DNA from: Trametopsis cervina | Taxonomy: Eukaryota; Basidiomycota; Agaricomycetes; Polyporales; Irpicaceae | Reading direction: 5' to 3' | Length of the DNA: 64,000 bases | Assembly (NCBI GenBank): GCA_022385755.1 | Contig: MU278348.1 | Coordinates: 779,035 to 843,034, forward strand | Part shown: positions 1 through 64,000 of the stretch, one piece after another | Layout: each line of letters opens with the position of its first letter | How positions within the stretch are numbered: the stretch's first letter is position 1 | The notes under the pieces: model-generated | Seen by the model: only the letters and a program-made list of their open reading frames with translations | Told to the model about the DNA's origin: nothing | Databases searched by the model: none | Position numbers and translations under genes: made by a program

Positions 1-963
1 TCTACGACCCAACCAACGGCTCCTGCCCGCCTTTCCTAAACTCCTGTTCTTCCACAACGGGTTGCTAACTTTCCCGATGGTAGCGACACAATCCTGCAGG
101 ACTTTCCGCACTTCGCCGCTCTGCAGACGCACATGCGAATATTTGCCTGCCTCGTCGTGTGCCAGGAGGGTGGCAAAAGTGCCAGCAGACCGCACGAGTA
201 GACAACGAGCGTCGGGCCTGAGATTGATACTATGCACGATAGTCCCAGTCGGAATGAGACGCAATGGGAGTACATTGCCAATCTTGAGAGTTTCTGTGCG
301 AAGAACACCCAAAGAGAGTGTTGCGCCCATCAGCTCGGTGTCGCCCTTCTCCAACGCTTTGCCACGGAAAGACTTCGAGTCGACGAAGCCTGGGACTCGC
401 CCTTCGGGAATACCGGTTCTGAAGCTTTCTACAACGTCTCCCGCACGTAGACCCTCCGGAGCAAGGATGTAGCTCCAGAGCTTTGTACCAACGGCATTGG
501 GGTCACGGCTTCGCAGCAATGCAATATGCGCGGAGCGTCCCGGGTCGTACTCGATACGTATGACGTCCTGAGGACCTGGCTGAATGCGCATGAAGTCGAC
601 AATGCGGATACGTCGTTTATGACCTCCACCACGGTGTCGAATGGTGATGCGTCCATGGTTGTTACGACCACCATTCTTTCGAAGCGCAGCGGTGAGTTGA
701 CGGATAGGTCCACCACGGTACAAATGTAAGGAGAGGGGCATTTTTAGATGTCGAATACCGGGTGTTATGGGTTTGTAGGTCTTGAACCGCGCATCCATTT
801 GCTTGAAGGCATTGCTGACTTCTGTGGGCTTGTGCGACGTGAGATTGTCGGTGGCGAGAGTTCTCGTGATACCCTGCCGGAGCAGAGAGGATGTCAAGGT
901 GAATGAAGAAGTAGGCAGTGCACCTGAGCGAAGCAGACTAGCTCCGCATCTCGCTGCAAACAT
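1..963 (-). CDS. RML2: Mitochondrial large-subunit ribosomal protein uL2m (RML2), C-terminus beyond window
   Basis: One uninterrupted frame runs from an ATG at 963-961 to the window edge (321 codons, no intron, no stop), so the C-terminus is missing. The first ~50 residues are rich in Arg, Ser, Thr and Leu with no acidic cluster (MFAARCGASLLRSGALPT), as expected for a mitochondrial targeting peptide. The body carries the uL2 RNA-binding signature: GRNNHGRITIRHRGGGHKRR at about residues 100-120, then IEYDPGR, IALLRSRD and a KYSHVRLQSGEVRK block near the end. uL2 helps form the peptidyl-transferase centre of the large subunit. The conserved C-terminal Gly/His loop lies past the edge. The gene starts 144 bp from RVB2 and is transcribed away from it, so the two probably share a promoter. 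The family assignment is firm; mitochondrial location is inferred from the N-terminus. Confidence 0.93.
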   Translation of the reverse strand, partial: MFAARCGASLLRSGALPTSSFTLTSSLLRQGITRTLATDNLTSHKPTEVSNAFKQMDARFKTYKPITPGIRHLKMPLSLHLYRGGPIRQLTAALRKNGGRNNHGRITIRHRGGGHKRRIRIVDFMRIQPGPQDVIRIEYDPGRSAHIALLRSRDPNAVGTKLWSYILAPEGLRAGDVVESFRTGIPEGRVPGFVDSKSFRGKALEKGDTELMGATLSLGVLRTETLKIGNVLPLRLIPTGTIVHSINLRPDARCLLVRSAGTFATLLAHDEAGKYSHVRLQSGEVRKVLQDCVATIGKVSNPLWKNRSLGKAGRSRWLGRR

Positions 964-1107
964 GAGAGCTGATTGTGCTCTCACCGTCGATGCAGCTGGC
1001 AGGGAGCGCGAAGTTGCGGTCACGCACACAAGCGCGTTCGACAAAATGAGACAGGCAAGCGTTTGTTTGGACAAACAAACAAACGCGCCTCTGTCTCTCT
1101 TGCAATC
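964..1107. promoter_or_regulatory. Shared divergent promoter of RML2 and RVB2 with a perfect inverted repeat
   Basis: Only 144 bp separate the two start codons. At 1059-1086 lies a perfect 11-bp inverted repeat, GCGTTTGTTTG ... CAAACAAACGC, with a 6-nt centre; a second register (1061-1080) also pairs perfectly over 9 bp. The GTTTGTTTG core resembles forkhead-type sites, but no factor is assigned. No clear TATA box is present. The palindrome lies 22 bp before the RVB2 ATG, so it could also fold in the 5' leader of RVB2 mRNA. Confidence 0.6.
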
Positions 1108-2890
<1,783 letters not shown>

Positions 2891-3197
2891 GTCGGTAAGT
2901 TCACGTAATAGCCCGTTGAGTTCGATAGTTCATCTGTGCGTGACTATACATTCTCTTCTATCGCCATACGGCAGTGCTGATAACGAGCCCAGGTGTTATT
3001 CTTGTCATCTGCTGTTTTGCAATATCACATTGTTGTCCTATGAGTGGCAGACGTTCAGCGGGGGTTTCTTGTATTCTACCTATCAAACACCGACATTTAC
3101 CTGGCTTCGTCTTCGACGATCGCACATGTGCCCGGGCGGTCTGGATCAAGCTAGCATATGGAAACATTCATCTCTAACAAAGAACACGCGTCAGGAA

Positions 3198-4923
3198 ATG
3201 TGTAGCATCGCTCGGCGGCCGCACATAATACCGAACCCATATCAACAACATCCCGCCGCGGCGCTCAATGCGCTAGTATGAATAGTGGGGCAGCCCATTT
3301 TTTCTTCCGTAGGAGCTCGTTTGTTTTGCTCCAGCGATTCGCCTAACATACAGTCCATAGAAGCCAGGAACCGGAGGATGTTATCCAGCGGTATAATTGG
3401 AGTGGTGTGTCATCATCAAGTCCGATGTTGCTTGTGAAGCCGTCCAATTCGTCGACGGCCGAGCAGCATTTCGATCAGGAGTTCAACGTCGCCCATATGC
3501 CGGGCATAGAGGTGCAGGGGGATGGTCACTCGAGTATGATCATACACCTGAAGTTGGCTTATATCTCTCACACCTGCAGATCGTATCTTTCCGCGTCACC
3601 GGGTAGCGACCATGGGAACAGCACCCTTTTGCCAGTCTTGGTAATCGGGAAAGGCATTCCGCTGTGCTGGTCGATACTGCGAGGGAATATCTGCCTGCAT
3701 ACGGCCCCAACTTGGTTTCCGCTGCATGGGTATCCGCCCGACGTTCGTGTCCATGGGTCGCATGTCTTCAATCCCTTGAACAGGTTTTTCCGTCTGTCAT
3801 TGGCAAGGTTAAACATCGCAGATAGACCTAGTCGATTCATATTCGTGCTGTGCTCTGCGAGCGAGGGCATTACTCCGAACCCCGGCAAACAGTGCTTCGC
3901 CATGCGTGGCATATGGTCAGCACGACAGCCGTCCGTCCGGCGGTTTGTTGCAGTTAGTGAGTTCGACTTCTTTGAACTCTCTATACTTGCATGGCGCTTG
4001 TACACTGCCCTCTTGACCATAGGCGAAGGACAACACGTATCCCGGTTTCATCTTGTCCGTTGGAGTATGATGGGATTGAGAGCACCCGTTGGGCATTGTC
4101 ATGGCCCGGCCCGCGCCACTCTGGTTCTGGTATATTATGGGGCAATTTATCCGTTGCTCATCCCCCAAGTTCCGCCAACACACCGAGTCTCAACCAGATT
4201 ATCCGAACGCAGGGCTACTGAACATGGTGAGCTGTGCTGCACTGCTGTACCAACGCTCAGAGAAGTAACGTACGGCAGACCAACGCACACAAGGACCAAC
4301 TTCGATCACTCAAGGGCGTAGTGAACTCGAAGCTCAATTCGACCCTCAGAACCGTATGTTGTTTTCAATGTCCTCCGTTGTACATACAGTTGACGAAGGA
4401 TCTTCCTATCTAGCGACGCCCGATGCAATTCACTAACGACGCTATGATCATACCGTCTACCCCGCAATCTGAATGTAGCACATTGGTATGCCGTCACTCT
4501 CACATTGTAGCCCCTTGCTAACATTCTTCTACAATAGGTCGATTTTCCCGTTGATTATGCTACTGACGATCTGCAATACGGCGACCCTCAGGTACGTTAG
4601 ATCCTCGCGAGTTTCCTGTGGCGTTATCTAAAAGCGACCTCGAAGTCTGACGATACAGATACATATCTTCTGGATGCACATAATTCTGCTTGGAGTCGTC
4701 CCAGAAAGAACCAAGCTCCGAGCCGAGCCGTCTCCAGTCACCCCACAAAGCATCAACAGCATCACGGGAGCGCCCAGGTACGTTTCATTGAAGCGTTCGT
4801 TCTCCACTACGTCTCACAGGATCCTCACAGATGCTGGATGCTGATGACAGAGCTTGGGGCAGCGCAAGGCACGCGCAAACGTCCCTCCCGACTCGTATTC
4901 TGCACGCTCTGGCGGGACAGTGA
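3198..4923 (+). CDS. Unrecognised multi-exon protein (tentative 12-exon model)
   Basis: Many short open segments with good splice signals join in phase: 3198-3275, 3368-3511, 3580-3602, 3636-3729, 3822-3956, 4023-4064, 4170-4226, 4279-4353, 4414-4485, 4538-4591, 4646-4777, 4831-4923, giving about 332 aa and ending at TGA 4921-4923. The 3' half (DFPVDYATDDLQYGDPQ, DDTDTYLLDAHNSAWSRP, a TKHQQHHGSAQ His/Gln patch) is the best supported. Weak points are the first three exons, one 33-nt intron (3603-3635) and two acceptors not preceded by a pyrimidine tract. No domain is recognised. It starts 307 bp after RVB2 and ends 148 bp from the convergent RS-rich gene. The 2891-3197 spacer holds no recognisable gene. 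Confidence 0.42.
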
Positions 4924-5071
4924 ACTCGGCCTTCGCTGTATCGTTATGTCTCTAACATGCATATATTTATGCATTATGTATTGTGCACTACTCATCCATT
5001 TGGACACATAATTGAATTAATTGACGTGAGAAGCATCGTCATACTTGAGTAGATGAAACCAACTCAAACTT

Positions 5072-5922
5072 TTACCCGAACTTCTCCTTAGCCATCTGCA
5101 TAAACATATCCATCGTCGCCTTGTCCTTCTGCCGTATAGCGTCAGCGCGGTTTCGCGCAGTCGCGTCTCGGTCATCCTTTGCTCCAAACTTCTTCTCATC
5201 CATTCGCTTTCGCGCAGCATCTCGCCGTGCGATGCTGTACACGTGTAGACATTTTGAGTAACTGAGCGATAACTAGTGCCATAAGCCAAGAGAGTTACGT
5301 ACCGTTCCTGGAAACTATCTCCACCTCCCATTAGTGTAGAATCATCTGCCTCGAAGCCGTCATCCCCTTTCTCCCTAAATGACCTGTCCGCCTCTCGCCT
5401 TGCCCGTTTCTTTTCCAACATTCCCTCCCGCCCAACCTCCTTCGGCCCGACCATCTCCTCGAGTTTGTCTTTGGCGTCGAGCTTGTCGCGCTTTCTTTTG
5501 CGATCTCTTTCAGACAGATGCGACGACTCTGCATCTTCACGCGCCATAATCAGGTCGGATTGGCTTGGCAGCGTGGGGCCTTGTAGACGGCCGCTGCCGC
5601 TTGCGGATGGTCCCACATTGGAGCGAGCGTAGGTCGCAGCACCGACCTCCGCACGCGCAGCTCGGACAGCTTCGGCATCGGCCCTAGAAGCCTTCGAAGC
5701 AAACGACCATTTGTACCCGGTCTGGCTGCTGGCTGCTTGGGGTTCCACGCCATAATATAATGATTCTATAAAGCGTAATTAGCAATGGGGACATGACGAA
5801 GTATGAGTTACGCACTTGCGAGCTTCCCTCTATTCCAAGCCTAGAAAGACATATAAATTTAAGAAGTGATAAGAACGGGGTGAAGGGACAGAGCGCGTAC
5901 CTTCACAAACTTGCGGAAGTAT
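5072..5922 (-). CDS. RS-rich conserved protein, exons 3-6 (C-terminal part of a split gene)
   Basis: Four exons (5922-5901, 5840-5816, 5765-5303, 5234-5072) encode the C-terminal ~224 residues: YFRKFVKAWNRGKL, LYYGVEP, a YKWSFASK segment, a charged stretch rich in Lys, Arg and Glu (SERDRKRKRDKLDAK) and an ending in MQMAKEKFG. There is no usable ATG in frame at the 5' end: upstream of 5922 the frame runs into a stop (TAA) about 50 nt further on. The first base of this part completes an Arg codon left open by the exon ending at 18955. The conserved block continues straight on from the N-terminal part at 19.2-18.9 kb, giving a 296-aa protein. The motif set (RS dipeptides, then a WL...YL.EL...YFRKFV.AWN block) suggests a nuclear RNA-processing protein; function is not established here. 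Confidence 0.82.
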
Positions 5923-5958
5923 CTGCTTAATATCTCAGCAACTACAGCAAGATGTTAT

Positions 5959-5984
5959 GACATGACTCATGTCACAAATTTGTG
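5959..5984. repeat. Two overlapping perfect palindromes at the left end of the inserted block
   Basis: GACATGACTCATGTC (5959-5973, 7-bp arms, one centre base) runs into CACAAATTTGTG (5973-5984). They sit 37 bp upstream of the exon-3 acceptor of the RS-rich gene and directly before the first TCTAGA-rich unit. Such a tight pair may mark a junction or a protein-binding site; no factor is assigned. Confidence 0.55.
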
Positions 5985-5986
5985 AA

Positions 5987-6695
5987 GCGCCTCTAGACGC
6001 CTCTAGAGATCAAGAGAGGGTTATAGACGCCCAAGCAGTATAGAGCATATCGAGACGTCAGCGGTGTTGTCTAGAGAGCACAGCTATCTCTCGACACCTG
6101 ATAAGCCCTTGGGCGACTGGCTAGCGCTTCTGGCGAGCCGGTGTCTCCCGCGAGGCCTAATGGGGGCTCTCCGGGCATGCTTCTATCTCACGATAGTGGT
6201 CTCATCTCGAGATAGCCTCTAGATGTGACCCGGTGGCTCCCGCAAGACTGCGGGACATCGGGATAGGGTTTGAATCCTCACGAGCCAGCCTCCATAGTAC
6301 CAACTAGTCCACTGGTTTCTTACTGAGTACTATTATCACTACTAAGTATTAATTGTTATTTGATTGCTTCATCACATGTTACAATCACCCGCACTTACAA
6401 CTTCTTATTACTATTTGTAGTTACTTAATGCTATGACTATTGAGTATCAACCATACCCTTACAACTTGTTCTATTCTATTATTTGTATTGTACCATACAA
6501 TTGTACGTTTAAGTTACTGATACACTAGCAACTAGTCTTTCATTAAACTTCGCCCACGTCCAGGATTGAACTTGCGGCCTCGCGCGAGCGAAGCGCCTAC
6601 CTAGAGAGTCTCTACCTCACAAAACCGCTATGCTATCACACCTTGACTACAACTAATGTATCTTAAATTTATGCCGCATATCGAGCGCCTCTAGA
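5987..6695. repeat. TCTAGA-rich repeat element with 11-bp direct repeats at its ends
   Basis: The 11-mer GCGCCTCTAGA occurs at 5987-5997 and again at 6685-6695; GCATATCGAG occurs at 6045-6054 and 6676-6685. TCTAGA is present at 5992, 6002, 6070, 6218 and 6690, far above chance for 700 bp. The centre (about 6330-6540) is AT-rich and has no ORF. No transposase is encoded. The arrangement suggests a short non-autonomous element or a nested repeat. A related stretch lies at 18.71-18.84 kb, the other end of the inserted block. Confidence 0.55.
6545..6650 (-). other. tRNA-like / SINE-like Pol III promoter module
   Basis: On the minus strand TAGCATAGCGG matches a tRNA A box and, about 60 nt downstream, GTTCAATCC matches a B box. 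The sequence does not fold into a good cloverleaf: the T stem has several mismatches and the variable part is too long. A similar B-box word, GGTTTGAATCC, with a 6/7-bp acceptor-like stem, lies on the plus strand at about 6230-6290 without a full tRNA around it. These look like decayed tRNA-derived SINE pieces rather than working tRNA genes. Confidence 0.35.
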
Positions 6696-6819
6696 GCCGC
6701 ACTTATAACACCCAAATTCATTAGACCCAACCGTAGTGTAAGGAAGCCAGGTGCGCAAATTGTATTCAGAGGGCTTGGATACATGGTACAAACTCGTGAA
6801 AGACCCAGGTGTGCTGCCA

Positions 6820-8564
6820 TCATGCTTTACTCTTTTTCCCACCCTTTCCCGTCTGTCGAGTAGTGCGTCGAGGCTGACCACCGGTGGGAGGCTTTGCGGG
6901 CATGTCCTTCTCGAGAACAATGTCATCCGTGGGACTCCGCGTGGAGGTAGGCTCTGGCGGCATACTACTGGTCAGTTCTGAAGTGCGCGCTGCTACCTCT
7001 GCGGATGTGGAAGTCTGTTGGCTACCAGAAGCGGAGGCAGATGGCAGCGACACATATGATAAGAAACCAGATGCCGCGGTAGCAGCACTGTCCCTTGAGG
7101 CATGGGCTTCGGATGCTGACTGCGATTGAGGGCCGGCGGAGTCAGAACCAGAAGTGGCAACGGTAACTTGACCAAATGTTGCCTCCAACTTCCGCATGTG
7201 TGCAGCAACTTCGTCGTCGTCATCATCGGTGGTTGCATTGGTCGCGCTTGATGCAGTTGTGTTCTGCTGATCGAAGAGCTGTGAATTGTACCATTTGATG
7301 AGATTGACCGTGCCAGGGTTGTACAAGCGCCACAGGAGATCCAGATATCTAATCAAAAGGATACTCGTTAGAAGCATATTTGGTTGACTGCGGGAGCTAT
7401 CCGTACGTGTCAAAGAATTGCTGATAGGGATACTGTACTATATTATTCCCATCAGACCTCGGAATGAAGACGTTATCGCCAGCGGTAATGTAAACCAGCT
7501 GTGTGCAGGTATATTTACATAGGCAGACAAGATAGGTACGGAGAAATAAGCACATACCACAGTTGCAGCCAGTGCGATCAAAGCCGGGGTTACGCTCGTG
7601 AGGCCCCACTTGTACGCTTTGGAGAGGCGGTTTGTTGCGGATTTTCCTTTAGGGGCGTTTTTACCGAAAATACCACATTGGATGATCTGCGAAAAGTGTT
7701 GAATGCCCGAGCATGAATGAGAGACAAGTACTCACGACAAGAATTCTTTTGCTCTTGAATAGCCAGGCGCCATCGTCGATATGATCCGGGGGAAAGAGCA
7801 CATCACAAAATGCTTTGTTCGGAGTTCGAGGCAAGAGGCGTTGCAGTTCAGCGCATGCTTTCCGATCGGCAGCAGAGTCGAGTGAGGTGTTTGGAAGGTT
7901 TAAGTCGGCGAAGATGTAGTGGACATTGCTTGTAGCTGCGTGAACAAACTTTGACCGATCCTGTGTGCCGTGCATAAACTATACAGTATTAGAAACCTTC
8001 TGTCAATGCAGACCGGTAATCCGTACTCACCCCTGCAAGTAAGTCTGCATGCGTTCCCAACAGCGCGACCAGTTCACTGTCTGGCGCAAAATAATCCCAG
8101 GCCTCGGCTTGATGAGCGAGAACAGGGTCAGCTGCTTGCGCGGCGTAGTCTTTCAAGTCGATGACAGGGCGTGTTGGAGTCAGAGCGCGGATCCAGTCAC
8201 GTTCGGCCCACGCATGGCATAACACGACATACTTGCGGCCGAGGTCAACCGCTCTCCAATATATTGGACGTTCCTTACTTGGGTCTGCATCCGTTTCGGC
8301 AGCTGTGGTCTGATTTGTAGTCTTACTTGTAGATTGATGCCTCGTACTAGTCTTGATCAAGAGTTGCTCCTTCTGATCGCGGATTGTTTCCTTGAGCCCT
8401 TCAATCTCCAGCTGGGCATCGCGGAGACTCTGTCAAGGTGTGAGATTAACAGAACACGGTACACACAGGATAACACGTACTTGGATGAGGGCAGCGATGC
8501 GCGCGCTCTCATTACTTTGCCTTGCGTGAAAATCTCCTCCGTCGGAACTGTCGCTATCATCCAT
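6820..8564 (-). CDS. Unrecognised 491-aa protein with coiled coil and acidic/basic tail
   Basis: Six exons in phase: 8564-8481, 8429-8031, 7978-7736, 7686-7558, 7498-7407, 7348-6820 (491 aa). The N-terminus is acidic (MDDSDSSDGGDF), then a likely coiled coil (IAALIQSLRDAQLEIEGLKE and following). The middle is a compact domain with Trp and Tyr landmarks (YWRAVDLGRKYVVLCHAWAE; CDVLFPPDHIDDGAWLFKSK; YKWGLTSVTPALIALAATV). The tail is low complexity: DDDDDE, Ser/Ala/Thr-rich, ending in a basic run (TGKGGKKSKA). No catalytic motif is seen. It resembles the expanded, functionally unassigned protein families of mushrooms, which is my inference. It lies in the accessory block and looks intact. Confidence 0.75.
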
Positions 8565-8756
8565 TAGCACAGGTGTTGAGAACGAAGTAAAAAACGGCGG
8601 AGATGCGAGGGCAACTGTACTTACCTGCCATATTCGCGGCCGCGATAAATAGGTGGGAGGAGAACAGCATGTGATAATGAACTGAAAAACGTGTTGGTCA
8701 GATGAGCATGCGCACTCTGCACACGAGCTGCGCGGCGACCTAAAGATTACTCACAT

Positions 8757-9353
8757 TTACGTGATATAAACGAACGGAGGGCATGCCTCCGCAAAGAAGA
8801 CTGACTCAGCTGCAAATAAATCGCATGGAATGAGTGCATTCTGATTAAAGAATGCTAAATACGCACTTGTGTTTGTTCGATTTGGATCCGTGATGAGAAA
8901 CCTGCGGATGAATATCATATGAACATGCATGCTGTACGGGAGACGTAGTATTACCGTCACTGCGAGGAGCTTGTTGACACTTACATGAATGCTTGAAACG
9001 TAACTTGCAGTGCGGTGTCAAGATGATGGTCCGAGTGGAATTTAGAAACAAAACAATCTGGTGGAGCATTGAGTGCTCGCTCCCTAGATTAGCAACATCA
9101 AGAGCCGGACGCTCCGCAGTAGTGCTGATGATTTGATCATAGATGTCTCACCTGAGGTCCGGAATTTACAGATGAGAACAATGCTTTCTTGGTGCGGTAG
9201 AACACGTACCCTAGATCCGTGAGGGACATAATGAGCTCGACCGCCTTGAGGTAAGCTGCCGGACTCTTGCGGCGGTAGAGACGAATACCGATCCAGAGGG
9301 ACTTGAGTGCCTTGTCGAATGATTCTATACCGAGGGGGCAGGGTACTTCGTAT
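8757..9353 (-). CDS. Exons of an unrecognised protein (parent gene uncertain)
   Basis: Four segments join in phase: 9353-9210, 9083-8985, 8901-8867, 8809-8757, ending with TAA at 8759-8757. They read ESFDKALKSLWIGIRLYRRK, LKAVELIMSLTDLG, ERALNAPPDCFVSKFHSDHH, FLITDPNRTNT and ESVFFAEACPPFVYIT. No start codon belongs clearly to this set. It can be joined in phase to the membrane exons upstream through a 94-bp intron, but a 57-bp intron there gives a better match to the sensor-type family and ends at a stop. It may be the tail of a rearranged gene. No domain is recognised. Confidence 0.4.
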
Positions 9354-10187
9354 CTACATATGACGCTCGGGCACGATGAGCGAACATGCTCTGCAGCAGT
9401 GTGAGTACAACAGCAGAGGTGTTACAAAAAAGGAAGGAAATACGCACAGGGCTATGAACGACACCGTCCCTACCAGAGCCGGAAAACGATCTGAGTTCAA
9501 CCCGAAGAGCGCAATCACAGGCAGCGCAGACGAGTAACTGCAACGCACCGAGCAGCGATCAGCCATGCCTACCCGCAGAAATCGCAGCGCAGCGCACTCA
9601 CTAGAACATCGCCAAAAAGTCCTTCGTCCCACAATCGAACCGTGCCGTCTCCTTCTTATAATACCCACACAGATACATCACCAACAACAAATACACCGCC
9701 CACATCCACGTCGACACCGTCAGCGTGACCTGGTACACGAGCCGGCGCCGCCGCGGGAAGTCGAAGAGGATCATGAAGAAGATCGCGAATGTGAAGGGCG
9801 GGGCGACGCCCCAGAAGAAGATCTTGTCGCAGAAGAGCGTCGGCTGCGGGATGAAGGCGACGGAGACTACCCAGTTCAGGATGTAGAACGCGGCGCACCA
9901 GATTGCGACTGGCTACACGCGGGCAGTGTGAGAATCAAATTAGATTTGTGTTGGAAAAATTGTGGAGGGGGAGGGGACGAACCTTGCGCAGATACCAGTT
10001 CTCAGACCTGTATCACTCCTCGGACGTCTCCTCGCTGAACCGGGGGTCGAAAAACGTGCGCACGGCAGGCCACATGCGCCAGCGCACCGCCGACACCACC
10101 CTCGTCACTGCAAAACTGCTGTGCTCCGACGCATTGTCTGTCTGAGTCTGCCCACCACCACCAACAGCGGCAATGGCGGGAGTCCAC
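9354..10187 (-). pseudogene. Broken N-terminal membrane region of a mushroom sensor-type protein
   Basis: Exons about 10187-9983, 9912-9602, 9537-9448 and 9390-9354 encode a series of hydrophobic helices with family-type landmarks: MWPAVRTFFDPRFSEE, ENWYLRKPVAIW, FYILNWVV, FAIFFMILFDFPRRRR, YLLLVMYLCGYYKKE, FDCGTKDFLAMF, ALFGLNSDRFPALVG, ACSLIVPERHM. From memory this matches the membrane part that precedes cyclase or histidine-kinase modules in multicopy basidiomycete proteins. An in-frame TGA (10015-10013) interrupts the first exon between SEE and YRSENW, and TAG (9356-9354) ends the frame after PERHM. No catalytic domain follows. Codons are strongly GC-ended, as in a once well-expressed gene. 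Decay is likely; sequencing error is possible. Confidence 0.55.
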
Positions 10188-10239
10188 ACAGGTCGCTGCG
10201 CCTTCTCTCCCTGCCCCTGCTTGGAGCTGTTAGTATTCT

Positions 10240-11039
10240 TCAGATCGTCGCCCCACTCGCGATCGACGACTCGACATTGATCCTGATTTGCTCTGCCATC
10301 TCGTTCCCGAGGATGTGGTTTAACCAGGCGTACGCCATATCACCACCTTCATGACCGAGTAGGTAAGCATCAAGTCCCGCACACGAGTCTACGGATAGCA
10401 TCCTCACCTGCAGTCACTCCAGAGCTAGTCCACAGGTTGCCGTCAACGACCCAGCGTGCCTTCGGGACCCATGTGATGCCCCGGTCGCTGTACGTATCCT
10501 GTGTGGAAACTGCCGTAATGAGCAAGACAGCACTGCCGTTGTGAGAAAGGAAACATCTTACAGGGATACGCTTGCCGTCTTGCCGTCAAAGGCCCCCGAG
10601 TGGGCAAGGATCTCCGCGCCCGTGCAGATCGAGAGGATGTACTTTGCGCCCGCATACTGCTTCTTCACAAAGTCATGAAGCGCCTGTGGGAGCTCTTCTG
10701 CTTGGGTGGCCCAACCTGGCGCGACGTCAGCTACCGCCCTCTGGCAACACTCGTGTCGCGTTACGCACCACCAGGGACCATGAGGACATCAAACTGCTTG
10801 TCCAAGGCGGCCGCATACGTCGTTGTCAGGATCAAGTGAGGACCAGAGGCTGCAACTACGGGTTCCATCGTCTCAGCGAGGAATGTAATCGTCAGGTTCA
10901 CGGCCGGTGGAGGCTGGAGCATCTCGTAGTGGATGGCGTCGCGCCAGAGCCTTGTCATCATCTCCAAGGGCACTTGGTAGTCGGTCGGGGTAACATTTTT
11001 GAAGAGGCAGAGAGCAACAGACCAAACGGGTGCGGTCAT
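10240..11039 (-). CDS. DJ-1/PfpI-family (class I glutamine amidotransferase-like) protein
   Basis: Four exons in phase: 11039-10769, 10715-10570, 10498-10408, 10346-10240; 204 aa. Landmarks in order: VALCLFKNVTPTDYQVPLEM (N-terminal strand and cofactor loop), DVLMVPGG, KYILSICTGAEILAHSGAFD with the nucleophile-elbow Cys, then ITWVPKARWVVDGNLWTSSG and a C-terminal helix. This fits the fungal ThiJ/PfpI branch, which includes isonitrile-hydratase-like and chaperone or detoxification proteins; the substrate cannot be told from sequence. The family's usual residues after the GKKAT motif (TNK.. region) are missing between exons 2 and 3, so either that splice is wrong or the protein has a small deletion. 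It lies in the accessory block and has no stop in frame. Confidence 0.85.
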
Positions 11040-11399
11040 TGTAAGCAGGTGTTGAGGAGTGTATGAGGGGAGTGGTCTGTGCTGGTTCGCGGTGGTAGTA
11101 GCTTGGTTGGTCGAGGGGAAGATGAAAACTGCGATGCGGAATCTGCTGCATCTTTATATCCCTCCATTCTCACCTTCTCTTGCAACCTGTGTCAAGTGGC
11201 GATGGCAGCTTACACGATCCGAAGAGCTGTCGTCAGCTGGGAGAAGCGCACGCTGAGGCATCGAAGGCGTAGCTTCGTGCACGTCCTTGGCAGCGGCGGT
11301 TGTAATATCGAAGACTGTACGACATCACTGGCCGTGCATCAGCCGCGCGCGTGAGACGTTTCTTGGGGATGTCGGGGGCTTAGACAAGGCTGTGTATGA

Positions 11400-12170
11400 C
11401 GCGTGGGGTATACCGAGACCTGCAAGTATGTCCCCATTATGCCTGAGGCGACCTCATCGATCTCGTCTGCCTCTGCGAGAGCCTGTGCCCTCTTCGTCGA
11501 TCCCCACCACGAGCCGAGAAGCTCGTTCCCCTCCACGCCCTCCTTGTTCTCCGTCTCTGGCTGGTCTTCTTCCGATGTGGGCGGCACCGGGCTCGCCTCG
11601 AACTGGCGGAGCAGTCTGCGCCAGGCTCCTGCCGTCCATTCTTGCGTCGTCTCTTTCACTCGTTTGTGAAGACTTGGGAAGCCGCGGCGACGACGCTGCG
11701 GGTGGGTTTCGAGCGAGAATTGTTGGACGGGGGCGGGGAGGAGAGAGCCTGAGGGTGTGGCTGGGCTGGTGCTGATGCTGGTGCTGGTGAAATCGGTGGT
11801 GGGGTGCTGCTTCCTCGGAGTGGCCAACTCATCCTTGGTGATTGTCCGGTCGAAAGACCCGCCCGCTTGCATGGCAGTGTCGCGGGAGAGAGAACGACCT
11901 CTCTGGGCGACGAGTTGTTGGTGTCGAGCAGGACAATGATGAAGCGGTGATGAAGAGGAACTCACCAGGTGATCCGTGCCGTGCAGGCAGACAGGATGTA
12001 GGTTGTGCGGGAGCGGGCGACGGTCGTGGTAGCAGTGAATAAACTGGCAACTGGTTTTCGCTCGTGAGAGGGAGGTGCTGACCCACATGCAGCAGGGCGC
12101 ACATGTTCGCCATTGTGAAGTTGTCAAAGCTGACCGTCTGCGGACTTTGCACGATCATCGGGCTCGACAT
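11400..12170 (-). CDS. Possible exon(s) of a low-complexity hypothetical protein
   Basis: A long minus-strand frame (about 11950-11410) reads like coding sequence: SRDTAMQAGGSFDRTITKDE, a Ser/Thr/Pro-rich linker (TSTSISTSPATPSGS), LHKRVKETTQEWTAGAWRR, then an acidic stretch (TSEEDQPETENKEGVEGNE). A separate frame starts MSSPMIVQSPQTVSFDNF at 12170. The join between them and the 3' end are not resolved. No domain is recognised. It could be the C-terminal tail of the gene that includes the GH92-like blocks, or an unrelated gene. 11040-11400 shows nothing further. Confidence 0.28.
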
Positions 12171-12479
12171 TCGCCACCGTGCGGGCCGCGGGGCATCACC
12201 ATCTGGAAGTGCAGGCCGTGGCTGCTGTTGGTGTGGTGGCCCATGTGCTGGTGGGCGCTGTGGTGGGAGGGGTGGACGTTGTGAGCGAACGGCTAGCCAC
12301 AGATATCTTTGGGCTCGTCGTTCATCGAGTTGACACCCTGGGACGCCATGCCACTGTGGAAAGGTCCGTCCTCATCATTGTATTTAGCATCGCCCCTAGG
12401 TTCTCGTCCGTATCTACTAACCCGTACATTAGCTTCCACCCAATCGAAATGTGGGGACACTCACAATCAGCGGATGAGA

Positions 12480-13340
12480 TATTCATCCTATACGCTGAGC
12501 TATGAAACAGCTGGACAATATCGGGCGCCACGCCCTCTGTCTGCACCTTCACGCATCCGAGCAGCTTGTCCTACGTGTCGAACGCGCTCTGCTGGACGCA
12601 TGCGAAGTGGAACGTCAGGATCTCGGATTCGGCGTTTGTGCAGGCTTTGCGTGGAGGAAATGAAGGAGATACCGATGCGCACTAGGATCAAGGTCGGGCC
12701 TGTGGGGGGGGGGACAAGAACAGTGTGTAAGTGTTAATTGCTCGACGGTAGTAGACGTTCTCACTCTTCTTCGCACACGGTTTGAACGTTAGCAGTGCGC
12801 CGAGCTGTTCTCGGAAACCTGAAGGACAGTCAGTGTCACATCTTACAAGTATCACATCAGGGTGGCTGCGTACCAAAGTAGAACTGCTGGATGCCCGAAT
12901 TGCCCAACCACGAGCCAGATTGCGTCGGCGTGCCCTGTTCACCAGCACATTGTTCAACATGACCATCGCTCGACGACACATGTTGTACTTACAAGATCGG
13001 ACCGTTGCCCTTGAAGTCGACGCACATAAAGCGCGATACCGTCCAGGGCCGAATGATGCCGCGAACGACGCGCCGTCTGTAACGCTCCTGTATCAGCAGA
13101 ACTCGCAGCCGCACAAACACAGGGAAGGAAGTGAAGAAGAGGCACGCACCGGTGACGCGCGCGGACGTGCCGTTGAGAGTATAACCAGGTCCGTGCTGCT
13201 CTGCTGCCCGTCATTCGTGATGTCGACCATCAACCGCGGGTGCACGGTCCCCGCTGGGAATGTGTACCTGTGCAGGGCCGTCCCACGCGTCGCGGTGAGC
13301 TCGATGCGGATTCCACAGCAAGCCGGAGCGGTCGCGCTAT
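12480..13340 (-). pseudogene. Broken GH92-like alpha-1,2-mannosidase
   Basis: Conserved GH92-type blocks appear in order on the minus strand: GIRIELTATRGTALHRYTFP and HPRLMVDITNDGQQSST (13314-13190), YTLNGTSARVT, GASFAASFGPGRYR, MCVDFKGNGPI, GSWLGNSGIQQFYF, REQLGALLTF, LILVRIGISFISSTQ, ACTNAESEIL, then LLGCVKVQTEGVAPDIVQLF. The frame changes by one base between blocks at about 13188, 13030 and 12648, each at a short homopolymer, and TAG at 12573-12571 stands where the family has Trp. The catalytic half further downstream is not recognisable. An intact enzyme would trim mannose from glycans. Family identity is from remembered motif order; the breaks are seen directly. Confidence 0.6.
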
Positions 13341-14646
13341 TCGTTCAGCTTACAACGGAGGATGCCTGCTTCAAGCTTGACCAGTAAAGCTCGCGGGCCG
13401 CGAGGAGACGGTGCCTGCGGGAAGCATGGATGCGTCTGATCGCGCTGTTGACGATGGAAGACTTGGACAAACGGCGGATTGGCGAGAGGTTGGGCAGAAG
13501 AGCGATGAGATCCTGGGGAGCGCATGATATTAGGATATAACTGTGAGCATGAGAAAAACTATCAGGGTCTACTCACCAGAAACCAGCTGTTCATAGTCTC
13601 CCTGCGCGCGCAGTTGACAGCGTTATGGGTGGCCCTGCGCTTCGCAGTGTCGGCGCACCTGCTGGGCTTGCACTTCCGAGGTTGTCCAGTAGTGGAGTTG
13701 GTGGCAGCAGAGCCTATGTCAAAAGACACGTGTTCCTGGCTGGGGTGGCTGTTTGTATCAACGTGCGGAGGAAGGGAGAGGGTCTGGACGTAGGGGGCGA
13801 GACAGGGGTGTAAGAACCGTTGGAGCCATCGGCAGATGACCGGAGAGATCGGGGGCAAGAGATGATGGGCAAGAGGCTGAGAATGCATGAGATGTGGTGT
13901 TACGAATGTCGAAGACAGGTCCAATGTCGAATTAACGGACTTTGTTGGTAACCTATCTCAAGGCTGTTCCTCAAACCTAAAAGTGAGCGCGGCCACCGCA
14001 GCAGCCAGAGTCGACCGCGGTCATCATTGGTCGGCGAAAAGCGGCTATGTTCGGGTTGTAAAGCATACTTGCGCCTGCGGATACATGCGCTATGCTTCCT
14101 TGTGCACATGAAAGAGAGCCTCGACGAGCCGCTCTGTGTGAGGCCGACTACGGCTGGCTCGAGCGTGTAATGGTGTCCTGTCAAGAGAGTGCATATCAGA
14201 AAAAGCCCATGCATGCAGGAGAAGAACATACATAGCTGGCACAATGCGAGTGTGTCGGCATGGGGAGACGGCCCTCGTTGCGGTACTTTCCAGTGCGTTG
14301 GAACGCTCCGCTGCTTATGCAGGTTGGGACGACCGGCTTGGCAGGATATGTGACGAAGCACTACACAACTAGATGTCATAAACGAGGACGCAGGATGCAC
14401 AAGCGGGGCAGAGCGCACATAGCAGCCCTCGCCAAAGTCTGTGTGTTGCATCTACGTCTTGACCTTCACATACCCTGAACATTGTAAAAGCCCACGATTC
14501 GAGTTTAGTTGAAGAGCCAGAAAGGGGGGAATTGGGTGTATGAGTGCTGGCGGTTGCTGGTGAGGAGCGCGAGAAGATTTGTGTCGCCTGCGCTTGGAGC
14601 GCATACCCGATTGGGAAGGTGCCCTTTGTGGCGTTTCCGTTTTAGA
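13341..14646. other. No recognisable gene between GH92 remnant and assembly gap
   Basis: Minus-strand segments at about 13.4-13.9 kb (PAGTVSSRPASFTGQ; DLIALLPNLSPIRR) could be further decayed N-terminal pieces of the GH92-like gene, but no consistent exon chain was found. 13925-14580 has overlapping frames on both strands with no motif. 14580-14646 next to the gap may hold the last residues of the transposase but matches nothing I can name. Confidence 0.4.
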
Positions 14647-14924
14647 NNNNNNNNNNNNNNNNNNNNNNNNNNNNNNNNNNNNNNNNNNNNNNNNNNNNNN
14701 NNNNNNNNNNNNNNNNNNNNNNNNNNNNNNNNNNNNNNNNNNNNNNNNNNNNNNNNNNNNNNNNNNNNNNNNNNNNNNNNNNNNNNNNNNNNNNNNNNNN
14801 NNNNNNNNNNNNNNNNNNNNNNNNNNNNNNNNNNNNNNNNNNNNNNNNNNNNNNNNNNNNNNNNNNNNNNNNNNNNNNNNNNNNNNNNNNNNNNNNNNNN
14901 NNNNNNNNNNNNNNNNNNNNNNNN
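14647..14924. other. Assembly gap (278 N)
   Basis: All bases are N. The gap cuts the 3' end of the Plavaka-like transposase gene and shows that the inserted block was scaffolded across unsequenced DNA. Confidence 1.
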
Positions 14925-17900
14925 GCGGTCTACCTGTCTTATCTGCGGGCTAACGGAAGGGGAATGGTAAGGGTGAACCAAGGCAAGGCCATACACATTG
15001 TCATTAAGAGTGTAGGTGAAAACTCTGACCAGTTCGCAAAAGACGAGGAGGGATCCGTCGAGATCAACAAGGACGTTGTCGTAGCGTGGACGTCTGTGAA
15101 ACAATGGGGAGCAGCGAAGTCGGTCGGTGAGCAGACGCCACGACACAGTCGATTCGTAGTCGACCTTCAGATACTTGCATTCAACAACCTTATCACACTC
15201 CCAGTCAGTATTCGGCTTATGGTAGTGAGAAGGATTTTACTGAACCTTATCTTCGTCCACAATCGACACAGAAACACGTTCCTCACCACGGTCGCGAGAC
15301 AATATGTCCGCTAAGCATTTCGAGAGCTTCTGTTTGAACTTATGGAATGCGGGGTCACGGAGAACCACGGTGTCACCCTCGTTTTGCATGGTGAATTCAT
15401 GGATGGATACCAGACGTTCTCGCGAGCCAAGATAAACCTGATTGAACTGCCATGGTGACGACCGCTCCTCAACTTCATTTGGTTCTGCCTTTGACTTAGC
15501 GCAATGTTCGTCCCACGCGGTAACGTGCGCATGGATGGTAGAAGAAACAAACGACCGATCCTCAAGATTACCGAGCTGGATAAAGTAAGCGAAGTGTCTC
15601 GATTAAATAGTAACAGCGCAAAGGGCTCACCTGTTTCTCGACACTCTTGAAGTTAGTCATTAGCTGGTAGTATAGGCGCATCTCGCGATTCAGCTTTTCA
15701 TTCGGCTTCGTGTCCATATTTGCGATAACACCTTTAGCGCGAATGTCACGAACCGCATGAGTATGGGAGTGAGTCTTGATTATTGCGTCCCAGTCCTTGT
15801 TAATGCCCGATGTGTTTCCGTAGGCCTGTAGTAATTCGGCCAAGTAAATTAAGACCTGTGCAACCCAAACGAAAGGACGCACCTTCAGCTGCTCGTCAAA
15901 CTGTGAGAGGGTTTGCTCGAATGCAGCAATCGTCTTCTCAGTCTGAACCTCCAGGGCCACGAGGGCGTTGAGTTCGATCCACTTACGGATCACCTTCAAA
16001 AGGGCATATCCCTTTGGTCCTCCGTACTTCATGATCGGACCGTATACTGCATGTAATAAAACCTTCACTCATCAAGCTCGCATAATCAGTGCATTATTAG
16101 ACGTTATAAAACCATCATGCACCTTCGACAAGTCCTCCCACTTCTTTCCATCGCTAAAATCCTGCTTGAAAATTTCGCCGTCGAAATGTGCTAAACCCTC
16201 CCATCTAGGCATTCGAGATAATCTAGAGCGAATAATCAGCAAATTCGAATGAATGCCGATGAACATTACTTACAGCTCTTCAATCCGGACCCTAGCTTCA
16301 CGTGGAAGTTCCTCGACCAGGAGCTTCAGTTGTTGCAGAAGATGCTTCTGCCACAACCCGATAATGTATGCATGTAAGCGATCGAACGAGAGTGCCTCAT
16401 GTACGTCTGAATTTGCAACATCCCAGAAGGCATTCTGTGGTCATGCGATGAGATTTGAACCGGAATAAAGAAACACGACACACCGGAATATCTCGCAGCC
16501 CGAAAATCTTCAGGATCTGATTTTTTTGCGCAGAGTGGGGCTGTTTGATTAATGTCTCGGTCTTTGAGGCGCTGCGAAGAGAATATGTTACACTGAGGTC
16601 AGAAAGTGTCCCTTTAGGTATAATGCAGATCGGACATGGTGCGAGGGAGCGCAAACCACGAATCAAGGCAAAACGGACTCTACGGTAAAAAGGGCATCAG
16701 ATCTCGGATGACGTTGCATTCAAAACCCTCACTGTTCTTCGTAGTCCGCTGATATGATGTTGATGAATGGGAAGAGGGTGCGTAAAATGTTGTCACCACA
16801 CCGATAGTGGTACCCAACTTTCGAGTGTCGGGCAATGTCCTTCAAGAACTCTTTGAACGCACTGTGATAGACGGCGTTCTTGAAATTGACGAATTTTGTC
16901 TTCTTGCTGTGCTGGGCGTTCTCCTCAACCTGTCTCGCACAGAGAATAAGTTAGCCCAGTATCATTACATCGAGCGAGATATCACATACAATAGGAATGA
17001 AACCGACTATCCGTCCTCCCCCCAAAAAGCCGCCGTTTCGAATATGCGCGGGAAGATTTCCGATACGCGCAACGATGAAGTGTCCCTTCTGCTTGCCGAA
17101 ATTTGAGAGTTTTGCGGTATCTGCCCACAGGATGATTGACAGTGGCTTGCCTGTGGGATCCATTTTAGTGATTTCGGACTATGAAGACAAGATGAGACGA
17201 AAAATTGAGCGAATGCGCGAAAGATGCGAACCTGTGCTTTGGCGAACATGGTGCCTGTCCACGGCTCGTCATAGAAGCGCACCCACTGCTGCCCATCGAA
17301 CTTAGAAAGCCGCTGCGCGTCCCATTCAAAATGGGGTGCCAAAAGGGGGTCTTTCACTTGATATAGAATCCAGTCCCAGAGAGACCGATGATGAAATTCA
17401 AAGGGCTCTGTTATGTCTTTATATTTCACCTCCATGTTCGTTGTTTGAAACTATAAATGCGTTGAAAATGAACTACATGTGTGGATCAAAGGGGACTACA
17501 ACCTACGGGCGCATGGTGGAGATTCGCGCGTTCCCATGCATTGTGGACGTCTTCGACCCTCTCAAACGTCATCTCCTTGCTGCTGCGATAACCATCCTTA
17601 ATGAGCGCAAGGAGGCGCGCCGTTAGAGCTCCGCTCAGATGCGCATCATGAGCAAACGCCGCAACCTCGAAATCCATTCGAGAAGCGAATGGATGCCAAG
17701 CAGTCTCCTTGAGCAGCTCTGGGTCGGCTTTACGCTTCTCTTGTTTATACTCCTCGAACGGATAGACCACCGTGAGCCTCGACCGGCCGGAATTCTTGTG
17801 ATACTCAACTTTTATATCATCGCGAGTTGGTGGAGAAGGTGCGGTAGGGAATAACGGCGCTGAAAGTGGTAGAGGGGTGGGGGGCATTTCTGAATTGTTC

Positions 17901-18468
17901 ACATCTGCGTAGCCATCAGTGCTTCCCCCGTGACAGTACATGCCAAAGAACATACCAGAGTGTTGAAATGCATCATCGTCGTCCGGTATAGAGAGGGGTT
18001 CAGCGTGTACGTTGTGGGGCCCGCTCAATATTTGATGGTCCGAAACCGAATCAGACTCGTTGGATTCAATATCTAGAGGTGCTGCATCATGAGACTTTGT
18101 TGCGGAGGTAGAGAGTGACCTACCGCTGCCACCAAGCAGTTCGCGAGATGGACCAGGCGTGGGAGATGGAGGGTCGGCCTGCCTCGCAAGTCTGCCTGGT
18201 ATACTGATAAACCGTGAGTTAACAGGCGTGACAGTTGACACATACCACATTTTGGGGTTCTGTGCAAATCCGCTTCTGCTGCCCGTTTCCGGTTCTCTTC
18301 ATAAAATGCGTCGAGCTCACGCTCCGCTTGACAAGACTTCTGGTGCCTTGGTAATCCCCGAGGATCGCACTCCCTCTGGCAGAACTTGCAGGCAACTCGA
18401 ATGTCACTTGAATACCTGCCAGTTTTGGGGGCGTTTGCTTTTCTTTTTCTGGTCCATGAGGCGGGCAT
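14925..18468 (-). mobile_element. Plavaka-like (CACTA superfamily) transposase gene, 3' end in gap
   Basis: Twelve exons in phase: 18468-18242, 18203-17507, 17450-17232, 17178-16990, 16929-16733, 16679-16484, 16434-16274, 16222-16113, 16046-15883, 15825-15631, 15575-15246, 15188-14925; 983 codons before the N gap. A C2HC zinc finger (CKFCQRECDPRGLPRHQKSC) lies at about residues 27-46, then an acidic Ser/Pro linker. The body has the order of motifs I know from mushroom Plavaka transposases: WHPFASRMDFEVAAFAHDA, FYDEPWTGTMFAKAQ, LSIILWADTAKLSNFG, CPICIIPKGTL, NAFWDVANSDVHEALSFDRL, KGYALLKVIRKWIELNA, KPNEKLNREMRLYYQLMTNF, RCSPLFHRRPRYDNVLVDL, LALVHPY. No stop or frameshift was seen. Terminal inverted repeats and target duplications were not found by eye. 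Intron 1 (38 bp) is the least certain. Confidence 0.85.
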
Positions 18469-18704
18469 GTTAGAGGGACTGGATTATGAAGCAAGCGTAT
18501 TAGCCTTCCGCAAATTATGGGAGACGAAGCGAATGGAGTCCTACACGTACCAATATCCCACAGAGAATAGCTAACAGCTGAAAACAGGCGGGGGATTAGC
18601 GAAGAGGTTGGAAAACAAGAGTTGGGACCCGTGTCAAGTTGAACGATGGAATGGGCGCCTCCAGATGAGTGCAAGAGGCTTTATCGAGGCCTGGAGATAA
18701 GTCG

Positions 18705-18910
18705 TCTGATCTAGAGGGCATCATGTGATTGCTAGAGACCCCCGTGCAAATATCGAGGGTTCGCGGGATAAGGACTTTGGCGCTCTAGATGCCGAAATAG
18801 GCAGGGTGTTCCCTCTAGAGATTCAATGATATTTCTAGAGCTTTGATCAATAATCACTACGTATCGAGACGCTATCGAGATACAATCAAGAGCACGTCCG
18901 GATGCACCCG
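18705..18910. repeat. TCTAGA/TCGATA-rich repeat at the right end of the inserted block
   Basis: TCTAGA occurs at 18710, 18784, 18814 and 18834, interspersed with TATCGAG and CTATCGAGA words (about 18750, 18860, 18875). The same words fill 5987-6695 at the left end. The stretch lies within intron 2 of the RS-rich gene, 45-250 bp from exon 2. It shows no ORF of its own. The element's full extent cannot be set without other copies. Confidence 0.5.
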
Positions 18911-18954
18911 GGATGCCCGCGTCTCTGGAGGGCGTTTCAGTTTTTCTGACACAC

Positions 18955-19228
18955 CTGTGAGACCTATCACTGGACAATTCGTCAAGGTACTGTACAAATT
19001 CTGCCATTAGTACGTAGCTCTACTTCCCACACAGGCAGAACTTACCTTGTCTTTCTCGTCCTTCAGCCACACCTTGAACTCATCGCTGCGCAGGAAATAA
19101 TCCGACTCGGAGATGGGCTTCGCGTCGTTGGGAAGCCTTACAACGCGTTCAGAAGACTCTGAACGGCCTCTAGAGCGCGACCTCGACCGTTCACGAGATC
19201 GCGAGCGGCCTCTTCGGTGGGAAGGCAT
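18955..19228 (-). CDS. RS-rich conserved protein, exons 1-2 (N-terminal part of a split gene)
   Basis: Exon 1 (19228-19046) starts MPSHRRGRSRSRERSRSRSR, an RS domain of the kind found in splicing factors, followed by SDYFLRSDEFKVWLKDEKDK. Exon 2 (18989-18955) adds YLDELSSDRSHR and ends two bases into a codon at a GTGTGT donor. The next ~300 bp on the minus strand offer no acceptor followed by coding sequence of this family. The continuation, YFRKFVKAWNRGKL, is found at 5922 on the same strand in the right phase. The protein start is clear: ATG at 19228 with stops upstream. If the 13-kb gap is real DNA, this transcript would have to splice out a block containing several other genes, or the gene is broken. 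Confidence 0.82.
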
Positions 19229-19443
19229 ATCGTGTGCAGTTATGGCTTGTTCTAAGTTCCAGTGGCGCGCCTGAAGCTGTATGGAATGAACAGGCGCTAA
19301 CGAAGTAGATTACCGATTTCGAAGGCAATATTCAATGGAACCTCGCTGATTGATAAATTTGTTAGAGGTAAGACCTCTGACTCGTGAGCTGTACAGAAAC
19401 CAATCATGTATCGATATTACGACATTATAGAACAGATTACATT

Positions 19444-21865
19444 CTATGTCTTAGATATAGTAGCATCAACGCTCTGACTATTATCCTGGATATGTAGCTC
19501 GTCCATGAGCTGCATAACAGTCTCGAAGCCAACCTCATCTTTGCTCTTGTTTGACCCCGATTGACGGTTGTTGATGAGTGCCCAGACCATCCTCTCATCC
19601 CAGAGCGCCTTGTTCCTCTGCAATGTGACGAGATATTGGTCCAGCGAATACTGACTAAACTTTTCGTACGCCTCTGTACCGGGCTTCGGTTTAGTAATTT
19701 CTGTGCCGGGGATGCACGTCTCCCAAGTCGAGTCGCCTATAATAATACGACAAGCACGAGTGCAAATTGAGCGCTCATAGTAATATTCAACGAAGAGTAT
19801 CACGCACCATATACCTCCTCCGAAATCACCTTCCTGCTCTTCATGATCTCCTTTCGCAGCTTGGTCTTAGCCGTCAGAATTAGATAAGTGAGTTCCGCAA
19901 TGATATCCCCGCCAATGTTCTTTACAACACTGGTCGTGACGTCGCCTCCGATGTTCCCAGCCTCCAGACACCGCTGCACGAATTCTGTGGAGTACATCGC
20001 CCCAAAGTTCCTCGCGGTCATACCCTCAGGGCATAGCCGGTCCACATCGACGGCAAGCTTGAGTGGCGCGTTAGGGTCCAGAGGGCGCACTTTCTTCCCC
20101 GCCTGGGCAGCCTCCTTCTCTCGCGCCTTGTGCGACTGCACTAAACGCGTTCTGGCGGCCTTGGTGAATTGACCTGTGAGCCACTTCACTGTCTGCTCGT
20201 GATCCCATGTGCGGGGATCGGAGGGGTTGTATGGGGCGGGTCCGCGGGGTTTGGGTGGCGCGGTCTTGAATGGCGAGGCATACGATAACGTATTAACGCT
20301 ATGGACCGAGTCTTGGATGTGGGGTGATACGTGCGCGATGATTATTGTCTTCGATGGCGTTCTTGCCTCCACGTCGAACACAGGCTGGTCAAGGTTCTCG
20401 TCACAGACTTAGGCTGCAAACGCAATCGGTACACACCTTCAGGAGCATCGTCAACTTGTTGGCACGCCACGGGATGTGCACAAAGCCGTCCTCTTGCGCC
20501 ATCTTGGCCTTCGCGCGCACACATTCCTTCAGTTGCATGAGACTGTTGTTATTGTCACGGGACTCCACCATGCGCTTTTTGTCGTGGCCCTTCGAATCTT
20601 CGTATCGCTCGCTCCCAGCGAGACTATCGTACGGAGTATCTCAGCAATGTGTGATAGAGCTTTACTACATAATCCAACGCACTCGACCAGAATCAACTGC
20701 CCATCTTGTGCAAATGGCATAAGTTTGTTCTTGATTCGGATGTTCAGCAGTGCGTGACTTCGGCTGGAAGTAGCATTTCGCGCGGTCGCTGAAACTCGCC
20801 TAAACGATGGGTCAGTTCTCGATAGCTGTAGAAGTCAGTCTAACGCTTACCTGTATGAGAGTGCTGACGTTATGAGCTCATCCAGATGCTCCGCCGACTC
20901 GACAACGCGAGACATGACGCGCGGGCGCACGTCCCCATTCTAGACAATCCTATGAAGTCATGACGGGAGACAACGCAGCATCGACGTACCTTGTCCTCGC
21001 TCACAGCAACCTCCTTCCTCACAGGACGGCCTTGATCGTCAAGAGGCAAGTCATCGGCAGGTTCCAGGAGGTCCACCACTCCCTTGCCCAGCAACTCTAG
21101 AAATGTTACGCTGAACTCGAACACACCGCCCCCGTCCTGCAACTCGGGATGGGAGTCCGGGCTCACTTTCCGCTCTGCGGCGAGCAGTCGGGCGCCGGTC
21201 TTCTCGGCTGCGAGAAATAAGTCGCGAGCGATACGATACTCGAGTGCTTCCATCGTGTACGTCTTGCCGGTACCGGTTTGTCCGTAGGCGAGCACACATG
21301 CTGTGCCAGACGCCAGCGCAAGAGGTATCATCTGCATAGGACGCAGATCAATAAGAGTACTCCGAGCATATAACAGGAATACTAACATCGTTGGCGATGA
21401 CCGTGCGCTGGTATACCTCGTCGTTGTTCACTTCCGGACCGAAGGCGACGTCTGAGGCGTACTTCTTATGTGTGAGTGTAGGACCGGACCACTTTCGTTT
21501 CGATGTTAGCAGTATGCACAGTGTTTCGCCAATGCAGATAGGCGTACCTTCATCCCAGGCACATGAGCGACAAAGATGCCAGGCTCGGCGCTGGCCACTG
21601 TCACACCAGAGCAGAATGTGGTCTCTTCTGCATCGTCTTCGGTGGCAGCAGCACTGAACTTGTTCTCCGCCTCTTGCGGGAGCGGTGGACGCGTTCTGAA
21701 CGCGACATTCACGTCCTTTCCGCGCTGTCCAGTGAAGTCTTGCGCCTGGATATCTTCGAGTGGAGTCGTGAACGGAGTACAAGGGGGCTGTTCCTTACGC
21801 CATTTCTCGAGCTCCTCTCGCAGATGCGGCAAGTGTGTTGTGGTCAGGGAGGCAGAGGAGGCCAT
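19444..21865 (-). CDS. Kinesin motor protein (kinesin-13/KIF24-like)
   Basis: Eight exons in phase: 21865-21548, 21491-21387, 21331-20990, 20939-20851, 20799-20683, 20623-20437, 20384-19808, 19736-19444; 675 aa. The motor has P-loop GQTGTGKTYTM (about residues 158-168), switch I NATSSRSHALLNI and switch II DLAGSERYED, all in the right order, followed by HIPWRANKLTMLLK and an ISP-type AHVSPH strand. An N-terminal extension of about 45 residues precedes the motor, as in internal-motor kinesins. After the motor a WDHEQTVKWLTGQF segment looks SAM-like, followed by a helical tail. Microtubule-depolymerising activity is a family inference. The stop is 215 bp from the start of the RS-rich gene on the same strand. 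Confidence 0.92.
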
Positions 21866-24147
21866 ATTGAAGCAAATATAGTGAGGCGAACGCTGCTGGT
21901 GTGCTGAGGTCGTGCAGGTCCGGATCTGTTTATCCTGGTGGCTTAGCCTATGTACTTATCATACAGTGTGCTGATCTGTGAGATTATCATCCATGATACC
22001 ACGTGGTAGCCCAATCCTCTGACGTCCATGAACGAGCGGCAGCGATACTTGACGGCAGCGAAGTACTGTAGAGCGCGGGCATTTCTGAGTCATTGATACT
22101 TGAAGATTGGAGATAGTTGAACACTAGGAGTCACGTTCGAACCCGCTGCCGATGTAGTGACTCTTAGTTCTAGGCTGGGACAATGGTTGTACGGTAGAGT
22201 AAGGCGGTAGTGACATGTTCAACATCTATTGCGAGGAGTAGCGGGAAAAGAACATCACTGCGAGAAGAGGCGGTGATGACTCAGCATAGTTGCGTTGATG
22301 CTCCCCATCAGGAACACAGCGCATCAAAGAAGGTACGACTCCGCCTGATTGTGAATCGTCGAATTGAACCGTCAAGTACAGCGAGGCAAGTTGATATTTG
22401 TAGGCAGTTCACCATCCAGCTTCGCTTATATTAAGCTGACATTGCGTTTTGAGGTTCAATAGGAGATTATTAAAACGTAATATATCATCAGTTCGTGCTA
22501 GATGACAAGCCCAGTTTTGTCTCTCGTGGATTGCGTTCGCGATTCAGAGCTTACGGACGCTCATCTATCCTCCTACGCTCTCCTGTGAACACACAGCAGT
22601 CTCTCAACTTCGGTACCTGAGTGTCAGACTCACTACACGTGAACATTCATGTCCTTTCCCGTCGGAAATGGGAGGTATGTTAATAATCGCTTGCGCCTCT
22701 TCGGATTTGTGCAATCCGAATCATTCGGTGCGCCGCACCAAGCCTCGACTACTTCATTTCGCTCTCAGGTTCTTAACAGGGTCGCGATGATTGCTAGTAC
22801 TATTTGTGCGATGTACCAGGTGCAGTCTCCGATAAATGTATCATATTCTCTGTAGCTCTTCTGCTGACAATGCACACCACCAGCGTAAACCCATGTCTTT
22901 CCTTTGAGGGCAAGTAAAGATTGTACACGGCCAGTAGGCTCCTGAACAGGCTTTCCCTCCTCTGGATCTCTAGCGATAAAGGCGCCGAAGTCTCTATTTC
23001 CAACCTTTGAACATCTCGCGCCACACTCGTATTTATGACGCGAGCCGTCTTGGCCGACAACGTCAGTTTATTCGAATGTCAGTCTCGCAGATTACGGGCA
23101 ATGCCTGTGTCCCATCGGCTCCCTTAGCAATACGGACACTGCGGTAGACTGGTTCTGCTCGACTCCGGGAATGATGGTAATTCGAGTTTCATCCTATGTT
23201 TATAACCGGTTCGCAACTCATCTTTGTCCGAAGAGATTTGGCGGAACCTATGTCTGCAAACCGAGCCTACTCTCACTTTTACTCCAATGACGACGGCGAT
23301 AGCCAACCGACCCACCCGGTGAAAGACGAACAGCGGGGTCTGCTGTAGAGAACCGCGCACTCAGTCTGCTTAATGCAGCGGTGGTATCACTCTCCCAGGG
23401 CGAAGACTAGAATCCTTGATCGACAGCCACGAGGATACTGACGTCCTGTCAAATTTGGCGACGGCGCACTGAATACTCCCCAGTTTGCGCTCGAAGATGC
23501 GCCAGGTCAGCTGCTGTTCGCTTGAAGCTACATCTCCACCCTTGATGTCGATTCATTCCTCTTGCCCGATATTGAAAGTTCGTGTAATCTGGCTCCAGGA
23601 CATACGTCGTCCCGCCACTCTCCCAAAGTTACTCCAAGTCGGGGTTCGGGAGGTGGCGTCTTCCTGACTTGAGATCGGTGGGGTTTATGCAGCCGTGTGG
23701 GTGCGCATGTTGCTTCTCGTCTGCCGATGTCAAGGTCGGTATGTCTCAACCCGTTGTCAAGGTCTGATCATGTGCTGATTTGTTCGGCGGAGATCACTTC
23801 GTGTGGTTCGTGGCCAGAAATCGTCAGAACTATACGCTGTGGCGTCTACGAAGAGGCCGAAGCAGCACTCCCGGGACATCGAAGTCCCATAAACCGCTCA
23901 CTGCCCGCCAAAAACTCCAACGTCGTTTCAATTTACAGAGTGATCGACGGTCAGTCGGTAGCGCTTCCATTCTTCTTTTTGGCGTTGCTCCTCCCGACGT
24001 ATCCCATACTTGGACTTAATTTCTCTCGATTAGGAAAGTGAACTGTTCGAAAGCCAACCGTCCACTCGCGGACTTCGTGCTACGGGGGAGTATATAGACT
24101 TTGGCCTCCACCGAATCCCTTCTCTTCACTCCTTCATTGTCCCCGAC
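21866..24147. other. 2.3-kb spacer between kinesin and PUF genes
   Basis: The kinesin and PUF genes diverge, so this holds both promoters. Frames on both strands are short and show no motif. An imperfect 12-bp inverted repeat (22123-22134 with 22157-22168; 11 of 12 paired) flanks a TTCGAACC core. No RNA gene was recognised. Confidence 0.5.
24091..24097 (+). promoter_or_regulatory. TATA box before the PUF gene
   Basis: TATATAG lies 51 bp upstream of the ATG at 24148, followed by a C/T-rich leader (CTTCTCTTCACTCCTTC), the common basidiomycete pattern. The short leader this implies (about 20-25 nt) is plausible. Confidence 0.5.
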
Positions 24148-26766
24148 ATGAACTCTGCCACCGTCTCATCGCAGTCTTCTCTCCCCGCTTTCAATGCTGG
24201 CAGGCGTCCCTCTGCTCCAGGGCTCAGCTCGTCTATTTGGGCCCCTCAGCCTCAGCCTTCAGACACCGCCTGGTCTAAAGCGATTGAGTCGATCAGCAGA
24301 GCTAACGAGGATTTCCCCAGGGACCCCTCTCGTCCAGATTTCCGCCGTACTAGCTCTAACCCGATCGGCAGGAACAGAGAGGATGTCTTTGGACCGCTTG
24401 ACACCAGCCCTGACGGCAAAGGGGGTATCGGGGCTATCGGTGACGGTCGCAAAAGATCGTCTCCTGAATACGATCCCATGGTGAGTTTATACTGCAGATA
24501 TATGCGTCTAAAATGCGCTGAATATATTGGCTAGCATGTACACTCATTGCTAAGAACTCTAAACCTCAACTCCCCTGCTCCATTTTCGTCCGACTCCTTT
24601 GCTGGGGGGTTCCTGCCGTCCAACATCTCTCCTGACGTATCTCCTATTTCTACTACCTCCGCTCTCCTCACTCCGCCTGACCAATCTCCTGCAAAAGGCT
24701 TCGGAGAGTGGAAGTTCAACCCTGCCTATGATTTTGGCAATCCCTTCCAGGCTCATTCGCATAACAGCCTCCTCTTCGAGACTGATCCCCACTCCATCTC
24801 AGATTATCCTCCTTACAACCATCCACTTTACCGTGCTATTCCCCCTACACAAACCCTGCCGCCGTCAGGGCGTCCTTTCCCCGCTTTTGAACCCTTCCAA
24901 GAGCGGAACGGCCCCATGCATCCTAACGTGATATCGGTTCGCGAACCCTGTCCGCCGCCGCATGTGCGCCAGGATTCATCCGTTCTGCACCCGGGATCCT
25001 GGGGCCAGTCTCGCCTCAAGCCTTCAGCTGTGGATTGGGCGAGACCTGAGGAGAGGCGTAACTCAGATGCTTCCCACTCCGACTCGCACTTTGGTCCCTC
25101 TCGCTCCCACGGAGGAGCTACCCATGAAGTGAGTACATGTGCTTCTTGACGTGTGCATACGTACTGATCGCTAGGCACATAGCCCATTAACTTTCTCTCA
25201 CTGTTGCATCCTTCGTCTTCCCCTCCATATGAGCTATTTGTTGGCCGTATCATCAAGTCATCTGATCAGCAGGCATCGATTTTCTTGCAGCAGAAGCTGA
25301 AAGTTGCGGATACAGATGAACGTGCCAAGATTGTCGATGCTATCTGCACTCGCGGGTTCGACATGATGGCTCATCGGTATGCTAGACAGTCTCTCTGTTA
25401 ATCCATCCGCTGACGGGGAGAGTAGCTTTGGCAACTGGGCCGTACAACGCTGTCTAGAGGCGCCTGCAACCGCGAAGGAGAGAAGGAAGATAGTAGACTG
25501 CATGAGGTATGAATATTACCTTTACTCTTCTTAGTACATCGAGTTGAATCTACAAACGTGCAACAGAGGTCGAGTTGTCGAACTAGCAACCAATTGCTAT
25601 GGTTGCCATGTTCTCCAGAAGGCCCTCGATTGCGAGGAAGAAGTTCGGCTCGTCATTGTTTCCGAGTTGTTACTCGGTGACCCTGCACAGACTTTGGTCA
25701 ACAAGCATGCATCTCACGTGTGGAGCAAAGTACGTCGCTGGTTCTTCTTCCTCGTATATCTCTCTTATGAAGCGCACACTAGATCATGGAGCTGACCTGG
25801 ACTCCCCCCGCCCCGCCTATTTTCGCATAGTGAGTCACCCTACATCACTCTCGACACAGTGACTGAAGCTAGCTATAGTGTCAACAAAGCTTTGAAGGGT
25901 AAATGGGCTGCTCTTGCTTGTCATGAGACTGGCTCTCTTGTCGTCCAGGTATGTGATACTCCCTTTCGATGAACGCCTGCCTAAAATAGGCCTTATTTAG
26001 CACGCTTTTGAGAACCTGGAGGACTCCGCTAAGGACGGTATTGTCGATGAATTGCTCAACCAGGGCGCCGGTGTTTTTAGCGAGGTCGCAAAGAGTCAAT
26101 GGGGTTCCTACTGCATACAACACAGTACGTTACTTGCCTATCGCTCTCATTACGATGTACGATCTAACTATCATGTAGTTCTCGAACATGGCTCGGAGAG
26201 ACATCGCAGTCTGGCCTTGGAGCACCTCGTCTCGGGTCTTCTGGAGTATGCCACCAGCGAGCAGGGGGCCAAGTCCGTCACTAAAGCCTTAAAGGAAGGG
26301 GGGAAAGAGACCCTCGACCGAGTGATCGCGCGTATGTGCGAACCTGCCAAAGGGTAAGTTACATACCTTCCGATATCATCATTGTTGCTCATCGAAGCCT
26401 CTTAGCGCACGGAGGGCTATGATAGTGGATCTTGCGTTGTCGCCGACTGGCAGCCAGCTTATCGCAAGCGTTTTGCCCAACGTAAGAATTTCTTGGACTC
26501 CTGCATTCATAACGCTGAGTCTGCGATAGGCCGATAAAGACCAACGATCCTTGCTATATGAATCTATTCGAGGGCACATCGTCACTCTGCGCGGCTGCAA
26601 GACCGGATCCAAAGTTATCTGGCTGTTGTACGTGCTTTCGCAATATCGTATAATATTTGTTGCTGACTTCGCATGGCTTCTAGTGATAGAATGGTCAGTA
26701 CACAGCCCTTCCTTTATCCTTACTACGGCTAACAGACTTCCATAGCGCGCTTACTACGGCTATTGA
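24148..26766 (+). CDS. Pumilio-repeat RNA-binding protein (PUF family, Jsn1-like end)
   Basis: Thirteen exons in phase: 24148-24480, 24535-25128, 25183-25376, 25426-25506, 25567-25729, 25783-25829, 25879-25948, 26001-26124, 26179-26353, 26406-26481, 26530-26627, 26684-26693, 26746-26766; 661 aa. Residues 1-310 are disordered, rich in Ser, Pro and Asn. From about 320 on, Pumilio-type helices repeat: HRFGNWAVQRCLE, NCYGCHVLQKALD, HASHVWSKIMELTW, HETGSLVVQHAFEN, SQWGSYCIQH, SEQGAKSVTKALKE, SPTGSQLIASVLP, CKTGSKVIWLFDRMRAYYGY. The ending is typical of fungal Jsn1/Puf1-type proteins; no RRM was found, which sets it apart from yeast Jsn1. Role: binding mRNA 3'-UTRs to control stability or localisation (family knowledge). 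Exon 12 is only 10 nt. Confidence 0.92.
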
Positions 26767-27436
26767 TTGCATCGTGCTCCTTATTATCCTCCATCGCATA
26801 TTTGACCAAGCATATCTCATACGGCATCTGAACCACCATCCACACCACCTTTCGCATACGCAGAACCACATGCCCGACACCGGAATATACAATACCAACG
26901 TCCACTCGCCTTGCATACTCGCGGGCCACAGCAGCTACGCTAATCTTTACCCATAATCTTGATATTATCAACCACCAATCATGCATCCGCCATATCGCAT
27001 TTCACTCTGCCAAACCTTATATCGAGAGCGTTGTTGCGCTCATCTCCAGTTCATTCATTTATATCAGCTTTCTGCACTTTCATGGACTCTCTGGTACCCG
27101 ATAGATGTATCAACCCCCTTTAAATTAGTCTCGGACTAAAGTGAATTGCTTCTTCTCGCCCATTGACTGCATTTCCGCAGCTCCTCCGTAGCAGAATATC
27201 CTTCCCCACGTTCGATTTTTGTCTTACTGGCCTCGAGCCTCTGTCACCATGTAATACTAGTCACAATGAAATCAAAGTACTTTTGTATAGCTCGAATCAA
27301 GAAGCAGTTCGGCGTTAACCTCGGTTTAAGCATCGGACCGCGGATATCCGGACGCCACCATTGGGATAGTTGCCGTATTTGGACGCGCCCGTCTGTGTTC
27401 ATAAACCCATCAGGCTTGAAGACGAAATTCAAGTGC

Positions 27437-28356
27437 ATGGTTTCTCCTGCCAACTTGCAACGACAACTCGAAGAGTTGTACTTGCTGAGATGCTCTCTAC
27501 TCCCGGGTGAGGCTATGGAGTTCTATCAAGTTCATGGAGACGCGGGCTTGTGGGAGGGCTATCTCTTGACTTATCCAGAAGACGTCACACAACAGGAGAA
27601 AACAGTCGTCGGATTGTCAGCACCTTGCATACGAGTGCTTACTGATGACACGAACCTCTTTCTTGAAGTACAATATGCAGACGGCCCCTACGACACGCGT
27701 CCGTTGGCCACGGTGTCGATCAAAGGCGATGACATCACCCGCGCTGAGCAGGAATGGTGGCTGCATACAATCAAGGAGCGTATGGTAGAAGTTCAAGATA
27801 GTGAGTACGTACACTTTTGTTTGAAATAGTACTCATATGTTGAAACTAGTATCACTACAGATTCCCCATTTATGAGGTGATATCGACACACCTACTGCCG
27901 CTGCTACACAGGAAGCGGCGTCACCGCCCTGAGCAGAGTGCCAGAAGAGATGAAGTCGTTGAGGGTGTACTAGCGGAGCAGCAGCCGATTGCTCCGAAGA
28001 CGTTCCACGCGCTGTTAACGTCTCACCACTTGATCTCAACTACGAAGCGGAAGAGCATGCAGCAGTGGTCCTCGCAGCTGCACGTCGCGGGGTTCGCCAA
28101 GGTTGGATACCCGGGATGCATCTACTGCGAGGGCGAGCGGGCGCAGGTAGAGGAGTTTGTGGCGAACATAAAGGCGATGCAGTGGCTGGCGCTGCGGGTG
28201 CGGTTCGTGGAACCGCTTCCGGAGGGACTCGTACCGTGTCATGCGCGGCGCTGGGTTGAGTTTGAGAAGGTGGGGGAGGTAGTTGGGGAGATGAGGAGGT
28301 TGGGGAGGGAGGCGTTTGTCGTGGAGATGGGAATTGGCAGTGCAGGGACGAAGTGA
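27437..28356 (+). CDS. RWD + DUF1115 domain protein (RWDD2-like)
   Basis: Two exons, 27437-27804 and 27861-28356, give 287 aa. The N-terminal half has RWD character (ANLQRQLEELYLLRCSLLPG, then a strand-rich region and VSIKGDDITRAEQEWWLHTI). The second half is DUF1115: QQWSSQLHVAGFAKVGYPGC, EEFVANIKAMQWLALRVRF, FEKVGEVVGEMRRLGREAFV, ending VEMGIGSAGTK. RWDD2-type proteins are conserved in eukaryotes with no settled function. I chose the ATG at 27437 (followed by G, directly before the RWD start); the frame is open from 27266, so a longer form cannot be excluded. The 26767-27436 spacer is AT-richer, with no gene seen. The exon-1 donor chosen (GTACGT at 27805) gives the family's DSEFPIYE sequence; an overlapping GTGAGT does not keep frame. 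Confidence 0.9.
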
Positions 28357-31300
28357 ATCTGGTGTTCGGAATTGATGCGTTCGGAGGTGGGTCAGTGTAA
28401 CTTCTCATAATGTGAAGCGCAGGAACATAATTGACGTTTCGTGTATCATGCAGTATGTTTTGGAAGCGCAGTTCGTCATTGTCTTGGAAGATGGTGGCGC
28501 AGCATTAGATGTCCCTGCAATCTTTTGTGTCCCAGCACAACGCAGCATCGCGCTTCCTCAGTCAACATCACCCACAAGCCTGCCCGCCATGAGAAAAAGA
28601 CCGAAAGATATATTGCGACGAGACCACGCCTGGCCAACACCGCACATACATTATCAATACAGTCCGGCTTTCTATGGTTATAACGAGCTACCACCACCAC
28701 CTTCCGGTCCGAACGACGTTCGCCATCGATCTGCAGCATGTTCAAAACAGGCAACGCGCCCGGGCTCGCGAGAAAGCTGTCGACTATCAGAACCAGAACA
28801 AAGTTTTTTTTTCTCCTCCTCGGTCTTCATCTGTATCGTCAGAAGCACCATCCCGGACAGATACCCATCGCGTCAGCGCAACTTGCCGGACCCCAGTGGG
28901 CGAGCTAAAGTTTTGGCTTTCGGGACCTGGCCCACCAGTCTGCTGGGTTGGCGAGCTAGAAGCCTCAGGCTAATCTCGTACGCCAGAGACAGTGTGAGAT
29001 GCGATATGCCGTATCGGAAGAATTTCCCGTCCTCGTTCGTGGCTGGAGGCTTACCATGCTTGCTCGCTCAGGCTGCTCGTGCCGGCACCATTACGGCGTG
29101 CGTGTGTTGTGTTCTGTGCATCATTCTTGTTTGTTGCTAGGGCTAAATTGTGCAAAGAACAAGGATCAGCACGATATGCGGAGGCAATATATGTCTGACA
29201 GGGACTTGACGGCGCAACGTGCACGGACGATTGCAGTAGCGTCGGTGTCGATACACCAGGCTCGCGGACCCAACCACCGTGTTCCACATTACAACACTGA
29301 TGCGCCCGACGGCATTCAATGCCGGTCCGTCACTGCGAGGGTGCATTCGGTCTTCTTGTCAGACATATACCTGAAAAAGAGGATCGTCGTTGCTGGGGCC
29401 CGGGATATCCCCATCCTACCCTGCAGGTTCGTTCTTCCTTTTCACGAGCTGTGGGAGATGCATAGATGCCGTGCTGTTCCTGCTGCTCAGTGTGAGGCCG
29501 GTTTAGAGTTTTTCGCAGGGCGGCGCTCCTGGTCCCTGACGGGCACTGCGTTAGCCATAGAAATTTTCGAGTGCAGTTATCTATGCGAGCGACGCGGTTG
29601 GCTACAATAAGTCTGTTGTTGAAGGAATCAGAGCCGTCATCAGTCAACAATGTATTGTAGCTTGATAAGAGAAGATGTCTCTACCTCTGTACGCCAGGTG
29701 TGATATGAGTTGTGTTGTTCATCGAGTCAAATCAATGCTGTTACCCCGTCGTGCCATCTTGCCACCTATCTCAATATAGAACTAATGGCATCCCACTCCA
29801 GTGCTCAGGCAGCACCGCACCGTTCTCCTATAGCCCTGTACAAAACGAGCGAGCGATGATCCCTCCCAAATCGCCGAGATAAGCCAGGCGCACCGCACCG
29901 CGGTCCATTGTTAGAACCCAGAGTTTTCGCGTGCGATACGCCTCGGCGCGAAGAAGTGACGGCGTATCGAGCGAAGCAGTACGTTGATTGAGACCGGCGA
30001 GGGAGAAAGCTTAAAGGTAGCTGCGAATACCCGGACGTCTCGGTACGGCGAAGCGTATACGCGATTCGCGTCCTGCCAGCTACGAATTTTGAATCGGATC
30101 TCTCCAGGTGTCGTCGTCGACGTGTACAGGGGTATTGTGCCAGTGCACACGAGATACTTGTCCCGCATGCGATACGCGAGACGAGGCGCATCTGAGCGAT
30201 ACAGATGTACAGGGATGTGGGTGCGAAGTCGCCGGTGCCTGCCCATTTCAGGCGAGGAAGGGATCGTCGCTGGCGGTTTCGCGTATCCACAGATGAGAAC
30301 GTGCGGCGTACGAGAGAACGGGTCGACGCGTCCGAACGCCGTTTCGCGAAGACATGACCGGGACGCCGCCTGCGTGCGTGCAATGGTAATAAGTGGCTGA
30401 ACGGCATTCTCTGACTGACTGTCGCGACGCGTTCGCGCGATGGTGGCCAGAATTCCCGCTGTATCTGCGGGTAACAAGATAGCTAACACACGTCGTCAGG
30501 ACATTAGTTAGTGGACAAGACGGGACGCTGTTCTGTTTGATGAACCCGACCAGTGACGGGAGAATCAAAGTTCTCTGCTTAAGATCAACGCGAGCTTTTC
30601 ATGAGTGTGCGAAGGACGATGTTGGTTGGCTGGTTGTACCTCCACAGCCGCCACAGTGGGTGGGATTGCGAGCGGGTGTGCGGGTGCAGGGATCCGAGGG
30701 TACGAAGCTTGTATGTCGCGAGCGCGATTTCAGGCTGGGCGAATGTTCGCGGACGATGGTGGCAATGTATTGAGGTCGGCCCTCTTGGGCGTAATGGCCT
30801 TTACGCTGGTACGTGGACGAATACATGTCATCTGGGTTTGCTATGCAACGACACGTTTCGCAGCGAGCCGAACTAGACAGCGCATAGCACAGCAACAGAC
30901 GCGGTCGCACCCTCCCAAGATCCCACTTCGCACTCCTAGCATGGCAATCTGTATAAGAAGGCTATCCTGCTTCCTCCAATCAAAGATGAGGAGGCCGAAG
31001 TGGCCAGAATGCTGATGATGCTAGGCAGTCCGAGGAGCACCCGAGATGAAAAGCTCGCGAGGGCGAAAAGTTTTTCTGTTCGGGATGTCGGTGGGCTGGA
31101 TCCGCAGTGTGGACGTGCGTCGGTGTCCGGAGCACGGCGCGCACAGCGAGAGGTAGGAAAAGTGTCGGAGAGAAACGTTTCACGGCGTGGAAGGATGAAA
31201 AAGTTCTTGATCGCGCGTATGCTATGCGTCCGCTGTGTCTCTGAGCACGCATGTATTAGCGAGTTATCGATGCAGATTCATACTTGAGCGTACATACTGT

Positions 31301-32178
31301 GAAACAAACTCCATATCAATGTTTTATTTCGCAGCCCAGGCAGAAAACGATCGCTGACCTCCAACCTTCAATCCCCTGCGCACAGCCAATCCGCAGATCT
31401 TAACCCAAGACACGATCGACCACGTCCACGCAGCACGCACCTTATCTCGCCACGTCTACCTGCGGGTGCAGAACCACCGCGCCGACTACCTGGCCAACGA
31501 GCTTCGCGCAGATCACCTGCAATGGAGAGGCATAGAAACCGACAACGGGTTTTTTCTTGTTTGGCGCATTCGAGCGACGATCCAGGCTCGTTCGTCCCGG
31601 TCGACTTCGATACCAGCCGGGCTGCGGTGACATGGATTCGCGCGAAGCAAGCCCGCCGGTTGTATTTTATTTTCTGATTTCGTCGAATTTGATGATGTAT
31701 GTATGCTCGACAAATACAAGTCTCCTGACGGAGCGCACACTTGAACACGAATACGCGAGGTCCGTAAGAGAACTATCGCGGACGTCAGAATAATGTTCGC
31801 TCTTACGAAACGGCACGGGTGAGCATACCAACGATACGTCAGCAAACACTGCGCACCCCCGCCCGCCCATCGCAAGAATGGAGAGCGCAAGGTCCGAACG
31901 CGGCTACGTCACCGACGTTTGAGTTTGGCATGACATGTTGAACGATGGGCTCCCAGCCAAACTCCTCGATGTGCACAATCAGCACAAGATCCGGGTGGGT
32001 GTGCGCGCGCCCACGTCTAAGTTTTAGCCTACTTGACATCATGCACGATTGCACGAGGAACGATGGGCAAGACGATGAACCGAACACCACGGAGCCCCCG
32101 CCACCCGAGCGCGTCGTGCCTGGCTGCGCCGCGTCCGGAGCTGGATGTCGGGATGTTGGATGTTAGATGTTGGATGGC

Positions 32179-32280
32179 AGGTCCGCCTTTCGAGTTTCCG
32201 TTTATGGATGGGGCGCGAGCGTTGACGGTCAAAGCATATGCAATATGAGGGAGGTCCGCCTTTCGACTTTCCGTTTTGGA
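32179..32280. repeat. Direct repeat of about 30 bp
   Basis: AGGTCCGCCTTTCGAGTTTC... at 32179-32208 is repeated as AGGTCCGCCTTTCGACTTTC... at 32252-32280 with one substitution and one deletion. A second, looser pair (GATCAGAGTTTGGCT) lies at 33341-33355 and 33489-33503. No coding role is visible. Confidence 0.6.
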
Positions 32281-35200
32281 CCCGGCGCCGGAGGGGTTTC
32301 CGTGTTCGGATATGTCACTCGGAGCGGAGGGTGAGCGGGCGCGGATGCGATTTGGCGGGTGAGGATCCGGGGCTGATTGTGCGCTCTGTATGCATCGCAA
32401 GGGTAAAGGTGAGTTGGGCACTCGTGCTTGTTCGATAGACAGGACCGGTATTGTATTTCGGTTTCCTGAAGACGAATTGGACGAATTCACGTGTGGTACA
32501 GTAGTCCCGTCCAACCCGGGAAGCAGTGCCCTCGCTGAGTGTTCATGCCAGGAAAAAGACAAGGGTCGGCGTGCTGGTGCTAGTGCCTGTCTGCGTATCG
32601 TATGTCAAGATCCAATGTTATGTGTTCGCCCGCTCAACGCCCGGGATAGCGATCCCTACGAATTCCGGAAAACAATGTCTTTCGGAATTGCTGCGTAAAT
32701 TCGCGTGCGCGTGTTCTATCTTGCCCTTGCTCTGGGTCCCCGGGACAGAGATGCGCAGGGCCTAAGGCGGGTGTATCGTCTTGCCTTGTATTTTCCCTGG
32801 AACATTTGTGTTTTCCAAGTACGGTTGCCGGTGTGAAGTGGACCGACGCTAACTCGGTCCGCTGGGGTGCAGGGGGCCGCGCTCGCCTCAACCTGGCCCC
32901 GCCTGCAGTGTTCGCCGTTTTCGGGTGAAGGTTGTGCAGGAACTTGGACGTGGAAGAGGGTTTGGACGCCGGGGTGTAGAGTCTAATTACCTGCCTTTTT
33001 GGGTGAGGTGTCGTTCGTGCTCGTTCGGCCTTTACTTACTGGAAAGAGGTTAGCAACAAAGAGGGCAAGGTGGGATGGTGAGCTCACGAGGTGGTGATCG
33101 ACCTCTTAGCTTGTGACGACCCGTCGAGGCGCGAGCTCTGGGGAAAGGCACGATGCGTCGATTGTCAGGAGCGAAGGGATAAACGCGAACGACGAGCCCT
33201 GTGAAACACGAGCAGAGTTGGTCGACCCTACATTGGTATTGCTACCCCATGGCACGGGCCAGTAGTGGGTCTGTAGCACCGACGTAATCGCCGCCAGCCC
33301 TGCACGCGTCCGATCGTAGAGTGCGAAGCCTTGCACGTGAGATCAGAGTTTGGCTCGGCGCGAATGGATAACGAAGGAGACCAGTGCGCCCTATCTTGCA
33401 GACACATACTAGCGGAGAACTGAGCACTTGCGTTCGTCGACAGAGCCTAGCAGCGAGCGCACGTGAGTACGAGCACATTCCGTCGTCGTCCGATCAGAGT
33501 TTGGCTAGCTGGCGGCGTTCGAGCTTAGATAACGCAAGGAGGTCTCGTGCGTCCGTGCGTCGCACACCAACACACCAACACATCGACAAGCACGCATATG
33601 CGCATCGTACCAGGGCCACAGCGACTCTGAGGGATGAGGATGGCGTGCTCTGGAGGGTCATGCGCACGAGATGGACGTGGTTTGGTCGGCCGAGACGTCA
33701 CGCGTCTGGGAGAGCAGCTAGCTAGTCGTCAGGTAGAGTTGTAATGAAATGAATGAATGAATGAAGCGTGATTGGCACGTATGATCGGGTGTATGATGAC
33801 ATTGACATTACTTTACATTAAATTAACGCTTCACTGAGACTAAGTCGTGTCGTTTGTTGTCGTGAGCGGTCAGCAGCTGCGCGTGATACGTGATGCGGGA
33901 TGCAAGATGTGGGGAAATGAATGCACGAATGGGATTGGGAAATGGTGACGGTGACGATGAGAGATGGAAGAAAGGCATCCCGGCGGCCGCACGCAGAGAG
34001 CTGTGGGTAAGCGCGGCTGGGAACGCTGGGAACGCCAAGGATGTGTTCGACGACGAGCTTCGAATTCGTTCTTCTCTACCTCTGCAGTACAGCTGACCGA
34101 CTTCTCTCTTGGAGACGGCAGACGCGAGAATTTCGAAGTCGCGCGTGCACCTCTCCCTCGGGCTTTACCCTCCTCTGTGTGACGGAGACGAGAAGAACCG
34201 GTGAGCTTGAGCTTGGAGATTGTACGTGTACAACGAACAGGAAACGACGAACAACGAAACTGCGGATGGAAGAACGACACTCCACTGGCGTGATGATCAT
34301 GGCGAAGAAAAGAATGCGAGAAGGATAGGAAGGCAGGGGAGGAAGGAAATGAGGACACACGCTCGCTCGCGGCTGTGCCAACTCTGTCCACTTTGGCCAC
34401 TTCGGATTTCTGGTGTCACTCACGCCTACATTTGCGAATTTCGTTGCTGGCATCTGCAGTTCGATATTCGATATCTGTGCACCCAACAATCCAATAGTGA
34501 TATTCGTTCTGCATCAGTGTTCTGCTCGCAGGGTTCTGGTAGGAAGGTCGAACGACAAGACAACAAGAAGGTCTCTCTGCGTATTGCATTCGATATTCTA
34601 TTGACATATGCACGTCGCACTCTCCGACGTAGATCGCTCCCCGCACTAAACTCGCCCCCGCGATTCTAAATTCTGAATTCTGAATCTCTGGGCACGGTCA
34701 CTCACTCCCTTCTCCTGCAACACTGCTGCGTTGCTCACATGCACAAATGCGCAGCAACGAATGTCAGCCAGCGCGGGAGAGCCGTGCATGCATGCATGAC
34801 GACGTGCGTATTGAATTCCGTTTCTGACGGCTCGCGAGGAAGCCCCAACACCCAGTGCCTATCAGTCCCAGGGCGTGGTCAGGGACACGTACCACGAACT
34901 GGGCACTCGAGCGAACGGAACGCGGGGTAAGCGTGATCGGATTTCTGGGTCCAGACTCTTGTCTCGTCGAACGAGCGAACGAGTGACAGAATGGATTGAT
35001 TGGGTTGGAAGCGTACAGTACACGCACAGAACAGGGTCACAAGGAGCGTCGACGGTCGGCCGATAGAGCATGCATGCACGTTGGACGCGCGCGTCGGGCT
35101 GGGGTTGTCAACGTCTTGTGCTGTCCACGAGCGAGTACTGTATGACAGAGACAGAGACCGAGCTGCACTCTGACTAACAGTACCGCTGCATGACCTGCCT

Positions 35201-38200
35201 CCGAGGGGACGAAGAGGGCGTGATCGGACGAGCAGAGGGTAGAGTTTGGCTTGCACAAAACAGCGCGATTGGGGAGGCCTAGAACACGGAACCCAGCGCA
35301 GAGCGGAAACGGAAACAGAGGCAGAAAACGCACAGCGAGACGAGGGAGACCAGAAAACGCGGACGTGGGGAGTGTGTGTCCTTCTTTTCTTCGTATAGTA
35401 TTATTTTCTTTCCCATTTTCTGGCTCCGTATCCGTATCCGTATCCGCGTCCAGTTCGCATCCGAGGGTGTGCACCCGCCCTGCCCTGGCCAGCCATATCA
35501 CCAGCGTTCGTCCGTCGGGAAGAAATCGAGTGAGAAGACCGTGTGCCCTGGGATGGTCTTGGGATGGGATGCCGTGTCCCTTTTGTGCTCGATCGCCGTT
35601 CGGGACACCGTCTGCTTGTGTGAGAGAAAGCGCGCGGGAAGTGCTCTGATTGCTTTGTGGCTGGTGCTTATCAGTACCAGGACGAGCGGTCCAGGCGAGA
35701 TGAGGACTCTCTGTATCTGTGTCGAGTCCGACGTGCGAGCGTTCGAGGGCGAGACTCCCTGTGGCCAGCGCGTTCGGCGATCATATCCATATGCACCGTC
35801 CAGCGTCCAGGGTCTCCTTTCTGTGTTGGTGTTTCGAAATATCTGTACGGCGCGCGAACGAGCGTGTCATGGGCACTTACATGTGTGCGAGAAGCGAGGG
35901 ACGAGTGAGATTCAGTGCTGAGTTGAGCTGAGCGGAAATCTGAATTCGAGGATGGATGGGGCGACGTTGGGCTGGGGGTTGTGATTTCGTGAGGAGGTTA
36001 CAGTACAGGATCTTGTATCGTCCACGCCATCCTCGTGTACACGACGCAGTCGCAGCAATCGCGTCTCCGTCTGTTGTGCACTCACGAACCCCGTCCGAGT
36101 CTGATCTGCCAGACCCTGGACGGGTGCGTACACGACAGTGCACCGTTACGTAAAACGCCCCATCGACCACACCTGCCACAGACGCGCGACTCGGTGAAGC
36201 TCGGCAGAAGAACGAGGAGACAGAGAAGCGATCATGACCTCGAACCTCGAACTTGCGAAGCACGGCAAGGAAGGATCGGGGGTAGATCTGCGCAATTTTT
36301 TCTGGCTGCAAGATGTCGGATTGTAAAATGGATTTATTAATCATTTCATTTCAATCGTGCGCGTTCATCCCGCGTTTTGTGGAAAAAGAAACAGAAAATT
36401 TAGTTTGCGTGTTGTTGGCGCGATTACGATTGCGATTGCGCGTTCCTGATCATATTGTTTGTTGTCGTCGTTTGATTTGAGAGGTGTAATGAGGATTACG
36501 TGGGACGGAGGCGCGGCCGGGTTTTTGGGGCGCGGTTTCCGGATATGGGAAAGTTCAGAGGTTGATCGGGGATGATGAAGGAGGAGGGAGGAGGGGAAAG
36601 AAAGGAGGGGGAGGGAGGGAGATGGTATTTGCGAGGCGGGGGCGGGGCGCATGGGCGGGGAAGGTGGTGGAGAAGGCGGGGCACAGAACGATTGCGGGGT
36701 CGCTCAGTCTTTCAATGTACAGTACACACATGGAAGTGGTTCAATTTTGTTTATTTCGCGCAAACTGGCTACGTAGTTACACTGACACGAGAACTGCGCA
36801 CAAGACTCACCTCACCTCATCTCGTCTGACCTCATTCCGAATTACGCGTGTAACGAAGGAGGAGCGTCAGCGGCGGGCATGTCAAAGCTGCGGTCTAAGC
36901 ACACGGAACTGACTGAATAAAATGAATCAGTGTGTCAATGAACGGACGGACGGACGGAAAGGCACGCAACGCAAACGTCGGGACACCTGACCCGCGCGCA
37001 TGATGCGATGACGTCGCGTACGACGTACAGAGATATGTCGTGTCGTGTCGGAATGACGCGTCGTCTCGCGTCGCGTGCTACGCGGATTGTTCTCTGCAAT
37101 AGATTCGTATGTTTGAGAACATGACTGCGCGGGGACGGCTCGGGCTCGCACACATTCGTGCTTCATCTTCATCGAAACCTGGAAGATGCGGGGATGGAGA
37201 ACCACCTAGCAGCGATAGAATAGATAGATAGGAGGAGGAGCGAGCGAATGGAGGACGTGCCTGGTGTGCGGCATGCCCACGATTGGGCACCGAAACAACG
37301 ACCGTGAGCTTTGGTTCCCTCTGGTTGGCGAGCTATTGGATGCAAGGATATATTGGGCGGGCTTGTTGGGTTTGAAAGAACGGGCCTCGAGGCAGGCCAA
37401 GTGGCGCGTTGGGGTGGAGTGGGAAAACTGATGTGGACGCGTTGGAAGGGGGATTGATTACAGTCCTGGATGGCGCGATGGCGTGTTATCTTGAGCCATC
37501 CATCAGCTCATTTGTGTCCGTACGCGAAGATGGGGAGGAGGGAAGAAAGGTGAGGGAGGGGAGAGGGAGAGGGGAGGAGGGAGGGGCGGTATGTTGGGAG
37601 CCTTGAGGCAAGGAGGAACAGTAAGTTTGTTTGTGTGGTATGTCTGAATCGGAGATTGGCCGCATGCGGTCAGTGGGACAGACCGGCAACCTGGGTGGGA
37701 GATGGCGCTTGAGAGACCGTCGGCTTGAGATGCATTGATGGCGATGCGCGCGTAGGTGAGATGCTCAGTCGACGTCTGACTGTGCAGTGTGCACGGGAAC
37801 AGTGGGATTGGCGGTGGGTGCATGGTGCGTGGAAAGGAGGTGAGGGTGGTCTATAGGCAGAAAAGTGGGACGCTGTAGGATGATGGGACACTGGGACGGG
37901 ATGGGGGACACTGACTGGGCTCAAGACACTGGGCACACGCTCGAGGCAGGAGTCGCTCGCGGAGGGGAGTCGAGACCGCAGAAAAGGGCGATGGCGAGCT
38001 GCTAGGATGTGCGTTGGCCCGACTCTCGTCCCGCCCGCCCGTATCTCCTCCCCGCGGCGTGTGCTTAGTAGCGTAGCACACAGTAGAGACATGAACAGAG
38101 TGTACAGTGTAGTAGTGTAATGGCACCGTGCGTCGGGGGCGGGGAGGGGGCGGGAGTGTGGGAACGCAGGACGGTGTGTGTCGCGGTTGTTGATGGGCGC

Positions 38201-38819
38201 GCGCATTCGAGAAAAATGCATGACATCACATAAATTGTATTCCGACAGACGGACGGACGGACGGGGGACGCTTCTTCTGCCCACTCTAGACCGCCCCAGC
38301 TCGTCCTCATCCCTATTCCTATCCTCCCCCTCCCTCCCCCCTTTCCGCTCGTCGCCGTCTCCGCCAACGTGCGCACCTCGGGCTACCCACCACGACCGAG
38401 TGACGATTGACGAGTGTTGAGTGTCGAGTGTTGACGAGCGCACCGGTACGCTGCACGCTACCCCCCTCCTACCCCCTACTGCCTCCTGTCGGCGCGGCTA
38501 CGGCGGACCAAGACAGACACCGCTCGAGCAATATCATATCATAATCCATTCCGAGTGCACCCATTTCATCGCTCGCGAGGGTAGCCCACAAGTACTAGTA
38601 CCGCCTACTATCGACTGCTACTACCACCACCTACCTACCTACCGCGCAGATCCCCCCTTGCAGACCAAACGTCGGTACATCTCGCCGTTCATCCCTCGCG
38701 CCCGCTGACCCGCATTCCCTACATTACAGTATTGTACCCTCTGCAGTTCGCTGCCCACTCCCTGCAGATCTGCGCCGCGTCGATTTGTCCCACCGCTTCG
38801 TCCCTGCCGGCTTCCATCA

Positions 38820-39166
38820 CGCTCCCCTCACGCCCATTCACCCACCCACCCACTCACCATATCTATCTCACCCACCCAATTAACCCACTAACCCACCAAC
38901 CAACCAGTGCCTATTCCCAGCCCTGTCCTCCATTCAATCCGCCCACGTTCCCACCCGCCAGAGGTATCTCCCTCTTTTAGGCTCAGATCCCATTACAAGA
39001 CACTTACCTTAATCACTATCCGTCTCCAATAGATAACGCACATCACCTAACTCCCCTCTTCCCATTCCACACTCCTTTATATCGTCCTCCCCGCGCACAG
39101 TCGACGATCGCCATACCCCTACCCCCTACCCTCCCCCTCCATCCATCCATCCAATACACGCCCGCG
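38820..39166 (+). promoter_or_regulatory. C/T-rich leader region of the CBM21 gene
   Basis: About 350 bp directly before the ATG are almost purine-poor, with runs of CCCACCCA, CCAACCAACCAG and CCATCCATCCATCCA. Pyrimidine-rich leaders are usual before transcription starts of well-expressed basidiomycete genes. No TATA box is evident. A 5'-UTR intron is possible but not resolved. Confidence 0.45.
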
Positions 39167-42100
39167 ATGCCCTACGCTCTCCCGTCATCGCCCGTCCCCT
39201 CTTCCTCCTCCTCGTCCACTACGACGACGACCACGACTACGACTCTCCCCCCGCCCTCGCGCCCAGGACACCGTCGCACCCGCTCCTCATTCTCAAACGA
39301 GAGCGGCCCCGGCGCGTTCGTCTCCCTTGGCTCCCTCCCCCGCCGACGCGCAAGCAACGCCTCAGACCCCAACGCCCCCACACCCAAAAAGGCGCTCTTC
39401 CACCTCGAAGATGAAGACTCCCCCGAGGAGAGCATCCTCCCCACCACCACCTCCTCCCCCGCCGCGACACCGCTGCACACACCGACGAACTCGCTTCGAT
39501 TGTCGATCCAGTCTGGCAGGTTCTCGCCGTCCGTCGACCCGCCTACGCGCATCGACATCCCCCCGCCGCCGTCCTCGTCGTCCCTGACGAACGGCGTGCC
39601 CTTCCCCTCCTCCTCCCCCGTCCTCGAGCGCCCTTTATCCCCCTACACCCCCTCGCACACGCACTCCACATCGCAATACTCGCCCTTCTCCCCCACATCC
39701 TCCCTCCCGCGCACGCCCAGCACGCCCATAATCCTCTCCAACGGCAAGCCGCTCAAATCCTCCCTCAAGTCCTCGCTCTCCTCCCCCAACGTCGCCGGCG
39801 CGCTCGTCTTCCCCTCCCAACACCCCTCCCAACACCCCTCCCAACACCCCCACCACCAACAGCAGCACCAACACCACCACCACACGCGCGCACAAAGCGC
39901 ACCGAGCACCCCGCGCGTCCATTTCGCAGAGAAGGACGCAGGGCTCGAGATGGTCAAAGTGTTCAACAAGAACAACCGGCCCGCGAGCGTGTCGAGGCCC
40001 AGTGGGGGAGAGGAGACCGAGACGGAGACTGAGGCCGAGTCGTATCCGTTCCCCATGCTCTCGCCCGCGAACATGTTTCCCCAGTCCCAATCACACCCAC
40101 ACTCCCCGCTCAACTCGTCGTCTTTACTCGCGAGTGCAGGCTCGAGCGCCGCCGGCCCTTCCCACAACCAGATGTTACACGAGATCGACCCGTCCCCCTA
40201 TACGACCTCGCCCATCCCGCACCCCGCCCCCTCCCCCACCGCGAACGTCTTCCTCGAGACCGTCACCCTCCCGCGCACCCGCCCACCGACGCTGCGCGGG
40301 ACGGTGCTCGTGCGGAATTTGGCGTTCGAGAAGACGGTGTTGGTGCGGTTCACGTTGGATGATTGGCAGACTACGAGTGAGGTCGGGTGTCGGCATGTTG
40401 TTAGTCTGCCCGGGCTGCCGCCGCCGTTCCCCAGGGAGGTCGCACCGAAGAGGACGGTGGGCGATTTGGCGGCGGGGCTTGCGGGCGGTATGGGTATGGG
40501 CAATGAGAGAGAGGAGGAAGAGGGACGGCCTGCGTGGGATCGATTCTCGTGAGTTTCCTTCCTGTTTTCTTTTTTTTGAAGCGAAGAGCAGCGGCTGATA
40601 ATGGTGGACGGTGATGTAGATTCACGATCCGGCTAGAAGACTACGAAACGAAACTGGCCGAACGCACCATCTTCCTCGTCGCGCGCTACGTCTCGCCCGC
40701 CGGCGAGTTCTGGGACAACAACGACGCGCAGAACTACCGCGTCGGCTTCAGGCGCGCGGCGCACTCGCCGTTGTCGACGCCGGTCCCCAGAGGCCAGGTG
40801 TCGACGGTGGGGGGGACGCTGTTTGGGGCGCGCGTTACTGCTGGAAGTTCGGGTGTTGTGGGAAGCATAGGAGGAAGTGGAGGTGGGGCAGGAGCGGGAG
40901 GAGGAGCGGGAGGAGGGAGCCCTGTGATCAGCCAGCAGAGGACGTTCAGCGCGCCGAGCTCGTTGCGGCCTACGCCTGTCACGGGCGCCGTCGCTGCTCC
41001 CGTCGTCAGCCGCGTCAACGCTGAGAGTCCAGAGAAGACGCCGATTGAGAAGGATGTTGAAGGAGAGGGAGAGAAGGAGGAGAAGGAGAAGGTGGGGATG
41101 GGGATGGTGAGGAGGCATTCTGCGCCGCTGAATCGTCTTCCGGGATATCTCCTCCCTCAACAACCACAGCAGCAGGAGAGGAAGGAAGAGAGGAGGGAGA
41201 GGGAGGAGAAGGGATACTTCAACACTGCGCCGCCGGCGGTGAGGACCGCCACTGCGCAGCGCTATATTGCGAGGAGGTTGAGTTTGAGCAATTATGTCGC
41301 GCCTGGTGCTAAGGCTGAAGGTACCGAGTCTGAGAAGACGTCGCCGGCGGAGGGAGATAAGAAAGAGGAGGAGAAGGAGAAGGGCGAGAACAGCGAGAAA
41401 CCCGAGGAGGTCAAGGAGACCAAGGAGGAAGGCAAGACGAAGACGGTCCTCGCGACACCGCCCACGACCCCGCCGCGCGAGACGAGGCTCAAAGACCTCC
41501 CGAGCGCGGCGAAAGAGGCTGCTATGCTCTCCCCGCTCGTCATCGCCCCCACTTCCACTTTTGCTATGACGACAACTCGTTCGCCCACATCTGGCACGCG
41601 TTCGCCACCGCGCTTCATCGTCCCTCCGTCCATCCACACCTCCGATTTGCCTATCAACGACGCAGCTGCGTTGCCGTTCTCTCCCACCTCCACCACGCTC
41701 CCCTTCTCGCCCACGACGAAGAAGCAACACCATCGTGTGGCGGGTTTTGGGAGCCTGAGCCAGCTCGCGAGTCCGCCTGTGTCGAGGGAGGGCTCGGAGC
41801 AGAGTACGCCGAGCTCTAGCGGGCGCAACTCGCCCACGCGCAACAACGTCAGTGGACGGAACTCGCCGAACAGGAAACCGTCGCCGCCGCCTTCGCTTGC
41901 GTTCTCTACGAGACGCAGTGCGGTTAGGTTGGAGTTGCCGTCGTTGGAGGACGCGTTCGCTGAGGATGTTCGCAAGCTCTCGCCTACCTCTTCGGCTGAG
42001 GCTTCGCCGCAGGAATCGGAATCGCAGGTGACGACCCCGACGGGCCCGGTGCGCGTACCGGGGCAGGGCAGCAAAGTCGATACGTCCGACTCGTCATACG

Positions 42101-42522
42101 CCGCGTTCGTCCGGCAATGGTGTTTCGCGCAATCTGCGCCTCCTACGCCTGGCGTGTCTTCTCCCTCTTCTTCTTCCTCTTCCCCTCCCGTCCCTATCTC
42201 CTCTTCGTCTTCATCTGCGGCTTCGTCGTCGCCGGAGGGTGTGTTGGGTGTACTAGGAATGGGAATGGGTATGGGGGGCTATACGCCTGTTGGAGTCCCT
42301 GCGGTGGGACCGAAGAGACAGGGCGCGTGGCCTGCTGAACACCAGATTGGGGTGGGCAGCGGGATGGGGTTGGGAGGCGGGTATGGGTTCCCTGCTGCGT
42401 TTGGCTTCGGGAGTCCCGGCGTTGGTGCTGGTGTTGGTATGGGAGTGGGAGTTGGGGGTGTTGGGAAAGCGGGGCAGGGTATGGTCGGTGGTGAGTTGTA
42501 TTCTTCGTCTGTTGTATGTTGA
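39167..42522 (+). CDS. Protein phosphatase 1 regulatory subunit with CBM21 domain (glycogen-targeting, Gac1/Pig-like)
   Basis: Two exons, 39167-40548 and 40620-42522; 1094 aa. Residues 1-245 are Ser/Pro/Thr-rich with a nine-Thr run and a triple SQHP repeat followed by a Gln/His run. An RVHFA motif at about residue 249 is the PP1-docking RVxF motif. The CBM21 glycogen/starch-binding domain follows at about 360-525: GTVLVRNLAFEKTVLVRFTL, DDWQTTSEV, WDRFSFTIRLEDYE, and the WDNNDAQNYRVGF core. The intron falls inside the domain. The 570-residue tail is low complexity, with Glu/Lys, Ser/Pro and Gly/Met runs. By family knowledge such subunits bring PP1 to glycogen synthase and counter SNF1 signalling. 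It is much longer than animal PPP1R3 proteins, similar to fungal ones. Confidence 0.93.
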
Positions 42523-45500
42523 GCGAGCGAGCGAGCGAGAGGTGGAGGATTTAGAGGAGGATCTATTTCGTGTTTGTGTTATGCTGCTCTGTTTTCTCTA
42601 TGTTGTGCAATCTTGCTTGGGCTTTCGAGCCTCCTCTTCCCTCTCCTTCGAGGTGGTGTGCGTGTGATGACTGTTTTGGGTGCTTGAGAGTGTTTGAGGA
42701 ACGCGATCGCTGACGGACTTTCCCCGCCTTTAGCGCAAATGCACTGAGGACCGCCTCGTCTTGAACATATCGATCGAACGCGCGCGCGAGGGAGTCGCGT
42801 TCGCGTTCGTGTCCGTCTGGTCTCTGGTCTCTCGCAATCCTCGCATCACACCTCCTCAGATATATACCCAACCACCGCGCGCCGCCCTCCCCACTCTGGC
42901 GATATTCCCCCCACATTCTGCTCGTCCCATCGCACCTACGCACCGGTCTTCCGTCCAAATTCACCCACGGCCGTCCTCTTCAACGCGACAACATGACAGC
43001 TCGCACGACGGATAATGTACGCGGGGACGTAAAGGCACGTAAAAACGGACGGGGACGCGCGAGATCCGTACGCGGGGGTGGTCAGCTGATTGCCCCGCAC
43101 ACACACAACGCGAGCGTACGAGGCGATGGACAGATGGCGAGCGCGCCCCTGGGTATTTTTTTACGCCAATTGGGTGTGGGAGGGTCATGCGACCGCTGTG
43201 CGGAGGAATATCGCGGGAACGAATCGCCCGACGGCCGACTATATAAGGAGGCGCGAGGGCTCGCTGTTCGTTCTCCTCTTCGACGACCTTGGATCGCAAC
43301 GTTTCTTGCTGTGTCAACACAAAATTCCTTTCATCTCAAGTTTCTTCGCTCATTTCTGTACAACAACATCAACCACAAGATTATGCTGCTCATCTCCATC
43401 CGCCCATTTACGGTGGATTTCTACCACGTCTTGAAGTTCAAGCTCACGTCTCGGCCTATGTCAACACTACACTCGAACGCTTCCCGTCAAAAATCGCTCG
43501 TCTCCCCTCGCGGGCGTTGATTTCCAAAATGTGTCGGATCCATATCTTTGTGTAATTTCTGTCTGTTTATTCCTTACTTGATTCGGTTACATCTGTCTGT
43601 ATCTTCCTCTCTTGCGCATATACATCCACACGCTGTACAACATCCACAACAACAACGTTATATTCCCTATCTGTCAGTCTGTCTGTTCAATCACACACAT
43701 CTTGTTCTCGTTCTCGTACGAACTACACCCATCGCCGTGGCGTCGTCCTTGTTCTTTCGTTCATTAGTCATGATCACGTAGATACCACCCCATCTCATTG
43801 CCAGATCTATATATACATAGACGCAATTCTATCGCAACGCGAACCGTCATTCATGATCACACACCGCATTTTCTGGGGGTTCTGACCGAAGGCAGCCGAG
43901 GCTGGCGGAGTACAGTCAGCACGTTCGTGCGAGCGTAAGGTGCCACCGCCTCCTATCTATCTTTCTAACTGCTAATGTTAGTGTTCGAATAGCCACCTGC
44001 TGATGCCGGTGGTGAACATAGTTCGTCTTGTTATTGAGTCGGGATGTCTCGGGGTGTTCTCCAAGTGCGAGGTGTCGTACTGCACCTGCCAGGCTGATCT
44101 CGAGCACGCCAGCAATCGCGTCTGGATGGAAAAGAGCCAAGGACTGTCGAGTACGGCCGTCTTGGCGGTGTTTCGGCAACGACTTGGCCCCAGTGCCGGT
44201 GTATTGAGAGGGAGACAGTGTGTCTGAGAGATCTTGGGAGACCGAGGGCGGCGAGTATGGCGTTACGGCTTATCTGAATTGCGGGGGTACGCGATCAATT
44301 GTACAATTTGACCTGGGCTCGATGGGGGTGTGAGTCTGGCCAGGATGGCGGCTGGTTTGCCTGGGTTGAGAATGGAGGAGAGCAACGGCTGATGGCGCAC
44401 ATAGGGGCTTGGAGAGCGTGTACTCGTACGGGCGATAACGATTAGATTGCGGTGGAAGATGGTGGCGCGCGTAAGGAGGCTTCGATGCAGAAGTGTGGTG
44501 AATAGGAGCTGGAACATGGATGGCGCAGCTGGATACACTGCAGCGAGTGTCGAAGAGGATCGCTGTGGGGCCTGTCAGCGAATAATTGTTGATTGGGTTG
44601 GCGAACTGCAGACTACGGCTATATGGTAATACTATAATGTTAATGTGGCGCGGTGGCTCTTGCTTGGCGAGTGGAGGCGGCGGTCCCGCGGGTTCGAGCG
44701 ACGGGTCAAGCTCGTTGCGCCTGGAGTTGGAAGATGCCTTTGTGGGATGAACGTGTACGATCTTTGGTATCTGGTTCGAGACGGGCAACTGTCAGCGTAT
44801 CGTTATGGCATGAGGTAAAAGAAGGCAGCCGCGGTGCACTCTTCCCAGGGCAATCGCAATGCCGAGCGGACGTTGCTGTTGGGAACAAGTGCAAGGCAGA
44901 TTGGAGGCAAAGCGTTCACGTCGCCACCATCACTTTCACATACGAAGGCGCAGAAGGCTGTATAACATTGGAACTCAGGTTCTGGGGTGAGAGCGAGATC
45001 GAAGCTAGCATTGTATGGCCAGGTACGGCGGGATTTTCATTCTGACCTAACGAGCCACTCTCTTCAAAGATGAAGGGCGGGCTGTCCGATATGGCAATTG
45101 GGCTTGTGCACAATTTGCATTGCACCACAACATGCTGATATCCTGCGCGCATGCGAGTGAATAGCTGGACTCGAATGCGGTAGATAGACTGCTCACCGAC
45201 GGGAAAGCTTAAGCAGATGTTTAGCAGGAAGAGTGGAGGCTACAAGGGCCGACGCATTGAGCGGAGCTGCAGCGATGGCCCCTGTGAAGTCTTTTGTGTT
45301 TGACACGTACCCTGGTTTCTGCGAAGGATCCATTGTGTGTGGCTTTGGGCTATAGTAAGGCGACGGCGTACGTGTGCATCAGACGCAATATGGATACAGT
45401 CCTGGGGACTGCGTTCGATCAAGGCCAGTAACTTCTAGGGAAGGCAGTCTGGAGTACGCTGCGGAGTGTATTTAGACCCGTATGGTAAGCAGTACGGTAT

Positions 45501-46807
45501 CATATCATGCGAAGGAGGGCGTTCGCTGTATTGAGTGGACAGAGTATCATCAGCTTTACGTCGCGTCGTGGGACTAACCAAATAGCAGTGGGTCATCCAC
45601 AGGGCACAGCTATCCTGGCCATGAGTATCGTACTCCGCCGCATATCAACCTTCGAAGATGACCCTGGATGTTCATTGAGAATTTGCCCCTACGGTCGTTG
45701 TCTAGAATCATAGTGCAGATGCGCGGGGCATCTGGACTTGGCTCGAGAGCTGCCTATCTTGGGAGTGCCCCGTATCCGGCAAAACCGTGTCATAGAAAGC
45801 AGAAAGAGTCGTTTTACTGTTGATAGCTGTATGACAGACGCAGACCACCGCCAGAGTATAAAGAGTGGTGGTGGGCAATAGTAGAGATGGTTCTATGGGC
45901 GCCTAACCATTCCTCCTCTATGCAATGTACCGCCATGACCGTGCTCACGGTGGCATGCGCTTTTTCAGTTCGACGCGTTTTGCTTTCATCAACATTCTGA
46001 CCAGTTATGTAAAGCCATAAGAAAACCTCACGCCGCACTAACGGTGAGATTTCGTGAGTAACAAAACACCATCCTTTGCTGGCTCAAGCTGATCCTGCTT
46101 CTTGCGTAGAGGCCTGAGCTTACCCAGCGTTCCCTGGGGTGCAGGCTATTGCTATAGCATCCCTCTTCAACAATCTCGTGGCATATACTCACTTCATTGA
46201 TCACGAGTGCAAACCAGGCCTCAAGTTCTCGCACGGAGCCAAGGCACACATACACGCGTTCGAAATCCGTTACGTCCGCACGAAAAACACCACGCCCGAT
46301 GCACTCTATGTCTCGGAATCTTAGATTGAATGAAGGCCGCCATCTGCCAGGGCACCTGCAGGATGCGGAGCCGTCGGGACAACCAACGGGACAGTAGCGG
46401 GCCAGTCGCGGACCGGGCTGGCTTGCTGCTGTGAGGCGTGATCTCCTTGAGTCTCGGATTTGCGTGAGTTGTGCAGCGATAGTGAAGTGGCGATGCAGGT
46501 GAGTCCGCGGAGAACACGATGTCTACGGAAACTCAGATGTACAGGGTCTCACCTTTTGTTTTTAGCTGTAATATGAGAGCTGTTTGTACGTGAGGACGCG
46601 AGGATACAGCATACGATGCATGTCCAATGCACCCGAACAACGCATCCACACCATCTCGTGACGAAGTTGATGAACATCCTGAGGATCATCATCTGCTTCG
46701 ACGCGCCCTTGTGACCCTCGCTCAGCGCCAAAGACGTCGGCGAAACGTACATGCTGTTGTTATAAGGAGGAGTAGACCACCGCTCGCCGTCCTCGACATC
46801 GGAAGCC
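42523..46807. other. 4.3-kb stretch with no confident gene
   Basis: A TATA-like CTATATAAGG at 43239-43248 is followed by a leader rich in CAACA/ATCA words and an ORF at 43383-43520 (46 aa, MLLISIRPFTVDFYHVLKFK); another frame there (GGFLPRLEVQAHVSAYVNTT) is longer but lacks an ATG. Minus-strand segments at 45.15-44.92 kb (YQHVVVQCKLCTSPIAISDS) and 46.26-46.03 kb look weakly coding. None could be chained or recognised. Confidence 0.4.
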
Positions 46808-49087
46808 ATGGCGAAGCTCGCATTCCTACAGCTAGCACTCGCGACATCCGCGTTTGCGTGGACCACGTTCACCGTGCCGCACACGAACGGCCAAGACGAC
46901 GTGCCCGCGCTGACCGCCGCGCTCGCCACGGGATCCTACTCTGCGAACGCGACGATCCTGTTCCAGAAAGGCGTCACGTACAACATATTCACATCGATCA
47001 AATTCCCGGTATTGAACAACGTTGAAATTGCGATTGAGGGCAATTTGACGTACCCTGCGGATATTGCTACCGTACAAGGTATGTGTATTTGTTATTCGCG
47101 GTTGTTGATCGTCGTATGCAAGCTTATCGAATGGGATTGCGAATTTGTAGATGTGGTTGCGTCTAAGGTGAGTGTTGAAATTGAGGTGTACAGGCGGATT
47201 GGAAGCTTATTGCGCTGCCCTTCTTCCCAAGAGCTATCCGGGCGCATGGTAAGAGTTGTGGAAGTACAGAATGTCCCGGCCTGGCTGAGGCTTGCTTTTT
47301 CAGGGTTGCGTTTTCGGGAGGCAATAACGTCACGTTGCGCGGTTCGACAGACCCGAAATGGGGCTGGGTAGATGCTCACGGCCAGGCTGTACGTTTTGAC
47401 GCGAACAGAGGCAGGAATTCACACTGACCGGGATACAGTGGTGGGACGCTCAACAACAAACCAACCGTCCTCATGGCTGGGCGTTCAGTAAGATCACTAA
47501 CGGCGTCATTCGCGATATGAAACTCTGGAAGGCGAGTTCCACCGCAGAGGTGACATCCGTTGGATGGTGTGCTCAATCGCATTCCTCAGCCCATCGGCTG
47601 GTGCTTCTCGACGAGCGGGTCTTCGAACCTTCACATATATAACAACCGCATTGAAGCGCTTTCGAGTACTGGTGTAAGTTGAGACTGTTATGAGCTACGC
47701 ACCTAATTAACCTATCCTGCAGTCATTCCCTTTCAACACGTGTGTTATCCTCCAGCATTTCCTTCTGAATCGATACTGACGCCGCTGCTCGCGAATAATT
47801 AGCGACGGTAACCTTCTTTCGGTCTTATATTTTGTGTCGATACTGAAAGCCACTATTCACAGGTTTCTCCGCTGGAGGCACGAACCTTCTGTTCGAGAAC
47901 AACGACGTACGGAACGGCGACGATTGCCTTACCGTGGGTAACGGCGCAAAGAATGTTCATTGGAGGTGTGTATGAACAATGCTTACCGACGAAATTTATG
48001 TCTCAATTATCTCATAGGAACTCGTACTGCGAAGGCGGTCATGGCCTGTCCATTGGATCTCTGGGCTCCGGTGGATCAGTAGCCGATGTCGAGAATATCT
48101 TGTTAGTCTTATGTTATAACCTCATTGCTGGTAATGGCTTGCTGACGACCTCTCCTTTATAGGATCGAGGATACGGTGATGGTCAGTATGGACTACGATG
48201 CGTGTAAAGGGACACATGCTGATTTCCTCCCCAGAAAAACTCGCTATATGGTGCGAGGTTTAAGAGCTGGACGGGCGGAAATGGGTTCGCGCGCAAGTAA
48301 GCTACGAAGATGAGAATGTGCACGATATTCTCACGGCTGAATGCGTTTCCAGCGTTACTTGGCGCAACATTGCGTTCACCAATGTTCCTTTCCCGGTATG
48401 TCACTCTGTCTGCAGCAAATACGTTTCCGCTCACGCCAGTCTCAGATTTACGTGACACAGAAGTACGTGTTTCACGATCTATGCTTGAGTGATATTTACC
48501 AGTATGATCCTCAGCTATTGGGACCAAGAGGTATGTCGCGACAACACAACCTTCCAATTCATGCTCATGGCGTTTGATAGGACGGCCCACCGCCGAGTTC
48601 TACGAATGCGAACAACACTCACGTTGAAGACTTTTTGTTCCAAGGTTTCGCTGGCATCATCGAAGAGTACGTCTCAGAAACATCCTCTCGAGCCCGCAGC
48701 CGAGTCTCATAACCACCAGTAAACCATTCGTCGAAGGTTCATGCGTGACCGACCCTTGTTGGTACGCGGTACCCGGAGCAACGGGCAGAGAGGTCATCAT
48801 ATTCGACTTGTATCCCGGCACTGGTAAGCCTCCAAACCTTCTGGTTTTCCGCTCTCCTGATAACATGCAAATCATGAATAGCAACAAACATCGTCGCAAA
48901 GGATGTCTTGGCGACGACGGAAACGGGGAGACCTGTTGCCGTCATGTGCAACCAAACCACGGTAGGTCTTATTATGAGTTCTGTTAAAATGCTGTGGTTA
49001 TCAACTTACTCGCATATGAAGGTCTCCAACGACGTTGGGTTCAAGTGCTGGAACGGTGCTTATATTCCTCCGAGGGCTGGCTTCTGA
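46808..49087 (+). CDS. GH28 pectinase (exo-polygalacturonase-like), 19 exons
   Basis: Nineteen exons in phase (46808-47078, 47151-47167, 47232-47248, 47304-47388, 47439-47531, 47590-47673, 47723-47739, 47803-47807, 47863-47965, 48018-48101, 48163-48181, 48235-48296, 48353-48395, 48446-48462, 48515-48530, 48581-48666, 48720-48823, 48882-48961, 49022-49087) give 422 aa. A signal peptide is evident (MAKLAFLQLALATSAFA). GH28 active-site motifs are present: NTDG, GDDC, GGHGLSIGS and ARFKSW (Arg and Lys of the RxK motif). NTDG is assembled from three exons, the middle one only 5 nt. Intron 5 fits a GC-AG type. It should be secreted and cleave pectin; exo action is inferred from overall similarity and the WDAQQQ/HGWAFSKI region. 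Confidence 0.93.
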
Positions 49088-49411
49088 TCAATTAGCATGT
49101 AACAACCTGTATTACCTGTATGCAATCACGCCATGTAGTCTCAAATACATCAAATTTCTTGCCTGTCTGTCCTGCGATACGGTGAAACAGCAAAATGAGT
49201 GCGATAGAAGCGTAAGAGCTCTGGGAGGACGAACTAGAACGAAGACTTGCCTTTCTTGGATAGACACGAATGAGCGCCAAACGGTGCCTGCCCTAAAGCA
49301 AGCCACCCAGCGTGTGACTGTACAGTCTTTTCCCAGGCTGCCCCTCCGCGCCAGTAACAGTAAGCACGACTCGTCGCACATCGCCGCCGCACACACTCAC
49401 GACCACCGAAG

Positions 49412-49985
<574 letters not shown>

Positions 49986-50377
49986 TGGTGTGCGCCCCCG
50001 GAGGAGCGTGCCACTGCAGGAGGCTTGTCTCAGATATCGTGTATTTTCCCATCGCATTGTTATGATATGCATTTCGAGCCTCCTTTAGTTCATTGAAGCT
50101 GTGTGTGTGCTGCTTGATTGCTTTGCCTTGCCACAACACTTAGTGCAGATAGTAAAAACCTGCTGAGCTTCTGATGTGGCATGGTCATCTTATACAATTA
50201 CAGTGATCTTGCGGCCTTCAATTCTGTAAGAGATACCTTGTGTTACGCCGAAACTCCCCAAAGCTGTAATTCCGAATGCTGAGTACACTCATGTTATGTG
50301 ATGCATAGGCGAAATAATAGCATTCTGCCCATACGAAATGACCACATGAATGGAAGGGGATACTACGGCTACAACGT

Positions 50378-51226
50378 TTACTCGTCCTCCTCCTCCTCGC
50401 CACCCTCCTCCTTCTTGGCAGCGGCAGCAGCGCGCTTGCGCTTGACACGACCGGGACGACCTCCACCGTATGGCGATGTGAGGGCGAAGTCGATGTGCTT
50501 TTGGGAGTCGAGACGAACAACGAACGACGGAGTGTTGACGATCTGGCGTCCAACACTATTGCAAAGGTTAGCTCCGACGAGTTCTCGCGCGTGTGGCTAA
50601 GATACATACCGAATGTGGCGCTGCCTGATCAAGACACGGGCGTGGTGGATAGACTTGGCCAATCCGCTCTTGAACACCTGGGTCTGCAGACGACGCTCCA
50701 AGAAGTCCTCGATCTTGAGCGACAGCACGTAATCGAGACGCATGCGGGACTCATCGAGCACACCGACACGGACGAGACGGCGAATGAGAGCGTTACCCTC
50801 GAAGAGACGCTTGGGGTCCTTGGGGTCGAGCTTCAAGAGCTCACGAGCAGCACGACGGATCTTGGACAGACTCAAACTGATACGCCATATCTCACGCTTG
50901 TTGCGCAGACCGTACTCGCCGGCAAGCTGTTAAGTATACAGAACGGTCACGCGGGAACGTCAATCCAACTGTGCTGGAAACGCACCTTCAGCTCGGCATC
51001 GAGACGAGCGGATTCGAAAGGACGACGGGGGACCTTGTAGCTGTAATATCACCACAAAGATGATTTGGGGCACGGCTTTAATCAGCACAAGTGCATCCCT
51101 CCACTACGGTGGATCTTCAGTAAAACAGAAAGCTGCTCACGTCTTGCTGTGGTTCCGCGGGGCCCTGATACAACGAGTCAGTACATCTCAGCTGCAAGCA
51201 ATCCGCTGGCAACATTACCTAGGCAT
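50378..51226 (-). CDS. RPS9: 40S ribosomal protein uS4 (S9)
   Basis: Five exons in phase: 51226-51219 (8 nt), 51164-51141, 51040-50986, 50926-50610, 50555-50378; 193 aa, normal for the family. The start is [20 protein letters not shown]. The S4 RNA-binding domain reads [20 protein letters not shown] followed by [12 protein letters not shown]. The tail is [15 protein letters not shown], an Ala run and an acidic end ([10 protein letters not shown]). uS4 binds 18S rRNA early in small-subunit assembly and guards decoding accuracy. The first exon holds only two full codons plus two bases, usual for ribosomal protein genes in this group. It diverges from eL21. The 3' spacer to ubiquitin-eL40 (49986-50377) is convergent. 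Confidence 0.97.
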
Positions 51227-51522
51227 TTTTTCTTGAGGATGTCGAAAGAGGCGAGCCTAACGCGACCTTGCGGATTGACGATTACCTAGCCCAAACCGAC
51301 ACAAACAACGTATTCGCACGGGCGCTCCTAAGCCACAACTATACAGCACTTCAGCCACACACACCACGGCAGAAGCCGAATATAGACGCCCATTGAGAGA
51401 GATTCCACCCAGTCTACCGTCCCCGACACCGACACCAGCACCGACACCCTCGACGTCAGTATGCTCGCTCATTGGTATCTAGGAGAGGCCCCAACCTAAC
51501 GTCGATTTTTGTAGCCCTCAAG
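51227..51522. promoter_or_regulatory. Shared divergent promoter of uS4 and eL21
   Basis: 296 bp separate the two start codons. On the plus strand a 5'-UTR intron for eL21 is likely at 51475-51514 (GTATCT ... TTTTTGTAG, 40 bp), leaving CCCTCAAG before the ATG. A run of CCGACACCGACACCAGCACC lies at about 51424-51443. The shared promoter would give matched output of one 40S and one 60S protein. Confidence 0.6.
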
Positions 51523-52176
51523 ATGCCGCACTCTTTCGGTTACCGGGCGCGTACGCGCGATATGTTCAAGAGGAACTTCAAGGGTAAGCATAATCACAGT
51601 GCTCATCCTAGAAGGAGTTGACTTATGGGTGGTATGCAGAGAAGGGTATGATCAAGCTCTCCACGTACCTCATCACCTACCACGTTGGAGATATCGTTGA
51701 CATCAAGGCAAACGCTGCCCAGCAACGGGGTATGCCGCACAAGTACTACCATGGGTGCGTAGCATTGATGCAACTGGATTGTACTACCTCTTATGCTTTC
51801 GGCCCGTAGCCGCACTGGAATTGTCTACAACGTTACACCGCACGCAGTGGGTGTCATTGTCTACAAGGTCGTCGGTAACCGCTACGTTGAGAAGCGGGTC
51901 AACATCCGTGTTGAGCACATCCGGCACTCGAAGTGCCGACAGGAGTTCCTTGACCGTGTCAAGAAGAACCACGCATTGCACGCAGAGGCGAAGGCCAAGG
52001 GCGGTGCGTATTTGCGATATTGTTTGCTGCTAGCATTGAACTCAAATGTCACACTTCTTGCAGAGCGTGTCACACTCAAGCGTATCCCTGTCCTCCCCCG
52101 CGCTGCCTACACTGTCTCAACAAAAGACAATGCTCCTCAGACCATGGTACCTGTACGATACGAGACAACCATCTAA
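51523..52176 (+). CDS. RPL21: 60S ribosomal protein eL21
   Basis: Four exons in phase: 51523-51583, 51640-51754, 51810-52003, 52064-52176; 160 aa, exactly the usual length. It begins [20 protein letters not shown] and includes [58 protein letters not shown] and ends VPVRYETTI. All are diagnostic of eL21, a protein of the 60S central protuberance region. Introns are 54-60 bp. Codons end mostly in C or G, as in strongly expressed genes. It is paired head-to-head with uS4. Confidence 0.98.
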
Positions 52177-52903
52177 AATCCATCCCTGTCGCCATTGTCG
52201 GCTGCTGTCTCATCCCGGGCACTTTCGTGTATGTCTTACCGTTGTTCTCCATATTATACACCATGCAATGTTAGGCATACCATCACCGCAAGATTGTATC
52301 ATTACGCCATCCAACTCCAGTGAGCCAACTAAGATTGCACTAACATTATGCGCTTTCCCTGCAAGTACTGCCTGACGTCTAGAACAACTGACTTTCTCAG
52401 TGGATATTCATAGCTACGGACCTAATCTTTCTCTTCGTTGTTGTTTCTGCTGGCCTACTGACGCGCGGAAGAAAACCACCCTGGAGTTAGCAATGATGGG
52501 AACAGCGTCGCATATTATCGACCAGACGTCTAGATGCCGTTAGTCTCTGCATCGTCACGGCTATCCATCGAGTCCCATTTCGTGAGGCGACAATTACGCC
52601 ATTGAACTATGCGATCCCTCGATGAAACCTAGTGTCAGCCACCCAGATGTTTCTCTTTACTACGGCTCAAGCATATCTTCGACTATCGAGCTGTCATTAG
52701 CAGTATGCAGGTGACGTTACATCGTTGATATGAGAGTTCATCTGGGTACTTAACCGCCCTATTATCGTAGATGACGTGCGGTATCATCTCCTAGTCAGGT
52801 CCGTTCGGCGTCCAGGCCCATATGCGCACCGCAATACGTGTCCAAATGTCAACCCCTACTTCACTGTGGACCGCCATTGTTGTGTTCGAAGGTTCAACCC
52901 ACG
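52177..52903. other. Spacer between eL21 and the carboxypeptidase
   Basis: No motif or consistent frame. It holds the eL21 3' UTR and the promoter of the S10 peptidase. No RNA gene was recognised. Confidence 0.5.
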
Positions 52904-54769
52904 ATGTTACCCGCCAGTCTGGTAGTCGGGCTTGCTACCACGAGCTATTTTACGACAGCGGAAGCACTCATCATCCCTCACGGCGACGCAGTACCACAAG
53001 TGACGTTGAGTGGCGCATCGCATGTGAAAGCATGTGCGTAATTTGCGAGAGTGCAGAAATCGTGGGCTCTGTATCAACTGACTCGTAACCCAGTCGAAGT
53101 CGCTACTCATTCGTCTTTCGAAAAGTATCAACTGCGTTATACTGAGCCTAGTATTTGCGACACTGCCGTGAAACAAGTCTCTGGCTATCTTGACATAAGC
53201 CGAACGAAACATCTCTTCTTTTGGTTAGCGATCTCCTACTGTCTTAAGTCATTCATGTGCTAACCCGGAACGATTGGTAGGTTCTTCGAAGCCCGGCATG
53301 ACCCACGCAACGCCCCGTTGATGCTGTGGCTGAACGGAGGACCTGGCAGCAGCACAATAGGCTCCGGACTTCTCTTTGAGAACGGTCCATGCAGAGTGAA
53401 CAGCGAGGGCAACGATACTATCTGGAATCCCTACTCCTGGAATGAGAAGGTTAACATCATATATCTAGACCAACCGGCGGGTACAGGATTCTCCTACCTT
53501 ACGGACAACTCGGATGTCACAAATCTTATCGACCTGGCCATTGACGTCCATGCATTCCTACAGCTATTTATGCACCGCTTCCCTGAGTATTCGAAGCTGC
53601 CCTTCCACCTAGCTGCCGAGAGTTGGGGTGGGCACTACGCCCCTCATATCGCCAGCTACGTGCATAAGAAAAATCAGGAGCTTGAACTTGCCCCTCGCAT
53701 CGGCCAAGTGAGGATCAACTTGGAATCCGTCATTCTCGCCAATGGCCTTACCGAACCTCTGTCACAATTTGCCACGATTGAAAAGTATTTGTGCTCCGAC
53801 GGACCATATCCACCATTCGAACCCATGGATAAGACATGCATTGCTCTTCGCGCAGGCATACCTGCCTGTCTTCGTATGATTGAAGCCTGCTACAATCATG
53901 AGACTAAGCTAGTGTGTACATCTGCCACGGCGTACTGTTGGCCAGCTATTCTCACGTCACCTCTACTCGGTGAGTGGTCCAACCGCTACGCGACCAAGTT
54001 GATTGTGCTCTGACATTTGGTCCCGATCCGTAGCGTCAGGTAAAAACCCATATGATCTCCGGAGTGACTGCAAAGTCATCAACGATTCTTTATGCTATGA
54101 TGGACTGGGAGCCATTGGCGCTTTCTTAAATTCTACAAAGACCAAGGTCGCGTTGGGAGTGGACCCAGGCCGTTCCTTCCAACTTACTAATGAGACCGTC
54201 AACACCGCGTTCTACAGGACTGGTCAAGCCATGCACCACAGTGCTGCCTTGTTGTCAGAGCTAGTTAATAGTGGTATCCGGCTGATGGCGTATGCAGGCG
54301 ACACTGGTACGTGCCTTCCTCCGGTTCCGGTTCGTGTTGGAATCTATGGCTGACGGTGGTTTCACACAGATGGCGTGTGCAACTATCTGGTAAAGAATAC
54401 TGCCTAAGCATTCTCATGTCTGTTGATTATCATACGTTTCAAACAGGGAATCGAGTTGTGGATGGAACGTCTGGATCACCGTTTCCACCTTGAATTCGCT
54501 ACATCGACCCCTGGACGCTGGCGAACAAATAAAACAGGCTACTTTGCAGGTACCATCCGACAAGCAGGAGATGGCGCCGGGAACGTGACGTTCGTGCGTA
54601 TCTTCGAAGCAGGGTAAGGTCTTCAATTTCCGCGAGTAGATCATTCGCAGCTTATCTGGCACCATAGTCATCTTGCACCGCACGATCAGCCGGAAGCCAG
54701 TCTGGTGCGTCTCCTTACAATCATACTATATGGTCTAATATTCAGAATGGCGGCACTATTAGGATATGA
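52904..54769 (+). CDS. Serine carboxypeptidase (peptidase family S10)
   Basis: Eight exons in phase: 52904-53033, 53094-53223, 53281-53969, 54034-54306, 54370-54389, 54447-54613, 54668-54704, 54746-54769; 489 aa. A signal peptide is likely (MLPASLVVGLATTSYFTTAE). S10 landmarks: CDTAVKQVSGYLDI, PLMLWLNGGPGSSTIGSGLL, IIYLDQPAGTGFSY, catalytic Ser in AAESWGGHYAPHIASYV, Asp in AYAGDTDGVCNYLG, His in GHLAPHDQPEASL. The family usually has GESYG at the Ser; here it is AESWG, as in several mushroom enzymes. It should act in the vacuole or outside the cell at acid pH. The final exon (NGGTIRI) is uncertain: the family normally continues with a helix here, so the C-terminus may be truncated. It converges on the TatD gene, 311 bp away. 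Confidence 0.9.
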
Positions 54770-55080
54770 TCGCACGTTGGATCGATAATGTGCCACTCAC
54801 AGTCTAATGCGCTGAGATGGGAAACACTGCGATAGCTTCGAAGGGGAGAGGTGCTCACCATGATGTAACGCGCAATACAGAGTCATCGTTCATGAGCCCA
54901 ATGAATCTACATTCCCTCTTACCGCACAGTATCTCCGCAAGACGTACATTCCGGAAACGTCAAATTACGGTGAGTCCTGCTAAACGATCCTTCTCGCGGA
55001 AGAGGATATCCCCAGTGGATCGATCCAACAAAGTCACACCAGGGATCATGTCTAATCCCAGCGGTTGTGAGGGCTCGTCA

Positions 55081-56349
55081 CTATACATTATACATGTTCC
55101 TTGCGTTCTCCCTAGAGACTCGCATAACACTCTCAATATCCCAAGAGCCTCCATTTTCGTTGGCAACTCGGGCTACGAACTCTGCCGTCCACGGAACCAT
55201 CGCCGTATGAGATAGTGGCAGCCTCTTTCCCTTTACTTCTGGCAGGGATTGATATATATTGCCCGGAACCATGAAAGGTGCATCTGTCTCGAGAACGATC
55301 CTTAGGGAATTGGAAGGCGCCATCTCACGGATAACCGCGGCAGTATTCAGGTTGGTAGCATAGGTGATCACTCCTGCAAAACATGGGTCATCAGATATCC
55401 TGGCCAGAGCCAAAGACAAGTCCTGTACCTGTGATCCCAATGTACAGATTGGGGAAATGATCCAACATACGGGCAGCCCATTCTGGAGAATCGGTGTAAC
55501 AGTGTATGTGTATCTGAACACATGTAAATAATATTGCATCTCACGCCGACAGGGTAATCGGAACTTACACGGTGGTCTACAGGTGCCTCGGCCTTCAGAA
55601 TACGCTCGGTATCCTCTTCTGCTTCTCGTGTGTGTATTGTCAATGGTTTTCCTAGCTCTATGGCCTTGCGCAGTTGACGAACAAATACCTCCCGTTGAAG
55701 TTCACGGGGAGAATTATCATAATGATAATCAAGACCAATTTCGCCCCAGCCTACGCATCGTGGGTGGCTCATTGCCTCTACACTACAAGTATCCGTCAGC
55801 GACAGTTGGTGATATGATTATACGCGCATCACTCACATATCCCGCTCTACTTCATCTGTGTAATGCTTCGCTGCGTGTCTGGATGCGTTGTTAGACAAGA
55901 AGGCAGCATGATGGTTTTCTGTCCTTACGGATGTACGCCTATCATGATATCCAATCAGTCGTGTGGAGCAATACAAACTGGTTCTGGCAAGATGGATACG
56001 TACCCATAACAAACCAATACTGTATGCCGTTCCAATCCCTCTCTATCTGCTCCTCTGTCAATGCGGAATCCGCGATCTCCTTCCATTGAGTCTTCATAAC
56101 AGGAGCTTCGCACCATACATCTACTATCGCCTCAACGCTCCGTCCATGGTACATCGCCCGCACAAACTCCCATATTGTCTCAAACTTTCCGGACTTATAG
56201 GTACTTCGGTATGTGCTGAAAGTCGAGAGTAAATGTGTATGAGTATCAACAGTAGAGATGTGTTCAGTCAAGGGAGTGTCAGCGCGAGCAGGATGAACGG
56301 GCAGCAGCAGTGTTTCTTCTGGTGGTGTACTGCTCTTTTTCTTCGCCAT
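55081..56349 (-). CDS. TatD-family metal-dependent hydrolase/DNase
   Basis: Six exons in phase: 56349-56004, 55938-55929 (10 nt), 55878-55837, 55782-55569, 55513-55429, 55373-55081; 329 aa. Metal-binding motifs in order: HxH in STVDTHTHL, GVHPH-type loop (GVHPHAAKHYTDE), Glu in VGWGEIGLDYHYD, His in PLTIHTREAEED, His in IHIHCYTDSPEW, Asp in LRIVLETDAPFMVP. The C-terminus (VMRVSRENARNMYNV) is typical. The family acts as a nuclease and in DNA repair or cell death; the substrate is not set by the sequence. The start follows a basic MAKKKS, chosen because upstream in-frame sequence is not conserved in type. The 56350-56805 spacer to SNF1 has nothing recognisable. All ligands are intact. Confidence 0.93.
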
Positions 56350-56805
56350 TGTATTGTGCTTGTACTTCAGCGTCCTTGTGGACTGCTGCAAAGGAAAGTC
56401 GAGAAGTGAGTGTCCAGTCCTGCAGGGTATACCCGATCGGTATACGTGTGAGAAGGAGTGTTGTCGGAGACAGTAACCAAAGCGTATTATGCTTTTCATT
56501 GATAACCCCCAACAATGAGCCCATACGGATGTTTCCCAGATAGACAGATATAAAGATGTATAGTGCGCCGTGTTGTAGCGAACAAGAGCAATATAGCGGC
56601 CGAGATTATATTGATTATCACTACGCCAGATGGTGGCGATTCCAGCCATCCAACTTGACGCCGAGGGGCCACAGGTTCACATATATGGTTTGTATATTAG
56701 GATACGTTTGATGCGTTACATACAAGGAGAATCAAAGCAGCGACGAGTAGATGTACAGATCCTAAGAAAAACTGATAGCAACACAGCAAGAAGTAACAAA
56801 AGAAA

Positions 56806-59052
<2,247 letters not shown>

Positions 59053-59298
59053 GGTTGCAGGAGGTGTGGGTTAAGAGTGTTGGTATGGATAGATGAAGAG
59101 CTGAGGCAGGCGCATGAGGTGGGGGATGGAGAGCGATTCAAGTTAGGCGGCACGCGATTGCCGTCCACGTGCTTGACGCCCTCACGTGGTCTACACGCGA
59201 GATCATTGACGCACAGCCATTGCCCACACTCGTTCATCGTTACGGTGAATATCAAGCACTGCTCACAAACTAACTACCACATCAATCCTCTAGCTGCA
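59053..59298. promoter_or_regulatory. Shared divergent promoter of SNF1 and the coiled-coil gene
   Basis: 246 bp lie between the two start codons. CACGTG-like CCACGTGC (about 59166) and CTCACGTGG (about 59182) form two E-box-type sites 16 bp apart, suitable for bHLH factors; this is inference. The coiled-coil leader is rich in ACTAAC/CATCAATCC words. Confidence 0.45.
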
Positions 59299-60111
59299 AT
59301 GAGACGCAGCCAAAGTGTACGAAACCACGCCAAAGCTTCCTCCGTTGCGGTTGGTAGCGAGGACTTAGGCATTCTCAGAGAAAGCGACGATACTCTCGAA
59401 GATGTACTCCGTCGACAATTACAGGAGAAAGATCGAGAGAACGACAAGGTCTGCATGCGTTTGCGGGAATTAATGTTTATGTAGTGAGCCTGAAGCACCC
59501 TATTAAGTAGCTTAAGAACCAGCTGCAACAGCTCAAGGCTCAACTCGCTGAACGGCCTCCGCTAGAGGCCGTACAGGGCCTTCGAAGAGAGTACACGAAC
59601 CTTGAGATCCTGCTGCAGGGAACACAACGCGAGAACGAGAGATGTATGTCGGAACTCGAAAGGTAGTGGCAATCCTCACTGTGCCGTTGTAGTCACTCAA
59701 CGTGGCTTCTAGAACAAAGGCGCATGAGAAGGTCCTCGAGAGTCAGCTAGAAAAGTTGGCTGGTCCCAACTGGCAAGTAAGTACTAGTCTCCGGCGCATG
59801 ATCACGACTTGCCTTGACCGCATCCATATTCTCAGGAAAACCTAGACATCATCTCTCCATCCGCGATCAGTGCGCGTACAGGAATGAGCCCTGTGCATAT
59901 TCGCTCCAACTCAATAACGCAGTCATCCAATCTTCCTTCCGCAGACAATGCAGAGGCCACCAAGGCATACATCGAACAAGTACGTCTCCTGATCCTGGGT
60001 ATGGAACAAAGGCTACAGAGTCGCGAGGAGAAACTGTTGAAGACGGTCGAGGCCGCCGAAGGCGAAACTGCGAAATTCGAGGAAGCGAAAAATCAGGTGT
60101 CAGCGTTGTAG
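59299..60111 (+). CDS. Coiled-coil protein of unknown function (about 213 aa)
   Basis: Four exons in phase: 59299-59448, 59511-59662, 59713-59776, 59836-60111. The N-terminus is basic (MRRSQSVRNHAKASS). Most of the rest is heptad-like: EDVLRRQLQEKDRENDK, LKNQLQQLKAQLAERP, EKVLESQLEKLAG, then a Ser-rich break and a second coil, KAYIEQVRLLILGMEQRLQS. No catalytic motif. It ends QVSAL-stop, but GTGTCA just before the stop could be a donor, so the protein may continue. It resembles NUDE/kinetochore-type coils only in being coiled; no family is assigned. It diverges from SNF1. Confidence 0.65.
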
Positions 60112-63100
60112 GTTTCTGGTGATAACCTGTCGTTTTCTCCCGTGACCGCTTCGCGTCCTATCATGTAAGATTACACTCACAGGCTGGATTGGATGGGGAA
60201 TAACATTGAAAACTCATTGGGGATACATCCAGGAAGCTGATCTAGCTGGAGCGGGGCCGGATGACTGTCTCTTATGAGTGTACGGAATTCTTGGCCTTGT
60301 CTGATTGACACACTGCGCCCTCGCTGAATTTTAGTGTCCCAGGAACGTCAAGTAAGAGCAGAACCAAATCATTAAGGCCTCGTGAGGTACATGTTGCGTG
60401 ATACTAATTATACACGAGGATGACCATGTCCCTTTCAGCAAGGCTTTTCTACGAATGTGCGTACTCTCGATATCTTTGAGCCGGCTTCCCCGTTATCTCC
60501 CATGCTTCGATTTCGCATGCCTCCTGAAGGATGACAGTGTATTGCCATCGACAACAATAGCGTACAACGAGGCGTTCCACTTCCATTCTTTCTCACTGAG
60601 AACAAAATGGACTGTAGGTAATATGTGACCAGCCCCTGCTTGTTTCCTGGACGAATATGCAGCCTTAATTGTGTGATGGACTAGGTGCGAAGCTGACATG
60701 GACCAGAACCTATTCAAGAACGCGGCATACGTATATGGGATGCTGTACTCACCTATTAGTATCAAATAATTGGTCTCGACTACAGCTCTTCCTTGTCGAA
60801 GTCTTACCAAAAGCCACTCAACTTTTGCGCCACCGACGATTCACGTAACGTACCGTGATTGCGTTTAGCCTTTTCTGACGCGGTCTTTATCAGAGCTGCC
60901 TCTGGAATACTAAAGCTGTGGTCAGATATGCTTCGCTTTCAGCGCACTTGGTTCGCAAGGAATTTTCTACGAGTGGAGTGCTTATGAGATTGCGTCGTCC
61001 CGTGCGACGTGTGTAGGAACGGCCAACGAACCCCTCCCATCTTTTGCGGTGGAGTTATGGGGGTTTAAATTTGAGGGTTCTCCCGCGATTTATGAGCTAT
61101 TTCCTTCAGCTCGTTTATCGCCCAACTTATAAGGGAACAGAACACGAAGGGCGCAGCGAATCATGAACGAAACCGTCGAGAAGACTCGAGCACAAGCGCC
61201 CGTGATCACTAATGAACGAAAGATTTCAGGATGGGGATCGCGGGATTAGACAGTGACCGGAATGTAAAGATCGTCAATGAAAACCCAACAGGGAGGAGAC
61301 TATCGTACGTACCGTATTGTTTAGCGAGCCTGAATTTCTACAACATCACTCAGGAAATTATGCAGGGACGATAATCTAGATCATCTGTGAGCTGGATATA
61401 CGGCATGCGGTTCGCTGGTCTTGGCTAGCGCTGTACTCACACGACGCGGGTTTCTCTCGTATGAGCTCGCCTTTATTCTGGAGGCTTTCGGAAGCTACAA
61501 TGTTGTGGGCCTAAGCCGCCGGTCTAGTGGTACACGGAAGCCGCAGGGAGAAGTAACGGCATAACGTTCGAATTGTGTGTTTGTTGCTAATTACAGCGCT
61601 TGACTAAGATGCATGCGTGGTGTCATTTCTAATGAAAGGAATGCACGGTCTGGACATGTTTTGAGGTCCATCAGTAGTGTCGGTGCTGAGTGCCTGGAGA
61701 ATCAATAAGCTGTCAGGTCAGTCCAAAGATTATAAGGACTCAGCTGAATACGCGAACTCCGCTTCTGTTATGGCTGGACGAATTCCATTGACCCCCGTCC
61801 ATCGTGCACGGATGACGAGGATTTTGCATCACTGATAGCTGGCCAGTTCCCATGTGCTCATTCTTGGCCTGTTGTATCGTACTAAAGCCTACTTCTTGAC
61901 ATGCGGTCTTCAGGGTGTACGGCCCCCTGACGGTATTCTGGGCGTTCGTATGAACACAACTGGACCCCCGGGCAACACAAATGCTGGGAATGAAGCGTGT
62001 TCGCCGTGGCCGAAGCTAACTTTAGTTTGATTGCTACGCGGTGTTCTTGCTCTCAGCACTATGCAAAGAGACAAAGGGTGCTGTCTGTCTTGCAACTGAC
62101 GCGACCCATGACTTTGTGTAAGGCCGACTAAATCAACACCCTCCAGATCGGATCATCGCTGGTAGAGAATACGTCGCAGGTGACTCACAACCATCCATCT
62201 TCTTAGCCACTGATAACGATGAACCAAGTCGCCGCGCGGTGCGATGTTAACTTAAACATCTCTTCCCCTACACGAATCTCCGTTAATTAGCTAACGAAGC
62301 AGTCTGGCACGGCCGGCGTGATCACGTACCGTAAAAGAACAGCTGCAGTGCTTCCTAACATTAGGCGCTTGAAGGAAGCCGCACGTCCTGTGAGCGGTTG
62401 GTTCGACAAAGATCTGGCCGAAGAGTACACACTGCTAACGGGAGATATGTTAATCTGCTGGTGTTGTAGCCGGCTCTGATGGTACACGCGTCCTGTTCCT
62501 CAAAGCAAACACTGTCGAGGACAGGAAGCGATCAGGCCACATATTTGCATGAGATTTGGTGGCGAGGTATATCTATAGCATATGTCAACGAAGGCAATGT
62601 TGTGTCTGAAATGACGGGTACTCACGGCTATTCGTCAGCCCTTCAACTAAACATCGTCGCGGCAGCAGTTCTAGATGTGAATATTCTTGTCTCCTGAGAT
62701 TGCCGTTCCTAAAATGGCCGCATTTGTTAATACCTAACAGCGTGCGGTGTTGTGCCACATATCAGTACGGCAAAAGATGGCTCTGGAGGAAGAAATATAC
62801 AGGGTAAGCGCGTGTCATATGCCCAACAAACTCTATTCCGCAGTTGCGATCTAGGACCAGAGATGAGCGAGACTCTCATAGATGGTAATAACCACACTAC
62901 TGAGCAGCAGAGATACCAATAATCAACTCTCCAAGCTGCGTCGTAGCGACGCAGACTTCGAAGACTGCGCAATATCAGCCGTTGCACTGAGTTGTTTGGA
63001 GCTTGAGGATTCAATATGTTACTCATCTTGTAGATAGTCAGCCTTCTGTTCCGCGATTTATCTTACCGATGCCCGATGGCATCGCATATTAATACGTCTG

Positions 63101-64000
63101 ACCCCAAATGTATCAGTACACAGTCTCGGAGCAAATTCATATAGGTTTACGGATGAACACACCTGATATCTTGCTACGTAAGGATCAGGGACCCAAGGAT
63201 CCTATACATGCTACCTAGAAAAATCGCACTGCGGCACAGCGCCTTCGAACATCGCTCCGCGTACCAGCAGATTGTTCGGAAAGCCCCAAGGCTCAGATTA
63301 TATGGAATATGCCCAGGTATTTGATTTGTCTTCTTGCACTCCAAGGTTTTCTGTCTGCGCCTATGGTGTCAGTACGTGGCCCTCTGGATGACAGTCACGT
63401 AAGAATATCTGCCAGTGTTCAAAGGCAGATGGTAGAATGACAGATACGCACATATATATTCTCTCGAGCGTCGGTGGCACAGTCATGTACGTATACTTGG
63501 AAAAAATCTTGATGTGCATGAGCCATACGGTCGGTATCCCGCTGTCACGCCGGCGTCCTCGTCGTGCTGCCTGACCTTGCTGCTGAGATAAGGCGTGAAT
63601 ATTACCTCTAACAAGTGGAGCAAACGATGAGACAGGTTAAACGGGGATAAATTGAAGACGTCCTCGCCAGGGATGTTCCATCGTCGCCATCACAACCTCT
63701 GGGGATGATATTGACAATAAACGAGTTCAGATTGCTATTGGACCGCACAATAGACGTAAGCACTTACATGCTCTATCTTAGGTCCGACATATTATGTCTC
63801 GCCACCCTGTTTATTATTCAATGTGACTCCGGTGTTGCTGGTGGGTCACAATGTGATAGCACATACTTGCCCGGGCCGACGGTGACGTGAGCCTGGCCAG
63901 ATAGAAGGGATTTCGCTGAGAAAGGGAGCTTCGACCTTGCACGGTCTTTACATTTTGACACCTCAAAACATAGCTTCCCTGTAAAGCCCGTGACCTGATA
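60112..64000. other. 3.9-kb stretch with no recognisable gene
   Basis: Short frames on both strands, no motif, no coherent exon chain, balanced base composition. A tRNA-like A box (GCCGGTCTAGTGG, about 61520) and B box (GTTCGAATT, about 61567) occur but do not fold as a tRNA. It could be intergenic DNA, the 3' part of an unresolved gene or decayed repeat DNA. Confidence 0.5.

Follow-up and report, generated by a model that had tools for sequence, protein, structure and literature searches.

The 13-kb interval that separates the two blocks of a conserved RS-rich gene in Trametopsis cervina is very probably a single DNA transposon of the Plavaka family, inserted into intron 2 of that gene and carrying nested fragments of five host genes, which are likely to have been acquired in repeated rounds of break repair with host DNA as the template. 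The locus lies in a stretch of 64,000 nucleotides of contig MU278348.1 (assembly GCA_022385755.1), which is referred to here as the window and whose relevant features are listed in Table 1. A suspected assembly error is in this way resolved as a transposon insertion, and the locus offers a worked case of gene capture whose steps can be ordered by nesting, by divergence and by comparison with a second copy.

Table 1. Positions in the window of the interrupted gene, the inserted element and its contents
Feature	Position	Strand	Basis or source locus
Exon 1, conserved RS-rich gene	19046..19228	-	Frame and homologues
Left terminal inverted repeat, TGTCAGAAA...TGAAACGCC	18930..18951	-	Terminal sequence comparison
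Exon 2, conserved RS-rich gene	18955..18989	-	Frame and alignment
Target-site duplication TG, left copy	18952..18953	.	Flank comparison
Plavaka (PlavakaA-type) transposon, 12,982 bp, TGTCA...TGACA, intron 2	5970..18951	-	Termini, target-site duplication, transposase
Plavaka transposase gene	14925..18468	-	Frame, PF18759
Run of 278 N	14647..14924	.	Sequence
SF3B1 fragment, first parts, outermost layer	13879..13975	-	C9:811144-811076 and C9:810805-810778
bHLH fragment, left part	13325..13865	-	C19:60403-60951
GH92 mannosidase fragment	12399..13314	-	C18:482923-481982
bHLH fragment, right part	12047..12395	-	C19:61053-61402
Histidine kinase locus fragment, left part	11449..12048	-	C21:307809-308413
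DJ-1/PfpI fragment	10270..11450	-	C12:74490-75694
Histidine kinase locus fragment, right part	9343..10270	-	C21:308413-309348
SF3B1 fragment, last parts	9056..9341	-	C9:810529-810330 and C9:808882-808825
Second transposon gene	6823..8432	-	ORF list, Pfam
First exon of P0003 (BDW22DRAFT_1341155), end approximate	6082..6178	-	Public gene model, within transposon
Right terminal inverted repeat, TGTCACAAATTTGTGAAGCGCC (read inward)	5970..5991	+	Terminal sequence comparison
Target-site duplication TG, right copy	5968..5969	.	Flank comparison
Exon 3, conserved RS-rich gene	5901..5922	-	Open frame
Exon 4, conserved RS-rich gene	5816..5840	-	Open frame
Exon 5, conserved RS-rich gene	5303..5765	-	Open frame
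Exon 6, conserved RS-rich gene	5072..5234	-	Open frame

The interrupted gene

As an earlier note on this DNA had proposed, the two blocks form one gene: they lie in order on the same strand, all exon and intron coordinates were reproduced in a check of open reading frames and splice sites over exons 1-6, and the open frame yields a protein of 296 amino acids. The codon split between exons 2 and 3 (AG/A) does encode Arg, the interval between these exons (18954-5923) does span 13,032 bp, and the remaining four introns, given in the note as 50-68 nt, measure 56, 60, 50 and 68 nt. In an alignment of ten sequences, all eight homologues from other species are free of gaps across the exon 2/exon 3 join, while the ninth sequence, P0003, represents the same T. 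cervina gene with a differently annotated N-terminus. Relatives of the gene carry PF27660, and some of them are named 'splicing arginine serine-rich 12'. An intact second copy of the gene, the discovery of which would have spoken against the note, was not found in the 29.4-Mb assembly, in which exons 1-2 and exons 3-6 have one match each.

The inserted element

Apart from the element, the interval comprises 50 nt, of which 3 nt adjoin exon 2 and 47 nt adjoin exon 3, both copies of the TG duplication being counted. The element begins and ends with inverted termini (TGTCAGAAA.../...TTTGTGACA) and is flanked on either side by TG; termini and duplication are directly visible, although a duplication of 2 bp is so short that random flanks would match by chance in about 1/16 of cases. 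Removal of the element leaves a 48-nt intron, GTGAGTCATG...AAGCAG (GTGAGT...GCAG), similar in length to its neighbours. The motif TCTAGA occurs four times in the first 400 bp and five times in the last 1,100 bp of the element, and twice in the 11,482 bp between; these ends having been counted apart, a repeat search within the interval returned short repeats only, and an Rfam scan of the whole window at gathering scores gave no matches. The content of the interval differs from the side-by-side arrangement of accessory genes, a transposon and repeats that had been described earlier: it is one transposon plus 50 nt, and the presumed accessory genes are broken host-gene pieces that lie inside one another. 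The suggestion that an intron had taken in a large cargo segment was right as to the segment and its location, and missed its entry as a single Plavaka transposon; trans-splicing, also put forward, found no support and is not required.

PlavakaA DNA transposons of Agaricomycotina are described as generating 2-bp duplications and as having 5'-TGT..ACA-3' termini (PMC12730594). The element at the host gene has TG on both sides, termini that read TGTCAG...GTGACA and a transposase that matches PF18759 over residues 286-605 (Pfam, E=1.3e-41); judged by this combination of transposase domain, target-site duplication and termini, it is of the PlavakaA type. Twelve exons of the transposase gene are visible from predicted splice sites, the C-terminus falling within the run of 278 N, and the frame extends over 981 codons without a stop up to this gap. 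PlavakaA is also described as having two motifs between the catalytic residues, C(2)C and H(3-4)H; the sequence CPIC occurs in the 981-codon frame. The protein is 96% identical to a public partial record (P0121). The acceptor of the first intron of the transposase gene was set at the next AG, guided by a relative on contig C9, this junction being picked with the frame in view. One transposase ORF has a weak Pfam match to a protein of adenoviruses (E=4e-4), which lies below the cut-off and is likely to be noise. The second gene of the element consists of interrupted ORFs without a Pfam match; a related ORF on contig C18 has a sub-threshold match to DUF6698 (E=0.0077). Helitrons are not known to have inverted ends or target duplications, and this assignment was dropped in view of the two terminal inverted repeats and the duplication found here, as was that of a Starship, the marks of which were not seen.

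A wrong join, which the earlier note had offered as its other explanation and in which a repeat or the 278-base gap would have served to bring the gene halves together, is very unlikely. The gap does lie within the element, of which it leaves one stretch unread, and contigs C33 and C51 break off within copies of the element, a sign that the assembler struggled with this repeat. On the other hand, the flanking sequences are two halves of one gene in the right order, strand and splice phase, each matched only once in the assembly, and at either edge the insert ends in a transposon terminus next to a copy of the TG duplication. The same right end recurs on C33 with different flanks (GA), and the joining of different insertion sites would restore neither the gene nor its intron.

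Captured host-gene fragments

For all five fragments, source locus and nesting are observed directly. The SF3B1 fragment holds both the bHLH fragment, which in turn holds that of GH92, and the histidine kinase fragment, which holds that of DJ-1/PfpI. Identity to the source loci, gaps excluded, is 96% for DJ-1/PfpI (1139/1181), 93% for the histidine kinase (1407/1516), 86% for GH92 (782/911) and 84-85% for bHLH (453/541 and 297/349). The SF3B1 fragment is about 75% identical to its source (73.5-77.4% over the three longer pieces present here), and the younger, more identical pieces lie within older ones. The bHLH piece is inserted in SF3B1 between C9:810778 and 810777, and DJ-1 is inserted in the kinase piece with no bases lost, while at the insertion of GH92 about 58 bp of bHLH are missing and a short filler is present. 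The copy of DJ-1 is a genomic one and includes predicted introns.

It is very unlikely that the inner fragments serve the host as functional cargo genes, in the manner of Starships. Pfam gives the gene strand for seven of the nine source loci of this element and of a related one on C18, and all seven pieces concerned (the five described here and, on C18, those of CAF1A and SNF5) are in sense with the transposase; moreover, a copy of the element on C33 has a 260-codon open frame across the SF3B1/kinase join. Against such a role, the pieces are partial and interrupt one another, DJ-1 has lost its last codons and carries a 22-bp deletion, and the parts that have been lost are not the same in the two copies of the element.

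Other copies and related elements

The C33 copy contains the SF3B1, bHLH, GH92 and kinase pieces and lacks DJ-1, which was therefore captured last. The left end of the element recurs over 95 bp on C51, also flanked by GA; it is identical there, whereas the C33 copy differs by 4-10% elsewhere, and C51 and C33 may therefore not represent one copy. In a three-way comparison of the kinase segment, the host alone differs at 55 of 1509 sites, and both copies therefore share changes that postdate one capture; host-only differences amount to 39/308 and 11/54 sites for bHLH and to 23/278 for GH92. The 55 shared changes favour a single capture of the kinase segment. In the present copy, the segment resembles the host more closely (92.8%) than it does C33 (91.2%), and it could have been converted by the host gene.

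The related element on C18 (13,835 bp, TGTCG...CGACA, flanked by TA on both sides) displays a similar pattern. Within C18:164600-171600, the stretch over which captured pieces were traced, pieces from C17 (94-96% identity) lie between pieces from C25 (72-79%) and are accompanied by SNF5 pieces from C11; the source loci are CAF1A, SNF5 and two without a name. This case is less clean, since the order of the C25 pieces is partly disturbed and, where the C17 pieces are inserted, about 580 bp of C25 are absent. The transposase locus on C9 was considered as a third case and rejected, since the stretch behind it is mainly high-copy repeat (at least 60 matches among those listed, the best 40 of 85 candidates being scored). 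The same stretch also holds a 74% match to C5.

Capture mechanism

The layered cargo is probably a record of mobile DNA taking up genes one after another. Each capture would have started with a double-strand break in the element, between its two genes; as the junctions suggest, the break would have been filled with sequence from a host locus through template switching and then resealed, mostly with the loss of few or no bases. Over repeated cycles, later captures would have landed in earlier ones because these occupy much of that stretch. Insertion at the present site, driven by the transposase, would have duplicated the TG directly behind the 5' splice site GTGAGT.

Alternatively, aberrant excision of two adjacent transposon copies could have trapped the intervening host DNA, a model already proposed for Arabidopsis Pack-CACTA (PMC13317346), and Plavaka transposases are described as similar to those of EnSpm (CACTA) elements (PMC12730594). 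This origin is improbable for the present captures: the sources are spread over five contigs (C9, C12, C18, C19 and C21) and the pieces lie inside each other, with no transposon ends at their borders in the junctions printed. Such nested, near-lossless junctions without transposon ends are thus a better fit to patch repair. With the lossless junctions, the genomic copy with predicted introns and the related element, template-switch repair becomes open to direct testing in a fungus. A broader and rather unlikely view would be that Plavaka elements are equipped, between their two genes, with a built-in docking region in which host pieces are stacked in sense with the newest inside the oldest, each autonomous element being both a self-moving, time-ordered archive and a shuffler of host genes and, in effect, a eukaryotic equivalent of the integron array.

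Consequences for the host gene

The insertion may have inactivated the host gene, with transcripts of exons 1-2 that end within the transposon, where a shortened protein would begin; we give this outcome slightly less than an even chance. The public model P0003, which starts at position 6178 in the right end of the transposon and lacks exons 1-2, agrees with it, as does the small size of the other introns. However, the open frame is kept in both exon blocks, and accurate splicing across a CACTA element of 13 kb has been described for intron 2 of a soybean gene (PMC4219821). In the T. cervina gene, intron 2 is predicted to retain a usable donor, GTGTGT, as well as its own acceptor, and splicing may therefore continue, if at a reduced level, as in that soybean gene. 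The P0003 locus is also an example of a public gene model that starts within a transposon and has lost its first exons.

Comparison with known systems

In the literature searched, largely at the level of titles and the openings of abstracts, no description of Plavaka capturing host genes in nested form was found. The element shares with PlavakaA, as described, the Plavaka transposase, the 2-bp target duplication and the 5'-TGT..ACA-3' ends; the Plavaka passengers described in the same source are TET/JBP dioxygenase genes, reported for PlavakaB only, whereas those found here are nested fragments of ordinary host genes (PMC12730594). TgmR*, a 13,024-nt element that belongs to the related CACTA group, likewise lies at the start of intron 2, in a soybean R gene, and has two predicted element genes; it is a plant element across which splicing was demonstrated by RNA-Seq, while splicing across the present element is predicted from splice sites (PMC4219821). 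Gene-capturing Helitrons of Pleurotus are also basidiomycete transposons with captured genes (PMC4289320), from which the T. cervina element differs in its inverted ends and target duplication. In Dothideomycetes, hAT elements with captured histone H3 provide a further case of a housekeeping gene in a fungal DNA transposon; there, a single gene was taken up from a transcript or retrocopy (PMC6710886), whereas here five are nested and the DJ-1 copy is genomic. Plant Pack-TYPE elements (PMC8903248; PMC13317346) and animal Pack-TIRs (PMC8277862) share with it host fragments between inverted ends, in this case from five host genes, and clean or microhomology junctions. Pack-TYPE elements are described as non-autonomous and from plants (PMC8903248), whereas the T. 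cervina element is fungal, has a putative transposase frame of its own that is open up to the gap and holds its five pieces in a readable order. Gene-capturing transposons with terminal inverted repeats are thus already known, and what is new here is one that is fungal, possesses its own transposase and carries its captures nested in one another.

Host gene and insertion site

The six exons of the conserved RS-rich host gene give an open frame of 296 amino acids, with introns other than intron 2 of 56, 60, 50 and 68 nt, and the join between exons 2 and 3 is free of gaps in all eight aligned homologues from other species. The alignment comprised ten sequences, namely the host gene product and nine of the 120 listed relatives from a protein search yielding 540 at E <= 0.001; the ninth, P0003 (BDW22DRAFT_1341155), is the public Trametopsis cervina record of the same gene, with 100% identity to the host gene product over 76% of the query and a different N-terminus. 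Those of the 120 listed matches that carry a species name come from mushroom-forming fungi. The open frame and the homologues bear out an earlier note's claim of a single split gene, and a search of the assembly for an intact second copy, named there as counter-evidence, returned one match for each exon block (exons 1–2; exons 3–6). The other reading offered in that note, a misjoin of two contigs, does not stand. Just past the host gene, 20870–21427 has a putative kinesin-like motor motif (AYGQTGTGKTYTM).

On the host-gene strand, GTG and then TGTCAGAAAAACTGAAACGCC come after exon 2, the latter being the first end of a Plavaka transposon, whose far end, GGCGCTTCACAAATTTGTGACA, is followed by TGAGTCATG...AAGCAG up to exon 3. 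The ends are imperfect inverted repeats with TG on either flank, and TCTAGA occurs four times in the first 400 bp of the element, five times in the last 1,100 and twice in the 11,482 between. The element shows both the 2-bp duplication and the 5'-TGT..ACA-3' ends given as marks of PlavakaA in an excerpt of PMC12730594. Without the 12,982 bp of the element and one TG, the intron reads GTGAGTCATGTCATAACATCTTGCTGTAGTTGCTGAGATATTAAGCAG, is 48 nt long and has a standard donor. Judging by the ends and the target duplication, the element would have been put in place by its transposase.

Transposase and captured host-gene pieces

The transposase gene, on the host-gene strand, has 11 predicted introns of 49–60 nt and a frame of 981 codons that stays open as far as a run of 278 N; it encodes a Plavaka domain (E=1.3e-41) and has 82 relatives at E <= 0.001 among 7,993 candidates scored. 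Most of 13975–9056, between two transposon genes, was resolved by genome comparison into pieces of five host genes.

Host gene exons (open-frame exon model) and captured pieces. Sources are other contigs of the same assembly; identities of the bHLH, GH92, kinase and DJ-1 pieces were computed without gaps
Feature	Position	Strand	Location	Source	Domain match	Identity to source
Exon 1	19228-19046	-
Exon 2	18989-18955	-
Exon 3	5922-5901	-
Exon 4	5840-5816	-
Exon 5	5765-5303	-
Exon 6	5234-5072	-
SF3B1 pieces			outermost	C9	PF08920	73.5-77.4% (three of 58-200 bp); 89% (one of 28 bp)
bHLH piece			inside SF3B1	C19	HLH, E=7.5e-4 (19.7 bits, just below cut-off 20.7)	83.7% and 85.1%
GH92 mannosidase piece			inside bHLH	C18	E=6.7e-14	85.8%
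Histidine kinase locus piece			inside SF3B1	C21	HisKA, E=1.2e-6 (just beside captured part)	92.8%
DJ-1/PfpI piece			inside kinase piece	C12	E=1.4e-11	96.4%

The inner piece is the younger in both chains, the step from bHLH (84–85%) to GH92 (86%) being small. The captured kinase-locus DNA presumably represents the kinase gene's 5' part. The DJ-1 piece, with its last codons missing and a deletion of 22 bp, was copied from genomic DNA, since it keeps predicted introns as well as about 410 bp ahead of the start codon.

Order and mode of capture

A second right end of the element lies on contig C33 (91% over query 6–831 of 878, with GA behind), in a copy that extends to the contig end, and C51 terminates with 95 bp of the left end (C51:64243–64337, with GA before). 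A pattern search modelled on the right terminal repeat, whose spacing is longer than that of the left end, found two sites in the genome, the window element and C33. C33 and C51 may carry the opposite ends of a single copy whose duplication is GA, which is not certain because the 95 bp on C51 are identical to the window element whereas C33 differs by 4–10%. Both contigs end within element copies and may adjoin in the genome, with a break at the element; GA lies on the outer side of each.

Pieces of SF3B1, bHLH, GH92 and the kinase are present in the C33 copy, some of them longer than their counterparts in the window element; DJ-1 is absent, and the kinase piece is unbroken, like its source. 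In a three-way comparison of window element, C33 and host source, changes common to both copies were found at 55 of 1509 kinase sites (46 in the window copy alone, 82 in C33 alone), at 39 of 308 (9 and 10) and 11 of 54 (3 and 2) in two bHLH sets, and at 23 of 278 in GH92 (9 and 11). Given these common changes and the lack of DJ-1 in C33, four captures appear to predate the split of the two copies and DJ-1 to postdate it. Against this order, the window kinase piece is slightly nearer to its source (92.8%) than to the C33 piece (91.2%), which leaves room for gene conversion. Between the copies, the captured kinase stretch (12048–11449 and 10270–9343) differs by 8.8%, against 4.3% in the right part of the transposon itself, and unequal constraint or conversion might account for this.

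The entry point of the bHLH piece in SF3B1 lies between C9:810778 and 810777, the kinase piece entered SF3B1 with a loss of about 4 bases, and DJ-1 entered the kinase piece with no base lost and 1–2 shared bases at the borders; at the entry of GH92, about 58 bp of bHLH are gone and a short filler is present. None of these four junctions showed a target duplication. As the junctions are mostly clean and duplication-free and the sources distant, capture probably proceeded by break repair with template switching. A comparable gap-filling process is the proposed origin of most animal Pack-TIRs that occur in single copy; 190 (67.6%) had microhomology (median 2 bp) at one or more breakpoints (PMC8277862, in excerpt). 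Aberrant excision, as described for Pack-CACTA in part of PMC13317346, fits less well, accounting more poorly for the nesting than template-switch repair.

Related elements

A related element on C18 (175709–161875; 13,835 bp; TGTCG...CGACA, with TA on both flanks) has a transposase with 66% DNA identity to that of the window element. Within the part of its middle searched for captures (C18:164600–171600), young pieces are again flanked by old: two C17 pieces (94–96%), one of them derived from DNA next to a CAF1A gene (PF12253), lie between C25 pieces (72–79%) that are partly out of order, and the C17 insertion site lacks about 580 bp of C25. SNF5 pieces of C11 (73–80%) are also present. No Pfam match was obtained for the first C17 gene and the C25 gene, two of the four source genes of this element. 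Over the two elements, Pfam tells the strand of seven of nine source genes, using a match beside the captured part for kinase and CAF1A and one just below the cut-off for bHLH, and all seven pieces share the sense orientation of the transposase.

On C9, a third Plavaka transposase is followed mainly by high-copy repeat and one match to C5. The matching stretch (C9:1086048–1087387; 74% to C5:1053332–1054557, with a short match at C5:1055259–1055318) may be another captured piece. The repeat, about 700 bp and longer, fills the last part of C9, from 1088695 to 1091332, and some copies, perhaps subtelomeric, are found close to contig starts (C7, C26, C27, C28, C50).

Effect on the host gene and comparison with known elements

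The insertion changed the donor from GTGAGT to GTGTGT and left the acceptor unchanged. The public model P0003 lacks exons 1–2 and starts at 6178, inside the right end of the transposon, with a first exon at about 6082–6178; this start is likely to be a prediction artefact and possibly marks a transposon-born transcript.

The element is a gene-capturing transposon of Plavaka type in a fungus, has a transposase frame of its own, and carries captures whose succession can be read. Titles and opening lines of abstracts on Plavaka, Pack-TYPE, fungal or basidiomycete gene capture and template-switch acquisition contained no such report. A CACTA element of 13,024 nt that lies at the beginning of intron 2 in the soybean R gene is accurately spliced out, in a line where the element is more methylated, according to passages of PMC4219821.
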